From Deltaproteobacteria bacterium YD0425bin50 (GTDB lineage: Bacteria; Desulfobacterota; Desulfobacteria; Desulfobacterales; YD0425bin50), in the NCBI GenBank assembly GCA_002753105.1, contig PDZT01000001.1:1-64000 (forward strand): a stretch of DNA of 64,000 nt, read 5' to 3'. The stretch's first letter is position 1. Every line of letters starts with the position of its first letter. A program made the translations under genes and the position numbers. The notes under the pieces were generated by a model. That model saw only the letters and a program-made list of their open reading frames with translations, had not been told where the DNA came from and did no database searches. Below are positions 1 to 64,000 of the stretch, in pieces.

Positions 1-927
1 CTACGTCAACTAGATGATTTTTCTTTAATGACAGATATTCACAAATCTTTACGATTAACATTAAATGACCATTTTATTATTCAACGACTAAAAAAACAAA
101 AGATAACTATTTCATCAGATAACACTCAGAAATACCTCTTTCAATTAGATGATGGCCATCATATTGAAAGTGTTTTGATTCCTGAAAAGAATCATTATAC
201 CCTATGTGTATCTACTCAGGTAGGTTGTGCTCAAGGTTGTTTATTTTGTCGGACTGCTCAACTGGGCTTCATTCGAAATTTACGAGTTGATGAAATTATT
301 GGGCAAGTCAGAGATATCGTCTTCGAACACAATACAACTGAAAGAAAAGTTTCGAATATCGTTTTTATGGGGATGGGCGAGCCATTTGCAAATTATAATA
401 ATCTCATTAAATCATTATCCATTATTACAGATACGGATTACGGTTTAAAATTTTCACAAAGAAAGGTTACGGTTTCAACAGTTGGCCTTGTCCCTCAAAT
501 AAAACGTTTTTCAGCAGATTCGATGGTGAATCTTGCGATTTCATTAAATGCTTGGGATAATAACACCCGAAATTATATCATGCCGATCAATCAGGCATAT
601 CCTATTGAATACTTGCTTAAAGAATGTCAAATTCATGCTGTTGCTACAAAACAACGCGTTACATTTGAGTATATTTTAATTAAAGGCCTCAATGATTCTG
701 AAAATGATGCTAAAAATTTAGCCAAACTGCTTCATCCCATTAAATGTAAACTTAATCTTATCCCATTCAATGAACATAATGGTTCACATTTTTTACGTCC
801 GTCCAATGATACTATAGAAAAATTTCAAACGATTCTATTAAATAAAGACTTTACTGTGATTGTCCGGAAAAGTAAAGGATTGGATATCAATGCAGCATGC
901 GGCCAGCTCGCTGCAAGTCTTTCTTAA
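1..927 (+). CDS. rlmN: 23S rRNA/tRNA adenine-C2 methyltransferase RlmN, 5'-truncated by window edge
   Basis: Radical SAM enzyme that methylates C2 of A2503 in 23S rRNA and A37 in some tRNAs. The SAM [4Fe-4S] motif is visible as CAQGCLFC, followed by a GMGEP glycine-rich SAM-binding segment and the C-terminal DINAACGQL, which holds the second conserved Cys of the RlmN mechanism. The reading frame is open from base 1 (L-R-Q-L-D-D-F-S-L precedes the first ATG at 28). RlmN proteins usually have about 40-60 more N-terminal residues, so the true start lies upstream of the window. Cfr is a less likely alternative because the tail reads as RlmN. Confidence 0.93.
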   Translation, partial: LRQLDDFSLMTDIHKSLRLTLNDHFIIQRLKKQKITISSDNTQKYLFQLDDGHHIESVLIPEKNHYTLCVSTQVGCAQGCLFCRTAQLGFIRNLRVDEIIGQVRDIVFEHNTTERKVSNIVFMGMGEPFANYNNLIKSLSIITDTDYGLKFSQRKVTVSTVGLVPQIKRFSADSMVNLAISLNAWDNNTRNYIMPINQAYPIEYLLKECQIHAVATKQRVTFEYILIKGLNDSENDAKNLAKLLHPIKCKLNLIPFNEHNGSHFLRPSNDTIEKFQTILLNKDFTVIVRKSKGLDINAACGQLAASLS

Positions 928-947
928 TTCTATGGATTTCTATTTAT

Positions 948-1944
948 TTATATTAACAAATACTTTTTGATATCATCAATATTTATTCTCAATTTTTTAA
1001 GGATCATCATTTTTTCTGGAGAATTAACTTTCACGGTAGCTTCTGGAATTTTACTATATCCAATACAAAGAGATGCTGCTACATCAGAATAGTCATAGTC
1101 ATTTGGTGCGTTTGGAACAAGTACCGTAGGTCCAGTGAAATCATGAGGCTCAACCAATATATCTTTATCAAATTGATAATATTCAGAAATATACCCATTT
1201 TCTTTTTCGTTTCGACCAACGATTATTTTTAAATTCTGATTAATTCTAAAATGCCTACCATATGTTAATAAAAACAAATCTTTTTTTAAATAATTCGGTT
1301 GATTCTTAAATAAGTCTTTTAATCGATTCGAAAAACCCTTGTCAGTAAGACTACAACCGCCAGCAGGAGTTGGATATTGAGTAATATTGAAGTGTTGTGC
1401 TAGTTCAAATTGATGTTTTCGTGATCTACCTTCAAAACCAAACAATAATGATCGATTGACGATACCTAATTTTTCGGGGATGGTGATCGATAATTTTTGA
1501 GCGCTTAATGGCCTGAGTATATACCCTTCATAACCTGATGCTTTTTCTACATACATTAATGCTTGACGCGTTTGAGACATAGGACGCTGACCCAGCACTT
1601 CTCCACTAAATAAAAAATCAAACCCTTTTTCTAACATGATTGAACCCGCAATGCGAAACATCAATGCATGGCAATCCTTACATGGATTCATGTACTTTCC
1701 AAATCCACAAGGAGGATTTTTTAACATATTTAGGTAATCTGATGTGATATCTTGAATTATTAACGGGATGCCTGTTACTTTCGATGCTTTAATAGCCTTT
1801 TCTGATGAAAAAAAAAGGCGTTTCAAATACAATCCAAGTTACTTCAATCCCTTGTTTTGTAAGAACAAATGCAGACAATATACTATCTAATCCGCCAGAA
1901 GATAAACCTAATGCTTTAATTTTTTTTTGAGTACACATCTTCAT
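948..1944 (-). CDS. PP-loop tRNA 2-thiouridylase-like protein (DUF814-type tail), split by a frameshift in an A9 run
   Basis: The intact reading frame runs only from 948 to a TTG at 1832, but the missing N-terminus lies just upstream in another frame. From ATG 1944 it encodes the ATP-pyrophosphatase P-loop LSSGGLDS followed by a segment ending WIVFETPF. The two pieces join if the A9 run at 1808-1816 (T9 in the mRNA sense) is read as eight. The downstream part has the MnmA-like MNPCKDC and PAGGCSLTD cysteine motifs and a DUF814/NFACT-R-like C-terminal domain (DFTGPTVLVPNAP region). The likely role is ATP-dependent tRNA thiolation; the exact nucleoside is unknown. Homopolymer sequencing error, slippage or real inactivation are all possible. 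Confidence 0.75.
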
Positions 1945-1948
1945 GGTT

Positions 1949-2107
1949 TTATACAACCCATTTATCAGGACATCCTTTGCGCCGTCGAATCACTTGTGAA
2001 GCATTTCTATCCTGTGTTGTTTCTTTTTTTTCCATCTCATTTAATTTATTAATAACTATCATATCACGTAATTTTGATTCAATTCGTCTTTTTTTAATAT
2101 CATCCAT
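1949..2107 (-). CDS. Small basic protein, 52 aa, coupled to the PP-loop gene
   Basis: Open frame from ATG 2107 to TAA 1949, beginning MDDIKKRRIESKLRDM and ending RRRKGCPDKWVV. It stops 4 bp before the ATG of the PP-loop thiolase gene, a spacing typical of translational coupling. A purine-rich stretch (aaggaaattcaaggt) precedes the ATG. The protein is rich in Lys and Arg with one Cys and has no membrane segment. I do not recognise a family. Its position suggests either a real small protein co-translated with the thiolase or a short leader. Confidence 0.5.
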   Translation of the reverse strand: MDDIKKRRIESKLRDMIVINKLNEMEKKETTQDRNASQVIRRRKGCPDKWVV

Positions 2108-2147
2108 ACCTTGAATTTCCTTTTATTTGTTTGTTTGTGGGGTATTT

Positions 2148-2174
2148 GCCCTGAAAACGTTATATTTTCAGGGC
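2148..2174 (-). terminator. 10-bp perfect hairpin after the helical-repeat gene
   Basis: GCCCTGAAAA and TTTTCAGGGC pair perfectly around a 7-nt loop, about 20 bp past the stop of the minus-strand gene ending at 2194. There is no clear T-tract on either side, so it may be a rho-independent-like terminator or only an mRNA 3' stabiliser. Confidence 0.45.
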
Positions 2175-2193
2175 GATAACTATTTCCTAACTA

Positions 2194-2550
2194 CTAATTA
2201 TTTTCTACGGTTGTTTTTTTTTCTGAAATTTTATCTAGCAGATCATTAATTTTATTATAAATTCGATCCATTATATTTTTCGTTGCATCGATTCCTTTTG
2301 AAATATATTTGTCATTACTGTCTTTGACCAATGATACGATCTTGTTATAAGTTTTGTCGATTGCTGTTTTTCCTTTTTCAATGCCTTTGGCAATATATTT
2401 CTCATTTCCATCGGTAATGACTTCAGAGATTTTTTGGTAACTTTTATCTACAATCTCTTTTGTCTTTTCTATAGATTTGCCTACATATTTTTCATTATAG
2501 TCTTTCATAATCTGAGAAAGCGGTTTTGAAGTTGTCCCTTTTGATTCCAT
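2194..2550 (-). CDS. Short helical three-repeat protein of unknown function
   Basis: 118 residues from the ATG at 2550, which has a good Shine-Dalgarno (GGGAGGA, 8 nt upstream); an earlier in-frame TTG at 2556 is less likely. The sequence is three copies of a roughly 31-residue amphipathic repeat of the form D-x-N-[ED]-K-Y-[IV]-x-K-[GS]-I-[ED]-[KA]-[TG]-K-x-x-[IV]-D. It is strongly charged, with no signal peptide or membrane segment. It resembles phasin-like or stress-type helical proteins in style only; I cannot name a family. It stands alone between hairpins. Confidence 0.6.
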   Translation of the reverse strand: MESKGTTSKPLSQIMKDYNEKYVGKSIEKTKEIVDKSYQKISEVITDGNEKYIAKGIEKGKTAIDKTYNKIVSLVKDSNDKYISKGIDATKNIMDRIYNKINDLLDKISEKKTTVENN

Positions 2551-2732
2551 ACACAAATTCCTCCCATATTAATAATTAGTTGCTACATTTAATTTGCAAC
2601 AAAAAAAACATAACGCATTGCATTATGAAAAACCTGTATGACGCATTGCGTTATAAAAGTCAAGTTTTTTTTTACACTTTTTTTGGGGAATTATTTCTTA
2701 TTTCTTTGAAGAAAATCAGAAGGGAATTGAAC

Positions 2733-2762
2733 ATAGGGGCGAAGAGTTATACACGCCCCTAT
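2733..2762. repeat. REP-like palindrome (ATAGGGGCG / CGCCCCTAT)
   Basis: A 9-bp perfect inverted repeat with a 12-nt loop in the gap between the porin gene and the helical-repeat gene. The GTAGGGGCG...CGCCCCTAC core recurs at 51.9 and 59.6 kb, so this is probably a dispersed palindromic repeat rather than a gene-specific terminator. The rest of the 2551-2788 gap shows a weak GTTGC/GCAAC hairpin and a duplicated GCATTGC-type motif but no gene. Confidence 0.6.
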
Positions 2763-2788
2763 TTGTTTTAATCACCGCTAAACACATC

Positions 2789-4129
2789 TTAGAAAATAAA
2801 GGTTATTTTCGCTGCAATTGAATACCAATCTTTATCCACGCCTTGAGGATTGTCGCCTCGAATAACATGCGCTGTACCATTGAATTTGCTACCTTCAAGT
2901 TTAAATATCCAGTTTTCATTGATATCAAAACGGCTTGATAAGGTAAGCGTTTTTTGCCAATAAGTATAATCTTTTGGTACTTCAGCTGCTTTTACAGGCA
3001 AGCCCATTGAATTCAATAAAGGCACCGCTTTATTGTAATCCTGATATGTTTTAACCATTTTTAGACCATCTTTATCATCTCTATCCATAAAATATTCACC
3101 ATAGGAAAGCCCTAGTTCCATCCAACTCGTAAATCGGTAAGAACTTCCAATATACCACCCTATTGGATTTGTAGGTGATTTATACTGATATGTCGTTTTG
3201 GTGTCCGGATCTGTGAAAGAAAGATATCGATCCGATTTCGTCTTATTCATTTCTGCAGATATAATCATATCTGCTAATGTATATTCTATGGAAAGAACGA
3301 CAATTTGATATGGTTCAATAGCATACTTAGCAGCTTGACCATTGATAAAAGTTTTAGCTTTAAAACCACTGGCTTTTGAAAGTGCAAACCATGCAATATT
3401 ATCAGTTGTTTTTCCATCTATATACAATTGAGCTTTAAAATAACTGGCACCAAGTCGCAAGCTTCCTAATTCCCAATTTTCTAAAGGTGTGTTCCAAATA
3501 CCTGCTGCTACATATGCATCTCCAATCTCAGTAGATGGATCGTTCATAAATCCGATACTCTCAATGTATTTATTGGTAGCACCATCTTTAGCCAATGATG
3601 TTGTTCCACTACTGAATTGGTAAGAAAAACTGCCTAAATAGTCATGTATTGGAAAATCACCATACAGTGCAATATTATCAAAAGAGAGCAATGAGTCTCT
3701 CAGTAACGGATGATAAACTGCGTTAGGTAAAAAAATACTGTTACGAACGGCATCAATATCTTTCGTTTCATTGTAAAGACCCAGTGATGCTTTAGTTCTA
3801 CCAGCTCTAAATCCAACATATTCATTAAACCGATAATCACCATAAGCCCAATCCAGCACAGGCTCGTTATTTCCAACAGTCCCTACATCCACAGCAGCAA
3901 ATTGCGCACCCACACGAAAATTGGATGCAATTTGTGATGAGAAGGTAATAACCATTTCTCTCAACTGGTAAGACCCTTCTTCGGAGTCGACGAGATAATT
4001 GTTGGTTGTGGTTTTCATATATCCTTGAGATGCAAATCCATAAATGGCGACTTGATCTTCCATTTCAAACGCCAGAACATTGTTGACTAATGCAATACAC
4101 ATTATAATCGTGAATAATGCTTTTTTCAT
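2789..4129 (-). CDS. Outer-membrane beta-barrel porin-like protein
   Basis: 446 residues. A Sec signal peptide (hydrophobic residues 4-20, cleavage probably after VLA) is followed by many alternating polar/aromatic stretches typical of beta strands. The last strand ends in phenylalanine (AAKITFIF), the usual BAM-recognition ending. Likely a trimeric diffusion porin of the phosphate-selective or generic Gram-negative type; the substrate is unknown. It starts 11 bp after the PstS-like gene, so the two are probably co-transcribed. Small PstS-like proteins and porins occur next to each other in other proteobacteria, which suggests a shared role in anion uptake or sensing. Confidence 0.7.
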   Translation of the reverse strand: MKKALFTIIMCIALVNNVLAFEMEDQVAIYGFASQGYMKTTTNNYLVDSEEGSYQLREMVITFSSQIASNFRVGAQFAAVDVGTVGNNEPVLDWAYGDYRFNEYVGFRAGRTKASLGLYNETKDIDAVRNSIFLPNAVYHPLLRDSLLSFDNIALYGDFPIHDYLGSFSYQFSSGTTSLAKDGATNKYIESIGFMNDPSTEIGDAYVAAGIWNTPLENWELGSLRLGASYFKAQLYIDGKTTDNIAWFALSKASGFKAKTFINGQAAKYAIEPYQIVVLSIEYTLADMIISAEMNKTKSDRYLSFTDPDTKTTYQYKSPTNPIGWYIGSSYRFTSWMELGLSYGEYFMDRDDKDGLKMVKTYQDYNKAVPLLNSMGLPVKAAEVPKDYTYWQKTLTLSSRFDINENWIFKLEGSKFNGTAHVIRGDNPQGVDKDWYSIAAKITFIF

Positions 4130-4140
4130 GTGGACACCTC

Positions 4141-4572
4141 CTATTCTGTAATCTCAATGATTTTAATAAGGTCTATATTTGAGCCGGCTTCCTTAGAGAC
4201 ATACCCGATCGCTCCGTTGGTCTCCGAGACGAATTTGATAAGGTCTTTTTCCGAATCAAACGATTTAGGTATCTGTCCTTTTCCAGTAAATACCAATTTA
4301 CGAAAATGGCTGATATATTGGGAAGGTGTCTTCTTAACAAAGTTTTTTGTAAACTCTTCGTGGATGTTTTCTACACTTACATTGACAAATGTTATGGCTT
4401 CACCGCTCTCCCATTTATCCTTATTCCCCAAAAAAATATTTTTAATCTCTTCTTTTGAGATTGAATTCACTGGCACCCCTTTATTACCAATGATCAGAAT
4501 GTCCGCATGAACAATTGTTTCCATACACATGGAGATGAGTAATGCCACTACCGAGCACAATACATTTTTCAT
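4141..4572 (-). CDS. Small PstS-like periplasmic phosphate/anion-binding protein
   Basis: 143 residues from ATG 4572, preceded by AAGGAGG at ideal spacing; the longer frame to 4614 lacks such a site. A signal peptide (residues 1-23, VHA-D) leads into a PBP-like domain (PF12849 type): ILIIGNKGVPVNSISKEE, IKNIFLGNKDKW, and the tail GAIGYVSKEAG, which in PstS relatives lies at the ligand site. At 143 aa it is about half a full PstS and probably forms only part of the two-lobe fold. It lies next to the porin and downstream of a histidine kinase/response regulator pair, which suggests a sensory or uptake accessory role. Confidence 0.75.
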   Translation of the reverse strand: MKNVLCSVVALLISMCMETIVHADILIIGNKGVPVNSISKEEIKNIFLGNKDKWESGEAITFVNVSVENIHEEFTKNFVKKTPSQYISHFRKLVFTGKGQIPKSFDSEKDLIKFVSETNGAIGYVSKEAGSNIDLIKIIEITE

Positions 4573-4955
4573 AATTCCTCCTTTCTGTAAGAGGTAGTTG
4601 GTGTCAAAACACAATAATTGGTGTCCGTCTTCATAGATTGAATAAAAATAATCATTGAATTCATAATAATACCATCATTGAATAGGTTCAAAAAAATTTT
4701 TCTCTTAATCTATATTGGAAATGATAATCGACAACCTATCTTTTCTTATACAGATAACATCTATCACTACATCAATTCTATAAGAATATCACCTCCTCTG
4801 TTTAGCTTTTTGTAAAAAAAGCACATCGGATTTATGGATAGTGTCATATCAATTAAATTTATGGAATATATTCGGAAGTTTATTTTAACGCATGTCCATA
4901 ACACTTCAATTTATATATTGCAAGGAACTTTAACATTATTTATCGATCATCATTT
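4573..4955. other. Gene-free gap of about 380 bp
   Basis: AT-rich spacer between the HD-GYP regulator and the PstS-like gene, likely holding the promoter of the PstS-like/porin pair. A strong Shine-Dalgarno-like AGGAGGTGAT (minus strand, 4788-4797) is followed only by very short frames. GCTTTTT/AAAAAGC pair as a small AT hairpin near 4803-4820. I see no coding sequence. Confidence 0.5.
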
Positions 4956-6524
4956 TTATTCGCTTTCATCAGGGAAATGAGTTTTAATTTGAACAAATTC
5001 GTCAATATGATTTAAAAATATATCGGTTAAATTGGGATCAAAGAGACTCGCTCTCATTTCTTTGATATAATCAATAATCTTTTCTAATGGCCATGCTTTT
5101 CGATAACATCGATTATGAAAAAGGGCATCAAAGACATCTACAATACAGGTAAGTCTGGCAATAATATTAATTTGAGTTGATTTTAACTGCTGGGGATAGC
5201 CGGTTCCATCCCATCGCTCATGATGCTCAAGTGCAACAATTGCCGCAGCGTTCATAATTTCTCGATCACTATTTTTCAGAATCCTGTATCCAACTGTGGT
5301 ATGGGATTTGATAATTTCAAATTCTTTTGGGGTTAGCGCACCCGGTTTAAATAAAATGGCATCTGGAATGGCGATTTTTCCGATATCATGCATTGGCGAA
5401 GCAAGTCTTAGCAACTTGGCTTGTTCTTCATTAAAACCGATCAATTCGGCTAATCTATAAGAAAATTCAGCCACTCTACGAACATGATTGGCTGTTTCAT
5501 TCGAACGGGTTTCAACAACTTCTCCCAATGTAAAAATAACTTCTTTTTGGGTTCCAATAATTTCTTGATTGAGATATAAATTTTCAAATGCAATGGACAC
5601 ATTGCCCGCATAAATACGAATTAGATCACGATCTAATTCAGTAAGCATTCGGCAACCGGATAAAAATAACACATTTTGAATATCTTTTCGGGTTGATAAA
5701 TACCCAATATACATATGGTCATAAAAAAAAGAATGCTTTTCTTCAAATGTGCTAGTTATCATTTGTTGAATATGTACAGGCAGGGCATTTTCCATGGATT
5801 CATTTTCAAAACCTTCGTATTCCCCGGTACCCGCTTGGATAATATAGGTATTATTAATTTTTGAAACAACTATCCCAGTAATTTTTTCAGATGTATCTTG
5901 AGCATCTAAATGCAAAATGGACATCAATTGCAACAATACCCCTTTTGCAAACTGTTTGAATCGTTGAAATTCAAATAGTTGTGCTGTGGATTCAATAATT
6001 TGTTCAAGGCCTTTACGATGTTTTTCAATAATGCGTAAATCCCGATAAGATCGCAATGCCGTTATAATTGTTGTGAATAATTTCATCGCGCTTAGCTCGG
6101 TTTTCGCTTTATAATCATTAATATCATAACTGATAATAACTTGTTTTTCAGGTGCTTTTCCGGGCTGACCCGTACGTAAAATTATACGTACAAATCTATT
6201 TTTAACTGTATCACGAATATATTTAACAAATTGCAACCCAGCATCATCTGTTTCCATAACCACATCTAACAAAACAATCGCCGTATCTGGATAATTAGAG
6301 ATGAATTCCTGAGCTTGTTTTACTGAAAACGCATGAATAAAGCGTAACCCTTTTTCTTCAAAAACAAATTCCCTTAAAACCCGCTCGGTAACTTCATGAA
6401 CTGCCGGCTCATCATCAACAATCATAATTAACCAACAATTCTTGTCATCAATTGACTCATTTTGTTTGGGTTCATTTGCAAAAATAAAAGACAAGTCATT
6501 CGATGTCGAATTCACAGTATTCAT
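4956..6524 (-). CDS. Response regulator with HD-GYP c-di-GMP phosphodiesterase domain
   Basis: About 522 residues. Receiver domain at ~32-150 with acidic pair DD (38-39) and phospho-acceptor Asp in LLDVV (~88). A DUF3369-like linker covers ~165-320. The C-terminal HD-GYP domain (~330-510) has intact HD (MHDIGK, ~380), HHERWDGTGYP and downstream metal-ligand positions. Expected to hydrolyse c-di-GMP on phosphorylation. ATG 6524 is preferred over TTG 6527. It lies 40 bp after the histidine kinase gene, its probable partner. The DUF3369 region is known in response regulators of this type; the signal sensed is unknown. Confidence 0.93.
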   Translation of the reverse strand: MNTVNSTSNDLSFIFANEPKQNESIDDKNCWLIMIVDDEPAVHEVTERVLREFVFEEKGLRFIHAFSVKQAQEFISNYPDTAIVLLDVVMETDDAGLQFVKYIRDTVKNRFVRIILRTGQPGKAPEKQVIISYDINDYKAKTELSAMKLFTTIITALRSYRDLRIIEKHRKGLEQIIESTAQLFEFQRFKQFAKGVLLQLMSILHLDAQDTSEKITGIVVSKINNTYIIQAGTGEYEGFENESMENALPVHIQQMITSTFEEKHSFFYDHMYIGYLSTRKDIQNVLFLSGCRMLTELDRDLIRIYAGNVSIAFENLYLNQEIIGTQKEVIFTLGEVVETRSNETANHVRRVAEFSYRLAELIGFNEEQAKLLRLASPMHDIGKIAIPDAILFKPGALTPKEFEIIKSHTTVGYRILKNSDREIMNAAAIVALEHHERWDGTGYPQQLKSTQINIIARLTCIVDVFDALFHNRCYRKAWPLEKIIDYIKEMRASLFDPNLTDIFLNHIDEFVQIKTHFPDESE

Positions 6525-6564
6525 CAATTCAAATCCTTCTCATCTCAATACAAAGACTAGGTCT

Positions 6565-9090
6565 TTATAAATCCGTTGTTATTTTGAGAGATTCTTGGTT
6601 CATTATAATATAAAAATCCGCACCCTGCCCTTTTTGGCTTAAACACATGATCTGTCCACCTAAGGTTTGAGTTACAATATTATAGACAACATGAAGTCCT
6701 AAACCTGTTCCACCTTGACCACGTTTTGTCGTAAAAAACGGGTCAAATATTTTTTGCACAGTTTCTTGATCCATACCGCAACCATTATCATGATAATGGA
6801 ATATAAGCTCATTATTTTCCAAGAGAATATTAATACTGATTTCACCTTGCTCACTATGTTCAAATCCATGTATCAATGAATTCATGATCAGATTGGTTAT
6901 TATTTGAGAAAATGCCCCGGGATAACTATATAAGCTTAACTTGTCTGGACAATTTACAATCACTTGATGCTGGGTTTTTTTTAATTTACTGCGAAGGCTG
7001 ATCAGAACTTCATAGATATACTCTTTAACCAAAAATGTCCGCTTTTCTTCGTATGATTGATCTACGGCAACTTGTTTAAAACTAGTAATTAACTCAGAAG
7101 CTCTGTTAAGATTGCTAAGAATACTTGTTGATGATCCAATTGCATTGTCAATATATTTTTCAAAATCAGAACGCGTTAGAGTCCCTTCTTGATAGCGTTT
7201 TTTAAATTCATGTGTTTGGTAATAAAAAAAAGAAGCATCTGTAACCGTTATCCCAATAGGCGTATTGATTTCATGAGCAACTCCGGCTACAAGATTTCCA
7301 AGTGAAGCCATTTTTTCCGATTGAACTAATTGGGATTGGGTTCGTTTATATTTATCTAACAAATCAAATAAAGCCTGATTCGCTTCTTCATATTGAACTG
7401 TTCGTTCTTTTACCCTTTTCTCAAGTTCCTCATTGAGTTTTATTAATTTTTCTTCGGCGAGTTTACGTTGAGAAATATGCTCTATTGTACCTTCATAGTA
7501 CATGACTTCATTATCTTTGTTGCATACAGTTCTTGCAGAGATACTAACCCAAATTTTATCTCCATTTTTGTGATACATTTGGGTTTCAAATCCCTTAATT
7601 TTATGGTGTTTATTCAATATATGATTAAAATATGACCGATCTTCAGGTCTTACATAAAGCTGATTGGCTACATCATCAATACTTCCAAGAAATTCTTCTG
7701 GGGATACGTAACCAAATATGTTCATCATGGACGGATTGACACTAATCAGTTTTCCATCCGGAGTACTCTGAAAAATTCCTTCAACAGCGTTTTCATAAAT
7801 AGTCCGATACTTTTCTTCAGTTTTTTTAATTCCTTCAATTTGCAATACAATTTTGTTTTTCATCTCCGTGAGCAACTCAACAAATTGAATAAACTCGGTA
7901 AATATCAATTTTTTTTTGATAGGTACAGTAATATCACTATCATCAATACCATTAGAATACGTTTTAACTATTTGCATTAAAATGCGTAAAGGTGAAGTCA
8001 GCCAGCGTGTAATAATATAGGCAAATAGAGTAAGACTAAGTATTGCACAAATATTCACCAATGTAAGTTCTTTTAATGTTCTTTTTACACCAGAAAACCG
8101 AATATGTTCTGGCTCGGATATCTTTATGGTGTATTGAATCGTCTCAACTTTACTGATTTGAAACAGCGTATAACTATCAATATAGTTAATCTCATTTTGA
8201 TTTGTTTGAATAGATTTATTATTGGTTAAAATACTGCGATTTTCTTTGAGAAAATCCAATGTTGCTAACGGATTCAGTTTATCTAAACCATAAAGCATCA
8301 TATTGGACATAGGAATAATGGCTACAAAAAAACCTTTGATTTCGTTGGTTACATCCAAAATAATGGGTGCCAACAAGGCAATACCATAATCACTATAAAA
8401 CATGGATTTAGACTTTGATTTTTTTGGATAAGAAGAAGTTTGATTAAATCTATCATCTTTAAATTCAATCACTTTAAATAACTTCTTAATATTTTCTCGA
8501 TCCATAGACATTAATGATAAAATGTCATTAAACATTAAGGGGGGTAAAGGTGAATTTGATGTTTGAGGTGATTTGAGATGAATATGCAGTTTCAAATCTG
8601 TTAAGTAAATACTTTCAACTAAAGGAAAATCCTCAATAAATTTATTGATATAATTTGTTGCCCGATCACTTAAAAAATATTGCAAGCCCAAAACGTTTTT
8701 TCGAGTAGCAATCGCAATATCAGGATTTGTACCGAGATCAGTTAATCGTGAAATAATCAGGTCTAGTTCATGGTTTAACATTTCTGAAACATGTAACGCT
8801 GTTATATTTAGCTCTCGGATGACAGATTGGTAAGTAACTGTTTTGATTTTATACATTAAAAGAGAGGAAAAAACGATAACTGGAAAAAGAGCAGAAATAA
8901 ACACAATCAAAATTAATGTAATCCGAAATCGTTTCATTGCATTGCTCTTCCAACCCAATTTTAAGAAACTTTGTCTTGAACTCTGATTCATATGATTCAT
9001 GTGATTACCTTGAGATGATTGCAATAGTTCATTACAAAAATCAGACGAATCAGAGTTCAGACAATCTATCGTTTTGCATTTTTTGGTCAT
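6565..9090 (-). CDS. Membrane sensor histidine kinase (periplasmic sensor-HAMP-PAS-HisKA-HATPase)
   Basis: About 841 residues. TM1 lies near residues 57-82 (FRITLILIVFISALFPVIVF), followed by a ~260-residue periplasmic sensor of probable dCache type, TM2 near 340-362, HAMP, and PAS/PAC (~425-545, EGIFQSTPDG...). Then comes a coiled coil, HisKA with phospho-His in GVAHEINTP, and HATPase_c with DNGCGM, FDPFFTTK and GTGLGL boxes. It pairs with the HD-GYP regulator downstream. A TRAP-type binding protein upstream could present a ligand to it. The frame opens inside a REP palindrome, where GTG 9096 and ATG 9090 both lie, so the real start may be one of the later ATGs before TM1. Confidence 0.93.
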   Translation of the reverse strand: MTKKCKTIDCLNSDSSDFCNELLQSSQGNHMNHMNQSSRQSFLKLGWKSNAMKRFRITLILIVFISALFPVIVFSSLLMYKIKTVTYQSVIRELNITALHVSEMLNHELDLIISRLTDLGTNPDIAIATRKNVLGLQYFLSDRATNYINKFIEDFPLVESIYLTDLKLHIHLKSPQTSNSPLPPLMFNDILSLMSMDRENIKKLFKVIEFKDDRFNQTSSYPKKSKSKSMFYSDYGIALLAPIILDVTNEIKGFFVAIIPMSNMMLYGLDKLNPLATLDFLKENRSILTNNKSIQTNQNEINYIDSYTLFQISKVETIQYTIKISEPEHIRFSGVKRTLKELTLVNICAILSLTLFAYIITRWLTSPLRILMQIVKTYSNGIDDSDITVPIKKKLIFTEFIQFVELLTEMKNKIVLQIEGIKKTEEKYRTIYENAVEGIFQSTPDGKLISVNPSMMNIFGYVSPEEFLGSIDDVANQLYVRPEDRSYFNHILNKHHKIKGFETQMYHKNGDKIWVSISARTVCNKDNEVMYYEGTIEHISQRKLAEEKLIKLNEELEKRVKERTVQYEEANQALFDLLDKYKRTQSQLVQSEKMASLGNLVAGVAHEINTPIGITVTDASFFYYQTHEFKKRYQEGTLTRSDFEKYIDNAIGSSTSILSNLNRASELITSFKQVAVDQSYEEKRTFLVKEYIYEVLISLRSKLKKTQHQVIVNCPDKLSLYSYPGAFSQIITNLIMNSLIHGFEHSEQGEISINILLENNELIFHYHDNGCGMDQETVQKIFDPFFTTKRGQGGTGLGLHVVYNIVTQTLGGQIMCLSQKGQGADFYIIMNQESLKITTDL

Positions 9091-9152
9091 TCCCACGAAA
9101 GCGGGAATCCAGAATGCTTGATTTTACTGGATTCCCGCTTTCGCGGGAATGA
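9087..9152. repeat. REP/MITE-like 26-bp inverted repeat at the kinase 5' end
   Basis: Arms 9087-9112 and 9127-9152 are 26 bp each with one mismatch, separated by 14 nt; the core is GGATTCCCGC / GCGGGAATCC. This is the widespread TCATTCCCGCGAAAGCGGGA type of palindrome. It overlaps the first codons of the histidine kinase frame, so it has either supplied the start codons or sits in the 5' leader. Confidence 0.85.
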
Positions 9153-9260
9153 CGATCGCTATATCGCTATTTTTGTATAATAAGTCATTTCAATAGGATA
9201 TAAAAAAGTGCAAAAGTATAGAGACAATAAGAAAATTAATTTAATTTTCATTCCTAACCA

Positions 9261-10346
9261 TTATAAATAGCAATCTGTCATAGAGCGAGTAATCGTGAAC
9301 GCTTCTTCGCTCACCTGAGACCATCCCATATATTTATTACGAAATAACATGTATGAATCATATATTTTTTTAGATAAAGGATTTTTGGATGCCATTTCTG
9401 GTATTAACTTGTGAGTCAGTTTGGCTAAAATGATTAGAACACGATCTGGAAAACGTTTAATGGTCACTTTATGTTGTTTAACAAGTGTGATTAAGGCGTT
9501 TGAATTATGATTTGTATATAGTGACCATATATGATTATACATGGATAGTGCTGCATGACAAATAATTTGTTTTAGATCATTGGGCAAAGAATCATATGCA
9601 GCTTTATGCATGAACAAATCGAATAATATACCGGGTTCATGCCAACCGGGCCAATAATAGAATTCTGCTCCTTGATGAAGTCCCAAGGCAAGGTCTTCAA
9701 ATGGCCCAAACCCACTACACGCATCTATTTTTTTCGATTGAAGACCTTCAAGTAAATTATCTGAGGACAAATTTATTCGCGTTGCTCCAAGTTGTTTTAA
9801 TATCTCACCGCCAATACCAGAGAATCTGATCTTTAAGCCTTTAAAATCATCAACAGAATGAATTTCAGTTGTAAACCATCCGCCCATTTGCGTACCCGTA
9901 TTCCCCAAAGGGAACACTTTTAAATTAAAATGACTATACACATCATCTAATAACTGCATGCCCCCATTAAATTGCAGCCATGTCATCAGTTCATGTGCAT
10001 TTAAACCAAACGGAAAATGTGAACAGAAAAGAAAAGCATCATGTTTGTTTATCCAAAAAAAGGGACATCCTATTCCAATTTCAATTTTTCCAGATGAAAC
10101 AGCGTCAAAAGGATCATCTTTTATGGATTCTGGAGGATAACACGTAATTCGAATACGACCACAAGACATCTGTTCTATACGTTGTGATAGTGAATCCACC
10201 ACTGTAGCCATAATTGAATTACTTTTTGGAAAAGAACTAATCAATTTCCAATCATATCGATCTGTTGCGTATGCAGATAGCGTTTGAGGAAGCATTGCTG
10301 CAGCAACAGATTGAGATGCTGTTTTTATAAACTTACGCCTATTCAT
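9261..10346 (-). CDS. TRAP-type (DctP family) solute-binding protein with Tat-like signal
   Basis: 361 residues. The N-terminus has a twin-arginine type signal (NRRKFIK followed by a weakly hydrophobic stretch, LSAYA). DctP features follow: KLISSFPKSN near the start, FKGLKIRFSGIGG with the Arg that binds carboxylate ligands, ATRINLSSDNLLEGLQSKKIDA, and WHEPGILFDLFMH. No DctQ/DctM membrane genes are nearby, so it may work with a remote transporter or as a periplasmic sensor partner for the adjacent histidine kinase. Its ATG overlaps the stop of the wax-ester synthase gene by 4 bp (ATGA), implying translational coupling. Confidence 0.88.
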   Translation of the reverse strand: MNRRKFIKTASQSVAAAMLPQTLSAYATDRYDWKLISSFPKSNSIMATVVDSLSQRIEQMSCGRIRITCYPPESIKDDPFDAVSSGKIEIGIGCPFFWINKHDAFLFCSHFPFGLNAHELMTWLQFNGGMQLLDDVYSHFNLKVFPLGNTGTQMGGWFTTEIHSVDDFKGLKIRFSGIGGEILKQLGATRINLSSDNLLEGLQSKKIDACSGFGPFEDLALGLHQGAEFYYWPGWHEPGILFDLFMHKAAYDSLPNDLKQIICHAALSMYNHIWSLYTNHNSNALITLVKQHKVTIKRFPDRVLIILAKLTHKLIPEMASKNPLSKKIYDSYMLFRNKYMGWSQVSEEAFTITRSMTDCYL

Positions 10347-11932
10347 GCTGCCTTATCACTATTAATTTCCTCAGCGATACCATCTTGAATCGTATCTCTA
10401 ATAGAATGTTCAGAATCATCAAAAGGTGGGAATAATTCATCTTCTTTTTGAGCACGTACTTTTGCTTTGAGTTCTTGAAAGCGGTCATTGATTACCAAAG
10501 GCTCCTGTACAATTTTCCCCGTCTGTACCAGCGTCCAAAATTCATCAAACTCTTGTTTGAAAAAGTCAAGAAGAGCTTGAGGATCCGGGACAAGATGCTC
10601 ATCTGATGCAATGCCAAGTGTTACTTCTCCGTTATAACTAATAATACTAATTCCTAAACCCACGCTTCCCGTTGTGGGAACCCAAAACATCATATTACAG
10701 ACCTGTTTACCTGCAAAATAGATGGCTTGTCTTGGACCCGGAACATTGGTTAAAACGGCTGTGGCTTTATTGGCTAAAAAATGCGCTGAATGCTTAGCAA
10801 GACGTTCTGGAATCAGACCCAGTAAACTAAGTCCTGCATATGCGGCCATCACATCTGATGACTCTTTCAAATGATCCATACGCCGCTTCACTTCTTTAAG
10901 ACGCATCACAGGGTCTTCAATATTCACAGGTAATTGTAGATAAATTAAACTGAAATTATTTCCCAACTTAAATTCTTTTCCCGGTTTGCGCACATTCACA
11001 GGAATAGCTACTTTGAGTTCACGATCACATAAAGGATCATTTTTAGACTGCAAATACCTGCGCAGGGCACCCGTAACCACTCCAATCAATACATCATTGA
11101 CTGTTCCATTTACGGATTGTCCAATAGTTTTAATCATAGTCACAGGAATTGGATATGACCACGCCGCACATTTTCTGACTTTAACTTCTCCCTTAAAAGA
11201 AGAATCTGTATCTGATGGTGATATAATATGCTTAGTTAACGTAGCAGATGTTTCAAGCCCAATACGAATAAGCTTCATAGCTTGTTCTATAGCTTCATTT
11301 AAGTTTGGAATCTGTTCTTTAATGTTGGCTATCCACGTATTTCCTTCACTTTTTATATCATTTAATTTTTTTTGTATTTGCTGGGTATATTGTGAAAATG
11401 AAAGCGATTGGGGTTTTGTTTTTTTTATCTTTTTTTTTGGATGAGTTGGTTCATCACTAAAATTTGCATCAGGTTCTGTATCAGTCAAAGAAAGAAGAAC
11501 ATGAATTAAGGCAATACCATCAGCAATACAGTGATGAATACGTGTAAACAATGCGGATCCTGATCCATAATTGTCTATTACCCATATTTTCCATAACGGC
11601 TTGGATTCATCTAAAGGTTGAGATAAAAGATCACTCACCATAAGTTGTAATGCGGATTTGTCCCCGGGTGATGGCAGTGCTATACGACATAAGTGAGATC
11701 GTATATCAAAATTTTTGTCATCTTCCCAAACCGGTAATCCAACTCCAGTTATTGGCTTGACAACTTTTTTTCGAAATCGATCAAATATTAAAAATCGTTT
11801 TTCTAAAATTTTGCGAACACGTTCAAAATCAAGAGGTTCATCAAAGTAAAGGACGCCAGAAATGATCATTAAATTCGTCGGTTGGTCCATATGAAACCAA
11901 AAATTATCAATTTTTGACATAATTTGTGTCAT
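10343..11932 (-). CDS. Wax ester synthase / diacylglycerol acyltransferase (WS/DGAT)
   Basis: 529 residues. Condenses acyl-CoA with fatty alcohols or diacylglycerol to make wax esters or triacylglycerol for storage. The catalytic HHxxxDG motif is present as HHCIADG (~135-141). The N-terminus (MSKIDNFWFHMDQPTNLM) and the C-terminal TNVPGPRQAIYFAG and VGLGISIISYNGE segments fit the TIGR02946 family. A Lys/Pro-rich insertion follows the acceptor region (~175-195). It has an ATGA overlap with the following TRAP-type binding protein gene, an unusual pairing. Confidence 0.93.
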   Translation of the reverse strand: MTQIMSKIDNFWFHMDQPTNLMIISGVLYFDEPLDFERVRKILEKRFLIFDRFRKKVVKPITGVGLPVWEDDKNFDIRSHLCRIALPSPGDKSALQLMVSDLLSQPLDESKPLWKIWVIDNYGSGSALFTRIHHCIADGIALIHVLLSLTDTEPDANFSDEPTHPKKKIKKTKPQSLSFSQYTQQIQKKLNDIKSEGNTWIANIKEQIPNLNEAIEQAMKLIRIGLETSATLTKHIISPSDTDSSFKGEVKVRKCAAWSYPIPVTMIKTIGQSVNGTVNDVLIGVVTGALRRYLQSKNDPLCDRELKVAIPVNVRKPGKEFKLGNNFSLIYLQLPVNIEDPVMRLKEVKRRMDHLKESSDVMAAYAGLSLLGLIPERLAKHSAHFLANKATAVLTNVPGPRQAIYFAGKQVCNMMFWVPTTGSVGLGISIISYNGEVTLGIASDEHLVPDPQALLDFFKQEFDEFWTLVQTGKIVQEPLVINDRFQELKAKVRAQKEDELFPPFDDSEHSIRDTIQDGIAEEINSDKAA

Positions 11933-11982
11933 ATTCTACCTCGTATAAAGCATGATTTAATAGTATTTAAAAGCTGATATTG

Positions 11983-12393
11983 TCATTCAATAACATATAT
12001 TATAGTTAATGGAAGTGCATGGTGTTGATGGTTAATTTCTTGTATTAAGCCGAGTTCCCATTGAACACATTTCGCATTTTTGTCTATTATTGTTAAAATT
12101 TTTTGTATTACCCCTTGGATATTAATTATAGGATGGCGAGAAAAAACAGTTGGAAGCCCATGAGTAAGATTACATGCAAGACATTTTTGAGGTCGTTGGA
12201 GTAAATCAAATTGAAAGTAAATCTTATGATAATCAGCGTCTTTCATCGAACCACTAAAGGCTAAACGAATATCATACGCGCCTTCGTGCTTATCGCCATA
12301 AAGCGCATCAAAAAATTGATCTGTTATATCATTTGGAAAGATCGATTCTAATATTTCAGAATGAAATACAGTATTCAGGCTGTCTGCTTTCAT
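11983..12393 (-). CDS. Hypothetical protein, 136 aa
   Basis: I do not recognise the family. The protein has no signal peptide or membrane segment and mixes alpha/beta content with a CLAC pair (KCLACNLTHGLPTVFSRHP), a segment rich in aromatic and hydrophobic residues, and an Ile-rich C-terminal strand (LTIIYVIE). It is the first gene of the minus-strand run leading to WS/DGAT (50 bp gap), so it may be co-transcribed with it. The start has a fair Shine-Dalgarno (AAGGAG). Confidence 0.6.
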   Translation of the reverse strand: MKADSLNTVFHSEILESIFPNDITDQFFDALYGDKHEGAYDIRLAFSGSMKDADYHKIYFQFDLLQRPQKCLACNLTHGLPTVFSRHPIINIQGVIQKILTIIDKNAKCVQWELGLIQEINHQHHALPLTIIYVIE

Positions 12394-12785
12394 ACAGAAT
12401 CTCCTTGGTATTTTTATTGATTTAAACTAATCAAAAAATCTCATCAAACAATAAGTTATATATATTTTTAAAGACGGTTGCGATAATATCATTTTGTATG
12501 GATATAATAACTACCTGAATAAAATTTTCCCTATCATGTTTATTTTTAAAAGAAAAGTGAAAATCTGAATAAATATGTATTTGGTATAGGCTACAAGACT
12601 ATAAGGATTATGCCTTGACACCCCAAAGTCGCTATGTTAGCAATATTAATATTTGTAATATCCTCGATATCTGCAATGAGATCTCACAGTAATAGCGAAT
12701 AGATGATTAACTTAATGATGAATGGGCAATTTTCAAAAAAAATATTTTAGGTATAAAAATACAAGCAAGAATATAAGGAGTTTTT
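12394..12785. other. Divergent intergenic region of about 390 bp
   Basis: AT-rich region between the divergent hypothetical gene and the acidic repeat gene, expected to hold both promoters. A TTGACA (12615-12620) is visible but with no convincing -10 at 16-18 bp. ATAAGGAG precedes the ATG at 12786. I see no coding sequence, RNA gene or strong hairpin. Confidence 0.4.
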
Positions 12786-14219
12786 ATGGAAACGAAACGA
12801 GGATATGAAGTAGGCCAACATAATGATTCCTCCACAAAAAAAAATGATGTTTTTGTGCTTGACTTAACCCAATTACCTTCAGACTATTTTATAAAAAAAT
12901 CATTTCAACATGTTCATGTTAACCTTACAAAAAAAGAATCATCGCACATAGAAAATGATCAACTACCTAAAAATTTATCAGAATTATCTTCTGATGAACA
13001 GATTGATGAATTATTAAATCATGTAGATGAAGATGCTGTTGACCTATTGGAATCGATAGAAAAAAAGACGGTTTTTGTTTCACCTGATATTGAAATTTCT
13101 GAATTATTTCGTGATGTCGAGATTCTCAAAACTGAAGATATGACCGGAATCGTAAAAGAAACTGTTTTTCCTGAAGCTGATGTTGATGAATCCCCTTTGT
13201 TTGACCATAAAGATGAACCCCAAAAAGATACGATAGAAGAAAATGTGATTGATCTGATTCTTCCGGTTATTAAAAAAAACACAGATCAGCAATTTCAAAA
13301 GAATAATCATAATCCACAAAGGAATTTTCTAAAAAATATTTTAAGTAAGGATGAACACATCGTTAATCTACCTCTGTTAGATGATCAAGAAATGAACTTG
13401 GATGAATCCTCTAAGCCATCGGAAGGTGTAAATGAAGAGGAAGATATCATTGATCTGGACTTGATTGACGATAAAGAGATGAATCCGGAAGAATCCTCTA
13501 AGCCATCGGAAGGTGTAAATGAAGAGGAAGATATCATTGATCTGGACTTGATTGACGATAAAGAGATGAACTCGGATGAATCCTCTAAGCCATCGGAAGG
13601 TGTAAATGAAGAGGAAGATATCATTGATCTGAACTTGATTGACGATAAAGAGATGAATTCGGATAAATCCTCTAAGCCATCAGGAGATGCATATGAAGAG
13701 GAAGATATCCTTGATTTAAGTTTGATTGATGATAAAGAAATGAACATGGATAAATCGTCTAAAGAAGAAGATGATATTCTTGAGTTGAGCTTGATAAATG
13801 ATGAACAGTTTGAAGAGGATTCCTTAACTGAAGTCGAAAATATAATTGATCTGAGTTTAGTATCTGAAGACGAAAAAAGTGATCCTATGTTGGATGCAAC
13901 AATAAAAACAATTGATCCAACTGAAGATATGGAAATCATTGATCTTAGTAAACAGACAATGGATATAGAAAACGATTCAGCCACAGAAGACAGTGATGAT
14001 TCATTCATTGGACGTCCAAGAACAGTCATTGATATGCAACAGGTGAGTATAGATGATACAGAAAAATTAGAAAAGAATATCTCTCTTTCTCAAGAAACAA
14101 TTGAACGTGTTCTTGAGCGAGTCGTTCGTGAACGTTTTATGGAAAAAATAAATCACATTCTTGATCAGGTGATTGAAAAAGTTGTACGTGATGAAATCGC
14201 AAAAATAAAAAAAGCATAG
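12786..14219 (+). CDS. Acidic, repeat-rich protein with PopZ-like C-terminal helices, upstream of valS
   Basis: 477 residues. Most of the protein is extremely acidic and predicted disordered. Residues ~206-321 contain four 29-aa tandem repeats (core SSKPSEGVNEEEDIIDL) plus a degenerate fifth, and related [IV]-[IV]-D-L-[SD]-L motifs continue beyond. The last ~45 residues switch to amphipathic helix (ERVLERVVRERFMEKINHIL, then a second helix ending EIAKIKK), like the C-terminal oligomerisation helices of PopZ/DUF2497. In alphaproteobacteria popZ-type genes often lie beside valS, as here. I infer a polar-organising or scaffold role; homology is unproven. Confidence 0.7.
   Translation: METKRGYEVGQHNDSSTKKNDVFVLDLTQLPSDYFIKKSFQHVHVNLTKKESSHIENDQLPKNLSELSSDEQIDELLNHVDEDAVDLLESIEKKTVFVSPDIEISELFRDVEILKTEDMTGIVKETVFPEADVDESPLFDHKDEPQKDTIEENVIDLILPVIKKNTDQQFQKNNHNPQRNFLKNILSKDEHIVNLPLLDDQEMNLDESSKPSEGVNEEEDIIDLDLIDDKEMNPEESSKPSEGVNEEEDIIDLDLIDDKEMNSDESSKPSEGVNEEEDIIDLNLIDDKEMNSDKSSKPSGDAYEEEDILDLSLIDDKEMNMDKSSKEEDDILELSLINDEQFEEDSLTEVENIIDLSLVSEDEKSDPMLDATIKTIDPTEDMEIIDLSKQTMDIENDSATEDSDDSFIGRPRTVIDMQQVSIDDTEKLEKNISLSQETIERVLERVVRERFMEKINHILDQVIEKVVRDEIAKIKKA
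13401..13748 (+). repeat. 87-bp tandem repeat (4 units) inside the acidic-protein gene
   Basis: Units start at 13401, 13488, 13575 and 13662, each 87 bp (29 codons), with a degenerate fifth from 13749. Units 1-3 are nearly identical at DNA level, so they arose recently and could vary in number by recombination without breaking the frame. Confidence 0.9.
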
Positions 14220-14327
14220 GCATTGATCATCGCCTGATAGTGGCTTTGGTCAATAAAAAATTTCAGTTACTAAGATTTAAGATAAAATATAAAAAATAGG
14301 AAATAATGAGAAATAGGGACAATTCAC

Positions 14328-16991
14328 ATGGAAACCAATTTATTAGATAAAAGCTATGAGCCACATGGTGTTGAACAACGATGGTATCATTTTTGGGAAG
14401 AGCAAGGTTTGTTTCGGGCGAATCAAGTAACGAATCGACCTGCGTATTCAATTGTCATTCCACCACCCAATGTGACCGGTGTACTGCATATGGGACATGC
14501 ATTAAACAATACCCTACAGGATATTCTTTGCCGTTACAGAAGATTACAGGGAGATAATGTACTGTGGATGCCGGGAACAGATCATGCGGGCATTGCGACT
14601 CAAAATGTGGTTGAAAAAAAATTAGCTGAACAAGGTATTACCCGACATCAAATCGGTAGAGAAAAATTTATTGAGGCAGTATGGGAATGGCGAAAAACAT
14701 ATGGGAATGCAATTATTAACCAATTAAAACGACTTGGAGCTTCTTGCGATTGGGAAAAAGAACGGTTCACTATGGATGAAGGACTGTCAAAAGCAGTCCG
14801 TAAGGTATTTGTTCAATTATTTAATGAAGGACTTATTTATCAAGGGACATATATTATAAATTGGTGTCCCCGATGTCATACTGCGTTGGCTGATTTAGAA
14901 GTTGAACATGAGACGCATGAAGGCCAATTGTACTATATTTGGTATCCGTATGCGAATCATCCTGACAAACAAGGAATTGTAGTTGCCACAACACGTCCTG
15001 AAACCATGTTTGGCGATACAGCAGTTGCTGTCAATCCAGATGATATTCGCTATCAAGACATTCCTGAACAACACGTCAAATTACCTTTAACCCATCGTAT
15101 TATACCCATCATTCGAGATAGCTACGTTGACATGCGTTTTGGTACAGGCGCTTTAAAAATAACACCTGCACATGATCCAAATGATTATGAAATTGGAAAG
15201 CGATATCAATTAGAGTCAATTAAGGTGATTGATGATAAAGGCGTCATGCTTTCAAGTGCAGGTCATTTTCAAGGTATGGATCGGTTCGCATGTCGGCAGG
15301 CTGCAATTAAAGCATTAACAGAACAGGGATTGTTGGTCAAAGTTGAGCCATATCAACATAATATTGGACATTGTTACCGGTGCAAAAACATTGTGGAGCC
15401 GAATTTATCAAAGCAGTGGTTTGTTCGGGTAAAACCTTTAGCTGACAAAGCCATCAAAGCTGTAGAAGAAAAACAGACACTGATCATTCCAGAAATTTGG
15501 ACGAAAACATATTTTGAATGGATGTACAATATTAAAGACTGGTGTATTTCACGACAAATTTGGTGGGGTCATCAAATTCCAGCATGGAAATGCAAAGAAT
15601 GTGGTGAATTGATTGTGGCAATGGATTCCCCAAAGACATGTACTCGCTGTAACAGCTCGGATATTGAACAGGAAACGGATGTGCTTGATACATGGTTTAG
15701 TTCTGCTCTTTGGCCATTTTCAACAATGGGGTGGCCGGATAAAACCCAATTGCTCGAAACCTTTTATCCAACATCAGTTCTTGTAACAGGATTTGATATT
15801 TTATTTTTCTGGGTTGCGCGTATGATGATGATGGGTATTCATTTTATGGGGAGCGTTCCTTTTAAAGATGTGTATGTCCATGCTTTGGTCAGAGATGAAC
15901 ATGGCAGTAAAATGAGCAAATCCAAAGGCAATGTCATTGATCCATTAACGGTTATTGAAAAATATGGAACTGATTCCTTCCGGTTTACCTTGGCATCTCT
16001 TGCTGCTCAAGGACGAGATATTAAATTATCTCTTGAACGCGTTGATGGATATCGGCATTTTATCAATAAATTATGGAATGCATCACGGTTTTCATTGATA
16101 TATTTGCAAAAAGGATATGAAGATGTTCACATTCGACAAAACCAGATTATTGATCAATGGATATTAATCCAGTTATCCAAATTGATTGGTCATGTTAAAG
16201 ATAGCTTGAATACATATCGGTTTAATGATGCGGCAAATGGACTCTATCAATTTATTTGGCATGAATTCTGTGATTGGTATTTGGAAGCCATTAAACCTGT
16301 TCTGTATGAACGATACGGACAAGAAGCAAAAGAAGCAACATTAAGCGTTCTATTTCGCGCACTTCACGATAGTTTGATCCTACTGCATCCATTTATTCCT
16401 TTTGTTACAGAAGAAATATGGCACAAATTGCCGGGTACAAAAGGGTCTATCATGACAGCGCCATTTCCAACTGCCATATCCTATAATGCAGATCATGTGA
16501 TAGAAATAGAAAAACAAATGGAATGCATCATGAGTATTATTAATGGAATACGAAATATTCGTGGCGAAATGAACATTTCACCATCACTTGATTTAATTGT
16601 TTCGCTTCAGACAGCCGATGATTTTGTCAAACAAACATCTGCAAACCATAAAGACATGATCATCTATTTGGCAAAATTAAAAGCGTTTACGATAGAAGCT
16701 CCGGGATTGAAGCCCAAGTCATCTGCAGCAGCCGTTATTAAACATGCAGAAATTTTTATTTCTCTTGAAGGAATCATCGATGTTGAAAAAGAAACGGCAA
16801 GACTTGAAAAAGAACTGACAAAACTGTCTCGGGAATTAGAAGGCTTGTCTAAAAAATTAGCAAATCAGGATTTCTTAGAAAAAGCGCCGGTAGATGTTAT
16901 CCAAAAAAATAAAGAGAAATGTCAGATCATGTCTGATAAAAAAGACAAGATAAGTACGCATTTGAGTAAACTTAAAGACTGGTTGTCATAA
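14328..16991 (+). CDS. valS: Valyl-tRNA synthetase
   Basis: 887 residues, the usual ValRS length. Class I motifs are present: HIGH as HMGH in NVTGVLHMGHALN (~41-53) and KMSKS in KMSKSKGN. A CP1 editing domain (TTRPETMFGDTAVAVNP) and the Zn-type cysteines (WCPRCH; CKECGEL/CTRCNSS) are visible. The C-terminal coiled-coil arm ends the protein. The upstream neighbour is the acidic PopZ-like gene with a 108-bp gap, probably the same transcript. Charges tRNA-Val and clears mischarged Thr. Confidence 0.98.
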   Translation: METNLLDKSYEPHGVEQRWYHFWEEQGLFRANQVTNRPAYSIVIPPPNVTGVLHMGHALNNTLQDILCRYRRLQGDNVLWMPGTDHAGIATQNVVEKKLAEQGITRHQIGREKFIEAVWEWRKTYGNAIINQLKRLGASCDWEKERFTMDEGLSKAVRKVFVQLFNEGLIYQGTYIINWCPRCHTALADLEVEHETHEGQLYYIWYPYANHPDKQGIVVATTRPETMFGDTAVAVNPDDIRYQDIPEQHVKLPLTHRIIPIIRDSYVDMRFGTGALKITPAHDPNDYEIGKRYQLESIKVIDDKGVMLSSAGHFQGMDRFACRQAAIKALTEQGLLVKVEPYQHNIGHCYRCKNIVEPNLSKQWFVRVKPLADKAIKAVEEKQTLIIPEIWTKTYFEWMYNIKDWCISRQIWWGHQIPAWKCKECGELIVAMDSPKTCTRCNSSDIEQETDVLDTWFSSALWPFSTMGWPDKTQLLETFYPTSVLVTGFDILFFWVARMMMMGIHFMGSVPFKDVYVHALVRDEHGSKMSKSKGNVIDPLTVIEKYGTDSFRFTLASLAAQGRDIKLSLERVDGYRHFINKLWNASRFSLIYLQKGYEDVHIRQNQIIDQWILIQLSKLIGHVKDSLNTYRFNDAANGLYQFIWHEFCDWYLEAIKPVLYERYGQEAKEATLSVLFRALHDSLILLHPFIPFVTEEIWHKLPGTKGSIMTAPFPTAISYNADHVIEIEKQMECIMSIINGIRNIRGEMNISPSLDLIVSLQTADDFVKQTSANHKDMIIYLAKLKAFTIEAPGLKPKSSAAAVIKHAEIFISLEGIIDVEKETARLEKELTKLSRELEGLSKKLANQDFLEKAPVDVIQKNKEKCQIMSDKKDKISTHLSKLKDWLS

Positions 16992-17029
16992 CCTACAGAT
17001 ATTCAGATAAATAATTACAAAGTTGAACT

Positions 17030-17133
17030 ATAGCTTTCCATAAAAGTTTTTGGCTTCGTTATCGGTCGTCGACGTATTAAGTATACGCCTTCCTCCCTGC
17101 TGCCTTGCCAAATTACTTTTCTGAAAAACTATA
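17030..17133. repeat. MITE-like palindromic repeat, family A copy 1
   Basis: About 104 bp with imperfect terminal inverted repeats (TATAG...CTATA) and an inner core CGTTATCGGTCG...TCCTCCCT that recurs in the element at 53950-54056. It lies in the valS/SPFH spacer. The two copies differ in the loop but share order and orientation of the core, indicating a dispersed non-autonomous repeat. Confidence 0.65.
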
Positions 17134-17139
17134 TTGCAG

Positions 17140-17159
17140 GGGCGTATTGCAATACGCCC
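17140..17159. repeat. Perfect 20-bp palindrome GGGCGTATTGCAATACGCCC, copy 1
   Basis: Exact self-complementary 20-mer immediately after the MITE-like repeat. An identical copy is at 31099-31118. Likely a REP-type unit; a protein-binding site is possible because it has no loop. Confidence 0.8.
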
Positions 17160-17231
17160 TACGACAAATGGTTACAACTCATTTTTTACATTGACTTTAT
17201 AACGGGCATAACATAAGAAATTAATTCTTAA

Positions 17232-17260
17232 TTGTCTAGTAAATAGGTTAAAGTTATAAT
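17232..17260 (+). promoter_or_regulatory. Sigma70-like promoter of the channel operon
   Basis: TTGTCT (17232-17237), a 17-bp spacer, then a perfect TATAAT (17255-17260), which lies 20 bp before the SPFH start codon. The leader would be very short. It is the clearest promoter in the window and suggests the operon is transcribed independently of valS. Confidence 0.65.
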
Positions 17261-17279
17261 CAGGGAAATTCACAGAAAT

Positions 17280-18245
17280 ATGAGGAAGTTATATCAAAAA
17301 ATTAAAGATCTATTTAAAAACAATACGACATTTTTTATATTAAGTGTTCTTTTCTTGTTTTTTATATTCGTCTATTTTTTAAATAACATTGTGATTAGTA
17401 TAAAATCTGGTCAAGCAGGGGTTTTATATAAACGCTTTTTTGGCGGTACTGTTGTTGACAAGGTTTATTATGAAGGAATTAAGCTCATTTTTCCATGGGA
17501 TATCATGTACATCTATAATATAAGAATTCAAGAAATAGCTGATGAATTCGATGTGTTAACCACAGATGGTTTAAAAATTCGTTTATATATTTCTATACGA
17601 TATTACCCTGATGCCAGACTATTAGGAGTTCTCCATCAAAAAGTAGGGCAGAACTATGTTAATACTATTGTAGTCCCGGAAATTGAAAATGTGTTGAGGG
17701 TTTTAATTGGTAGGCTTAATGCTGAAGAGGTTTACACTACCAAACGGGCGATTATTGAAAAATCTTTAAATGAGGCTATTGAAAAAATTTCAAGACGTTA
17801 TGTAATAGTAGATAATGTTATTATAAAAAAAATGGAGCTTCCTGCTAAGATAGAACGGGCTATTCAAGATAAAATTGAACAAAAACATATGGCTGACTCT
17901 TATAAATATATAATTGAACAGGAACAGCAGGAAATTGAAAGAAAAAATCTTGAAGCAACAGGATTGATGAAGTTTGATAATGCTCTTTCGGACCGAGTAT
18001 TACAATGGATGGCGATTCAGGCAACATTGGAGGTAGCTAAATCCGAAAATGCAAAAGTTGTTATCATTGGTAATGGTAAAAACGGGCTTCCTATTATTGG
18101 CAATCTTCCCCTTGAAGGTTTTGATGATACGAGTAATCAATTTTTAAAACCGAATAAGACTGAACCTTCTAAAACACAACCTTCTAAAACACAAAGTCCA
18201 GACAATAATAAAACGAATGCTGAAACTCAACAATCTGAAAAATAA
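17280..18245 (+). CDS. SPFH/prohibitin (stomatin-like) membrane protein
   Basis: 321 residues. One N-terminal membrane segment (~16-39, very hydrophobic) is followed by a band-7/SPFH domain (~40-240: SGQAGVLYKRFFGGTV, VLTTDGLKIRLYISIRYYPD, RYVIVDNVIIKKMELP), a charged coiled coil (IEQEQQEIERKNLEATG), and a low-complexity tail with PSKTQ repeats. SPFH proteins form large oligomeric membrane rings and scaffold or regulate membrane proteins; eukaryotic stomatins modulate ion channels. It is first in the operon and overlaps the next gene by 29 bp. A role in organising the downstream channel proteins is inferred. Confidence 0.85.
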   Translation: MRKLYQKIKDLFKNNTTFFILSVLFLFFIFVYFLNNIVISIKSGQAGVLYKRFFGGTVVDKVYYEGIKLIFPWDIMYIYNIRIQEIADEFDVLTTDGLKIRLYISIRYYPDARLLGVLHQKVGQNYVNTIVVPEIENVLRVLIGRLNAEEVYTTKRAIIEKSLNEAIEKISRRYVIVDNVIIKKMELPAKIERAIQDKIEQKHMADSYKYIIEQEQQEIERKNLEATGLMKFDNALSDRVLQWMAIQATLEVAKSENAKVVIIGNGKNGLPIIGNLPLEGFDDTSNQFLKPNKTEPSKTQPSKTQSPDNNKTNAETQQSEK

Positions 18246-20958
18246 GAGCTATATCTTAGCTTTTGTCTTTATATTTGCCTTTTCATGTTCTCCTAATGAC
18301 GCTATCGAAAAAAGGGTTCAAGTAGCTTCAGAATCAACGGGTGACATCACCATAGGTGTTGTAGGAACATCAATATTACACAATTACTTTTTAGATGGTG
18401 TGAATTTAGCTATTGAAGAAATCAATCAGAGAGGAGGAGTGTTAGGTAAAAAAATAAAAACTCTTATATATGATGATCAAGGGGATCAAAGAGAAGCACA
18501 AAAGATAGCTGTAAGACTTGCCAAAAATTATAAAGTCATTGCTGTTGTGGGGCATGGATTATCTGATGCAGCTATTCCTGCAGCAGTAATTTATGAAAAT
18601 TCGGGTATTATATATATTTCTTATAGAGCAACAGATCCTCTGCTTACACGTTACAGTAGTGGTTTTACATTAAGAAATATCCCTAATGATGATGAGTTAG
18701 CCCGTCAATCTGCTGAATTTTCTTATAATTACGGGGGTAGAAAAATGCTGATGTTCTATGATAGACAGGCAAATTATAGTTATTTTGGAGAGGTTTTTAA
18801 AGCTAGTGCGGATAACATAGGGATTGATATTATTACCACACGTTCATATTTTAGTTCAGATTATGATTTCAATGATCTTATTTCATCTGTAACAGGCTAT
18901 GATTATGATTCAATTTTTATTTCGGGTGGTCTCCCTTCATCTGCACTATTGATCAAGCAATTAAGAGATAAGGGCATTAAAGTACCCATTATTGGAGGGT
19001 ATGGTTTAGATTCTCTTGAGCTTTGGACTATAGCAGGCAAAGCATCAGAATTTACCGCTGTTCCTACAGTATTTAATCCAAATTATCCTTTAAAGGATGT
19101 ATCTGATTTTGTAAAACGATTTAAAGTAAAATTCGGATTTGTTCCTGATACATGGGCAGCTCAAGGGTATGATGCTATATCTTTACTTGCGTATGGTATT
19201 GAAAGAGCTGGGTCCACTGTCCCAAAAAATATAACGAATACGTTACGTTTTATCGAAAATTGGAATGGGGTTACAGGTTCATATGCATTCACGCCGGATG
19301 GGGATATCAAGGGTAAGAAGATATTTTTCAAAACCATGGATAATGGTAAATTTGTATTCATTAAAGAAAAAGAAAAGGAAGAACCGCCCAAAATTTTTGA
19401 TTATATAGAAGATTATACCTTAAGGATTCCATTGGAAGGCGGAATATCAACAATAGATCCGGGCCTTACTGCTGAAAGTAATTCAATTGAGTTAACTGAA
19501 CAGTTGTTTCTTGGATTAACTTCATTAGAACCCGAAACTTATCAGCCAGTTCCAGAGATTGCAACAGATTGGACAGTCAGCTCAGATGGGAGAAACTATG
19601 AATTTCATATGCGTAAAGACATTCAATGGACAAATGGAGAGCCTGTAACTGCCCATGATATTGTCTGGGCAATTCAACGTAATATTACCCCTAAAACAAA
19701 CGCCCCCTATGTCAATATTCTGTTTGTTTTAAAGAATGCCATAGCCATAAATAAGGGTGAAATAAAAGATGTATCTCAAATTGGCGTGAATGCAAAAGAT
19801 GACTATACTGTTGAGTTTATTCTTGAGAACCCGGTGAGTTATTTCCCTACCCTTGTAGGTTTATGGGTTTATCGCCCATTACCTCGCGCTATTATCGAAA
19901 AATATGGTGATAAATGGACAGAACTTGATCATATCCAAAGCAATGGTTCCTATAAGCTTGCGTTAAGTGATAAAAATATTGTAATCCTCAGAAAGAATCC
20001 TTTATATTATAATGCAAAAAAAGTCTCTATTCCTGAAGTTCGTTATTATCTTATTCCGCAGGTCTCTATGGGATTCGTAATGTATCAGAATAACGAAATC
20101 GATATCATTGGGGGGAGCTACCTAAAAATGCCTCTAAATGAAATTCCTAACATTAAGCAGAATCCATATCTAAGTAAACAATATAAAAAGTTAACTCAAT
20201 TTTCTACCTATTCATATGCATTTAATACAAAACGCCCTCCAACTGACAATGTACTTGTTCGTAAAGCAATTTCTGCAGCTATTGATCGGCCTCTTTTAAT
20301 TGAAGTTATAACAATGGGGGGCGAGATGCCAGCTAAGACATATACCACACCGCCCATCGTAGGATCAGTTGATCCATCAGATAACATTGGGATTGGCTTT
20401 GCGCCATTTGATGCAAAAAAATGGTTAGCAGAAGCAGGATATCCTGAAGGAAAAGGGTTCCCTGAAATTACACTACTATTTAATAAATCAGAGACGCATC
20501 AGAGAATTGCTCAAGCAATTTCAGACTCTTTAAAGCACTATTTAAATATTAATGTCCGGATTATTGAGAAAGATTGGGATGAATATATGAGCATCATACT
20601 AGACTCGAATCTTACCAATAACCCGCATATTTTCAAAGCATGCTGGAATGGTGATTACCCTGATGCAAGTAATTGGCTTAGCCTTTTTAATCCATTAAAA
20701 CCTTCTTTTAATACTGGCTGGGAGAATAATGAATATGTTCAACTTATCGCTCAGGCTGAAAAAGAAAGTGATCCTAAACAAAGAGAAAAATATTATAACA
20801 GATTAGAAAAAATTTTATGTCAAGAACAAGCCATTGCAATACCACTTTATTTTGAATCAGCTCATTGTCTTGTCAAACCAAGAGTGAAAGGATGGTATTA
20901 TATGGCTATGGGAGGCCAACATATACGTAACTGGAGCTTAGGCGAAGAAACGGAATGA
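18217..20958 (+). CDS. Double solute-binding lipoprotein: type I (LivJ-like) fused to SBP_bac_5 (OppA-like)
   Basis: 913 residues. A lipoprotein signal (hydrophobic 12-22, Cys ~24 in AFSC) precedes a type I periplasmic binding domain at ~45-385 (GVVGTSILHNYFLDGVNLAI, EINQRGGVLGKKIKTLIYDD, VVGHGLSDAAIPAA). A complete family 5 oligopeptide-binding domain follows at ~400-905 (LEGGISTIDPGL, DWTVSSDGRNYEFHMRKDI, WTNGEPVTAHDIVWA, WNGDYPDASNWL). These two folds belong to different transport families and are normally separate. No permease or ATPase is adjacent. Its stop overlaps the next start (ATGA). Likely membrane-anchored in the periplasm as a two-ligand receptor; ligands unknown. Confidence 0.9.
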   Translation: MLKLNNLKNKSYILAFVFIFAFSCSPNDAIEKRVQVASESTGDITIGVVGTSILHNYFLDGVNLAIEEINQRGGVLGKKIKTLIYDDQGDQREAQKIAVRLAKNYKVIAVVGHGLSDAAIPAAVIYENSGIIYISYRATDPLLTRYSSGFTLRNIPNDDELARQSAEFSYNYGGRKMLMFYDRQANYSYFGEVFKASADNIGIDIITTRSYFSSDYDFNDLISSVTGYDYDSIFISGGLPSSALLIKQLRDKGIKVPIIGGYGLDSLELWTIAGKASEFTAVPTVFNPNYPLKDVSDFVKRFKVKFGFVPDTWAAQGYDAISLLAYGIERAGSTVPKNITNTLRFIENWNGVTGSYAFTPDGDIKGKKIFFKTMDNGKFVFIKEKEKEEPPKIFDYIEDYTLRIPLEGGISTIDPGLTAESNSIELTEQLFLGLTSLEPETYQPVPEIATDWTVSSDGRNYEFHMRKDIQWTNGEPVTAHDIVWAIQRNITPKTNAPYVNILFVLKNAIAINKGEIKDVSQIGVNAKDDYTVEFILENPVSYFPTLVGLWVYRPLPRAIIEKYGDKWTELDHIQSNGSYKLALSDKNIVILRKNPLYYNAKKVSIPEVRYYLIPQVSMGFVMYQNNEIDIIGGSYLKMPLNEIPNIKQNPYLSKQYKKLTQFSTYSYAFNTKRPPTDNVLVRKAISAAIDRPLLIEVITMGGEMPAKTYTTPPIVGSVDPSDNIGIGFAPFDAKKWLAEAGYPEGKGFPEITLLFNKSETHQRIAQAISDSLKHYLNINVRIIEKDWDEYMSIILDSNLTNNPHIFKACWNGDYPDASNWLSLFNPLKPSFNTGWENNEYVQLIAQAEKESDPKQREKYYNRLEKILCQEQAIAIPLYFESAHCLVKPRVKGWYYMAMGGQHIRNWSLGEETE

Positions 20959-23078
20959 AAAAATTTTTTTTATTAACCATCATTGCCGGTTTATTATTAT
21001 TGTTAATCAAAGGGATATTTGTTTTTATATCGTCAGATTTGTCCACCCAAAAGGAAGTTATATATATTGCAGTTGTAGCTCCTACAAGCGGAAAAGATAA
21101 GCATGAGGGCGATGCAATGATTAAGGGGATCAGCCTTTATATCGATAAAATAAACAGTCAAAAAACGAAGGGATTAGAAAATAAGGAGATAAAATTACTG
21201 ATTTTTGATGATAAAAATACCAAAGCAAATGCTTTAAAGGTCGCCTATAAAATTAATGAAGACAATAAAACGGTTTTAGTGCTTGGACATTATTATAATT
21301 CAACATCGTTAGCCGCGGGTGATTTTTATAGACAGTCAGGTATTCCTGTAATCACAGCTTCGGCAACATCTGAGCAAGTTAGTACTGGAAATGAGTGGTA
21401 TTTTCGTACTATCCCCGGAGATGATTTAATTAATAACTTTATGATCAACTATATTACTAAATTTCAAAAACAATCTGAGATAAATATTATATTTGATAAA
21501 GATGAATACTCGTCATTTGTTAAGGGTTTCGAGGAAATGTCTAGTAATTATGGGATCAAGATTAAGCATAAGTGGAGTTTTGATAAAGGAGAATCTGAAC
21601 ACCATGTCTCTGAAGAACTGAATAAAATTATTAGAGAATTGAAAGTTAAAGACGATATTGCACCCATCTTGTGTATTACTCGTCCTGAGGAGGGAGCAAA
21701 AATAATTACATCTATAAAATTTCCTGATGCAAAGTTTGTTTTTATGGGACATTATTCATTTTCAACGCCAAGTTTTATTGATGTGTTAAAAGATTATCCT
21801 CAAGAAAAAATCTTTCATGGGTATTATTCAGATAATATATATGCTATCTCTCCATTTTTATTTGATCTGTCCAGCGAAAAGGCGTTTCACTTCAGAAAAG
21901 AATATTTAAAAAGGTATAATGAAGAACCTTCATGGATTTCAGCATGTTATTATGATGCAGCCCAGACTGCTGTTGAAGCAATTAAAAGGGCTGAATTTGA
22001 GAGCACAGAGAATATGCGTGAAAACAGAAGAAAGGTAAAAGATTCTTTATCAAGGTTTAATAGTGAAGAAAATTCAATAGAAGGTGTAACTCACAATATT
22101 TTTTTTGATGCAAATGGTAACTCTCAATCCTCAATTTTTCTTGGATATTGGCAAAATCATCAGTTTTTCGCAGAATATGACCAGTATCAAATTTTTCAGG
22201 AAACGGGCTATTTAAAAAAGAAACCCCGTTCTTTTAAACAGGATATAGGGGATATGGTCATCAAAATGGATGAGTTAACACTTATAAAGACGCAGATTGT
22301 ATATACAGGCATGTATATTAATAAAATCAGCAAGATAGATTTTATTAACAATACCTATCTCATTGATTTTTATCTATGGTTTAGTTTTAGTAAAGATATT
22401 GATGATAAAAATATTCTGTTTTATAATGCAATACAACCCATTAAATTAAAAGATCCGATTAAAATTGAGGTATCAGAAAAAAATATTATCACACAGACTT
22501 ATCGTATAAAAGCTGAATTCAACAACAATTTTACCGTCTTGCAAAATCCTCTTGGCGAACAAATGTTAAAAATACAGTTTCATCATAAGACTAAATCTAT
22601 AAATAAATTAATGTATATCCCTGATAAAAAACAATGCATGTCTCGAACAGGAATCAAGGGTATAAATATTCCGCATGGATGGACTATTAATGATATGGAT
22701 TTTTATCAAGATACTATAAATATTAACTTAATGCCAGATTTACCTTCTATAAAAGTTTCTAGTTTTAATACAACTATCTGGCTTGATAATAAAAAAAATA
22801 TAATTAACTTCTCACTTAAAAATTTTGTCGTAGCTTTTTTTATGATAATTATTTTACATATAGTCTTTTTTATACCTTCTAGTCATTTTATTAGCCGATC
22901 AATCATAATTATAACGATACTATCTATAACATTGATATATGATTTTATGTTTTTAGAAGATGCTATTCGGGAATTTATACTCGTGAAATATGAAATGAAT
23001 GTTTTATATATATTGTCTTTTATTACGGGTGTTATAACCTTAGCTACTTGGATATTGAAGAAAAAAAAAGGTAACTAA
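20955..23078 (+). CDS. Type I solute-binding domain fused to a pLGIC-like channel region, M4 missing
   Basis: 707 residues. N-terminal signal/anchor (5-26). LivJ-like type I binding domain at ~34-415 (VVAPTSGKDKHEGDAMIKG, LIFDDKNTKANALKVA, GHYYNSTSLAAGDFYRQSGI). Residues ~445-610 look like the extracellular domain of pentameric ligand-gated channels: VYTGMYINKISKID, then YLIDFYLWFSF, then a Pro-loop-like FTVLQNPLGEQMLKI, then GWTINDMDFYQD. Membrane segments: ~620-641 (M1), 646-666 (M2), 683-701 (M3). It ends in KKKKGN with no M4. Overlaps its upstream neighbour by 4 bp and is followed 1 bp later by a paralogue. Channel assignment is from pattern, not a search. Confidence 0.75.
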   Translation: MKKFFLLTIIAGLLLLLIKGIFVFISSDLSTQKEVIYIAVVAPTSGKDKHEGDAMIKGISLYIDKINSQKTKGLENKEIKLLIFDDKNTKANALKVAYKINEDNKTVLVLGHYYNSTSLAAGDFYRQSGIPVITASATSEQVSTGNEWYFRTIPGDDLINNFMINYITKFQKQSEINIIFDKDEYSSFVKGFEEMSSNYGIKIKHKWSFDKGESEHHVSEELNKIIRELKVKDDIAPILCITRPEEGAKIITSIKFPDAKFVFMGHYSFSTPSFIDVLKDYPQEKIFHGYYSDNIYAISPFLFDLSSEKAFHFRKEYLKRYNEEPSWISACYYDAAQTAVEAIKRAEFESTENMRENRRKVKDSLSRFNSEENSIEGVTHNIFFDANGNSQSSIFLGYWQNHQFFAEYDQYQIFQETGYLKKKPRSFKQDIGDMVIKMDELTLIKTQIVYTGMYINKISKIDFINNTYLIDFYLWFSFSKDIDDKNILFYNAIQPIKLKDPIKIEVSEKNIITQTYRIKAEFNNNFTVLQNPLGEQMLKIQFHHKTKSINKLMYIPDKKQCMSRTGIKGINIPHGWTINDMDFYQDTININLMPDLPSIKVSSFNTTIWLDNKKNIINFSLKNFVVAFFMIIILHIVFFIPSSHFISRSIIIITILSITLIYDFMFLEDAIREFILVKYEMNVLYILSFITGVITLATWILKKKKGN

Positions 23079-23079
23079 C

Positions 23080-25272
23080 ATGAAGAAAATACTCATCATT
23101 CTTTTTCCAATTTTAGTTATCGCTCTATTCTATCCAGAAATAAAAAGAGTCATAAAGAAAGAAAGTATCTATATCGCTGTTATCGGAAAAGAGAATGATA
23201 TTTATCGAAAAGCTATTCGGTTGTATGTAGATAACATAAACTCACAAGGGGGAGTAGAGGGTAGAGATATAGAATTAATATATTATGATGATAAACAAGA
23301 TAAGGATAGTGCACAAGATGTAGCTCAAAGCATAGCAGAAGCAAATAAGGTTATGGTTGTAATAGGACATGAAACAAATCTAACATCATTTGTTACAAGT
23401 ACAATTTATAAAAAAAATGAAATACCGGTAATTATGCCTGCTTCAACCTTAGCGGAATTAGGCACGAATAATGAATGGTCTTTCAGAGTTATTCCTAACA
23501 ATAGTATTGAAGCTTCAATTATTGCTAATTATATTAAAAAAGAATTAAAATATCCTTATGCTAGCTGTATATATAATCCAAAATATCCTTACAGTACATC
23601 GTTACTAGAAAAGTTTGAAAAATCTTGTGAAAAACTTGGACTTGAGATTAAAAATAAATGGTTTTTTCAAAACGATGATCAATTAGTAAAGGTCATCGAC
23701 CGAATAAACTCAACAGAGAATATTGGAATACTATTCCCATCTGTTTTTTTACCTGATACTATAAAAATAATTACCTCTCTAAAAGATATCGGAAAAAATA
23801 TTCCTATAATAATTATAGGAATAGATCAATTAACCCATAATTATTTTATCGATGAAATTAAAAAAAATCCAAAAGAACAAGAACAACCCGGATATTATTC
23901 AAATGGGATATATTGTATTACACCATATATTGGAGAGATAGGTAATGAGGAAACATTTAAGTTTGAAAAAGAATTCTTTGAAAAATATAAAGAAAAACCT
24001 TTATTAGCAGGTAGTTACTATGATGCCATATTGGTTGCAGTATCAGCAATAAAAAATGCAAAAATTCAGTGTAAAGAAGGTCATATTTTAGAAGATAGAA
24101 GAAAGATAAGGAATGCTTTGGTGGGGTTTTATAATGAAAAAAATTCTGTCTCAGGTGTAACCGGAAAAATTTATTTTAACGATAACAGGGATGTTAATTC
24201 CTCGATTTATATTGGAATCTGGAATAATCAGAAATTGTTACCTTCATTTTATCAATACCAGCCATTGGAAAGCATAACTGGTATTGACAATATTTTTAAA
24301 AAAACATTGGAAGGTGATATTATAACCCTAGGCAACAACAGGCTCATGAAAAAAATTGGTATAGTTTATACAGGGATTGCTATAACTGAGATTAGCGACA
24401 TAAATATACAAGAATCTACCTGTTCAGTAGAGTTTTATATCTGGTTCAGATTTCAAGGTGAGTTCGATGATACAAACATTGAATTTGCCAATTACATAAA
24501 CCCTATTCAGTTGGGTTCCCCAATTGCAGAAAATAAGGAAAATGATGTTACTACAAAGGTATATCGTGTGAAGTCTGTTTTTATGTGTGACATTGATCTT
24601 TTTAACTATCCATCAGCATATATGCTACTTTCTTTAAATTTTCATCATAATAATTTAACATGGAACCAAAAAATTTATATTCCCGACCCTCTTGGACCTC
24701 CTACAAATTTGGTTTCTATCCCAAACCAAATAAATCATAAGATTAAAGGCTGGGATGTAAAAAATATATCTTCTTTTCAGGATATTATAACTAAAGACGC
24801 CTCAATTGGAACGTCTAAGCCTTTTGACTCACAACAGGGAATTAAATATTCTCAGTTTTACTCTGAAATTAAGCTGAAAAAAAAATTATCTGTATTTTTT
24901 ACCTCACATTACTATGTTATTATATGTATTTCTGTAGTCTTGATATTATTATATTTGATTTATTTCATACCTCCTCAGAGGTTTACAATACAAATTATTT
25001 TATCTTTGCTTGTTCTAATACTTAATTTAGGTTGCCATGTGATAATATTATCGGAGATGTCTGTTGATTATATGACAGCAATTGAAAAATATCTTTTTTA
25101 CACTATATATCTTCTTATTATTATAACAATGATTATATCTGTTGTAGTTTATAGACTGCATCTAAAAGGGAACTCAAAAAAAATCCTTAATCTTCTCCTT
25201 TTAGGCAAGATAGGATATCAATTGGTAGTTACGGTCAATTGTATTATTCTAATTTTTATTATATGTTTATAG
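23080..25272 (+). CDS. Type I solute-binding domain fused to a pLGIC-like channel region, four membrane helices
   Basis: 730 residues, paralogue of the preceding gene. Signal/anchor 3-18. LivJ-like domain ~30-400 (DNINSQGGVEGRDIELIYYD, VIGHETNLTSF). pLGIC-like extracellular region ~434-610: VYTGIAITEISDINI, VEFYIWFRF, Pro-loop-like DLFNYPSAYMLLSLNF, GWDVKN. Then M1 ~612-638 ending YFIPPQRF, M2 ~644-668, an M2-M3 link SVDYMTAIEKY resembling the conserved Y-x-T-x-I-D of the family, M3 ~678-700 and M4 ~710-730. This is the fuller channel of the pair. The pore helix is unusually hydrophobic. A heteromer with the upstream paralogue is plausible but inferred. Confidence 0.8.
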   Translation: MKKILIILFPILVIALFYPEIKRVIKKESIYIAVIGKENDIYRKAIRLYVDNINSQGGVEGRDIELIYYDDKQDKDSAQDVAQSIAEANKVMVVIGHETNLTSFVTSTIYKKNEIPVIMPASTLAELGTNNEWSFRVIPNNSIEASIIANYIKKELKYPYASCIYNPKYPYSTSLLEKFEKSCEKLGLEIKNKWFFQNDDQLVKVIDRINSTENIGILFPSVFLPDTIKIITSLKDIGKNIPIIIIGIDQLTHNYFIDEIKKNPKEQEQPGYYSNGIYCITPYIGEIGNEETFKFEKEFFEKYKEKPLLAGSYYDAILVAVSAIKNAKIQCKEGHILEDRRKIRNALVGFYNEKNSVSGVTGKIYFNDNRDVNSSIYIGIWNNQKLLPSFYQYQPLESITGIDNIFKKTLEGDIITLGNNRLMKKIGIVYTGIAITEISDINIQESTCSVEFYIWFRFQGEFDDTNIEFANYINPIQLGSPIAENKENDVTTKVYRVKSVFMCDIDLFNYPSAYMLLSLNFHHNNLTWNQKIYIPDPLGPPTNLVSIPNQINHKIKGWDVKNISSFQDIITKDASIGTSKPFDSQQGIKYSQFYSEIKLKKKLSVFFTSHYYVIICISVVLILLYLIYFIPPQRFTIQIILSLLVLILNLGCHVIILSEMSVDYMTAIEKYLFYTIYLLIIITMIISVVVYRLHLKGNSKKILNLLLLGKIGYQLVVTVNCIILIFIICL

Positions 25273-25285
25273 AAAGGAATTTATT

Positions 25286-25462
25286 ATGCATATAATTATA
25301 ATACTACTTATTTATACTGGATTAAGCCTAATTATTGGGTTGTTTGGAATTAATAAAAAATTTGGATTCTGGGGATATTTTTTCGGTTCAATGGTTCTAA
25401 CACCTTTAATTGGTTTGCTTTTAGTTTTTGCATCTGACCCAAAAAAGAAAAAAAACAACTAA
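25286..25462 (+). CDS. Small two-helix membrane protein, 58 aa
   Basis: ATG 25286 with AAAGGAAT upstream, TAA at 25462. Two hydrophobic helices flank a central GFWGYFFGS, with the second ending FASDPKKKKN. The pattern (short TM, KKFGFWG, second TM with LTPLIGLLL) is one I have seen in many small bacterial inner-membrane proteins, but no function is known to me. It starts 13 bp after the channel gene and should be part of the operon, possibly as a small channel-associated subunit. Confidence 0.7.
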   Translation: MHIIIILLIYTGLSLIIGLFGINKKFGFWGYFFGSMVLTPLIGLLLVFASDPKKKKNN

Positions 25463-25507
25463 CTGGCATTTGATTAAATATATTAAACAATAAATGAGGA
25501 GGAAATA

Positions 25508-26026
25508 ATGACAGAACTCAATGAAAAAAAAACCGAAACAACTTCACAAGATACAGATTCACAAGATACAGCTTCACAGGATACTCAAATAAAATCACTG
25601 ATTAGAAATCATGTTATTGCTGCAATGGGAATTTCTCTTGTTCCAATTCCTGTACTGGATATCGTTGGAATTACAGGTGTTCAGGTGAATATGATTCGGA
25701 AATTTGCAAAAGCCTATGATGTGCCCTTTAGTGAGAGTAAGGTTAAATCAATTTTAGGAGCTTTGATTGGCGGCGGAAGCGTTTTACCTATTGGCCATGT
25801 ATTTAATTCTTTACTTAAAACAGTACCATGGGTAGGACAGACTGTTGCACCATTAGCAATGGTTACTTCATCAGGTGCAATAACTTATGCTGTTGGCAAG
25901 GTGTTTAACGCACATTTTGCATCAGGCGGAACCTTATTAACCTTTAATCCTGAAGAAGTTAAAGAATATTATGCTGAAATGTTAAAAGAAGGCAAGGATG
26001 TAGCGCAAGAATTGAAAACCGCCTAA
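25508..26026 (+). CDS. DUF697-like membrane-associated protein
   Basis: 172 residues. A Gln/Asp/Ser/Thr-rich disordered head with SQDT repeats is followed by a DUF697-like domain (NHVIAAMGISLVPIPVLDIV, GVQVNMIRKFAKAYDV, glycine-rich hydrophobic segments ~75-135). DUF697 occurs in YcjF-type and GTPase-associated membrane proteins, and its function is unsettled. AGGAGG precedes the ATG at 25508. It is the last gene before the hairpin at 26045, so it closes the channel operon. Confidence 0.75.
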   Translation: MTELNEKKTETTSQDTDSQDTASQDTQIKSLIRNHVIAAMGISLVPIPVLDIVGITGVQVNMIRKFAKAYDVPFSESKVKSILGALIGGGSVLPIGHVFNSLLKTVPWVGQTVAPLAMVTSSGAITYAVGKVFNAHFASGGTLLTFNPEEVKEYYAEMLKEGKDVAQELKTA

Positions 26027-26044
26027 ATTTTTTTAAAAAAGTCG

Positions 26045-26080
26045 AAAACAACCTCACTATTAAAAAGCCGAGGTTGTTTT
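26045..26080 (+). terminator. Intrinsic terminator closing the channel operon
   Basis: AAAACAACCTC and GAGGTTGTTTT form an 11-bp perfect stem with a 14-nt loop, 18 bp after the DUF697 stop. The 3' arm ends in TTTT and an A-run precedes the stem, as in a typical rho-independent terminator. Confidence 0.75.
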
Positions 26081-26114
26081 ATCAATTGTTATAAGCGTTT
26101 TTAAGAGGAAAAAA

Positions 26115-26924
26115 ATGCTAAAGAATGATAGATTATATCATCTTATGGAAAACCTGAATCAGCATGAACTGCTCTTTGTATTGAAAAATGGACTTGGCAT
26201 TAAAGAAAATATTTATAATAGCTATCCAAATGAAAAATTAAAAGATATCATTAGTATAGAATTAAGAAGTGCTGCCAGTAATAATTTTGCTAATTTTTTT
26301 CGTTTACAGCATGAATTCCCCTATAAGCAAATCATTATAGATGTTGCAAAGACATTATCAAATGGTATTTCTGATCGAAAAAAAGCAAGGATCCCTGACT
26401 ATTCATTAAATGACAATCATACTGAAGAAGAAATAGAAAAAGCCATTCTCAAATTGTTTGAAATAAAAACCCAAGAATGGTGGAAAGGACTTAACAAAAA
26501 AGAGAGGGAAGATATTGCGGATAAGATTGCAGATGTAATTGATCCAGAAGTAGTCAACACTGTAAATCGTTGGACGTTGATAAAATATAGAATCACAAAA
26601 GAAGTAAAGGATTCTATCTTTACTAAAGGTGTAATTATTGCAATGCTTACTCTTTCCGCTGGAGGTATAGTAGGCGCCTATGGCGGCTCTATGCTGACGC
26701 GTATTGGTTGGAATGTCGTCGTACCTACTTTAGGGTATTCTCAAGGATTAAGAATGCTGATGAGTGGGAAGTGGTTATTGGATATCATTGGCGCAGTAAC
26801 TGCTGGTATGGCTGTGTTTGTACCCAGTACTATATATTATTATGCAGATGTTAATTATCGAAAAACAATACCCACAATCGTTATGTTATTATCAAAATAT
26901 CATATGAATAAGGGATTTAGATAG
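26115..26924 (+). CDS. YaaW-like (UPF0174/DUF3944-type) protein, tentative
   Basis: 269 residues. The N-terminal helical region (MENLNQHELLFVLKNGLGI) and a middle section with EEEIEKAILKLFEIKTQEWW and LNKKEREDIADKIADVI recall the E. coli YaaW family. Toward the C-terminus are two glycine-rich hydrophobic segments (~176-200 and ~225-245), probable membrane helices. It follows the operon terminator by 35 bp with its own AAGAGG site, so it may be a read-through member or separate. No enzymatic motif is visible and the function is unknown. Confidence 0.5.
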   Translation: MLKNDRLYHLMENLNQHELLFVLKNGLGIKENIYNSYPNEKLKDIISIELRSAASNNFANFFRLQHEFPYKQIIIDVAKTLSNGISDRKKARIPDYSLNDNHTEEEIEKAILKLFEIKTQEWWKGLNKKEREDIADKIADVIDPEVVNTVNRWTLIKYRITKEVKDSIFTKGVIIAMLTLSAGGIVGAYGGSMLTRIGWNVVVPTLGYSQGLRMLMSGKWLLDIIGAVTAGMAVFVPSTIYYYADVNYRKTIPTIVMLLSKYHMNKGFR

Positions 26925-26931
26925 TGCTAAA

Positions 26932-26962
26932 CAAGTAATGCTGGCGTTATCAGCATTACTTG
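26932..26962. terminator. Bidirectional hairpin between convergent genes
   Basis: CAAGTAATGCTG and CAGCATTACTTG form a perfect 12-bp stem around a 7-nt loop, centred between the convergent YaaW-like and ABC exporter genes. Probably terminates both, though T-tracts are weak. Confidence 0.65.
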
Positions 26963-26970
26963 TGATTCAA

Positions 26971-28593
26971 TTAGATTGGGTTATAATTTATAAATCTTCC
27001 AAATTCTAATTTTAACACTTTATCAGCTATATGAAAATAGCGATCATCGTGACTAACCGCAATTACAGTTTTTCCTTGCTTTTTCATCTCTTTTAACAAA
27101 ACCTCATAAAAATATTTTCTAAAAATTGGATCCTGATCAGCAGCCCATTCATCAAATACATATATTTGTTTATCATCAAGAAGGCTTACGATCATCGCTA
27201 TTCTTTTTCTTTGTCCTGTGGATAGACGTATTGCTGTAAATTCCCCATCAACAACGGATGTTTTTTTATCTATTTGCATAATTTTTAACAGGTTATTTAT
27301 TTTTTCATAGTCAATAATCTCGAATCCATATAACTTGTGAAACAGGTAAAAATCTTCAAATATAATTGAAAACATTTCGCGGTATTCAGGATAGCCAGAT
27401 AGTAATACAGGAAAATCATTCACCTTTATTGTTCCTGAAGCAGGATAGTATAACCCAGTGATCAGTTTGAGAAGCGTTGATTTCCCAGATCCATTACCAC
27501 CAACAATCATGATTAGTTCACCCCGGACTATTTTAAGATCAGCCGGCCCCAGTGTAAATAGAGGCATTCCGTAGTCATCAGTATAGTCAAACATGATTTT
27601 TTCTAAAGTTATTTCTTTAAATACTACAGGTACAGGTATATGTTCATTATCGGGTTCTTTAATGATGGTGTCCAGTTGTTTTTCTAACTTATACAAATTG
27701 CCGGCTGCCACATTCGCTCTAGCAATAAAGGGTATTGACTGCACAAAAATCTCTAGTGGACTAACAATAAACAGAATTGAAGATACAATCTGTACAACAA
27801 GTACATTGTACATATGTTCAAGTCTAGGAAGAATAAATATAATTACTGCAAGTAATAGATAAAAAAAAGTCTGCGAGAATAAAAAACCAACAATAAAGTT
27901 CAGTCTGGTTTTTATTTTAAGTGCTTCTGTATCAAAAGCTATTTTTTTTAAATAACTGAAATGTTCATTACTTTTTTTTTTATTTATTTTTAATTCTTTG
28001 AAACCATAGATTGTCTGATTCACCATTTCAAGAAACCTGTTTTCCTGTTTTGAGGTTTCTTGGACTTCTTCTATTACCATTCTATTAAAAAGGTAAAATA
28101 CATAAGTACCTAAGGTAATCGTGCACACAATGATAAAAAAAGCAAGTTTGGATATAAAAAATACATATAGAGTACAAAAAACCACCATGATAACGGACTG
28201 AGCTGCATTGACGAGAAGAACAACTGCCTGAGAGATAACTTCAGTATCTTGGGTAATTCGGTTGTATATATCCCCCTTGCCTGTTTTTTCAAGCAGAATA
28301 AGATCTGATTTCCTGATTTTATCTGCAAGTCTTACCCGGATTCCTTTGATCATATTTTCTGAGATTATAACTGATTTTTGTAGCGCATATTTTTTACTAA
28401 AAAGGAAAATCGCTAACATAATGAAAAACATCAAAAAATATCGAAGGTTAAGATTAGTATATGAAACAACCTTGATAGACGCATTAATAATGGCAAGAAG
28501 CAGCGCATTAGAGATTCCTGAAATCAACGTCATCAGAAATACAGGAGTTGGAGAAATCGTTGTTTCTCTTTTGAATAATTCCCAGATGTTCAT
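26971..28593 (-). CDS. Cyclic-peptide-type ABC exporter (PvdE/SyrD family), fused permease-ATPase
   Basis: 540 residues. Six membrane helices in the first ~300 residues, then a nucleotide-binding domain: Walker A GGNGSGKST, signature LSTGQRKR, Walker B IYVFDEWAADQDP, H-loop VSHDD. The FDEWAADQDP form of Walker B and the total length fit the TIGR01194 cyclic-peptide transporter family, which exports siderophore precursors or lipopeptides. No peptide synthetase or peptide precursor gene is visible nearby, so the substrate is unknown. It is separated from the VWA gene upstream by only 28 bp. Confidence 0.87.
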   Translation of the reverse strand: MNIWELFKRETTISPTPVFLMTLISGISNALLLAIINASIKVVSYTNLNLRYFLMFFIMLAIFLFSKKYALQKSVIISENMIKGIRVRLADKIRKSDLILLEKTGKGDIYNRITQDTEVISQAVVLLVNAAQSVIMVVFCTLYVFFISKLAFFIIVCTITLGTYVFYLFNRMVIEEVQETSKQENRFLEMVNQTIYGFKELKINKKKSNEHFSYLKKIAFDTEALKIKTRLNFIVGFLFSQTFFYLLLAVIIFILPRLEHMYNVLVVQIVSSILFIVSPLEIFVQSIPFIARANVAAGNLYKLEKQLDTIIKEPDNEHIPVPVVFKEITLEKIMFDYTDDYGMPLFTLGPADLKIVRGELIMIVGGNGSGKSTLLKLITGLYYPASGTIKVNDFPVLLSGYPEYREMFSIIFEDFYLFHKLYGFEIIDYEKINNLLKIMQIDKKTSVVDGEFTAIRLSTGQRKRIAMIVSLLDDKQIYVFDEWAADQDPIFRKYFYEVLLKEMKKQGKTVIAVSHDDRYFHIADKVLKLEFGRFINYNPI

Positions 28594-28621
28594 TATGGTA
28601 CTCCCATTTATTAAGTTCTAA

Positions 28622-31081
28622 TTAATTATGATAAGACGGTCGTGGCATTTTTTTCAATCGAGAAGAAAGTATGAGTGAGTCCGCAACATGGTTTTGGTCT
28701 TCTGTTGGCAATCCTTGAATTTTCAAAAGCATTTCGTATTCATTCAACATTTGTATATCATACAATATATCATCGTCTTTGGATAATCCATTCATTGCAA
28801 TGGTTATTCCTTTCAGTAAATCTCGAGCATACTGGATAGATAATAAAGCCTGTTGAGTTTGATTTTGCGAAAGATAACGGCCTGCTTCATCCATTTTTTG
28901 CGACAGCGTATAAGCTAAGAAATTTTTAAATACATTCAATTCCAAATGCCCATTAGATGTCGGTTGGTTCGATAAGTTAAGTTGCACGCGATTTACTTGA
29001 TTGGTTAAATGAACCAAGTCTTTATATTTGACACTCACATCCGCAATATGTCCGGGATTAGAAACCACGACATCCAGCAGAATTACATGTGCATCATTTG
29101 CATAAAAATTAGGGATAACAATTTGTATGCCGTCTTGATCTTCACCGCGATCTGATTGAATCCCAAGGGCTTTTGCAAGTCGCTGATCAATGCGTTGTTC
29201 CATTTCTTTGACCCGATTTGCTTCAGGTGCTTTTAACCGATAAGAGCCAACTATATCAACCAGTTCCACACCTGATCCAAACCGAATTTGAATGCGAATT
29301 GCTCTTGCTATGATTCTGCTGAACGCAGACAGTTCATTTTCTACAGATTGTTTGGCTTGAATAATTGTTTCCAGTATTCTTCGATTCCCTTGTCCAGAAA
29401 GAGCTATACGATCTAATTCTTGACGATTCACAGCAGAACCGATTCCCATTACGCTCAATGGAGTGCCCATCATTGCATGTTGATGAGCAATTTTAACGAT
29501 AGCGTCTGTCAACGTACCATAAGCACGATTGGTAATGAGAATAACAGCACTATTTCCTAATGGATTCGATGAATCATCTATTTGTTGAATTTGCTTGGTT
29601 GCTGTCTGGATGGCTGAACATATATCTAAATTCTGATTTGAAGTATTATCACGCTCAAACATCGTTTGTAATGATAAAAAAAGGGGACCATAACGAAACG
29701 CATCGGGTGGAATGAATATATCTTTGGGTTTTTTAGAAATGGTTAAACAGAATTGATCGCCAATATCCTTTGCTTGTTCAAATGCAAAAAGTAAAGAACG
29801 AATAATGGCGATATCTTCAGCACACATAGTTTGATCGATATCCAACACAATTCCTACATGCATTGCTGAACGAATTCCATGCGCTCGTTCGGTTCCTTTC
29901 AACCCTATTTGGAACAAAATCCTTGTGCGATTTTCAATCCATGACTGATTGGAGTTAACATATACGGCTAAGGCTTCGCGGTTGGGTGGATCAAAGGGTT
30001 GTATGGGTTGTTTTGATCTATCGTCTAATAAAAGCGTTTGATTGGCAAGTAATTCGAGATGATGACGGTTCCGAGTTAAAAGACGAGTATGCAGACGACG
30101 AAAATTTGAATCTCCCGGAATATAAGTATTTGCCCAATATCCTTCTGCTGGCTGAAAATGTAAGCCATCTACTGTTTGCACTTGTTGTAAAAACGCTTGA
30201 GCAATGGTTAAATCATGATCTGATGAATCCGTTGGTATAGGTGTTTTTTTTGGAGGTGCGATACCATTTTTATCTTTTTCCAAAGAAGATATACTCGTTT
30301 TACGTCGTATTCCTTCATTGTATAATTGATTTTTCTTGGAATGCACTTCCTCATTAGAATCTAAAGATGCAGTTCTGTCGATGAGTTCATGGCTAAAAAT
30401 TTCATCTGATATTGATGTTTCTGACGTATCTTCCGTGTTGTGTAATATGTTTTGAGGCACTGCGAAGGCAACATCAGCTTTTGCAGCATCACCCCGCGTA
30501 TCAGCATCACTAACCCCTGAAGCAGGAACATTTACTTGACCTTTCGTTTTCACTGCGGGTAAATTTATTTCAGACATTGGCTCAGGTGGAGATGGTTTGT
30601 TCATTCTCCCAGACTCAGTTTTACCCGTTACAATCATACCTTGTTCTGAATCTGTTAGACCATCTGTTTCAAGCAATCGTTCATCCCGTTTTTCTTCTTC
30701 TGTTTCCCGACTATTGCTTTCATTCACAGATTGAATCTGTAAAGGCATTTCAGCCATTTTATAGCTACTGATTTGGTTACGGATTACCCCGATGAGTATC
30801 AGTGCAATGATAGCAATTGAAATAAGTGCAGGCCATCGAAATCGTTTTAAGGTATCCTTGTTGAAAATACCTTGATTTTTTAGCATAGGTTGCGTATTCA
30901 ATTCTGTGTTTATCGTGGTGTCATTTATATTCGCTAGTATCTGAGGCAGGAGTTCCAGTGATTTAACAAATACATAACAATCGATGCATTGACTTATATG
31001 GTCTTTGATGTGGTGTAGATTCTCTTGGTTGACAGCTTTTTCTGAAAGCAAAAATTGTTTTATTTTTTTACAGTGTTGCAT
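28622..31081 (-). CDS. Zinc-finger anti-sigma-like / von Willebrand factor A membrane protein
   Basis: 819 residues. Residues 1-40 hold an HxxxCxxC zinc-finger (H28, C32, C35) as in zf-HC2 anti-sigma factors. A membrane helix (~83-101) is followed by a long low-complexity linker (110-290) and a YfbK-type VWA region (~310-640). The MIDAS site is degenerate: DIDQT instead of DxSxS. The C-terminal region is helical (LSQNQTQQALLSIQYARDLL). N-terminus cytoplasmic, VWA periplasmic. No sigma-factor gene lies beside it, so an anti-sigma role is uncertain; it may instead be an envelope adaptor. Confidence 0.7.
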   Translation of the reverse strand: MQHCKKIKQFLLSEKAVNQENLHHIKDHISQCIDCYVFVKSLELLPQILANINDTTINTELNTQPMLKNQGIFNKDTLKRFRWPALISIAIIALILIGVIRNQISSYKMAEMPLQIQSVNESNSRETEEEKRDERLLETDGLTDSEQGMIVTGKTESGRMNKPSPPEPMSEINLPAVKTKGQVNVPASGVSDADTRGDAAKADVAFAVPQNILHNTEDTSETSISDEIFSHELIDRTASLDSNEEVHSKKNQLYNEGIRRKTSISSLEKDKNGIAPPKKTPIPTDSSDHDLTIAQAFLQQVQTVDGLHFQPAEGYWANTYIPGDSNFRRLHTRLLTRNRHHLELLANQTLLLDDRSKQPIQPFDPPNREALAVYVNSNQSWIENRTRILFQIGLKGTERAHGIRSAMHVGIVLDIDQTMCAEDIAIIRSLLFAFEQAKDIGDQFCLTISKKPKDIFIPPDAFRYGPLFLSLQTMFERDNTSNQNLDICSAIQTATKQIQQIDDSSNPLGNSAVILITNRAYGTLTDAIVKIAHQHAMMGTPLSVMGIGSAVNRQELDRIALSGQGNRRILETIIQAKQSVENELSAFSRIIARAIRIQIRFGSGVELVDIVGSYRLKAPEANRVKEMEQRIDQRLAKALGIQSDRGEDQDGIQIVIPNFYANDAHVILLDVVVSNPGHIADVSVKYKDLVHLTNQVNRVQLNLSNQPTSNGHLELNVFKNFLAYTLSQKMDEAGRYLSQNQTQQALLSIQYARDLLKGITIAMNGLSKDDDILYDIQMLNEYEMLLKIQGLPTEDQNHVADSLILSSRLKKMPRPSYHN

Positions 31082-31098
31082 AAAAAATCATAAAGTAG

Positions 31099-31118
31099 GG
31101 GCGTATTGCAATACGCCC
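31099..31118. repeat. Perfect 20-bp palindrome GGGCGTATTGCAATACGCCC, copy 2
   Basis: Identical to the palindrome at 17140-17159. Here it lies 18 bp upstream of the start codon of the zinc-finger/VWA gene, so it could act as an operator-like site or be a chance REP insertion. Confidence 0.8.
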
Positions 31119-31187
31119 TCATATAGTAAATTGGATTGCTGAATTATAGTAAAGGTCAGGAATGGCTTTAATGGGTTTTTTCTGACC

Positions 31188-31239
31188 TAAGCCTTCACTG
31201 TATCCCAAAATAGGCTTCTTCCATAACAGTGAGGGCTTA
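31188..31239 (-). terminator. Long hairpin at the queD 3' end
   Basis: 14-bp arms (31188-31201 and 31226-31239) pair with a single wobble; the 5' arm in the transcript overlaps the queD stop codon. There is no T-tract, so termination is possible but not certain. Confidence 0.4.
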
Positions 31240-31641
31240 AAAATACAAAGTATCACGAGCGGTTCTTTGGTGTTGAATGATATAGGTTGCACAAGCTGTA
31301 TCTGATTCCCAGACAGTTACATGGGATACATTAATATCTTCAGGAGTTAACGTAGATTGGAGTGTTTTGGCGATATATTCCGCAATATGTTCTGAAGATG
31401 GAGGTAAACTTTCAAACATGGGAAGTTCATTCAAAAAACGATGATCTAACTGCTCTACGAGTTCTTTGATGTATTTTTTTAATACTGAAAAATCGATTAA
31501 TACGCCAGCACTGTTTAAACGATTACCACATACACTTACTTCAACTTTCCAGTTATGTCCGTGTAAATTTTCACATTTGCTTTGCACCAATTTGAGTTGA
31601 TGGGCAGCAGCAAATTGTGTGATGACTTTAATTTCAAACAT
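31237..31641 (-). CDS. queD: 6-carboxy-5,6,7,8-tetrahydropterin synthase QueD
   Basis: 134 residues. Converts dihydroneopterin triphosphate to 6-carboxytetrahydropterin in queuosine/7-deazaguanine synthesis. Zn ligands are His14 and the HGH pair (27, 29) in CENLHGHNW, with catalytic Cys23; LDHRFLNEL and the late VWES glutamate complete the PTPS signature. AGGAG precedes the ATG. No queC/queE in the window. Confidence 0.93.
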   Translation of the reverse strand: MFEIKVITQFAAAHQLKLVQSKCENLHGHNWKVEVSVCGNRLNSAGVLIDFSVLKKYIKELVEQLDHRFLNELPMFESLPPSSEHIAEYIAKTLQSTLTPEDINVSHVTVWESDTACATYIIQHQRTARDTLYF

Positions 31642-31682
31642 GGTAATCTCCTCATTTATTAAATGACATTTTACCTACAAAA

Positions 31683-31703
31683 TCGAAAATCGAAAATCGA
31701 ACC
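31683..31703. repeat. Heptanucleotide tandem repeat AAAATCG x3
   Basis: Three 7-bp units immediately after the dnaJ stop codon. A second locus of the same heptamer is at 54898-54921. Members of a short tandem repeat class seen at four places in this window. Confidence 0.7.
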
Positions 31704-32806
31704 TACATTTTGCCTTTCAGTATATTTTTTAATCGATTGGTAAACTTGCTTTCTTCAAGGCTTGCGAATTCCCGCAACACTTTTTCTTGTTTTTTATTAA
31801 TATTTACGGGTGTTCGAATATCTACCTGAATAATCTGATCACCACGAACGCCATTCCGTAAAGAAGGGATACCTTTTCCTTTAAATCTGAAAGAATCTCC
31901 GTATTGAGACCCTTTAGGAATGGTTAAGGTTTCTTCACCATCCAGCGTTGGGATTTTAATTTGATCACCTAATGTTGCCTGAATGAATGAAATTTCAACA
32001 GCACAAATAATATCATTTCCATTGCGCTGAAAAAAATTATGCGGAAGCACGTTGATAAATACATATAAATCACCATTTGGACCGCCATCCGGGCTTGATT
32101 CCCCCTCACCCGTTAATCGGAGTCTGGAACCTGTATCTACACCGGGTGGAATTTTTATGGCCACTTTTTTACTAATTGCGACTTGGCCTTTACCTCTACA
32201 CTGAACACATGGATTTGAAATATGTTTTCCTTTTCCCTGACAATATGGGCATGTGGTTCGTACTGTAAAAAATCCTTGGCTTTGCGTATATTGACCTGAA
32301 CCATAACAATATTTACATGACTCCGGTTGCGCACCTTTTTGGCATCCACTTCCTTTACATGTCGGACAAGTATCTAATTTTTCAATTGGAATTTCTTTTT
32401 CAATGCCAAATGCAGCTTCCATAAAATCAATTTGCATTTCATAACGCAAATCTGCGCCTTGTCTGACCCTTGATTTTTGTTGTTTTCTTTTGGTACCAAA
32501 CCCAAAAAAATCTTCAAAAATATCACCAAAACTGGCAAATATATCTTCAAATCCGCCAGCTCCGGCATACCCCGAACCCTCTAAGCCTTGGTGCCCATAT
32601 TGGTCGTAAATACGACGTTTTTGAGCATCCCTCAATACTTCATAGGCTTCGGCAGCCTCTTTAAATTTTTCTTCAGCTTCTTTATTACCCGGATTACGAT
32701 CCGGATGATATTTCATTGCTAACTTACGATACGCTGATTTTAGTTCATCATCAGTTGTAGTACGGCTTACGCCTAAAATTTCATAATAATCTCTTTTTGC
32801 AGCCAT
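31703..32806 (-). CDS. dnaJ: Chaperone protein DnaJ
   Basis: 367 residues. J-domain with HPD at ~34-36 ([10 protein letters not shown]), a G/F-rich linker, four CxxCxGxG zinc-binding repeats ([32 protein letters not shown]), then the substrate-binding C-terminal domain. Stimulates DnaK ATPase and delivers clients. dnaK and grpE are not nearby. Full-length type I DnaJ. Confidence 0.98.
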
Positions 32807-32919
32807 AGATCATTCATTCAATTGATAGTGTTAGTAATAGATTTTCATTTTTTTAAGAATAAAACATAAATTAAGCTTGTCAATGCAATTTATGGTATCC
32901 TGAGATATAAAAGCATAAC

Positions 32920-34554
32920 TTAGCCTCTAAATGGCCTTCTAAGTATCGTATCTTTATTTTCCCATTCAGCATTTTTTTCTGGATAAGCAATATTGTAATG
33001 TAAGCCCCTGCTTTCTTTTCGCAACATTGCACATTGAATAATTAAATCTGCAACCAAGGCTATATTTCTTAATTCTATTAAATCTGATGTAATTTTAAAA
33101 TCCCAGTAATATTCATCAATTTCTTTTTGAATTATGTCTATTCGTCTTTTGGCACGATCGAGTCGTTTATTAGATCGAACAATTCCTACATAATTCCACA
33201 TGAGCCGTCGGATTTCGTCCCAATTATGAGTTACCATAATTGTTTCATCACTGTCTGTGGTACCCATCTCATCCCATAAAGGTAACTCTATAGAAGATTC
33301 GACTTGGTGGGATTGCAAAAATGAAATCGCATGATTGGCAGCATGATTGGCAAACACAAGTGCTTCTAAAAGAGAATTACTAGCGAGTCGGTTTGCTCCA
33401 TGCAAGCCCGTATTAGCAGTTTCACCAATCGCATATAACCCTTTGATACTTGTTTGTCCATGTTTATCGGTAACAATTCCACCACACATGTAATGAGCTG
33501 CGGGTACAACTGGAATGGGTTCACGAGTAATATCAATACCAAAATGTAAGCATTTCTGATAAATATTGGGAAATCGATTTTGAATAAATTCTGAATTCTG
33601 ATGCGTAATATCTAAAAATACAGATTCATCGCCTGACTTTTTAAGTTCTATATCAATGGCCCTTGCAACCACATCACGACAGGCAAGGTCTTTTTGAGGA
33701 TCATAACGATGCATAAACGCCTCGCCAGTCGAATTAACCAATATCGCGCCTTCTCCTCTTAGGGCTTCAGTAATTAAAAAATTTTTTGCATCTGGATGAT
33801 ATAAACATGTAGGATGAAATTGTACAAATTCTAAGTTGGCAATAGATGCTCCAGCACGATAAGCCATAGCAATTCCATCCCCTGTGGCCACATCAGGATT
33901 GCTCGTGTATAAATAAACCTTTCCAGAACCGCCTGTAGCCAATAAAATGACCTTTGCAGAAAAAGTTTTTACAACGTGAGTCATTGTATCTAACACATAA
34001 GCACCGTAGCAATGATCCTGATGATCTGTAATCACCATACCCCGTTTCATTCGCGTAGATAGAGTGATCAGATCAATGGCAAGATGGTGTTCCAAAATGG
34101 TAATATTTTTATGCATGGACACTTGCTTGACAAGTACGGTTTCAACTTCTTTGCCTGTCATATCCTTTGCATGTACAATGCGTTTTCTTGAATGCCCGCC
34201 TTCCTGACCCAAATCTAATTCTGCTTTTAATGAGTTCTGCTCCTCTTGGAGGTTAAATTCTACGCCCAATTCAATCAATTCATGAATTCTTGAAGGGCCT
34301 TCTTTGACGACCATTTCTACTACATCTCGTTTGCATAAACCATCCCCGGATAACATCGTATCTTGGATATGCAGATCAAACGAGTCCAGTTGTCCGAAAA
34401 CTGAAGCAATCCCGCCTTGTGCATAAGCTGTGTTGCTTTCCATAATTTCTTTTTTAGTTATAATTGTAACTTGTCCTGCATCCGCAACTTTTAATGCAAA
34501 CATTAACCCCGCGACACCACTGCCAACCACCAGAAAATCAGTTTTGTATTTCAT
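32920..34554 (-). CDS. nadB: L-aspartate oxidase
   Basis: 544 residues. FAD-dependent oxidation of L-aspartate to iminoaspartate, the first step of de novo NAD synthesis. Shows the Rossmann GSGVAGLMFAL, the NTAYAQGGIA FAD loop, EGGHSRKRIVHAKD, HPTCLYHP and the ITREPIPVVPAAHYMCGGI substrate region. The C-terminal helical domain is complete. nadA is not in the window; a nadC-like stub is at 59506. Anaerobic NadB can use fumarate as acceptor. Confidence 0.96.
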   Translation of the reverse strand: MKYKTDFLVVGSGVAGLMFALKVADAGQVTIITKKEIMESNTAYAQGGIASVFGQLDSFDLHIQDTMLSGDGLCKRDVVEMVVKEGPSRIHELIELGVEFNLQEEQNSLKAELDLGQEGGHSRKRIVHAKDMTGKEVETVLVKQVSMHKNITILEHHLAIDLITLSTRMKRGMVITDHQDHCYGAYVLDTMTHVVKTFSAKVILLATGGSGKVYLYTSNPDVATGDGIAMAYRAGASIANLEFVQFHPTCLYHPDAKNFLITEALRGEGAILVNSTGEAFMHRYDPQKDLACRDVVARAIDIELKKSGDESVFLDITHQNSEFIQNRFPNIYQKCLHFGIDITREPIPVVPAAHYMCGGIVTDKHGQTSIKGLYAIGETANTGLHGANRLASNSLLEALVFANHAANHAISFLQSHQVESSIELPLWDEMGTTDSDETIMVTHNWDEIRRLMWNYVGIVRSNKRLDRAKRRIDIIQKEIDEYYWDFKITSDLIELRNIALVADLIIQCAMLRKESRGLHYNIAYPEKNAEWENKDTILRRPFRG

Positions 34555-34585
34555 ATGCTTTCCTTAATTAAGGATAAACGGTTAC

Positions 34586-35230
34586 CTAATATAAAGAGGA
34601 TCTGCGTTTATTTTGTCTTGCATTATATCCTAACAATATCCCAAGTAAAAGAACACCTGCTCCACTTAAAAACCACATATACTCCTTTTTAGTTACATTC
34701 GTTTGCAGATATCCAATGTCTTGATGTTGTTTTGATAAGGTCGCCTTCAGCTCATCATTTTCTTTTTTTAATTGCATATATTCCGCTGAATTTTTTTTTA
34801 ATTCATTATACTGTAGGCTAATCTCTTCTAATTGTTTTTTGGTGATTGTTAATTCTTCACCTATGCGTTTGTTTTCATTTTGCAACGTTTCATGAGTAGT
34901 GCTGAGTTGCGTTTTATCTGCCTGCAATTGATCATATGAGGCTTTTATGGTTTCATAAGCGACTTCTTTAGGTTTCTCACTTGTCAAATATCTTGTAGCC
35001 GTCCATCCTTCTTTTCCATTTAAAGATTTTACCATTGACCAGTCAGCATCTTGTTCAATAATTTCAACTGAATCACCGGATTTCATCATAGCAATAATTC
35101 GGTATTCTGTTCCTTTACCCGTTCTTAAAGGGACTTCCATAATATTTTTAATATACATCATCTCTGCACTTGAAATTGTTGTCCAAAATAATACAATACA
35201 CAACATATATAGCATTTTCATTTTTTTCAT
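34586..35230 (-). CDS. SH3 domain / coiled-coil membrane protein (TIGR04211-like)
   Basis: 214 residues. Signal peptide (1-22), bacterial SH3 domain (~23-88: VPLRTGKGTEYRIIAMMKSG, DWSMVKSLNGKEGWTATRYL), long coiled coil (~95-175), then one C-terminal membrane helix (~183-202) and a basic tail. Same architecture as YgiM-type proteins. Probably periplasmic, anchored in the inner membrane; function unknown. It sits 31 bp upstream of nadB in the same direction. Confidence 0.85.
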   Translation of the reverse strand: MKKMKMLYMLCIVLFWTTISSAEMMYIKNIMEVPLRTGKGTEYRIIAMMKSGDSVEIIEQDADWSMVKSLNGKEGWTATRYLTSEKPKEVAYETIKASYDQLQADKTQLSTTHETLQNENKRIGEELTITKKQLEEISLQYNELKKNSAEYMQLKKENDELKATLSKQHQDIGYLQTNVTKKEYMWFLSGAGVLLLGILLGYNARQNKRRSSLY

Positions 35231-35357
35231 ACATTCACCTAACCTTAAAAAAAAATTTATAATTTATTTATTTGTTTTTTGTTTAATATAAAAAAAATTA
35301 CGTTAACAAGAATATAAAAAAAAATAAACGCTTTTTTCATTTTTTAAAAGTTCTTAT

Positions 35358-36344
35358 TCAAATAGAATCGGCTAAAAAACTTTGATAAATAAATGAAACA
35401 TAGCTAGTTATCAGTAAAAATCCAATAAGTTTTGGGAGTCGTTTAAAAAAAACGAGGAAAAAAAAATGAACCAGTCCTGTTAAAAAAATTAGGATGATCC
35501 CAAAATAAAAAAAAGACGGAATGTGTATTGGTTTGAACAGCGCGAACAAACCAATACACATCGGGATACAGATATGACCATCCCCAAGCTGAGAGCTATA
35601 AACAATGTCTGGCCGTCCACGCCAGCCGTAGTACATGGATAGTAACCCATTAGGCAGCACCATTAAAAATCCACTAAGCCATCCTAAATGTTTAAAAACA
35701 AATAAACCACTTTTGTTATCCCCTACCCATGCAACAAGATGGTCAATGCTTACATACATGCCATAAGCACTAGCGCCAATCAGGATAAGTTCTACGACTA
35801 TTTGTGGACTCAGAGTCCTGTTTTCCTGAAGATTGGTTTTAAGAACTTCAAATACATGGATCAGTTGCCAGAATACAAAAATAGCTACTAATGTTACGCC
35901 ATCACCAAAATTGATTTCCCCATCTTTGGCTAATGCCCAGAGAATTCCGGTAAAAAAAAACAGGGCAATTAACGTGAAGATCAACGAAAGAAAGGTTAAT
36001 CGGTACTGCTGGATTGTTTTTTTGGATTGTTTTTTTATAGACGAATCAGATTGGAGACTCAAAGACCAGAATATTGCAGGCAGACCTAAGAGCAAACTTA
36101 AATTGGTAACGTTATTCACAATACAGTTTTCAAGTACAATTTTACCTTCACCGCCATAACACCCCAGTACAAATGCAAAACTCAAATTTGAAAATCCGGA
36201 ACAGTATGGCATAATCAGTGTTCCTAATACTGTTCCATGAAATCCATGGTGTTCCATTGCACCCAGCCGCCAAATCATAAACGCAGAAGAACACAGAAAA
36301 AGCAACACATGGTGAAGCGGATAAAGTGAATTGACAAAGTCCAT
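35358..36344 (-). CDS. Na+/Ca2+-exchanger-like integral membrane protein
   Basis: 328 residues from ATG 36344 (the frame runs further up, but that part overlaps the ferredoxin gene). About 9-10 membrane helices. Two alpha-repeat-like segments are visible: GFSNLSFAFVLGCYGG followed by VNNVTNLSLLLGL, and GLLSMYYGWRGRPDIVYSS followed by DGHICIPMCIGL. These match the inverted repeats of cation/Ca exchangers, though the usual acidic core residues are not clear. It begins 5 bp after the ferredoxin stop, so the two are coupled. Confidence 0.65.
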   Translation of the reverse strand: MDFVNSLYPLHHVLLFLCSSAFMIWRLGAMEHHGFHGTVLGTLIMPYCSGFSNLSFAFVLGCYGGEGKIVLENCIVNNVTNLSLLLGLPAIFWSLSLQSDSSIKKQSKKTIQQYRLTFLSLIFTLIALFFFTGILWALAKDGEINFGDGVTLVAIFVFWQLIHVFEVLKTNLQENRTLSPQIVVELILIGASAYGMYVSIDHLVAWVGDNKSGLFVFKHLGWLSGFLMVLPNGLLSMYYGWRGRPDIVYSSQLGDGHICIPMCIGLFALFKPIHIPSFFYFGIILIFLTGLVHFFFLVFFKRLPKLIGFLLITSYVSFIYQSFLADSI

Positions 36345-36349
36345 ACCAA

Positions 36350-37429
36350 TTAAATGAGGCCTCTTTCCTTGGCAATCCGAAGATACGTTTCTGTACCACT
36401 TGACGGTGGTAGATACTGATGATCCTGAGATTTTTGAACAAGGCTCATGGCTTCCGTCGGACATGTGCTCACACACAGCCCACATCCAATACAACGGTCA
36501 TAATTGATTTTAGCAATAGCATCAACAATTTCAATGGCTTCCATCTGGCAACGTCCCACACAGGTTTCACAGCCGCTACAGTCGCTTTCATTTACAGAAA
36601 CATAATAGTTGCTTTTTACCAGTTGTGCAGGTGCTGGATTCATTTTTATACTTTTTAAAACACCACAGCAATCCCCACAGCAAGAACACATTCCACCCGG
36701 TTTTACAGCATTAAATGGCTGCATTACCAGTCCAATTTCATCATTTTTTTTTAAAATTGCAATGGCATCGTCTTTTGAAATATATCTTCCCATGCCATTT
36801 TCAACATAATAATCAGCATGAGCACCAAAACTAAAACAAACCTCTTCTGGCTTTTCACATGTATTACCCGTCAATCGAGCCCATCGTCTGCAAATACAGG
36901 GTGAAATCGCAATTATTTTTTGGTTTTCAACAATTTTAAATACATCGTCATAGGGCGCAATGGGCAATTCTGGCAGGATTGTTTTATTGATAGGAATGGT
37001 TCTGAGCAGCGGAGTATTCATACCAGAAAATGATTTTTCAAAACCGCTTTTAAAATATGCAAGGTTTTCTTCAGCAAATGTCTTATCCATATGATTAAGC
37101 TGGTGCTCAAAAATACCAATAATATACGGAACGATAGCATATTTAACCTGATCACCTTTCCTGTGTCTAAAAAGAAGGCCTTTTTTCGCCATGCTTTCCA
37201 GTTGATTTGCAAGTAAAGGTAATTCATGATCCATCCCTGAAGCAGCTAATTTTTTTGCGATTTCTTCGGGTGTTTGAAGCATTGGGGTAAGCTGAAGAAA
37301 TAGTCGCGCATCTTCTTCGGTAAACAGTCTGCGCAATATCTTCATCTCAATTTTTTCTTCTGTTTTTGGGAAAAAAGCCAGTTGATCTAATCGTGTTCTC
37401 AGTTGGTCAAAAATATCTATTGATGCCAT
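36350..37429 (-). CDS. 4Fe-4S dicluster ferredoxin with N-terminal helical/winged-helix domain
   Basis: 359 residues from ATG 37429 (GGAG site 8 nt upstream); the longer frame adds an implausible hydrophobic head. The N-terminal ~110 residues are helical with a winged-helix-like part. The middle has cysteine clusters (CICRRW; CSCCGDCC). The C-terminus has two classical 4Fe-4S motifs, CSGCETCVGRC and CIGCGLCVSTCP. Proteins of this type are common in anaerobic Desulfobacterota as electron carriers. Coupled to the exchanger-like membrane protein, so ion transport linked to electron flow is conceivable but unproven. Confidence 0.85.
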   Translation of the reverse strand: MASIDIFDQLRTRLDQLAFFPKTEEKIEMKILRRLFTEEDARLFLQLTPMLQTPEEIAKKLAASGMDHELPLLANQLESMAKKGLLFRHRKGDQVKYAIVPYIIGIFEHQLNHMDKTFAEENLAYFKSGFEKSFSGMNTPLLRTIPINKTILPELPIAPYDDVFKIVENQKIIAISPCICRRWARLTGNTCEKPEEVCFSFGAHADYYVENGMGRYISKDDAIAILKKNDEIGLVMQPFNAVKPGGMCSCCGDCCGVLKSIKMNPAPAQLVKSNYYVSVNESDCSGCETCVGRCQMEAIEIVDAIAKINYDRCIGCGLCVSTCPTEAMSLVQKSQDHQYLPPSSGTETYLRIAKERGLI

Positions 37430-37609
37430 TAAAATCACTCCATAAAATAAAAAAAGATAGTTAAGGATAAATTTCATTCCTATTCACTAGAGAAAAGACT
37501 TGATTATCATATTGATTCTGACTAAATAAATAAACAAAAATTTTTCTTTATTATTTCAAATTTCAATACAATTACGATTTTTTAAAACAATTATAGGCAG
37601 AATAGGTCA

Positions 37610-39817
37610 ATGAAGTTATTTGGTACAGAATCCATGAAAATTGCTGTGATGGTTTGCTGTTTATCACTTGCAGTTTTTTTTACGTTTTTGTTTCATTATC
37701 GCTACAACACGAGTTTGGTATTTACCCATTTTTTCTATATTCCCATTATTATGGCATCACTATGGTGGAGAAAAAAAGGAATTATAATCGCTGTTTTTCT
37801 ATCAATACTTCTAATACTGTCTGATTTGGACAATACGGAAATAGCATATAATGCAATTCGTGGATTCATGTTTATTTTTATAAGTAGTATTGCCTATATA
37901 TTGGTTGAAAAAACACGCATCGCCCAAAAAGAACAAATCAGTAGTGAATCCAAATACCGAACGTTATTTGAAAACATGGCTGATGGAGTGGCCATTTTTG
38001 AGGCAATGAACAATGGTTCTGATTTTATCATTATTGATGTCAATCGATCTGGCAAACAAATTGATCAGTTTGCTCTTCCAGATCAATTTCAGGGAAAACG
38101 AGTTACCGATGTCTTTCCTAACATTAAACAATTTGGATTACTGGATGTGTTTTATCGAGTATGGTCAACTGGTAATCCTGAAAAAAAGCCTGTTTCACTA
38201 TATAAAGATGAACGTATTCACGGGTGGCGTACCAATTATGTTTATAAATTACCTTCAGGTGAAATTGTTTCTGTCTATCGGGATGACACGGAAAAAATCA
38301 AAACTGAGAAAGATCGATCGCTGCTCGTAGCTGCTGTAGAACAGGTAGGTGAAGCGATAATGATTACAAATCAGGATGGCATCATTGAATATGTGAATCC
38401 GGCATTTGAAACCATTACGGGGTTTTCTATCGAAGATGCAACAGGTCAAAACCCAGTGATTATGAAAACAGAAACTCAAAATGATGAGTTTATCCAAAAT
38501 CTTTGGAAACAGATTCGACAAGGCGACACATGGCGAGGGTATCTGACCAATCAGCGAAAGGATAAAACGATTTATGAAACGCAATTGTCTGTAACTCCTC
38601 TTAAAGATTCAACAGGGAATATTGAACATTTTGTTACCATTTTGCGCGATATTACTCATGAAAAAAAACGGGAAATGCTTCTACAACAGGCACAGAAAAT
38701 GGAAGCGTTAGGTGTTCTTGCAGGCGGTATTGCTCATGATTTTAACAATATTTTATTTCCAATTCTTGGCTATACTCAGATGATCATGGATGATTTTCCG
38801 AAAGACAGCTTAACTTATGAAAATCTTCAAGAAATATTAAAATCAGTGTATCGGGCAAAGAATCTCGTGAATCAAATTTTAACCTTTAGCCGTCAGGGTG
38901 AACAAGAACTTCGACCACTTCAGCTTGACCTTGTTATTAAAGAAGCAATGAAGCTTCTCAGATCAACCTTACCAACGACCATTGAATTAAATTTCTATAT
39001 GGAACAAAATTGTAGTATGGTTCTTGCCGACCCAACGCAGATTCATCAGATTATTATGAATTTATGTACCAATGCGTATCATGCGATGGAAGAATCTGGC
39101 GGAGTTATTGATATTCGATTAAAAGAAGTGGTTATCAGAGATGTGGATGAACTGAAAGATATCGTGCCGGGAACGTATGTCATGTTAAGCGTTAGTGATA
39201 CAGGATACGGCATTGATCCAACAATTATCGATCGCATATTTGATCCGTTCTTTACGACAAAAACAAGAGGTAAAGGTACAGGTTTAGGTCTTTCTGTGGT
39301 TCATGGGATTGTCCGAAGCTGTAAAGGTGCTATTCGTGTCTATTCTGAACTTGAAAAAGGAACGATATTTAAACTATTTTTACCCAGAGCCAAAGAAGCG
39401 GGTCAAGATATTGTCGCAATGGAACCGATGATTTTACCTCGGGGCAAAGAACGCTTGCTTGTTGTAGATGATGAAAAAACAATATTAAACATGTTGTATC
39501 AAATGTTAACCCGTTTAGGATATGATGTTGTCGTATTAAACGATCCAACACAGGCATTGACTATTTTTAAATCCCATCCAGATGGATTTGATCTTGTGAT
39601 TACAGATATGACTATGCCCAAAATGACTGGTTTTGAATTATCGAAAGCCCTAAAAGAAATTCGTTCGTCAATTCCAATTATGTTGTGTACTGGTTTTAGT
39701 GAACAAGTGACTGACGAAAAAATTCATTCTTTTGGTATAGGAACATGCGTTATGAAGCCTGTTATTTATAGTGAATTGGCACAAAAAATTCGTAGTCTTA
39801 TTGATAATAAACAATAA
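37610..39817 (+). CDS. Hybrid sensor histidine kinase (4TM-PAS-PAS-HisKA-HATPase-REC)
   Basis: 735 residues. Four membrane helices in the first ~95 residues, with little periplasmic sequence. PAS domains at ~117-225 and ~235-355 (NQDGIIEYVNPAFETITGFS). HisKA with phospho-His in GGIAHDFNN, HATPase_c with FDPFFTTK and GTGLGLSVVHG, and a C-terminal receiver (VVDDEKTILNM ... LVITDMTMPKMTG). Transcribed divergently from the ferredoxin gene; the CheA gene follows 19 bp later, so this is the first gene of a signalling operon. Confidence 0.94.
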   Translation: MKLFGTESMKIAVMVCCLSLAVFFTFLFHYRYNTSLVFTHFFYIPIIMASLWWRKKGIIIAVFLSILLILSDLDNTEIAYNAIRGFMFIFISSIAYILVEKTRIAQKEQISSESKYRTLFENMADGVAIFEAMNNGSDFIIIDVNRSGKQIDQFALPDQFQGKRVTDVFPNIKQFGLLDVFYRVWSTGNPEKKPVSLYKDERIHGWRTNYVYKLPSGEIVSVYRDDTEKIKTEKDRSLLVAAVEQVGEAIMITNQDGIIEYVNPAFETITGFSIEDATGQNPVIMKTETQNDEFIQNLWKQIRQGDTWRGYLTNQRKDKTIYETQLSVTPLKDSTGNIEHFVTILRDITHEKKREMLLQQAQKMEALGVLAGGIAHDFNNILFPILGYTQMIMDDFPKDSLTYENLQEILKSVYRAKNLVNQILTFSRQGEQELRPLQLDLVIKEAMKLLRSTLPTTIELNFYMEQNCSMVLADPTQIHQIIMNLCTNAYHAMEESGGVIDIRLKEVVIRDVDELKDIVPGTYVMLSVSDTGYGIDPTIIDRIFDPFFTTKTRGKGTGLGLSVVHGIVRSCKGAIRVYSELEKGTIFKLFLPRAKEAGQDIVAMEPMILPRGKERLLVVDDEKTILNMLYQMLTRLGYDVVVLNDPTQALTIFKSHPDGFDLVITDMTMPKMTGFELSKALKEIRSSIPIMLCTGFSEQVTDEKIHSFGIGTCVMKPVIYSELAQKIRSLIDNKQ

Positions 39818-39836
39818 TAATGAGTTCTATTTAAAC

Positions 39837-42101
39837 ATGGAAGAGGTTAAAGAACATATCGAAGTACTGCTCAAGATGGTTTTAACTCTTGAGCATGATG
39901 ATATTCCTGCAATGGGCAACCTATTGAATCACCTTACTGTTATCGAATCGATTGCCGGTAACATTACTGATGCAACTTTCTCAAAAGTAATTTTCGGAAT
40001 AAAACAATATATTGAAAAACTGGTACTTTCGGAAACTCAGGATTTATCACCGTTGATCGACGCTGCTAAAGCCTTACGATCTGTTTGGTCTTCCATTCAA
40101 AATCATGAACCCTTTGGATTTTCTGTGGATGAACTATTTCAGAGTTTAGATATTGATTCTGCATCACCTACCCATGAAAAGAGAGATGAACAACAGAATG
40201 ATAAAACGATCAATACGATCAATACGAAAGATCAACAAATTCTTTCAAAAACAAATGGTCGTTTAAGCGAAGATGACAAACTATTATTATCAGATTTTCT
40301 TGGTGAAGCCCGTGAAAGTTTAGAGAGCATTGAATGTGAACTGGTCAATCTTGAACAATCTCCTGATGATAAAGATATTATAAATAGCATTTTCAGACCT
40401 TTTCATACCATCAAAGGAGTGTCTGGTTTTTTAGGCTTAAAGAAAGTCAATACCGTATCGCATCATGCAGAAAATCTGTTAGACCAAATTCGTGAAGGTA
40501 GATTAAAAATCCAGAGGCAGATTATTGATGTTATTCTTGCTTCTGTGGATATGATCAGACAACTTCTCCAACGGGTAGAAGAGGGATTGCCGCAGGGGTT
40601 ACCAGCCAAAGAAGATGATATTGACATTGAAAACCTACTCATTCAAATTTCAGATATTGCTTCAGCAGTCGTATTTAAAGAAGAAAAATTACCAGATATT
40701 AAAGATGTTTCAGAACAAAAACCTCCATTAATCCCCGAAGACGATTCTCAAACATCAAAAATTGGCGAAATTTTAATTGCTGAAGGTCGGATTTCAGACC
40801 ATGAACTTGAAGATGCGTTAGACTATCAGAAACACTATCCGGATAAGCGGTTAGGTCAGATACTGCTTGAACGCGAAAGAGTTGAAACGGACGATATTCA
40901 GTATGCACTGAATGAGCAAAAGAAAACCCGATCAGTGATGGTCAAACAGGTCAAGGTGGATACTCAAAAATTAGACAACCTTGTTGATTATACCGGAGAG
41001 CTGGTTATTGCTCATGCTATGTTAAAACAAAGCAGTACGGATTTACGGCAATCACATCCCAAATTGTTTCACAGTATGAATCAGGTTGGCCAAATTGTTT
41101 CCAATATTCAAAAAATAGCCATGTCCATGCGAATGGTACCGGTAAAAAATACGTTTCAAAAAATGATTCGATTGGTCAGAGATTTGGCAAGAAATATTCA
41201 TAAACAGGTTCATCTTGAAATGTCTGGAGAAGACACAGAAATTGATCGAAACGTGGTTGAAATGCTATATGAACCTATGGTTCATATGATTCGAAATGCT
41301 GTAGATCATGGTTTAGAATTTCCAAAAAATCGGGTTGAATCCGGAAAATCGCCTTATGGAACCATTTTTTTAAATGCGTATCATAAGGCTGGAAATATTG
41401 TTATAGAAATTAAAGATGATGGCAAGGGACTGAATAAGGAAAAGATATTACAAAAGGCCATTAAGTTACATTTAATTGATCCAAATACAGAATGTTCAGA
41501 ACAAAAAATCTTTGAACTTATTATGGCCCCGGGATTTTCTACAGCAGATTCTGTAACCAATATTTCAGGTCGTGGTGTTGGGATGGATGTTGTAAAAAAG
41601 GCCATTGAAGAATTACATGGACGCCTTGACATTCAAAGTGTATCTGGGCAGGGAACCACCTTTATGATTACCCTGCCGCTGACGCTAGCTATTATTGATG
41701 GTATGATTATTCGTAGTGGCAGTGAACGATATATCATCCCAAGTCATTCTATTGTTGAATTTTTTCAGCCTACCCCAGATCGATGTTACACAGTTGAAGG
41801 TAAGGGTAATATGATGTTAACCCGTGGTCAATTGTTGCCATTAGCACGCCTTCAAGAAATTTTTAAAATACCATATTCAGAAAAACCTGTATGGGAACAT
41901 ATAGCGCTTGTTGTTTCTCATAAACAGACATATAAAGCATTTCTTGTAGATGAACTGATTGGCAAACAGGAAATTGTAGTTAAAAACTTGGGGGATTCGT
42001 TTAAAGAGATTAAAGGAATTGCGGGTTGCGCGATCTTAGGAGATGGTCGTATAGGACTCATTCTCGATGTTGAAGGAATTTTTACGCTTATAGAGAATTG
42101 A
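39837..42101 (+). CDS. CheA-type histidine kinase with an embedded MshEN-like c-di-GMP-binding module
   Basis: 754 residues from ATG 39837. Order: helical N-terminal region (1-105), Hpt with phospho-His ~190 (FRPFHTIKG), a two-motif module at 308-361, dimerisation domain (~366-430), HATPase_c (~470-610; MVHMIRNAVDHGLE, GRGVGMDVV), CheW-like domain. The inserted module reads KIGEIL...ALDYQ and RLGQIL...ALNEQ: two 24-residue blocks 6 residues apart, matching the MshEN signature that binds c-di-GMP. A diguanylate cyclase gene follows directly. No MCP or CheY gene is nearby. Confidence 0.88.
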   Translation: MEEVKEHIEVLLKMVLTLEHDDIPAMGNLLNHLTVIESIAGNITDATFSKVIFGIKQYIEKLVLSETQDLSPLIDAAKALRSVWSSIQNHEPFGFSVDELFQSLDIDSASPTHEKRDEQQNDKTINTINTKDQQILSKTNGRLSEDDKLLLSDFLGEARESLESIECELVNLEQSPDDKDIINSIFRPFHTIKGVSGFLGLKKVNTVSHHAENLLDQIREGRLKIQRQIIDVILASVDMIRQLLQRVEEGLPQGLPAKEDDIDIENLLIQISDIASAVVFKEEKLPDIKDVSEQKPPLIPEDDSQTSKIGEILIAEGRISDHELEDALDYQKHYPDKRLGQILLERERVETDDIQYALNEQKKTRSVMVKQVKVDTQKLDNLVDYTGELVIAHAMLKQSSTDLRQSHPKLFHSMNQVGQIVSNIQKIAMSMRMVPVKNTFQKMIRLVRDLARNIHKQVHLEMSGEDTEIDRNVVEMLYEPMVHMIRNAVDHGLEFPKNRVESGKSPYGTIFLNAYHKAGNIVIEIKDDGKGLNKEKILQKAIKLHLIDPNTECSEQKIFELIMAPGFSTADSVTNISGRGVGMDVVKKAIEELHGRLDIQSVSGQGTTFMITLPLTLAIIDGMIIRSGSERYIIPSHSIVEFFQPTPDRCYTVEGKGNMMLTRGQLLPLARLQEIFKIPYSEKPVWEHIALVVSHKQTYKAFLVDELIGKQEIVVKNLGDSFKEIKGIAGCAILGDGRIGLILDVEGIFTLIEN

Positions 42102-42126
42102 TTATTTATATCTTCGGGTAAATACC

Positions 42127-43167
42127 ATGTCAATACAATCTAATCCAACAATTGAAGCTCAATTGAAATCATTGACACAAGAATTGGATGATACCGTTGC
42201 TAAGTTAGAAGAAGTGTATAGCCAACTGAATTTAAAGATTGTTGAAGCAGAACTGACTGAGATTGAATTAACACAAATTTTAAATGCTTCTATTGATGGG
42301 ATGTGGGTTATTGATTTTAATCATGAGATACTGCGTGTTAATACAACCATGTTAAAATTATTAGACAAGCAGCAGCATGAGGTCATTGGAAATAAATGCT
42401 ATTCATTTTTTCATAGTTCCATTTGTAATGAACGTCGCTGTCCAATGATACGAATCAAAGAAGGCGATGATCTTGTTCAATATGATATTAACCTTCCATG
42501 TCAGGGGAAAATTCGTCATTATAGCTTGACTGCTACGCCTTTTCTTGGTCTTTTGAATGAAATCATTGGTGTTGTTGAAATATATCGGGATATAACCCTT
42601 CGAAAAAAGGCTGAACTCAAATTAAAAGAAGCAAATAAAAGGCTTAAAGAACTTGTTCATATCGATGGACTTACCGAATTAGCGAATCGTCGATATTTTG
42701 ACTTTTGTTTAGAAAAAGAATGGAAACGCTCATGTCGTGAACATAAACCCATCTCATTGATCATGTGTGATATTGATTTTTTTAAACGATTTAATGATAC
42801 CTATGGGCATCAGGCAGGTGATGATTGTTTAAAACTGGTTGCCAATACACTTCGAATTCATGCCCGCAGACCCGGAGATGTGGCTGCACGTTACGGAGGA
42901 GAAGAGTTTGGGTTTATCCTACCCAACACAGACGTAAAAGGCGCTTTATATGTAGCAGAATCTATTCGTAAGCATGTCGAAGAACTTGGTATTGCTCATA
43001 TTCGATCTGATATTGGGCAACATGTAACCATCAGTTTAGGCGTATCGGGTATTGTTCCCTGCAATCAGTTTACACCAGAAGCATTAATTGAATATGCGGA
43101 TAAAGCCCTTTATTCTGCTAAAACCAATGGTCGCAATCGTGTTTTTTCAAGTCATGTTGAATACTAA
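42127..43167 (+). CDS. Diguanylate cyclase with PAS domain
   Basis: 346 residues. N-terminal coiled coil (10-50), PAS domain (~52-165) with several Cys (CYSFFHSSICNERRCP) that could hold a cofactor or sense redox, then a GGDEF domain (~180-340). The active site is intact: DIDFFKRFNDTYGHQAGD and the signature GGEEF. No RxxD inhibitory site is obvious. It follows the CheA gene by 25 bp and should supply c-di-GMP, which the MshEN-like module in that CheA could sense. Confidence 0.92.
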   Translation: MSIQSNPTIEAQLKSLTQELDDTVAKLEEVYSQLNLKIVEAELTEIELTQILNASIDGMWVIDFNHEILRVNTTMLKLLDKQQHEVIGNKCYSFFHSSICNERRCPMIRIKEGDDLVQYDINLPCQGKIRHYSLTATPFLGLLNEIIGVVEIYRDITLRKKAELKLKEANKRLKELVHIDGLTELANRRYFDFCLEKEWKRSCREHKPISLIMCDIDFFKRFNDTYGHQAGDDCLKLVANTLRIHARRPGDVAARYGGEEFGFILPNTDVKGALYVAESIRKHVEELGIAHIRSDIGQHVTISLGVSGIVPCNQFTPEALIEYADKALYSAKTNGRNRVFSSHVEY

Positions 43168-43194
43168 AAATTAAATGTATCCCTTGAAATTCGT

Positions 43195-43974
43195 ATGACA
43201 CATCTGTATTCCAAGCAATCGATTGAATCAGATATATTGACTATTCAGGATTTTCCAAGTCGTTCTGACCGAATGTGGTTTTATTCAGAAGTCAATTCTA
43301 CGATGGAAGTTGCCAGAGAAAAAGCAAATGCTGAATGTCCGCATTTTACCGTTGTGGTTTCAGACCGTCAAACTTCTGGGAGAGGACGTCTGAACCGGAA
43401 CTGGATATCTGAACAGGGTGGGCTTTATTTTACAATGGTATTACGATTCAATGTAGCATTAGCAATGAGTCCCCGTATTGTTTTTGCCGCATCATACACG
43501 CTTGCGCATGTATTAAGAAATCGATTTCAAGTGAATGCAGGCTTAAAGTGGCCTAATGATATACTCGTTCAAGAAAAAAAAATCGCAGGTATTCTGGCTG
43601 AATCTTGCATTCAAGGTAATTCATTAGCGTTTATGACTATTGGTATTGGGTTGAATGTGAACAATGAACCTCATCCAATAGATCAACAAGCCTGTTCAAT
43701 TAAGCAGATCACAGGTCAATTTGTATCACGAAAAACAGTATTAACATGGTTTCTCGATGAATTTGAAGAGATGCTCAGTTCAGATCAATATCTTGAAAGC
43801 ATTTCTTTATGGAGGAAATATGCAATTACGTTAAACCGTAATGTGGCTATAAAAACTCCTCATGGAACAGTTCATGGGTTAGCAGCAGATATTGATGAAA
43901 ATGGCGCGTTGATTCTCAGGCAGGAAAATGGAAAAATTGAAGTGGTAAGGTTTGGCGATTGCTTTTTTAATTAG
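43195..43974 (+). CDS. birA: Biotin-[acetyl-CoA-carboxylase] ligase
   Basis: 259 residues. Attaches biotin to carboxylase carrier proteins. The biotinyl-AMP binding loop GRGRLNRNW is present, plus LKWPNDILVQEKKIAGIL and the C-terminal SH3-like domain. No N-terminal HTH, so a group I enzyme that does not repress biotin genes. It lies 30 bp upstream of bioY and forms a biotin-use operon with bioYMN. The stop codon overlaps the first unit of a degenerate heptamer repeat. Confidence 0.93.
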   Translation: MTHLYSKQSIESDILTIQDFPSRSDRMWFYSEVNSTMEVAREKANAECPHFTVVVSDRQTSGRGRLNRNWISEQGGLYFTMVLRFNVALAMSPRIVFAASYTLAHVLRNRFQVNAGLKWPNDILVQEKKIAGILAESCIQGNSLAFMTIGIGLNVNNEPHPIDQQACSIKQITGQFVSRKTVLTWFLDEFEEMLSSDQYLESISLWRKYAITLNRNVAIKTPHGTVHGLAADIDENGALILRQENGKIEVVRFGDCFFN

Positions 43975-43996
43975 GAATTACGAATTAAGAATTGAA
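43969..43996. repeat. Degenerate heptanucleotide repeat AATTANG x3-4
   Basis: AATTAGG-AATTACG-AATTAAG-AATTGAA in the birA-bioY junction, starting at the birA stop. Same 7-bp period as the repeats near 31.7, 54.9 and 62.1 kb. Confidence 0.55.
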
Positions 43997-44004
43997 AGGC
44001 TGCT

Positions 44005-44568
44005 ATGAATGATGTTTCAAAAACATTACGAATGATGGTGTATGCTTCTTTGTTTTCTGCATTAATTGCATCAGGGTCCTATTTGGTAATTCCCATTGGG
44101 CCAGTACCCATTGCATTGCAAAGTCTATATATCTATATCATTGGATTGATGTTTGAATGGCCTTGGGCAGTAACCAGTGTGAGCATTTTTTTATTGTCGG
44201 GTGCTCTGGGATTACCTGTCTTTGCGGGTGCCACATCAGGTATTGCTAAATTTGTCGGCCCAACAGGTGGATATCTGGTTGGCTATTTGCCAGCCGTTTT
44301 TCTGATGGCAATGTGTTCAACAAAAGGAAAACGATTCTGGTATATGGACGTTCTTGCTATGATTATAGGCACAACCATCATTTATTTTTTTGGAATAATA
44401 TGGCTGAAACAGGTTTTAGGCTGTCCTTTATCCAAAGCATTAATGATCGGCTGCTATCCTTTTATACCCGGGGATATCCTAAAAATGATTACTGCTTTTT
44501 TCATTTCAAAAGCATTACGAAATTGGATGCAGGAAACAGTCGATAACCCTGTTTTGAATGAGGATTAA
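44005..44568 (+). CDS. bioY: Biotin transporter substrate-binding component BioY
   Basis: 187 residues, six hydrophobic segments. ECF S-component that binds biotin. Family motifs are visible: PIGPVPIALQSLYIYIIGL, GALGLPVFAGATSG, GPTGGYLVGYLPAVFL. Followed 26 bp later by the ATPase gene bioM and then bioN, giving the full dedicated BioMNY system. Confidence 0.94.
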   Translation: MNDVSKTLRMMVYASLFSALIASGSYLVIPIGPVPIALQSLYIYIIGLMFEWPWAVTSVSIFLLSGALGLPVFAGATSGIAKFVGPTGGYLVGYLPAVFLMAMCSTKGKRFWYMDVLAMIIGTTIIYFFGIIWLKQVLGCPLSKALMIGCYPFIPGDILKMITAFFISKALRNWMQETVDNPVLNED

Positions 44569-44594
44569 CATATAATTAAAAATCAGGATAGGTT

Positions 44595-45350
44595 ATGCTG
44601 GATATTCAAAATGTAACCCATCGATTTACAGATGGAACTGTGGGAATTTCTAACATTAATCTAACCATTAAAAAAGGCGAATTTATTGTAATCGTAGGCC
44701 ATAATGGATCAGGGAAAACCACATTACTGCGTCATCTCAATGGGCTTCTTTACCCCAATCAAGGAAAAATTATCCTCAATGGAAAATCTATAGCCAAAGA
44801 TACAAAACGCGCGAGGCGTATGGTAGGGATGGTATTTCAGGAGGTGGATAGCCAGATTATCGGTGATACAGTTTATGAAGATGTGGCTTTTGGACCGGAA
44901 AATCTTGGATTAGATGCTAACTTGGTTAATGAACGAGTCAAAAATGCACTTATAGCGATGGATATGGATCATCTTGAACATAAAAAAACACATCTATTAT
45001 CTGGCGGTGAAAAGCGTCGGTTAGCTATTGCCGGAATTTTATCCATGTCCACAGAAATCATTGTTTTAGACGAACCCTTTTCAAATCTTGATTTTCCATC
45101 TACAACCCAACTCATTTCTTATTTGAACCGTCTTCATAAACAAGGTATAACAGTGATTATTGCCACTCATGATATTGAAAAAATATTGGATTATACGGAT
45201 AGAATTATTATTATGGATCAAGGACGTATGGTAAAATTTGGGTTTCCTCAGGATATGATTCAGGATTTAGCTGCATATGGTTTAATTCATCAGTGGTCGT
45301 TTCAGGTCGCACAATTTTTAAAGGAAGAACGGATTGGGCAAGTCATTTAA
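44595..45350 (+). CDS. bioM: ECF transporter ATPase BioM
   Basis: 251 residues. CbiO/EcfA-type ABC ATPase: Walker A GHNGSGKTT, Q-loop MVFQEVDSQIIGDTVYEDVA (typical of ECF ATPases), signature LSGGEKRR, Walker B IIVLDEPFSNLD, H-loop ATHD. Powers biotin uptake with BioN and BioY. Confidence 0.94.
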   Translation: MLDIQNVTHRFTDGTVGISNINLTIKKGEFIVIVGHNGSGKTTLLRHLNGLLYPNQGKIILNGKSIAKDTKRARRMVGMVFQEVDSQIIGDTVYEDVAFGPENLGLDANLVNERVKNALIAMDMDHLEHKKTHLLSGGEKRRLAIAGILSMSTEIIVLDEPFSNLDFPSTTQLISYLNRLHKQGITVIIATHDIEKILDYTDRIIIMDQGRMVKFGFPQDMIQDLAAYGLIHQWSFQVAQFLKEERIGQVI

Positions 45351-46073
45351 TCTTACGAGCATGGATAGCCGTTGTAAGCTCGCTGTATTTACAATGTATG
45401 GAATTACAGGGCTGCATGTCAATCTCTTGGGAAATGTGATTTTATTTGCTCTATCACTTAGTTTAATACATATTGCTCGGATAACCGTAAACCTGAAATG
45501 GCAGGAATCTCGCTATATTATTTTTTTTTTGTTTTTATTTTGGGTTGCCAAATGGTATTCTCTTCTGGAGAACCACTGTTTCAACATGGTCAACTCCAAC
45601 TATCTTCTAAAGGGATATCGAATGGGCTAATTGTTTGCTTACGGATTTTGAATCTGATCTGTTTAAGTTTTGTTTTGATTCATACAACCCGTTCAGCACA
45701 TATAAAATTTGCCATTGCATGGTTGATAAAATTTGTTCCCGGTATTCCTGAAAAAAAAGTTGCGATCATGTTAACGTTATTTTTGAGATTTTTAGCCCTT
45801 TTATTGATACAGGGTAAGCTAACGCGTGATGCATGTGTTGCTCGATGTATTGAATCCAGAAAACATCCAGTAAAAAAAATACACTACATGGTTTTGCCTT
45901 ATGTGCGCAGAATGCTTTTAACTGCCGATCGATTAGCATTGGCAATGGTTTCAAGAGGCTATGATGAAGATGTCGCATTTCCGAAACAAGTTTGCGGGTT
46001 AAAAGATTGGCTTGCGTTGTTAATGATGATCATGTTATTTTTGATGATATATTTTTTTTGTAACAATCGGTAA
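45334..46073 (+). CDS. bioN: ECF transporter transmembrane component BioN, split by a frameshift in a T10 run
   Basis: Two overlapping frames together encode one EcfT-type protein. The first (45334 TTG or 45361 ATG) covers the N-terminal helices to RYII; the second (frame seen from 45498) supplies FSSGEPLFQHG, the remaining helices and the coupling region LALAMVSRGYDED. They join if the T10 run at 45521-45530 had one more T (or two fewer). Each half alone would be non-functional. TTG 45334 has an AAGGAAG site and overlaps bioM by 17 bp. Homopolymer error or slippage should be considered before calling it a pseudogene. Confidence 0.8.
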
Positions 46074-46116
46074 ATACTTAGGCAAAAAGGCACAGAAGCA
46101 CAAAGGAGACTTTTTT

Positions 46117-47415
46117 ATGGATATCTTGACAAATACAGCAAAAGCCAAACAAGCAGCAATCAATCTCGCTGGTATCCCAAACACAACAAAAAATCATGCA
46201 TTACGGTTAATCGCAGAGTCCATCGCCACCCATACAAAGGATATCCAATCTGCAAACCAATCCGATATAAAACGCGCTGAACAAGAACATGTATCCCCTC
46301 CCCTACTAAAGCGTTTAAAATTTGATGAAGATAAAATAAAAGAAGCATTGAGCGGTTTAGCTCAATTAGAATCTTTGCCAGACCCGGTAGGTATGACGCT
46401 TCGTTCCATAGAAATGGATCAGGGGCTTGAGTTGTTTAAAGTAACTTGTCCCATAGGGGTGATTGGCGTTATATTTGAATCGCGGCCAGATGCATTAGTC
46501 CAGATATCGTCGCTTTGTTTAAAAAGTGGCAATGCGGTTATTTTAAAGGGCGGCAGTGAAGCTATGGAAACAAATCGAATCTTGGTTGACATTATTTCTA
46601 AGACAACAATGGCATCAGGTATTCCTGAAGGCTGGCTCACCCTTTTAGAAACGCGTGCGGATGTTGCTGAAATGCTCAGATTAGACAAAACCATTGATTT
46701 GATTATTCCGCGTGGAAGTAATGCGTTTGTTAAATATATTATGGATAACACGAATATTCCAGTTTTAGGCCATGCTGATGGAATATGCCATGTGTATGTG
46801 GATCAAACGGCTGATATGGATATGGCTGTAAAAATCGTTGTTGACAGTAAGTGTCAATATGTGGCTGTTTGTAATGCTGCTGAAACTTTATTGGTTCATG
46901 AACACATCGCGTCTCGTTTTCTTCCAGTCATTAAAGATGCATTAGAACAAAAAGGTGTTGAAATCCGAGGTTGTGCCAAAACTCTTGAGTATATCGATGT
47001 CAAGCCAGCAAATGAAGCGGATTGGTCAACTGAATATTTGGATTTGATTATTTCAATAAAAGTCGTCGATCATTTGGAAACAGCTATTGATCACATTAAC
47101 CGCTATGGCTCAAAACATACGGATGTGATTGTAACCGCAGATAAATCAAGAGCAATCCAGTTTATGAATTATGTGGATTCAGCCAATGTGTTTTTCAATG
47201 CAAGTAGCAGATTTAGTGATGGATATCGTTTTGGCTTGGGTGCTGAAGTCGGTATTAGTACAAATAAAATTCATGCAAGAGGTCCAGTAGGTTTGGAAGG
47301 ATTGGTCATATATAAATGGTTGTTGTTTGGCAATGGACATATTGTATCTGATTATTCAGGTAAGCACGCCAAACCATTTACCCATCGAATCATAACCAAA
47401 ACGGTTAAAGAATAG
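46117..47415 (+). CDS. proA: Gamma-glutamyl phosphate reductase
   Basis: 432 residues. NADPH-dependent reduction of gamma-glutamyl phosphate to glutamate-5-semialdehyde in proline synthesis. Aldehyde-dehydrogenase-fold motifs: CPIGVIGVIFESRPDALVQI, LKGGSEA, LIIPRGSNAFVKYI, catalytic Cys in VAVCNAAETLLV, GLGAEVGISTNKIHARGP. CAAAGGAG precedes the ATG. proB is not adjacent. Confidence 0.97.
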   Translation: MDILTNTAKAKQAAINLAGIPNTTKNHALRLIAESIATHTKDIQSANQSDIKRAEQEHVSPPLLKRLKFDEDKIKEALSGLAQLESLPDPVGMTLRSIEMDQGLELFKVTCPIGVIGVIFESRPDALVQISSLCLKSGNAVILKGGSEAMETNRILVDIISKTTMASGIPEGWLTLLETRADVAEMLRLDKTIDLIIPRGSNAFVKYIMDNTNIPVLGHADGICHVYVDQTADMDMAVKIVVDSKCQYVAVCNAAETLLVHEHIASRFLPVIKDALEQKGVEIRGCAKTLEYIDVKPANEADWSTEYLDLIISIKVVDHLETAIDHINRYGSKHTDVIVTADKSRAIQFMNYVDSANVFFNASSRFSDGYRFGLGAEVGISTNKIHARGPVGLEGLVIYKWLLFGNGHIVSDYSGKHAKPFTHRIITKTVKE

Positions 47416-47453
47416 TCAATACTTGACACTGCTATTTACTAAGGAGTCTCTCT

Positions 47454-48035
47454 ATGGATACATTGACATATATTCAAGAAAATAAGGATTTGATTGACAA
47501 ATTAAAACAAATTCCAACATTAAGCGCATTTGAAGAACATGAACTTAAAGAATGGGTTCGTTTTAGTGAAGTTAGATATTATAAGCCAAATGATATGATT
47601 ATTGAAGAGGGGACTTCAGATGGTTGGGTGTATTATTTAATATCCGGAAAAGTAAGAATTGTTAAAGCAGGAAAAGAAATATTAATTTTACAGTGCTCTG
47701 GGGATGTTTTTGGAGAAATGGGTATTATTAATTCTGCAACCCGTTCAGCTTCTGTATTTGCGATTGATGAGGTATCCTGTATAGCCTTAGACATATCCAA
47801 TGTAGATAAATTGTCTATCAATAATAAATTCGCATTTCGATATTTAATGTTTAAAGAGTTTTCAGAGGTGTTAGCCAATCGATTGCGAATAACAACACAG
47901 GAACTCATTGAGACGAAAAAAGAATTGGAAAAATTTAATATAATCAATCGCTTGGTTCAAACCACTGAAGAACTATGTAATGCAAAAAATGAAATTTCAC
48001 GATTACAAAGTCTATTGGATAAACGCAAAAAATAA
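47454..48035 (+). CDS. Cyclic-nucleotide-binding-domain protein without a DNA-binding domain
   Basis: 193 residues. A CRP-type cNMP beta-barrel (~20-135) with YYKPNDMIIEEGTSDGWVYYLISGKV and phosphate-cassette-like GDVFGEMGIINSATRSASV, followed by an alpha-helical/coiled-coil tail (140-190) instead of a helix-turn-helix. The cassette keeps GE and the Arg-Ser-Ala pattern, so ligand binding is plausible. AAGGAG precedes the ATG. Likely a protein-protein or scaffold regulator; partner unknown. Confidence 0.85.
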   Translation: MDTLTYIQENKDLIDKLKQIPTLSAFEEHELKEWVRFSEVRYYKPNDMIIEEGTSDGWVYYLISGKVRIVKAGKEILILQCSGDVFGEMGIINSATRSASVFAIDEVSCIALDISNVDKLSINNKFAFRYLMFKEFSEVLANRLRITTQELIETKKELEKFNIINRLVQTTEELCNAKNEISRLQSLLDKRKK

Positions 48036-48068
48036 CTGAACATTAACCACATTATTAAGGGGGGTATT

Positions 48069-49169
48069 ATGAGATTAAAATTCAACATTGGGATTATGTT
48101 TTTGTTCGTATCAACAGCTATATTTTGGTTCGTTTCAGGTGCATTTTCAGAAAAAATTAATGGATACAGTGAGCTGGATAAAATTTTACAACAATCAGGT
48201 ATAAATACAGATAATTACAAAACAGAAATTGAAAATATAAAACTAAGTGTGAAAGATCAGTTTGCAAGAAAAAGAAAAGAAGTGAGTTTTGACAAACCCA
48301 TTGAAATTATTCCAATTAGTCCTAAATATATATCGATTTCTATTGAGGCAAAAGTTAAACTCGAAGGCGCAACCGCAGCGCAAGAAAAAAAATCAGTAAT
48401 TACTGTTTTAATGGAACGAAGCCTAACCAATAATCTTGAAGCAGTCACTTTTTTAGCATGGTCAGGTGAAAAGGATATGAAGGAGTATGAATCGCTTAAT
48501 GTAGAAAAACTGTGTCAATATTATCGTGAATATCGTAAAGTTGAAGATTGTTATCCAACAAAGCAGGTCGCTACTGAAACAAAAGATGCTCCCAAACAAG
48601 ATAAAGCAAAAAGCGGCTTTTTTACTATCAGCGCGGACTCTATTTCCTCGGGTACAATTAAGGCTGATTATATAGACCCTGTTATTGCTAGAGATAATGA
48701 AGTAGATGAAAAAGTGAAAGCAGTCTCCTCAACCGTCTATACGAAAGAATATGTAGATAAATTAAATGAACGTATCCAAAAATTGGAAACAATTCTTATG
48801 GGGAGTGTGCAGACAACTAAGGATCAGCTTAGTAATGTGACCAGCTTAAACACACGTATTGAAAAAATGGAAGCGTCAATCACAAAATTAGAACAAGCCC
48901 TATCTAAAATGGACAAACAAATGGCACAAATAGCTCAAATCGATTCATTACTTAAAGGCGTATCAAGACAAGGTGATGATATTATCTTTTCAAGAGTGAA
49001 CATTAAACTGAATAATGGCTCTGGAAAATCAGAAGGCTCGGGAAATGGTTTAGGTAATCTCGTTCTCGGTTATAATCAGGATAAAGTTGTAAATACTAAA
49101 AATGTATCACATTCTGCTGTCATTGGAAGCATGTTAAAAATTCAAGGGTCAAATCCTCATTTTCAATAA
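48069..49169 (+). CDS. Exported coiled-coil protein of unknown function
   Basis: 366 residues. Signal peptide (1-27, cleavage near SGAFS). A ~150-residue region follows, then ADSISSGTIKADYID, a coiled coil (~220-300, VYTKEYVDKLNERIQKLE and later heptads), and a C-terminal segment with NNGSGKSEGSGNGLGNLVLGYN and VSHSAVIGSML. That ending resembles glycine-rich surface or tail-fibre-like beta structures seen in other bacteria. GGGGG precedes the ATG at 48069. No enzymatic motif; probably a periplasmic or surface trimeric protein. Confidence 0.7.
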   Translation: MRLKFNIGIMFLFVSTAIFWFVSGAFSEKINGYSELDKILQQSGINTDNYKTEIENIKLSVKDQFARKRKEVSFDKPIEIIPISPKYISISIEAKVKLEGATAAQEKKSVITVLMERSLTNNLEAVTFLAWSGEKDMKEYESLNVEKLCQYYREYRKVEDCYPTKQVATETKDAPKQDKAKSGFFTISADSISSGTIKADYIDPVIARDNEVDEKVKAVSSTVYTKEYVDKLNERIQKLETILMGSVQTTKDQLSNVTSLNTRIEKMEASITKLEQALSKMDKQMAQIAQIDSLLKGVSRQGDDIIFSRVNIKLNNGSGKSEGSGNGLGNLVLGYNQDKVVNTKNVSHSAVIGSMLKIQGSNPHFQ

Positions 49170-49267
49170 ATCAATTACACTCTTTGAGGAAAATATGTTG
49201 GTTAATTGGTGGGCAATCATTGTGGTTGCCCTTGGTAATAATAAATAACAATATTAAGGAGACTAAA

Positions 49268-49639
49268 ATGCAAAAGCTAAGATTAATGATCATTACCGTA
49301 CTTTTTTTGCTGTTCAGTACAGCCGTGTATGCTGAGACTGTTTGGACTGATATTGACAAAGACTTTCAGGATTTAAAGAAGCAAATAAAACAGTTTAGTG
49401 AAAGCCTATCAAAAGCTCCAGAAAGTCAAGAATTTCAGGAAATTGAAAAAAAGTTGAAGGAGTTTGGTGATAAAGTAAAAAGTTCAGGGCTTGAACTTAA
49501 ACTCAGAATACATAAAGAAATATTGCCGGAGTTGAAAAAGGAATTAACTAGCCTTAAACAACAGCTTAAAGACCTTAATCGTGAAAGTGAAATTCAACTT
49601 CTTGACAAACACGCTGATGAAATTGAAAAAACGAAGTAA
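49268..49639 (+). CDS. Small secreted helical protein
   Basis: 123 residues from ATG 49268 (AAGGAG 7 nt upstream); the frame's earlier ATG at 49184 is not favoured. Signal peptide (1-21, VYA-E) and a fully helical, Lys/Glu-rich body with heptad pattern (KQIKQFSESL, LKKELTSLKQQLKDLNRE). No family recognised. Follows the exported coiled-coil protein, probably in the same transcript. Confidence 0.7.
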   Translation: MQKLRLMIITVLFLLFSTAVYAETVWTDIDKDFQDLKKQIKQFSESLSKAPESQEFQEIEKKLKEFGDKVKSSGLELKLRIHKEILPELKKELTSLKQQLKDLNRESEIQLLDKHADEIEKTK

Positions 49640-49645
49640 ACTCCT

Positions 49646-50470
49646 TTAGGTAACGACTTCTGATGTAGAAGTTGATTCTTCTGATAAAGGGGTGCCTTGG
49701 TCTGTGATGTATTGTTCGAGTATTTGAATTACATCATCATGGCCAATACTATAAGAATGTACCATCGCACGAAACAGGACTTCCCTGTTTCGTGCGAGTG
49801 TTGAAACAACCGTCAGATGATTGTTGTTTGCTGCAAGCTCTATGGCTAAAAAACCAGTTGAACTTTTAATGTCTTCATGTGCTCCATATTGAAGTAAAAC
49901 ATTTACAGCTTCATCATGGCCATAAATTGCAGCAAACATCAATGGCGTTAAGCCTCCACTACTGTCTCTAACGTTCATATTGATCCCTTGCTGCAGTAGT
50001 TGTTTTATTTTATCAATATTGCCTTTACCACAAGCATAAACGAGCTCATGTTCTTTTTCAGTTAATCCTACATCTGAAAGCCGTTGATATAATTCAATTT
50101 GAGATGCTGGCTTTTCTGGACGATGTTCATAATAATCCTCTTCTACCCATTCGGTCTCTTCAACATATTCGTCAACCTTCCCAATAAAACGAATTAATGC
50201 CATAAAGCCATCCATTCGTCCTTCAAGATAGCTGAACAGGTTCTGAAGCGTTGTATGTTGTTTCGAACGAAAATAAATCGTTTGCTCTACTTTCATTAAT
50301 TCTTTTCGAATTAACAAATCATCACAGTTATCTGCCAGTTCAATAATGTTTTCACCGATAAAACTCAATTCTTTAAGCAAGGTTTGTTTGCCTAAATTGG
50401 AAATTGAAAAATTGCGACACATAATTTTGATTTGTTTTAAATTGTTCACCCATTCTGTATTGATGCTCAT
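49646..50470 (-). CDS. Ankyrin-repeat protein
   Basis: 274 residues. The N-terminal ~140 residues are helical and unassigned (YEEDYYEHRPEKP linker near 120). Ankyrin repeats occupy ~142-235: LVYACGKGNIDKIKQLLQQG, GLTPLMFAAIYGHDEAVNVL, GFLAIELAANNNHLTVVSTL. No signal peptide, so cytoplasmic protein-binding. A perfect 14-bp inverted repeat lies inside its coding sequence. Convergent with the secreted helical protein gene (6 bp gap); larB lies upstream (20 bp). Confidence 0.85.
   Translation of the reverse strand: MSINTEWVNNLKQIKIMCRNFSISNLGKQTLLKELSFIGENIIELADNCDDLLIRKELMKVEQTIYFRSKQHTTLQNLFSYLEGRMDGFMALIRFIGKVDEYVEETEWVEEDYYEHRPEKPASQIELYQRLSDVGLTEKEHELVYACGKGNIDKIKQLLQQGINMNVRDSSGGLTPLMFAAIYGHDEAVNVLLQYGAHEDIKSSTGFLAIELAANNNHLTVVSTLARNREVLFRAMVHSYSIGHDDVIQILEQYITDQGTPLSEESTSTSEVVT
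49765..49797. repeat. Perfect 14-bp inverted repeat inside the ankyrin gene
   Basis: TCGCACGAAACAGG and CCTGTTTCGTGCGA separated by 5 nt, in the codons for ARNREVLFRA. A strong hairpin in mid-ORF near the 3' end; probably a small palindrome exapted into coding sequence or an RNA element. Confidence 0.8.
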
Positions 50471-50489
50471 AAAAACGCCTCCACTCCAA

Positions 50490-51245
50490 TTACTCCCGGT
50501 TAACTCCGAGTTGGTTGATTAAGTGAGATTGAAACCCTGCACCAAAGCCATTATCAATATTCACCACTGAGATTCCAGTTGCACAGCTATTGAGCATAGA
50601 CAACAATGCTGTAACACCTCCAAAACTTGTACCATAACCCATGCTTGTTGGCAAACCAATTACCGGGCATGAAGTAAGCCCAGCAACAACACTTGCCAAT
50701 GCGCCTTCCATCCCAGCAACAGCAATGACAACATTTGCTGAAAATAACTCATCACACACATTTAATAACCGATGAATACCTGCCACACCAACATCAAAAA
50801 TCCGATTCACTTTACTGCCTAAAATTTCAGCGGTTATCGCAGCTTCCTCAGCGATAGGAATATCTGATGTACCTGCACTAACGACAACAATATTGCCTTT
50901 GAGTTCTTTAGGTTTGGGATTAATGAGTACTATTCTGGCCGTCTCATAATAATGACATTCAACTTTATCTTTAATGCTGTCATAGACCTCTTTAGATGCC
51001 CTTGTGGCCATGATATTGTCAGTAATTTTCGATATGGATTGGACAATACCAACTATTTGTTCTATGGTTTTTCCCTGACAAAAAATAACCTCTGGAACTC
51101 CTGTTCGTAATCCCCGATGGTGATCTATTCGGGCATAGTGTAGATTTTCAAAAGGTAATTTTTTTAGCCGTTCTAAGGCTGTTGGAATATCGATTTCTCG
51201 TTTTTGGATTAACTCAAGTAATACCTGCAAGGACTGGACATCCAT
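50490..51245 (-). CDS. larB: Nickel-pincer cofactor biosynthesis protein LarB
   Basis: 251 residues. LarB carboxylates nicotinic acid adenine dinucleotide at C5 in making the nickel-pincer cofactor of lactate racemase-type enzymes. The AIRC/PurE-like core is clear: VVSAGTSDIPIAEEAAITAE, DVGVAGIHRLL, AVAGMEGALASVVAGL, GLPTSMGYGTSFGGVTALL. The N-terminal domain (RIDHHRGLRTGVPEVIFCQGKT) is intact. larC, larE and larA are absent from the window. Confidence 0.93.
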   Translation of the reverse strand: MDVQSLQVLLELIQKREIDIPTALERLKKLPFENLHYARIDHHRGLRTGVPEVIFCQGKTIEQIVGIVQSISKITDNIMATRASKEVYDSIKDKVECHYYETARIVLINPKPKELKGNIVVVSAGTSDIPIAEEAAITAEILGSKVNRIFDVGVAGIHRLLNVCDELFSANVVIAVAGMEGALASVVAGLTSCPVIGLPTSMGYGTSFGGVTALLSMLNSCATGISVVNIDNGFGAGFQSHLINQLGVNRE

Positions 51246-51349
51246 ATAAGTCTTATGCCTTTTTTTTAAAAGTTAAAAATCTATACCAAGTTTTCAGAAT
51301 TTTGGGTATAAAAAAAAATTTTTTTCTTACCAACCACATACAAAAAAAA

Positions 51350-51670
51350 TTAATCTTGAATGGTTTTGGATAAATTGGGCATAGTTTCGGGTTGATCTCG
51401 AAGTACATAGCGGCTTTCGCTGCCTCGATGAGTTACATTTTCATAAACGCCATCATCTCGTTTAACCAATTTTGTAAATCCAAGATCACGAAGTTCCGCA
51501 TTTGTCTTTCCATGTGTATTTACATGGATAAGTGAAATTTGTTTCTGAACTTTCATTCCGCATTCCGGACAATACGTTAATGGCAAATCAGAAATAGCTT
51601 GCCGAATATCAAATCGATGTCCTAATCCACATTGAGTCATATCTACATGTTCATATTCATAAATTGGCAT
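51350..51670 (-). CDS. FmdB-family zinc-ribbon protein
   Basis: 106 residues from ATG 51670, preceded by GGGAGG. Begins MPIYEYEHVD, the FmdB hallmark, with CPECG providing one zinc knuckle; the first CxxC is altered (TQCGLGH), so the ribbon may be atypical. The C-terminal part is rich in charged residues (TKLVKRDDGVYENVTHRGSE). FmdB proteins are described as regulatory but are poorly characterised. Confidence 0.8.
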   Translation of the reverse strand: MPIYEYEHVDMTQCGLGHRFDIRQAISDLPLTYCPECGMKVQKQISLIHVNTHGKTNAELRDLGFTKLVKRDDGVYENVTHRGSESRYVLRDQPETMPNLSKTIQD

Positions 51671-52049
51671 TTTTGACCTCCCAAAACATATGTTCAAATA
51701 AATTGTGAGTTAATTTTGGAACGCATTTTAATACACCTTTGGTATTTGTCAATATTCTTATCTTCTATTCTATTAAGCAGCGATTCAAAACGGGCGTATC
51801 TAAAGGTTGGGGGGAGTGAATAAATTGAACAAAAAGGGAATCAGGTGTCGTTATCAATTTGAACCCCTTAAAAATCCGTCCAATTGTGTTGGATAATGTA
51901 GCGTGAGGGCGAACACAAGGTTCGCCCCTACATTGTGGCCTAAACGAAGATCAATGCCGAGAAAGTGATGTAACGTCCCTCCATGATAACCGAATGGAGG
52001 GATGAAATGAATACTATTTTTGGGTGCGATCCTTTGAAATAGATCCTTG
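51671..52049. other. Gene-free region holding palindromic repeats
   Basis: About 380 bp between the FmdB-like and B12/radical SAM genes. Contains a REP-like palindrome (51905-51929), a copy of the right end of the MITE at 59554-59686 (51936-51958), and an 8-bp hairpin CCCTCCAT/ATGGAGGG (51977-52001). No coding sequence seen. Confidence 0.6.
51905..51958. repeat. Truncated MITE family B copy with REP core
   Basis: GGGCGAAC/GTTCGCCC palindrome followed by a 23-bp segment (51936-51958) that matches the right terminal repeat of the 59.6-kb MITE with two differences. No left end is recognisable, so this is a decayed or partial copy. Confidence 0.65.
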
Positions 52050-53816
52050 TTAAGGAGTACTCAAATTAGAACTATATTCTAATGATCTGTAAACTGAAGG
52101 ATAAGAAGCAATGGGGGTGTCGATAAGTTGATTTGGTAAAGGATATTCCGTTCTTTTTACTGGAGGCTGATATACAATTCCCTCTTGTGAAAAGAGTTTC
52201 AATGCCCATGTTTTCATAAGTTCAGTTGCCCCTGTCCCTAAAAGTACAAAAGATTCCATTTTAGTTTTGAATTTTGGTTGTCCAAATACCGAGTTATAAT
52301 CATGTATTGCTTTACGCGCTTTATTTCTAGCCAATTTATTTGGTGCATATGCCCACGCTGCTAAAAGAATTGGCCGTAAATTTTTTGCAATTTTTTCCAT
52401 TTTTCTTAATCTAAGCTCAAAAAAAGTATCTTTACTTGGCTGGTCACTTTTTTCGTATCGCAAAGTGGCTGGATTCCATACCAGAGATTCGTTTTCTCTC
52501 GTTATAAAATCCTGTTTAGCCCTCTTATATCCTTGAATAGCAGTCATTGCCATGTTCAAAATACCCGGGCCATGTTCCTCAAATTTACGTCGAAATGCAT
52601 TTTTAAGATACTGAATATGGTCTGATGAGTTCGTAATGTATGGATGAGAAAAAGCAAGCGGACCGGCACCATGCTGATGACGATAAGGCAAATAATTTAG
52701 GCGGCCTTCATGTTCAAATTTTTCATATAAACTGGTTGTTGGAAAGGGCGTATAGTTCATAAACTGCACTAAATCAGACTCTAAATCGATAACCCAGTCG
52801 ATATCTTCACATAATGCTTTATAATCATGATGTTCTTGAAATAAAATAGCTGACGCATTGACAATGATACCATGGGATTGGAGTTTTTTAATTAACGCTT
52901 TTAAGTCAATCCCTTTTGTTTTTGCATGAAGGTTATGTTTTGATTCTACACCTACCCACACCATTCGAACGCCTAAACGAACCAGAAAATCAACTCCAAG
53001 GGACATAATAACCTCTGCTGAGGAAAAAATATCAAATACATACGCTTTGTTCCTAAAGGTCATTTCTTCAAGCAATTGCCTTGCCCGCTCTGGATTTTTA
53101 AGAAAATTTTCATCTAAAATTGTAAAACCAGTGGTTTTGAGCTTGTTTTCTGAATTGAAGCACGCATTAAAAATATCTTTTCCAGTAGGAAGAAGAGGAA
53201 CATATTTTTTCTTAAATTTATGCGACGTAATACAAAACGTACAACCGTTTTCACACCCAAGACCGGGCATTAAAATTGACCCTTTGGGTTTTGATTTGAA
53301 TCCATAGATCGATTGAAATGCCGGGCCAAATACTGCCGGATGTTTTACTGGCATAGAAGAATCTTCTCCAAAATACTCTCGTAACCATTGAACTCCTTCA
53401 CCCGTACATAACTCGTCATATGGCAACAGTTTATCAAGGTCAGGAATAATTGACCCATAGCCTCCAAGAATAATTTTCATTTCCGGATGATGTTCACGGA
53501 TATATTCGGCCATTCTTTTGACTTTTAACACATTCGGAACAATAAAGGATATGCCTACATGAGTATAGCCTTTGTTCAATTCTTGGGTAAAATCATTCCA
53601 AGATGGAAAATCAAGCACTGTACTTGGAACTGAAATATTTTCAGCAAGCAAGTATAATCCAAAACTCCAGTAAGATTGCCGGGGAGAATGAATTCCCTGT
53701 TCTCTAGTGATCTGATTGTTTAGCAGTTCCATTTGCATTCCAATACCATCAGCATATTTATCTTTAACCCCGTAAGGTCCAAATACAGCAGTTAATAAAA
53801 TTTTTTTAGTAGCCAT
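52050..53816 (-). CDS. B12-binding-domain radical SAM protein
   Basis: 588 residues. An N-terminal cobalamin-type Rossmann domain (~5-150; VGISFIVPNVLKVKRMAEYI, KIILGGYGSIIPD) is followed by a radical SAM core with the CENGCTFC cluster motif (~187-194), then a long C-terminal region. The family includes methyltransferases and ring-forming enzymes (BchE-like), but this member's substrate is unknown. No DxHxxG B12-ligand motif is evident, so cobalamin may bind base-off or not at all. AAAGGAG precedes the ATG. Monocistronic. Confidence 0.85.
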   Translation of the reverse strand: MATKKILLTAVFGPYGVKDKYADGIGMQMELLNNQITREQGIHSPRQSYWSFGLYLLAENISVPSTVLDFPSWNDFTQELNKGYTHVGISFIVPNVLKVKRMAEYIREHHPEMKIILGGYGSIIPDLDKLLPYDELCTGEGVQWLREYFGEDSSMPVKHPAVFGPAFQSIYGFKSKPKGSILMPGLGCENGCTFCITSHKFKKKYVPLLPTGKDIFNACFNSENKLKTTGFTILDENFLKNPERARQLLEEMTFRNKAYVFDIFSSAEVIMSLGVDFLVRLGVRMVWVGVESKHNLHAKTKGIDLKALIKKLQSHGIIVNASAILFQEHHDYKALCEDIDWVIDLESDLVQFMNYTPFPTTSLYEKFEHEGRLNYLPYRHQHGAGPLAFSHPYITNSSDHIQYLKNAFRRKFEEHGPGILNMAMTAIQGYKRAKQDFITRENESLVWNPATLRYEKSDQPSKDTFFELRLRKMEKIAKNLRPILLAAWAYAPNKLARNKARKAIHDYNSVFGQPKFKTKMESFVLLGTGATELMKTWALKLFSQEGIVYQPPVKRTEYPLPNQLIDTPIASYPSVYRSLEYSSNLSTP

Positions 53817-53949
53817 CGTGTTTCTCCTTTTTTAAAATACATGACAATCGATCTTTTTGTTTCATGAAAAAGGAGCATAAATAGCTTAAGTCAAAAATGC
53901 AATTTTTCAGGAGAAAGTATTATATTCTGATACGTTGTGTATCTTATCT

Positions 53950-54056
53950 TATAGACTTTCAGATAAATAATTTCACGGCGTTATCGGTCGGAGATATACT
54001 AAAATGTATTATCTCCTCCCTCTATCCTTGTGAAATGAATTATCTGAAAGTCTATA
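53950..54056. repeat. MITE-like palindromic repeat, family A copy 2
   Basis: 107 bp with perfect 17-bp terminal inverted repeats (53950-53966 and 54040-54056, TATAGACTTTCAGATAA) and an inner GGAGATA/TATCTCC palindrome. Shares the core CGTTATCGGTCG...TCCTCCCT with 17030-17133. The entire element can fold into one long hairpin. Confidence 0.8.
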
Positions 54057-54085
54057 GTAGAGTATAGAGTGATCAATGCCGAATG

Positions 54086-54817
54086 CTATCGTTTGAGAGC
54101 ATGAATGAGTGAAAAAATCCATGGACGATAACCAACCATCAATCCGATATTTTTGCTTTTTTCTTCAGGAATGGATTTGTCAATTTCAACAAGTTCATTG
54201 AAATCTTTTAACAGACGGTCGATTTTTCTAAAGAGGATTACTCTGGAAGCTTCGGATAATTTTCCGGTTACAAAACTTAATCGTTCATCAGGAAGATCAA
54301 ATTCTGAATTTAAAAATTCTTGTTTAATTTTAGCCTCAAATTTTTGTCGAATCGGGCCGTTTTTTCGCCATTTGATATTGCTGGACTTTAACAATCTGAC
54401 TCTATTATTTGGATGAAGCTCAATCAATCCCAATTTATCCATATCAAATAAAAATTGTAAAGATTCCTCTTTTGAAAATTGATAATCATTGACAATACTG
54501 GATGGGTCTCTGCCATTGATTAACAGATAAAAATAAACTAATAATTTGGGCCGGTCAGCTAACACTTTTTCCTGATCAATGCTAAGTACACTTCTGCCAT
54601 CGTCAGCATTTGCACTTAGTTTGCTAAGGTCATACAGAGTTAAATCCATTAAACGGCAAATATCTTCTAACCGTTTAATCGAAAAAGTCTGTTCAGAAAA
54701 AAGACGTTTGACACTTGCTTCACTTAGATTCAACTCATCAGCTAACTGTTTATAAGTAATGCCTTTGGCTTTTAAACATTTTTTTAGTGTATTTATTAAC
54801 TGTGAAGTTTCGCTCAT
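54086..54817 (-). CDS. XRE-family transcriptional regulator
   Basis: 243 residues. A Cro/CI-type helix-turn-helix at ~8-62 (ITYKQLADELNLSEASVKRLF) and a mostly helical C-terminal domain of ~150 residues, probably for dimerisation or ligand binding. Similar long XRE proteins occur in many proteobacteria. The family-A repeat lies just downstream of its stop. Targets unknown. Confidence 0.88.
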   Translation of the reverse strand: MSETSQLINTLKKCLKAKGITYKQLADELNLSEASVKRLFSEQTFSIKRLEDICRLMDLTLYDLSKLSANADDGRSVLSIDQEKVLADRPKLLVYFYLLINGRDPSSIVNDYQFSKEESLQFLFDMDKLGLIELHPNNRVRLLKSSNIKWRKNGPIRQKFEAKIKQEFLNSEFDLPDERLSFVTGKLSEASRVILFRKIDRLLKDFNELVEIDKSIPEEKSKNIGLMVGYRPWIFSLIHALKR

Positions 54818-54894
54818 TATGAAATAGTTCTAGAATTTTTTTTATCAAGTTTTTTTTTATAAGTAACGTATCTATTAGGGTTAGGGGTAAATTT

Positions 54895-55146
54895 TCAAAT
54901 TTTCGATTTTCGATTTTCAATTAAAATGCCGCATTGTTCACATCGGTAACGTATCTTAGCAGAAGGATTTGTTAAAATGGCTTCAAAATCATAATTCCTT
55001 TCACCTCGTTCGGCCATACATTCTGGGCAACAACCTCCTTTTAAGTCACTTTCATTAAGGGTTAGATGACATCGTCTGCACCGAATTTTGGCTTCATCAT
55101 TTTCGGTAAGCACCATGAGATATTTATGTTGACAGGTATCCATCAT
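54895..55146 (-). CDS. Small zinc-ribbon protein, 83 aa
   Basis: Cysteine pairs CRRC, CPEC and CEQC plus an early CQH suggest two zinc ribbons (CQH..CRRC..CCPEC and CEQC). Possibly an adapter or nucleic-acid-binding protein; I do not recognise a named family. The last residues (ENRKSKI) are encoded by an AAAATCG-type heptamer repeat, so the C-terminus may be variable between strains. Confidence 0.65.
   Translation of the reverse strand: MMDTCQHKYLMVLTENDEAKIRCRRCHLTLNESDLKGGCCPECMAERGERNYDFEAILTNPSAKIRYRCEQCGILIENRKSKI
54898..54921. repeat. Heptanucleotide repeat (CGATTTT/AAAATCG) x2-3
   Basis: Reverse complement of the heptamer at 31683-31703, overlapping the stop and last codons of the small zinc-ribbon gene. 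Confidence 0.6.
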
Positions 55147-55268
55147 ATTTATGATCTTTCAAAAAAATTGAATTTCAAGTTGAAGAGTTTATTATAAACG
55201 CATATGATATATTGAATTTGTTTTATCATTTCAATATTGAAATTTTGTTCAAATAGAGGTTTATCTCC

Positions 55269-56144
55269 ATGAAAGCAACTTACACTGATCAAGAAAAGCA
55301 AAATAGGTTTATAGACACGGATATTAAGTCTTTTGAGCCAGAAACTAAAATTGGTTTACTATCAACAATTAATGCTGATGGGCTTCCGCACCTCACCCTC
55401 ATTACCACAATTCAGGCCAATACTCCTACACAACTGATTTGGGGACAATTTACTAAGGGCATGAGTAAACAACATGTTCTCAAAAATCCGAATACAGGAT
55501 TTTTAATCATGACAATGAACCGGTCGTTATGGCGTGGAAAAGCCAGATATTTATATTCAAAAAAGGAAGGCCATGATTATGAAATGTTTAATAGTAAACC
55601 CATGTTCCGATACAATGCCTATTTTGGAATTCATACCGTTCATTACATGGAACTGATCGAAACCTATGGGCGAGAGCAATTACCACTTACCCGAATTATA
55701 ACCGCATCAGTGATGAGCAAGATAGCAACATGGTATATGAACATAATGAATGCCAAAAAAATAGACGACGTAATGAATCGATGGACATACACTTTTTTTA
55801 GCCGATTGGATGTGCTGAAATTTATGACTTATATTGATCAGGATGGATTTCCTAAAATCATTCCAATAATCCAATGTCAGGCGTTGAACAGCCATAGGCT
55901 TATTTTTTCTTCAATGGCTTATTCTACTGAGCTTTATGCTATTCAAAAACATACTCAAGTGGCTATCTATGGGTTAAGCATGAATATGGAAAGCGTGCTT
56001 GTAAGAGGTGCCTTTTCGGGTTTTGATTCAGTGTGGGGTTGTGAACTCGGAGCGGTTGATGTGAACTGGGTCTATAATTCTATGCCTCCAAAGCCGGGTC
56101 AAATTTTTCCTAAAATTGAACTTACACCAGTGGTTGATTTTTAA
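55269..56144 (+). CDS. Pyridoxamine 5'-phosphate oxidase-fold (FMN-binding) protein
   Basis: 291 residues. The N-terminal split-barrel resembles PNPOx-type flavin proteins (FEPETKIGLLSTINADGLPHLTLITT, QFTKGMSKQHVLKNPNTGFL, WRGKARYLYS). A second, related segment follows (~195-260, FMTYIDQDGFPKIIPIIQC), so it may be a tandem barrel. Probably a flavin or F420-type reductase or storage protein; not the true PdxH. Convergent with leuD. Confidence 0.75.
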   Translation: MKATYTDQEKQNRFIDTDIKSFEPETKIGLLSTINADGLPHLTLITTIQANTPTQLIWGQFTKGMSKQHVLKNPNTGFLIMTMNRSLWRGKARYLYSKKEGHDYEMFNSKPMFRYNAYFGIHTVHYMELIETYGREQLPLTRIITASVMSKIATWYMNIMNAKKIDDVMNRWTYTFFSRLDVLKFMTYIDQDGFPKIIPIIQCQALNSHRLIFSSMAYSTELYAIQKHTQVAIYGLSMNMESVLVRGAFSGFDSVWGCELGAVDVNWVYNSMPPKPGQIFPKIELTPVVDF

Positions 56145-56150
56145 TGATTT

Positions 56151-56203
56151 AGCTTAATCATCGTTTTGGCCATTTTATTTTGGCCAAAACGAAAATCAAA
56201 GCC
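56151..56203. repeat. MITE family B relic / convergent-gene hairpin
   Basis: TCGTTTTGGCCA and TGGCCAAAACGA form a 12-bp stem with an 8-nt loop. Both flanks extend the match to the 23-bp ends of the MITE at 59554-59686, with internal sequence missing. It probably also serves as the terminator between the PNPOx-like gene and leuD. Confidence 0.7.
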
Positions 56204-56250
56204 CAATGCTGCCCAGAACTACTCAGAAACGCTCACATATATAGTTACAT

Positions 56251-56775
56251 TCAGTAGGTTGCATCCGCATAATCTACCCAACCCCCTGATTTTATTAAAG
56301 CCTTCTGAAAATCAGTTAAACAAAAAGGCACGCGGACCTGATCCGTATTCGATTGAATGATAAATCGTTGATGTTCGAAATCTGTTTGAATACACGTTTC
56401 TTGTGTTGAAAATTGTTCAAAAACTGCAGCGATGGTTTTAGACTCCAGTTCAACAGCCATTAAGCCACAATTGTACATGTTCTGTTTAAATATTCTGGCA
56501 AAACTTTCGGAAATGACACAATGAATTCCATTCACTTCCAATGCCCATGCAGCATGTTCACGAGACGAACCACATCCAAAATTGGAACGGGTAATAATCA
56601 CCTGTTTATCTTTTAAATGAACTCGAGGATCAAATCCCTGAAGTTTTAAATCTTCTAATAAATAAGGTTGTAAAGCTATTTTGGTATGCTCTGTTAAATA
56701 CTTTGCAGGTATAATTTCATCAGTATTAATATCAGAACGATCTAAAAAAAGTACTTTTCCACTGAAGGTTTTCAT
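56251..56775 (-). CDS. leuD: 3-isopropylmalate dehydratase small subunit
   Basis: 174 residues. Swivel domain partner of LeuC, with NTDEIIPAKYLT and FGCGSSREHAAWAL. The short form fits the archaeal-type (homoaconitase-like) LeuD found in many Desulfobacterota. One base separates it from leuC. The pair isomerises isopropylmalate in leucine synthesis; substrate breadth cannot be read from sequence. Confidence 0.92.
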   Translation of the reverse strand: MKTFSGKVLFLDRSDINTDEIIPAKYLTEHTKIALQPYLLEDLKLQGFDPRVHLKDKQVIITRSNFGCGSSREHAAWALEVNGIHCVISESFARIFKQNMYNCGLMAVELESKTIAAVFEQFSTQETCIQTDFEHQRFIIQSNTDQVRVPFCLTDFQKALIKSGGWVDYADATY

Positions 56776-56776
56776 T

Positions 56777-58075
56777 TCACCTCCTTGAATCCGCAGTATA
56801 AAGAGTTGAATTAGTAATAAAACCGGATATGGCAGAAGCTGCTGCTGTTGCAGGACTCATGAGATGAACCATTCCGCCTTTTCCCATTCTACCGTTAAAA
56901 TTTCTGTTCGTTGTGGATGCACACACTTCACCTTCGGCAAGCACACCATTGCTCATTCCAAGACATGCACCGCATGTTGGATTCGTTACACAAAAACCAG
57001 CTTCCATAAAAATTTGCAAAAGCCCTTCTTCTAATGCCTGTTGATATATCTTTGGCGTTGCAGGAGATACAATTGCTCTAACAGAGTCACGGATTGTTTT
57101 TCCTCGAAGTATGGAAGCCGCTATTCTCAAATCTTCTATTCGACCATTGGTGCAGGAACCAAGATACACCTGATCAATTTTCGTAGTTGACATTTCTCTT
57201 ACAGGAACAACCTGATCAGGTTTATATCCAGTGGTAACAAGGGGTTCTAACGCATTCACATCCAATTCCAACATGCGATCGTAACTGGCATCTGCATCAG
57301 ATACGAACTGTCTATACGTTTCTAACGCATGGGTTTTCGATGAAAATTCATGCTGAATAAATGGCCATAAATAATCCACAGTTTCCATATCAGGCATACA
57401 AATACCACATGTTGCACCTGCCTCTACAGCCATATTACAAAGTGTCATTCGAGATTCCATTGACATTTGATTTACCACTGGCCCATCAAACTCAATTACA
57501 TAATCTGTCGCACCATTTACACCCAGTTTAGAGATAATATACAAAATAGCATCTTTAGCATATACGCCTTGGGGTAATTCACCTTGCAATACAACCCAGA
57601 TTGTTTTGGGATATAGAAAGGTACATACACCTTTGAGTATGCCAACTTCTAAGGCTGTTGTCCCTACACCAGCAGCAAATGCGCCAAAAGCGCCATATGT
57701 ACATGTATGTGAATCTCCCATGATAATCGTATAACCCGGACGGGCAAATCCTTTTTCTGGAAATAGTGCATGACAAACACCATTTCTTCCAATATCAAAA
57801 AAGTCTTTAATTTGATGTCTTCTTGCCCAATCCCTCATTATCTTACCTTGCATTGCGCTTTTTGAATCTTTTGCCGGCGTTACATGATCAATGACTGCCT
57901 TTATTTTATTCGGGTCAAATACCCGATCCTTTCCTCGAGACACAAGATCATTGATGGCTATTGGAGTGGTAATTTCATGACAAAAAACACCATCTAACCT
58001 GATCACATACTCAGTTTCTGTTAACTGCTCTACAACATGAGCATTAAATATTTTTTCAGCAATGGTTTTTCCCAT
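56777..58075 (-). CDS. leuC: 3-isopropylmalate dehydratase large subunit
   Basis: 432 residues from ATG 58075 (AGGAGG upstream); the longer frame to 58126 is not favoured. Aconitase fold with Fe-S ligands in LGSCTNGR and TCGACLGM, plus HVTPAKDSKSA and MGDSHTCTYGAFGAFAAGVG. Archaeal-type length. Forms the isomerase with LeuD. No leuA or leuB in the window. Confidence 0.93.
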   Translation of the reverse strand: MGKTIAEKIFNAHVVEQLTETEYVIRLDGVFCHEITTPIAINDLVSRGKDRVFDPNKIKAVIDHVTPAKDSKSAMQGKIMRDWARRHQIKDFFDIGRNGVCHALFPEKGFARPGYTIIMGDSHTCTYGAFGAFAAGVGTTALEVGILKGVCTFLYPKTIWVVLQGELPQGVYAKDAILYIISKLGVNGATDYVIEFDGPVVNQMSMESRMTLCNMAVEAGATCGICMPDMETVDYLWPFIQHEFSSKTHALETYRQFVSDADASYDRMLELDVNALEPLVTTGYKPDQVVPVREMSTTKIDQVYLGSCTNGRIEDLRIAASILRGKTIRDSVRAIVSPATPKIYQQALEEGLLQIFMEAGFCVTNPTCGACLGMSNGVLAEGEVCASTTNRNFNGRMGKGGMVHLMSPATAAASAISGFITNSTLYTADSRR

Positions 58076-58210
58076 ATATCCTCCTGAATTCAGTTTGAGG
58101 TCTTCAAATGTTTTGCAACCTATCAAGTAATAAATCTATATTGCAATAAAAATTATTCGCATTGCATTATGCTCACCAGACTCATTTTTATGATACTTGT
58201 CATTTGTCAC

Positions 58211-59302
58211 TTATAAACGAAATAATCCCTGACAAATTACGGTTACAATATACAATTGAAATTGGGTTTGTTTTAATAAAGATTCCTCAGTTGCGTTTGA
58301 AATAAACCCTGTTTCGAATAAAACTGCTGGCATTTTGGCATTTTTTAATACATAAAAATTTGCAGAATGTACACCAAGATTCTTTAAAGGGTGTTGAAAC
58401 TGTTTTTGAAATTTTTCTGCCAAATGGGCGCTGGTTTTCCAGTATAGTTTACGCTCAAAAAAGAATAAAATTTCCTCAATATCAATCTTGTTGTTTAAAG
58501 ATTGACTTTTTTCTGAATCAAATTGAATTACCGCATTCTCTGATTCAGCAACTTGTTGTGCGGATTCGCTAGACGCTTTTTCAGCACAGTAAAAGGTTGA
58601 ACATCCGGTAGTTGAATTATTTGGACTTGCATTGATGTGCAGACTGATAAATAAATCAGCCTGATATTGGTTTGCTATCGTAGTTCTTTCACTCAGAGGG
58701 ACATAATAATCACTTGTTCTGGTAAGAAAAGTTTTATAATTTTTTTTTTGATCTAAAATTTTTTTAAGCAGCAATGCCAACTCCAACACAATGTTTTTTT
58801 CCTGAATGCCACTGGGGCCTACAGCTCCTGAATCAAAACCGCCATGACCCGGATCGATTACAATTCGTTTGATTTGATAGCCTAATTCTTGTGAGGCTTG
58901 AAGTTTTTCCAAAATTAATTTTTGTTCATGAATCGCTTGTTTTTCAAGATGCGTGGGTTCTTTGGATTGCTTTTTAATGCTTCGTGATAATGATTTTTGA
59001 CGAATAATATCTATCATCATACGAGAATAAGTATCTGAATCATCCAAATTAACTGCCTGCCGAAATGCAGTTAAAGCTTTTTCCATATTTCCAGAACTAT
59101 AGTATGCTCGGCCAAGCAGACCGAATATCCAATTATTCCTGTTATCTAAACGTAACGCATGCTCAAGTTCAATGATTGCTTGATTAAAATTTTTCTGCTG
59201 AATGCTGTCCTGTCCTTTAAGTGCATAATCAAATGCGTTTTCTCCAAATGATATCATCGGAAAAACGCAAGATAATAGAATAAAAAATATCGTAAAATTC
59301 AT
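58211..59302 (-). CDS. N-acetylmuramoyl-L-alanine amidase with N-terminal TPR
   Basis: 363 residues from ATG 59302, giving a clean signal peptide (1-20, ISFG). TPR-like helices at ~25-95 (LLGRAYYSSGNMEKALTAFR), a charged linker, then an Amidase_3 zinc hydrolase domain (~145-360): VIDPGHGGFDSGAVG, LFISLHINASP, LFETGFISN with the catalytic Glu. Cleaves peptidoglycan stem peptides in the periplasm, likely in cell separation (AmiC-like). The TPR may recruit partners. Confidence 0.92.
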   Translation of the reverse strand: MNFTIFFILLSCVFPMISFGENAFDYALKGQDSIQQKNFNQAIIELEHALRLDNRNNWIFGLLGRAYYSSGNMEKALTAFRQAVNLDDSDTYSRMMIDIIRQKSLSRSIKKQSKEPTHLEKQAIHEQKLILEKLQASQELGYQIKRIVIDPGHGGFDSGAVGPSGIQEKNIVLELALLLKKILDQKKNYKTFLTRTSDYYVPLSERTTIANQYQADLFISLHINASPNNSTTGCSTFYCAEKASSESAQQVAESENAVIQFDSEKSQSLNNKIDIEEILFFFERKLYWKTSAHLAEKFQKQFQHPLKNLGVHSANFYVLKNAKMPAVLFETGFISNATEESLLKQTQFQLYIVTVICQGLFRL

Positions 59303-59505
59303 GTGTATTTTTATATAATTTGAATACAACTAGTTGTTAAATAATCCATTATTGACCGATAAAAATTTCAATTTACATTAACAATATCAAAACAAAGATG
59401 CAACTCATTAAAAAAAGGGGCTTTCCTTTTTTTACTTTTGACAAATTTCAGCTCATTCAATATTGTTTTTAAGATTCGGGATGTTGAACTATTTTTCAAC
59501 TTAAT
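59303..59505. other. AT-rich spacer upstream of the amidase gene
   Basis: Contains an A/T-rich hairpin (AAAAAAGG / CCTTTTTT, about 59410-59432) and a short run to the nadC-like stub. No gene seen. Confidence 0.35.
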
Positions 59506-59733
59506 ATGTTCATCAAACAATTGATTGATCTGGCACTAAATGAAGACATTGGAGGCCTTGATCTTCGTTTCGGCCACAATGTAGGGGCGATGCTTGTCAT
59601 CACCCTTTTGGAGGGTGAACACAAGGTTCGCCCCTACAATTCTGTCAGGGCACGAATAATGTCTGGCCGAAACGAAGATCAAGGCCACATTGGACATGTA
59701 AGTATAATATATGCTTCTGAGGAGCAAAAATGA
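59506..59733 (+). pseudogene. nadC-like 5' stub interrupted by a MITE
   Basis: The first ~16 codons read MFIKQLIDLALNEDIG, which resembles the start of nicotinate-nucleotide pyrophosphorylase (NadC: LIxLALxEDIG). The MITE interrupts the frame right after this; with the element and one TSD copy removed the frame continues only ~12 codons (HVSIIYASEEQK) to a stop overlapping the Rpn-type start. I see no NadC core anywhere downstream. Interpretation as a nadC remnant rests on a 16-residue match. Confidence 0.4.
59546..59694. mobile_element. MITE with 23-bp perfect terminal inverted repeats and 8-bp target duplication, family B
   Basis: Ends 59554-59576 and 59664-59686 are perfect 23-bp inverted repeats (GGCCTTGATCTTCG... 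and its complement). Inside are a GTAGGGGCG/CGCCCCTAC palindrome and a smaller CACCC/GGGTG one. ACATTGGA flanks it on both sides (59546-59553, 59687-59694): a target-site duplication. At 133 bp and without a gene it is non-autonomous. Partial copies lie at 51.9 and 56.2 kb. Confidence 0.85.
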
Positions 59734-60737
59734 AACCGAAAAATGGCATGAGCTACGATCAGAACTATGACTTTATTCTGAAGTGGATGACTGAATTATT
59801 GCGTGGGGAAACTTTGGAAGTCATTGGCTTGAAAACTGGTAAAATTACAGAAGTGTTTACATTTGAACCTGTAGATATTGCTGTAACATCTGGCCGGGTC
59901 GATATTATGATCAAAGATGATAAAGGAAAATTGTACCATATCGAAGAACAGCGGGATCTATCCAAAGAAGATTTGTATCGGTTTGCTGCGTATCATTTTA
60001 TGGGTGCAAAACAATATAACAATAAGCTAACGGATGTGATTATTGCTTCGGGTAATGTGTATGCTGGAAAAGATGGGAAAAAAAGAATCAGGACACCCAG
60101 TGGGACGTATAGACCGATTGTAATTGATTTGTCTGAACGAAACGGATTGAAAACCCTGAATCGAATACGGGAAGAGATTCGTTCTGATAATTTGAGTTCG
60201 CTGATGGAACTGGTATTTGTGCCTCTGTATGGTAAAGCAACCGGACTTGAACGGAGTCAACTGGCTGAAGAGGTGATTCTATTGGAAAAAGACCTGTACC
60301 AACAGGGAAAATTATCTGTCAGACTGCTGGCTGCAACGTTTATCATAGTTAATAAAATGATCGATAAAAACAAATTAAACAACTTATGGGAGGAAATTAA
60401 AATGGTAGATATTCTTGAACTTGCAAGAGAAAAGGGATTGGAGGAAGGGATAGAAAAGGGATTGGAGGAGGGGATAGAAAAAGGCTTAGAAAAAGGTTTA
60501 GAAAAAGGTTTAGAAAAAGGTCGAAAAGAAGGATTGTTAGAAGGTTTAGTGGCTGCTAGAGAAATGTTAATAGATGCACTGATGGAATCTTTTGGTGTAC
60601 TACCAACTCATATTTTTGAAAAAATAAAAACAATTTCACAGCCGGATACACTCCGTGGGCTATTTCGTATGGCGTTGAAGTCAAAGAATCTTGAACAGTT
60701 TATTGATAGGCTCAATCAGGTTAGTCTTCAATCCTAG
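59730..60737 (+). CDS. Rpn-type PD-(D/E)XK nuclease / putative transposase, copy 1
   Basis: 335 residues. N-terminal Rpn/TIGR01784-like nuclease domain (MSYDQNYDFILKWMTELLRG, VTSGRVDIMIKDDKG with Asp, then HIEEQRDL giving the E-x-Q of the PD-(D/E)XK core). The C-terminal half carries EKGLE[EK]G[LI] tetrapeptide-type repeats (~231-265) and a helical tail. Family members promote recombination and often vary in repeat number. GAGGAG precedes the ATG. Nearly identical to the next gene. Confidence 0.88.
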   Translation: MKPKNGMSYDQNYDFILKWMTELLRGETLEVIGLKTGKITEVFTFEPVDIAVTSGRVDIMIKDDKGKLYHIEEQRDLSKEDLYRFAAYHFMGAKQYNNKLTDVIIASGNVYAGKDGKKRIRTPSGTYRPIVIDLSERNGLKTLNRIREEIRSDNLSSLMELVFVPLYGKATGLERSQLAEEVILLEKDLYQQGKLSVRLLAATFIIVNKMIDKNKLNNLWEEIKMVDILELAREKGLEEGIEKGLEEGIEKGLEKGLEKGLEKGRKEGLLEGLVAAREMLIDALMESFGVLPTHIFEKIKTISQPDTLRGLFRMALKSKNLEQFIDRLNQVSLQS

Positions 60738-60764
60738 CTGCATTATAAATAAACAGGAGCAAAA

Positions 60765-61688
60765 ATGAAGCCGAAAAATGGTATGAGCTACGATCAGAAC
60801 TATGATTTTATTCTGAAATGGATGACTGAATTGCTGCGTGGGGAAACCTTGGAAGTCATTGGCTTGAAAACCGGTAAAATTAAAGAAGTGTTTACATTTG
60901 AACCAGTAGATATTGCTGTAACATCTGGCCGGGTCGATATTATGATCAAAGATGATAAAGGAAAATTATACCATATCGAAGAACAGCGGGATCTATCCAA
61001 AGAAGATTTGTATCGGTTTGCCGCATATCATTTTATGGGTGCAAAACAATATAACAATAAGCTAACGGATGTGATTATTGCTTCGGGTAATGTGTATGCT
61101 GGAAAAGATGGGAAAAAAAGAATCAGGACACCAAGCGGGACGTATAGACCGATTGTAATTGATTTGTCTGAACGAAACGGATTGAAAACCCTGAATCGAA
61201 TACGGGAAGAGATTCGTTCTGATAATTTGAGTTCGCTGATGGAATTGGTATTTGTGCCTCTGTATGGTAAAGAAACCGGACTTGAACGGAGTCAACTGGC
61301 TGAAGAGGTGATCCTATTGGAAAAAGACCTGTACCAACAGGGAAAGTTATCTGTCAGACTGCTGGCTGCAACGTTTATTATAGTTAATAAAATGATCGAT
61401 AAAAACAAATTAAACGACTTATGGGAGGAAATTAAAATGGTAGATATTCTTGAACTTGCAAGAGAAAAGGGATTGGAGGAAGGGATAGAAAAAGGTTTAC
61501 TGGCTGCTAGAGAAATGTTGCTAGATGCACTGATGGAATCTTTTGGTGTATTACCAACTCATATTTTTGAAAAAATAAAAACAATTTCCCATCCGGATAC
61601 ACTCCGTGGGCTATTTCGAGTGGCGTTGAAGTCAAAGAATCTTGAACAGTTTATCGATAGGCTGAATCAGGTTAGTCTTCAATCATAG
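60765..61688 (+). CDS. Rpn-type PD-(D/E)XK nuclease / putative transposase, copy 2
   Basis: 307 residues. Near-duplicate of the preceding gene from the AGGAGCAAAAATGAA leader onward, with few substitutions and a block of 28 residues missing from the EKGLE repeat region. The nuclease core residues are kept. The pair forms a ~1.03-kb tandem direct repeat, so the locus is prone to unequal crossing-over. The shared leader suggests a recent duplication of gene plus ribosome-binding site. Confidence 0.88.
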   Translation: MKPKNGMSYDQNYDFILKWMTELLRGETLEVIGLKTGKIKEVFTFEPVDIAVTSGRVDIMIKDDKGKLYHIEEQRDLSKEDLYRFAAYHFMGAKQYNNKLTDVIIASGNVYAGKDGKKRIRTPSGTYRPIVIDLSERNGLKTLNRIREEIRSDNLSSLMELVFVPLYGKETGLERSQLAEEVILLEKDLYQQGKLSVRLLAATFIIVNKMIDKNKLNDLWEEIKMVDILELAREKGLEEGIEKGLLAAREMLLDALMESFGVLPTHIFEKIKTISHPDTLRGLFRVALKSKNLEQFIDRLNQVSLQS

Positions 61689-62109
61689 TATAGATTTATA
61701 GGTTCTTCAAGAAGTTAAGAAGAAAACATCACTTTTATAGATTTCAAATCTCAATACTGTTATTTTTATATAAATTCCCTCTATTTTTATGGATGTTATA
61801 ACTACATGTAAACCTGATAATTCAAAATCCTTTAAAATCAATTGGCTTATTAAATAACTACTAGGCTAAGAGAGGATTATTATGCTCAGGATAATATAAG
61901 CAATCATTCAAATCTCTCTTGACTCTTACGACATTTTTTATGTATTAGCCAACACATGAGTGATGCTGACATGTAGTTTATCCTGCATCATTACATCACC
62001 GTATCACTTATGGTCATTTCTATATATCAATACCTAAAAACAAAAAAAAAAAAAACAAAAGGAGAAACCATGCAACATTATTTAAAATTTTGCTTGACAC
62101 GCCAAAAAC
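61689..62109. other. Leader region of the NHL surface protein gene
   Basis: About 420 bp without a clear gene. Holds an A14 tract (62042-62055) and AAAAGGAG before ATG 62070, which opens a 30-codon frame ending at 62162 that overlaps the NHL gene in another phase. Promoter not identified. Confidence 0.5.
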
Positions 62110-64000
62110 ATGCGTGCAAAATCAGCAATCAGCAATCAGCAATCAGCCCATTCTTTTCTTAAAAATCAACCTTCTCTAAAATTTTTATCCTATCCTGTTC
62201 TTCTGTATCTGCTTTTATTGAGTTTAGTTTTAAATATGAATGCTTATGCAGGGTTATATGTCTTAGAGACTCAATGGGGAATTGGGCCTTCGGATGGTCA
62301 GTTTAGCTATCCAAGAGATGTTGCTGTAGATGCTTCTGGGAACATTTATGTAGCAGATAGTGAAAATAACCGAGTCCAAAAATTTGACTCTACTGGAAAG
62401 TTTATTTCCCAATGGAAAACAAATTATAGTGCTCTTTCTATTGCAATCGATTCCTCCGGTAATATTTATGTGGGTGGCATAGGTGAATATTTTATTCAGA
62501 AATATGATTCCAATCAACAATTACTTGCAAAATGGGGAAGTAATTCTGAGTATCAAACAGCTTATGGGATTAGCTTTGATTCCTCAGGAAATGTTTATGT
62601 GGCAGATTCTAACCCTAATCACATTATTAAAAAATTTAATTCCAATGGAGAACTCATTACCAAATGGGGAAGTCAAGGATCAGATGATGGACAATTTAAT
62701 TTTCCTAATGATATTGCCGTAGATTTATCATCAGGATCTGTATATGTAGCCGATGGATACAACATGCGGGTTCAAAAATTTGATTCCAATGGAAATTTTC
62801 TTACAAAATGGCAATCTGCAAATTCTCCTAATGGAATTTCAGTAGATGCTTCAGGATACATTTATTTAATGATCGGCAGCGGAAAAATTGTAAAATACGA
62901 TTCTAATGGACAGATTATTACTGAATTCGGTTCCTCTGGTTCAGAGGACGGACAGTTTAGTAGTGGTGGCGGGCTTACCGTGGATTCATCAGGTAATATT
63001 TTTGTAGCTGATAGTTCAAATAATAGGATACAAAAATTGACTTCGGCTGGACAATTTAATTTTAAAATTGAAAACAAAAATTATTTAGACGGTCAATTTT
63101 TAAATCTCAGTGATATTGCTGTATCTTCTGATGGATTCGTTTACGTTACTGATAACAAAGCAAGTCGAGTTCAAAAATTTGATTCTAATGGAACTTTTCT
63201 TGCCAAATGGGGAACATATGGTTCTGACGATGGCCAATTTAAAACTGGACTGCCTTTGGGAATTACCATAGATAGCTCTGGAAATGTTTATATAACTGAT
63301 GGGAATAATTATCGAATTCAAAAATTTGATTCTAATGGAAATTTTTCATCAATCAAATTGAGTGGATCTCCGGGTCAATTTTTCCCTGATAAAATTGCCT
63401 TTGATTCATTGGGTTATATGTATGTTTTTTCGCTTGGTAAATTTAACAAGTATGATTACAATGGAAATTTGCTTACTTCTTGGGGAAGCATGGGGAGCGG
63501 AGATTCTCAATACGGCTATTGGGGACATGACTTTGATGTGGACTCATTAGGTTATGTATATGTGGCTGATCGTGGCAATCATAGTATTAAGAAATTTGAT
63601 TCCGAGGGGAATTTCATTACGAAATGGGGAGACGGTCAATATGACTCTCCTGATAGCATCGCTTTGGATTCAGTTCGAAATATGTATGTTTCTAATAATG
63701 ATAAAATTCAAAAATTAGACACTAAAGGACAGCTTATTACGCAATGGGAAGCAAGTACTACTAATATCGCTGTAGATTCAAGCGGAAATGTATATATAAC
63801 AGATTCCACAAATTGCCAAATCAAGAAATATCGATATACAGAAAGCAGCACTACCACCTACACGGTAACCTTTACAGCAGGCTCAGGTGGGCAGATAACT
63901 GGTGAAACAACGCAAACCATTACATCAGGCGGAAGCTCATCTGCCGTTACTGCAACGCCAGATTCCGGCTATGAATTCACAGGCTGGACTGGAGATTACA
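62110..64000 (+). CDS. Large secreted NHL-repeat protein, 3'-truncated by window edge, likely phase-variable
   Basis: Open to the window end (630 codons). From ATG 62110 it has a basic head, a signal sequence (cleavage near NAYA-G at ~46), then about 11-12 NHL-type repeats (pattern G-x-F-x-x-P-x-x-I-A-V-D-x-S-G-N-I-Y-V-A-D, then N-R-[VI]-Q-K-F-D), enough for two beta-propellers. The tail starts an InlB-B/Flg_new-type repeat (TVTFTAGSGGQITG, PDSGYEFTGWTGD). ATG 62110 has no ribosome site, whereas ATG 62070, which has one, is out of frame by one heptamer unit. Predicted surface adhesin or binding protein. Confidence 0.8.
   Translation, partial: MRAKSAISNQQSAHSFLKNQPSLKFLSYPVLLYLLLLSLVLNMNAYAGLYVLETQWGIGPSDGQFSYPRDVAVDASGNIYVADSENNRVQKFDSTGKFISQWKTNYSALSIAIDSSGNIYVGGIGEYFIQKYDSNQQLLAKWGSNSEYQTAYGISFDSSGNVYVADSNPNHIIKKFNSNGELITKWGSQGSDDGQFNFPNDIAVDLSSGSVYVADGYNMRVQKFDSNGNFLTKWQSANSPNGISVDASGYIYLMIGSGKIVKYDSNGQIITEFGSSGSEDGQFSSGGGLTVDSSGNIFVADSSNNRIQKLTSAGQFNFKIENKNYLDGQFLNLSDIAVSSDGFVYVTDNKASRVQKFDSNGTFLAKWGTYGSDDGQFKTGLPLGITIDSSGNVYITDGNNYRIQKFDSNGNFSSIKLSGSPGQFFPDKIAFDSLGYMYVFSLGKFNKYDYNGNLLTSWGSMGSGDSQYGYWGHDFDVDSLGYVYVADRGNHSIKKFDSEGNFITKWGDGQYDSPDSIALDSVRNMYVSNNDKIQKLDTKGQLITQWEASTTNIAVDSSGNVYITDSTNCQIKKYRYTESSTTTYTVTFTAGSGGQITGETTQTITSGGSSSAVTATPDSGYEFTGWTGDY
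62120..62147 (+). repeat. Heptanucleotide repeat AATCAGC x4 in the NHL gene 5' end
   Basis: Four perfect 7-bp units. Removing one unit (or adding two) fuses the frame from ATG 62070 (strong ribosome-binding site) to the NHL protein; with four units that frame stops at 62162. Classic arrangement for slipped-strand phase variation. Confidence 0.85.

Follow-up and report, generated by a model that had tools for sequence, protein, structure and literature searches.

The locus analysed here raises the question of whether two adjacent genes, each joining a solute-binding domain to a membrane-embedded C-terminal module, encode subunits of pentameric ligand-gated ion channels (pLGICs), and whether both would work in a single receptor. 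The genes are located in the window, i.e., the whole stretch of 64,000 nucleotides under analysis, at 20955..23078 (forward strand, 707 aa; hereafter A, or copy 1) and 23080..25272 (forward strand, 730 aa; B, or copy 2), exactly where an earlier, sequence-only reading of this DNA had placed two open reading frames. That reading also assigned them to the same operon, which is correct as far as it goes, but the operon is larger than claimed: it runs from 17280 onward and comprises four tightly packed genes. The first (17280..18245, forward strand) encodes an SPFH/Band_7 membrane protein of the stomatin/HflK superfamily (Pfam PF01145, 8.8e-24). The second (18217..20958, forward strand) encodes a putative lipoprotein, with FAFSC near its N-terminus, in which a type I periplasmic-binding domain (PBP-I; PF13458, 1.8e-41, residues 58-361) is fused to SBP_bac_5 (PF00496, 4.7e-70, residues 443-825). 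Its gene shares 29 bp with the SPFH gene and 4 bp with A; A and B are separated by a single base pair. An Rfam scan of the window gave no match.

Both proteins carry the LivJ-like PBP-I domain that had been read from their sequences. Peripla_BP_6 (PF13458) matches residues 36-397 of A (21060..22145, forward strand; 1.3e-20) and 42-382 of B (23203..24225, forward strand; 3.7e-31), and the fold in both is related to that of branched-chain amino-acid binders, which are the solved structures nearest to the B domain (PDB 4mlc, 2.8e-17; 4gnr, 6.1e-16). When B was compared with the PDB using Foldseek, the PBP half dominated the matches (4q6b, a leucine complex, E 1.3e-21); in the viral library, the fourth match (E 5.5e-11) was a Megaviridae protein bearing the name neurotransmitter-gated ion-channel ligand binding domain protein. 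In the alignments, most relatives have Ser at a LivJ-type ligand position close to the presumed carboxylate site, but A and B have Asn, and the ligand may therefore differ from an amino acid.

The relationship of the C-terminal modules is less immediately apparent. The pLGIC landmark motifs noted earlier are present (IDFYLWF/VEFYIWF, QNPLGEQMLKI/NYPSAYMLLSL and HGW/KGW in A/B, together with YMTAIEKY in B), but a Pfam scan of A and B retrieved no channel model, an NCBIfam scan matched them only to substrate-binding proteins, and a single-sequence phmmer search gave weak matches to GABA-A receptors (E 0.25). A family profile was therefore needed. Querying 58 genomes of the same order (the window's own included) with the C-terminal module of A, relatives were found in 12 of them, at 45 places, three of which are in the window's own genome; the iterated profile gathered 45 proteins, 29 short forms, which were aligned, and sixteen longer ones. 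The alignment of the short forms displays a pLGIC pattern (VYTGI..NEIS...DFYLWFRY...YPFD...L.I.FRH...GW...YS.FNA.I.I.R....K.F.P). Against the PDB, its profile matched 291 chains at E <= 1, the best 60 of which are all pLGICs (ELIC, GLIC and chimeras), with a best E-value of 1.7e-14 and an alignment spanning the Pro-loop through M4. Taken singly, 8 of the 29 members match Neur_chan_LBD (best 2.5e-5) and 2 match Neur_chan_memb (best 4.3e-7), and one relative (L105) scores above the Neur_chan_memb cut-off and matches NCBIfam LIC/LGIC_1 (1.5e-12, 1.2e-10).

As a reference, canonical bacterial pLGICs were gathered with PF02931, a search that, among 146 same-order genomes, found no match in the window's own genome. 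Using hhalign, the family aligned with these canonical sequences over its whole length (P 99.8), as well as through the extracellular domain (ECD) alone (P 98.2, E 4e-14) and the transmembrane domain (TMD) alone (P 98.9, E 2e-17), with a mismatched control at P 0.06. The pLGIC profile match anticipated by the sequence-only reading was thus missing for A and B alone against Pfam and was obtained with the 29-relative profile and hhalign. The reading was to fall if neither such a match nor a beta-sandwich plus four-helix fold could be found; both exist, as full-length B modelled by AlphaFold with 80 aligned sequences (pLDDT 90.1) consists of a PBP domain, a beta-sandwich and four helices. The homology of the A and B C-terminal modules to pLGICs is therefore strongly supported. 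As Pfam and NCBIfam are blind to the channel part of these proteins, model-based surveys of prokaryotic pLGICs would under-count the group.

Both chains run from an N-terminal PBP-I domain through an ECD into a TMD, although the TMD is complete only in B. In B, the pLGIC-type beta-sandwich covers residues 414-603 (24319..24888, forward strand; AlphaFold strands 414-601; Pro-loop NYPSAYMLL) and is followed by the AlphaFold helices M1 (611-629), M2 (635-659), M3 (662-695) and M4 (699-729), at 24910..25266 on the forward strand. B hence combines an ECD homologous to Neur_chan_LBD, the Pro-loop proline and M1-M4 homologous to Neur_chan_memb. In A, the beta-sandwich extends over about residues 440-619 (22272..22811, forward strand; alignment A1) and keeps the Pro-loop proline (QNPLGEQ); hydropathy and alignment then place M1-M3 at about residues 624-642, 649-667 and 683-701 (22812..23075, forward strand), where the chain stops. 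There is no space for an M4, because the start codon of B lies 1 bp past the A stop. Of the "3 or 4" helices previously proposed, four therefore apply to B and three to A, which we class as an M4-less paralogue rather than a complete pLGIC subunit.

In the pLGICs studied, loss of M4 usually impairs function. M4-less subunits are recurrent in this family: besides A, they comprise L093 copy 1, L098 copy 2, L112 copy 2, L101 and L148 (the last by tail divergence), and a second family member adjoins in all six cases. Given that about 34 of 82 subunits are in pairs, this would occur by chance with a probability of ~0.4% if the cases are independent, although their independence is perhaps incomplete. 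L073, located at a contig end, also seems to be devoid of M4 and is outside this count. Some relatives carry further domains after M4, either SBP_bac_1 or cadherin repeats with Peripla_BP_4, as expected if the C-terminus is periplasmic. The SBP_bac_1 forms are PBP-I::pLGIC proteins of about 1170-1255 aa (L105, L113, L117, L130, L135 and the second gene of L137), and the cadherin form is a single protein (L048:6323-9616, reverse strand) in which three repeats and Peripla_BP_4 follow the pLGIC module.

The gene order of the window recurs in other genomes of the same order, with SPFH homologues preceding the SBP_bac_5 gene at 10 further loci among those fetched and SBP_bac_5 homologues beside PBP-pLGIC genes in 16 other loci. 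With alignment A4 as the query, GTDB genomes yielded 179 relatives, and 79 loci were kept. These relatives are found in Desulfobacterales (including Desulfonema magnum), Electrothrix, SAR324, Alphaproteobacteria, Thiotrichales (Thiomargarita, Parabeggiatoa, Thioploca), Cyanobacteriota (Moorena, Okeania, Symploca, Microcoleus, Xenococcus) and others. In this set, an SBP5 gene precedes a PBP-pLGIC gene in 19 loci, and the full succession of PBP1-SBP5 and two PBP-pLGIC genes is observed in at least 10, with SPFH in or absent from the fetched stretch. Pairing is not universal, as the subunit gene stands alone in many relatives from Gammaproteobacteria and cyanobacteria. The PBP-II partner itself takes three forms: a gene of its own, a PBP-I::PBP-II fusion, or a domain added behind M4 (SBP_bac_1). 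Together, these observations strongly support the conservation of the cassette. The window's own genome contains a second cassette at G000:C408:1-3427 (L004), comprising the final part of a PBP-I::SBP5 gene as well as a third PBP-pLGIC gene that the contig end truncates. The hosts of L088-L166, simply listed, include many with a filamentous, giant or multicellular form (Desulfonema, Thiomargarita, Parabeggiatoa, Thioploca, Electrothrix, Moorena, Okeania, Symploca and Microcoleus); gene transfer among filamentous gliding bacteria has been reported (PMC6390638).

Several other genes of the window were also recorded. Just downstream of B, at 25508-26924, there are genes for a DUF697 protein, with relatives near L040, L048 and L058 too, and for a 269-aa protein without a confident family. 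They are followed on the reverse strand (26971-28593) by an ABC exporter above the NCBIfam cut-off for TIGR01194 (cyclic peptide export; 319.6 vs 286.2 bits), and exporters of similar size are located beside the cassettes of L044, L046, L049 and L068. Further upstream, a 477-aa acidic protein (12786-14219) that contains near-identical tandem repeats (EEEDIIDLDLIDDKEMN..SSKPSEGVN) and matches DUF2497 below threshold at its C-terminus (E 0.0065) precedes a valyl-tRNA synthetase-like gene, and at 9261-11932 (reverse strand) the genes of a DctP-type solute-binding protein and a wax ester synthase/DGAT overlap by 4 bp.

The evolutionary relationship between the two copies was assessed with a tree of 40 full-length proteins, the upstream gene of a pair always being called copy 1. 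B and ten other copy-2 genes branch in one clade (support 96/84), which also contains three single genes and copy 1 of the locally duplicated pair L092, whereas A and the other copy-1 genes are outside it. Because of the definition of copy 1, this clade implies that the gene order has been kept. A clade of copy-1 genes is compatible with the data but not proven (p-AU 0.30). We consider A and B, with strong support, as ancient paralogues kept in fixed order. Pairs have also originated separately in L099/L112, L106 and L092, and perhaps in L066, where the branches are long. Forcing A and B to group as a recent duplication was rejected (p-AU 0.021).

The residues of M2, numbered on ELIC, were compared over 80 relatives. 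A hydrophobic residue occupies position 9' (L/I/V/M in 70), Arg is found at 0' in 48, His at 15' in 64 and Lys or Arg at 17' in 48, while 6' is small or polar (N, G, A, S) and -1' mostly hydrophobic or small, the cation-type Glu not being among its common residues. Given the lack of a -1' Glu ring and the usual Arg at 0' of the relatives, the pore would more probably conduct anions or discriminate weakly between ions than select for cations. The M2 of A and B is unusually hydrophobic for this family where the pore lining is expected (I2', L6' and I9' in B), and conduction is therefore not assured.

The same sensor is also found on a different pore. Most of the sixteen longer relatives of the first set carry PBP-I::ECD followed by an MscS module; the MscS beta-domain was detected in all four long forms scanned (e.g., 71.8 bits against a Pfam cut-off of 20.2), two of which have a cNMP-binding domain, and nine more relatives with an MscS signature are found in Gammaproteobacteria. 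Pfam detected no MscS domain in the genes of the window. The ECD of the MscS forms aligns with that of the short forms at P 100 (37% identity) and with the canonical pLGIC ECD at P 88.7 (E 2.6e-6). The Pro-loop proline, which is absolutely conserved in pLGICs (PMC4795631), is present in 79 of 80 pLGIC-form relatives but in only 3 of 23 MscS forms; it looks maintained for pLGIC gating, since it is mostly lost where the pore is of the MscS type. The distribution fits a sensing module that moved between pLGIC and MscS-type pores, and these fused relatives suggest that a pLGIC ECD can drive another type of pore, offering a natural test of the coupling between ECD and gating. The possibility that they retain a pLGIC TMD was rejected (P < 1 for their transmembrane region). 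An MscS form could be modelled only with low confidence (pLDDT 52.5), and the model was left out of the fold search. Proteins of this PBP-I::pLGIC-ECD::MscS type, often with a C-terminal cNMP-binding domain, include L061:2379-5921, L052:5601-8996, L163, L166 and others, and are in tandem pairs at three loci (L152, L160 and L161). In L104 (324-3203 and 3382-4503), SBP5 is apparently fused to an MscS-like domain, and an MscS gene and a PBP-pLGIC gene adjoin; in L101, L103 and L116, PBP-pLGIC genes are closely preceded by long MscK-like genes.

From these results, A and B are probably paralogous subunits of one PBP-I-bearing prokaryotic pLGIC, heteropentameric and solute-gated, produced from one operon with the SPFH protein and the PBP-I::SBP_bac_5 fusion. 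The joint assembly of A and B is suggested by the old pair kept in fixed order, the repeated origin of pairs and the loss of M4 only within pairs. The solute sensed by such a heteropentamer would be small and would most likely resemble an amino acid or a peptide; it would be caught by the PBP-I domains and/or brought by the PBP-I::SBP_bac_5 protein. Closure of the PBP-I domains, which are of the Venus-flytrap type, could then be transmitted through the beta-sandwich, the Pro-loop and the M2-M3 linker to the M2-lined pore, and the resulting ion flow would serve as a sensory signal by changing the membrane potential or the ion content, with the SPFH protein probably clustering or modulating the receptor in the membrane. 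If A and B do assemble together, they would represent a prokaryotic heteromeric pLGIC and would allow the study of how heteromers and M4-dependence evolved; to our knowledge, heteromeric pLGICs are so far known from eukaryotes. We know of no characterised prokaryotic pLGIC other than homopentamers, and A and B might accordingly be separate homopentameric PBP-gated channels with different ligands that have remained neighbours since their old duplication. Many relatives being single genes, and Tasneem et al. (2004; PMC549065) inferring homopentamers for bacterial forms, would agree with this, but we regard it as unlikely given the tight linkage of ancient paralogues in an order kept over about ten loci, the further independent pairs and the M4-less subunits lying beside a second subunit in 6/6.

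It appears a little more doubtful still that the pLGIC scaffold is non-conducting and kept for its ligand-induced change of shape, signalling through the SPFH protein or serving as an accessory receptor for the neighbouring exporter. The hydrophobic M2 of A and B, the M4 lost in A, the SPFH protein in the cassette and the cyclic-peptide-export-type ABC transporter of the window, with similar exporters near several cassettes, could be explained in this way; the M2 of the wider family, however, keeps a hydrophobic 9' ring and a small or polar 6', and the gating proline is almost invariant (79/80). That A is a decaying copy, leaving B as the only working receptor, is very improbable. A has indeed diverged more than B (end branches of 1.25 and 1.05, respectively) and has no M4, but its frame is intact over 707 codons, its PBP and ECD are complete with the Pro-loop proline, it overlaps or nearly touches both neighbours, and copies without M4 are found again in other lineages, either as copy 1 (L093) or as copy 2 (L098 and L112), with a four-TM partner adjoining. 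Finally, the idea of ordinary ABC-transporter substrate-binding proteins with membrane anchors, which the sole NCBIfam matches of A and B would favour, has a negligible probability, as profile and fold both identify their C-terminal 270-310 residues as pLGIC; it is refuted by the PDB profile, hhalign and the AlphaFold model of B.

Beyond the heteropentamer proposed for the window, the wider family may form a modular system, a generalization that we propose tentatively, at somewhat less than even confidence. One PBP-I::pLGIC-ECD sensor would be mounted either on pLGIC pores, as two-subunit heteromers in which one subunit may dispense with M4, or on MscS pores that lack the pLGIC TMD, and a second binding protein would be fused or encoded by a neighbouring gene; the operon of the window would be the heteropentameric member with an SPFH partner.

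The PBP-I::pLGIC architecture as such has been known since 2004, and A and B are genuine members of it. Amino-terminal PBP-I fusions to pLGICs were reported in M. magnetotacticum and B. japonicum by Tasneem et al. (2004; PMC549065), in agreement with the sequence-only reading, which had mentioned a few such fusions, and PBP-II genes beside bacterial pLGIC genes were already noted in that work. Jaiteh et al. (2016) do not mention periplasmic-binding or fused domains. In the literature searched, mostly without subscription papers, so that absence is no proof, we found no description of the pair (as the earlier reading had supposed for the tandem), of the cassette or of the MscS swap. As far as the papers searched show, four features are therefore new: the conserved cassette of SPFH, PBP-I::SBP_bac_5 and two PBP-I::pLGIC subunits; the ancient fixed-order pair together with the repeated origin of pairs; the M4-less subunits, found only beside a second subunit; and the same PBP-I::ECD module on MscS channels.

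Compared with known systems, A and B share the amino-terminal PBP-I domain on a prokaryotic pLGIC core with the PBP-I::ART-LGIC of Tasneem et al. (2004; PMC549065), whereas paired subunits, PBP-I::SBP_bac_5, the SPFH gene, an M4-less subunit and the MscS swap are not described in the passages of that study considered here. With ELIC and GLIC they share the ECD and TMD families, the Pro-loop and, in B, M1-M4, but those channels are homopentameric, devoid of a PBP domain and encoded by a single gene, and ELIC has at -1' of M2 the Glu that is not among the common residues of the PBP-pLGIC family. DeCLIC (PMC9897478, PMC12664993), whose host is a deltaproteobacterium related to sulfate reducers, is likewise a pLGIC with an extra N-terminal domain, formed in its case by two beta-rich jelly-roll lobes and not by a PBP. 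The long-form relatives resemble MscS/MscK and cyclic-nucleotide-binding MscS channels in carrying MscS, often with a cNMP domain, and differ from them by the PBP-I::pLGIC-ECD ahead of the MscS part. Ionotropic glutamate receptors (NMDA/AMPA) also place Venus-flytrap domains outside a ligand-gated channel, but this is an analogy only, as their pore is tetrameric and unrelated to pLGICs.
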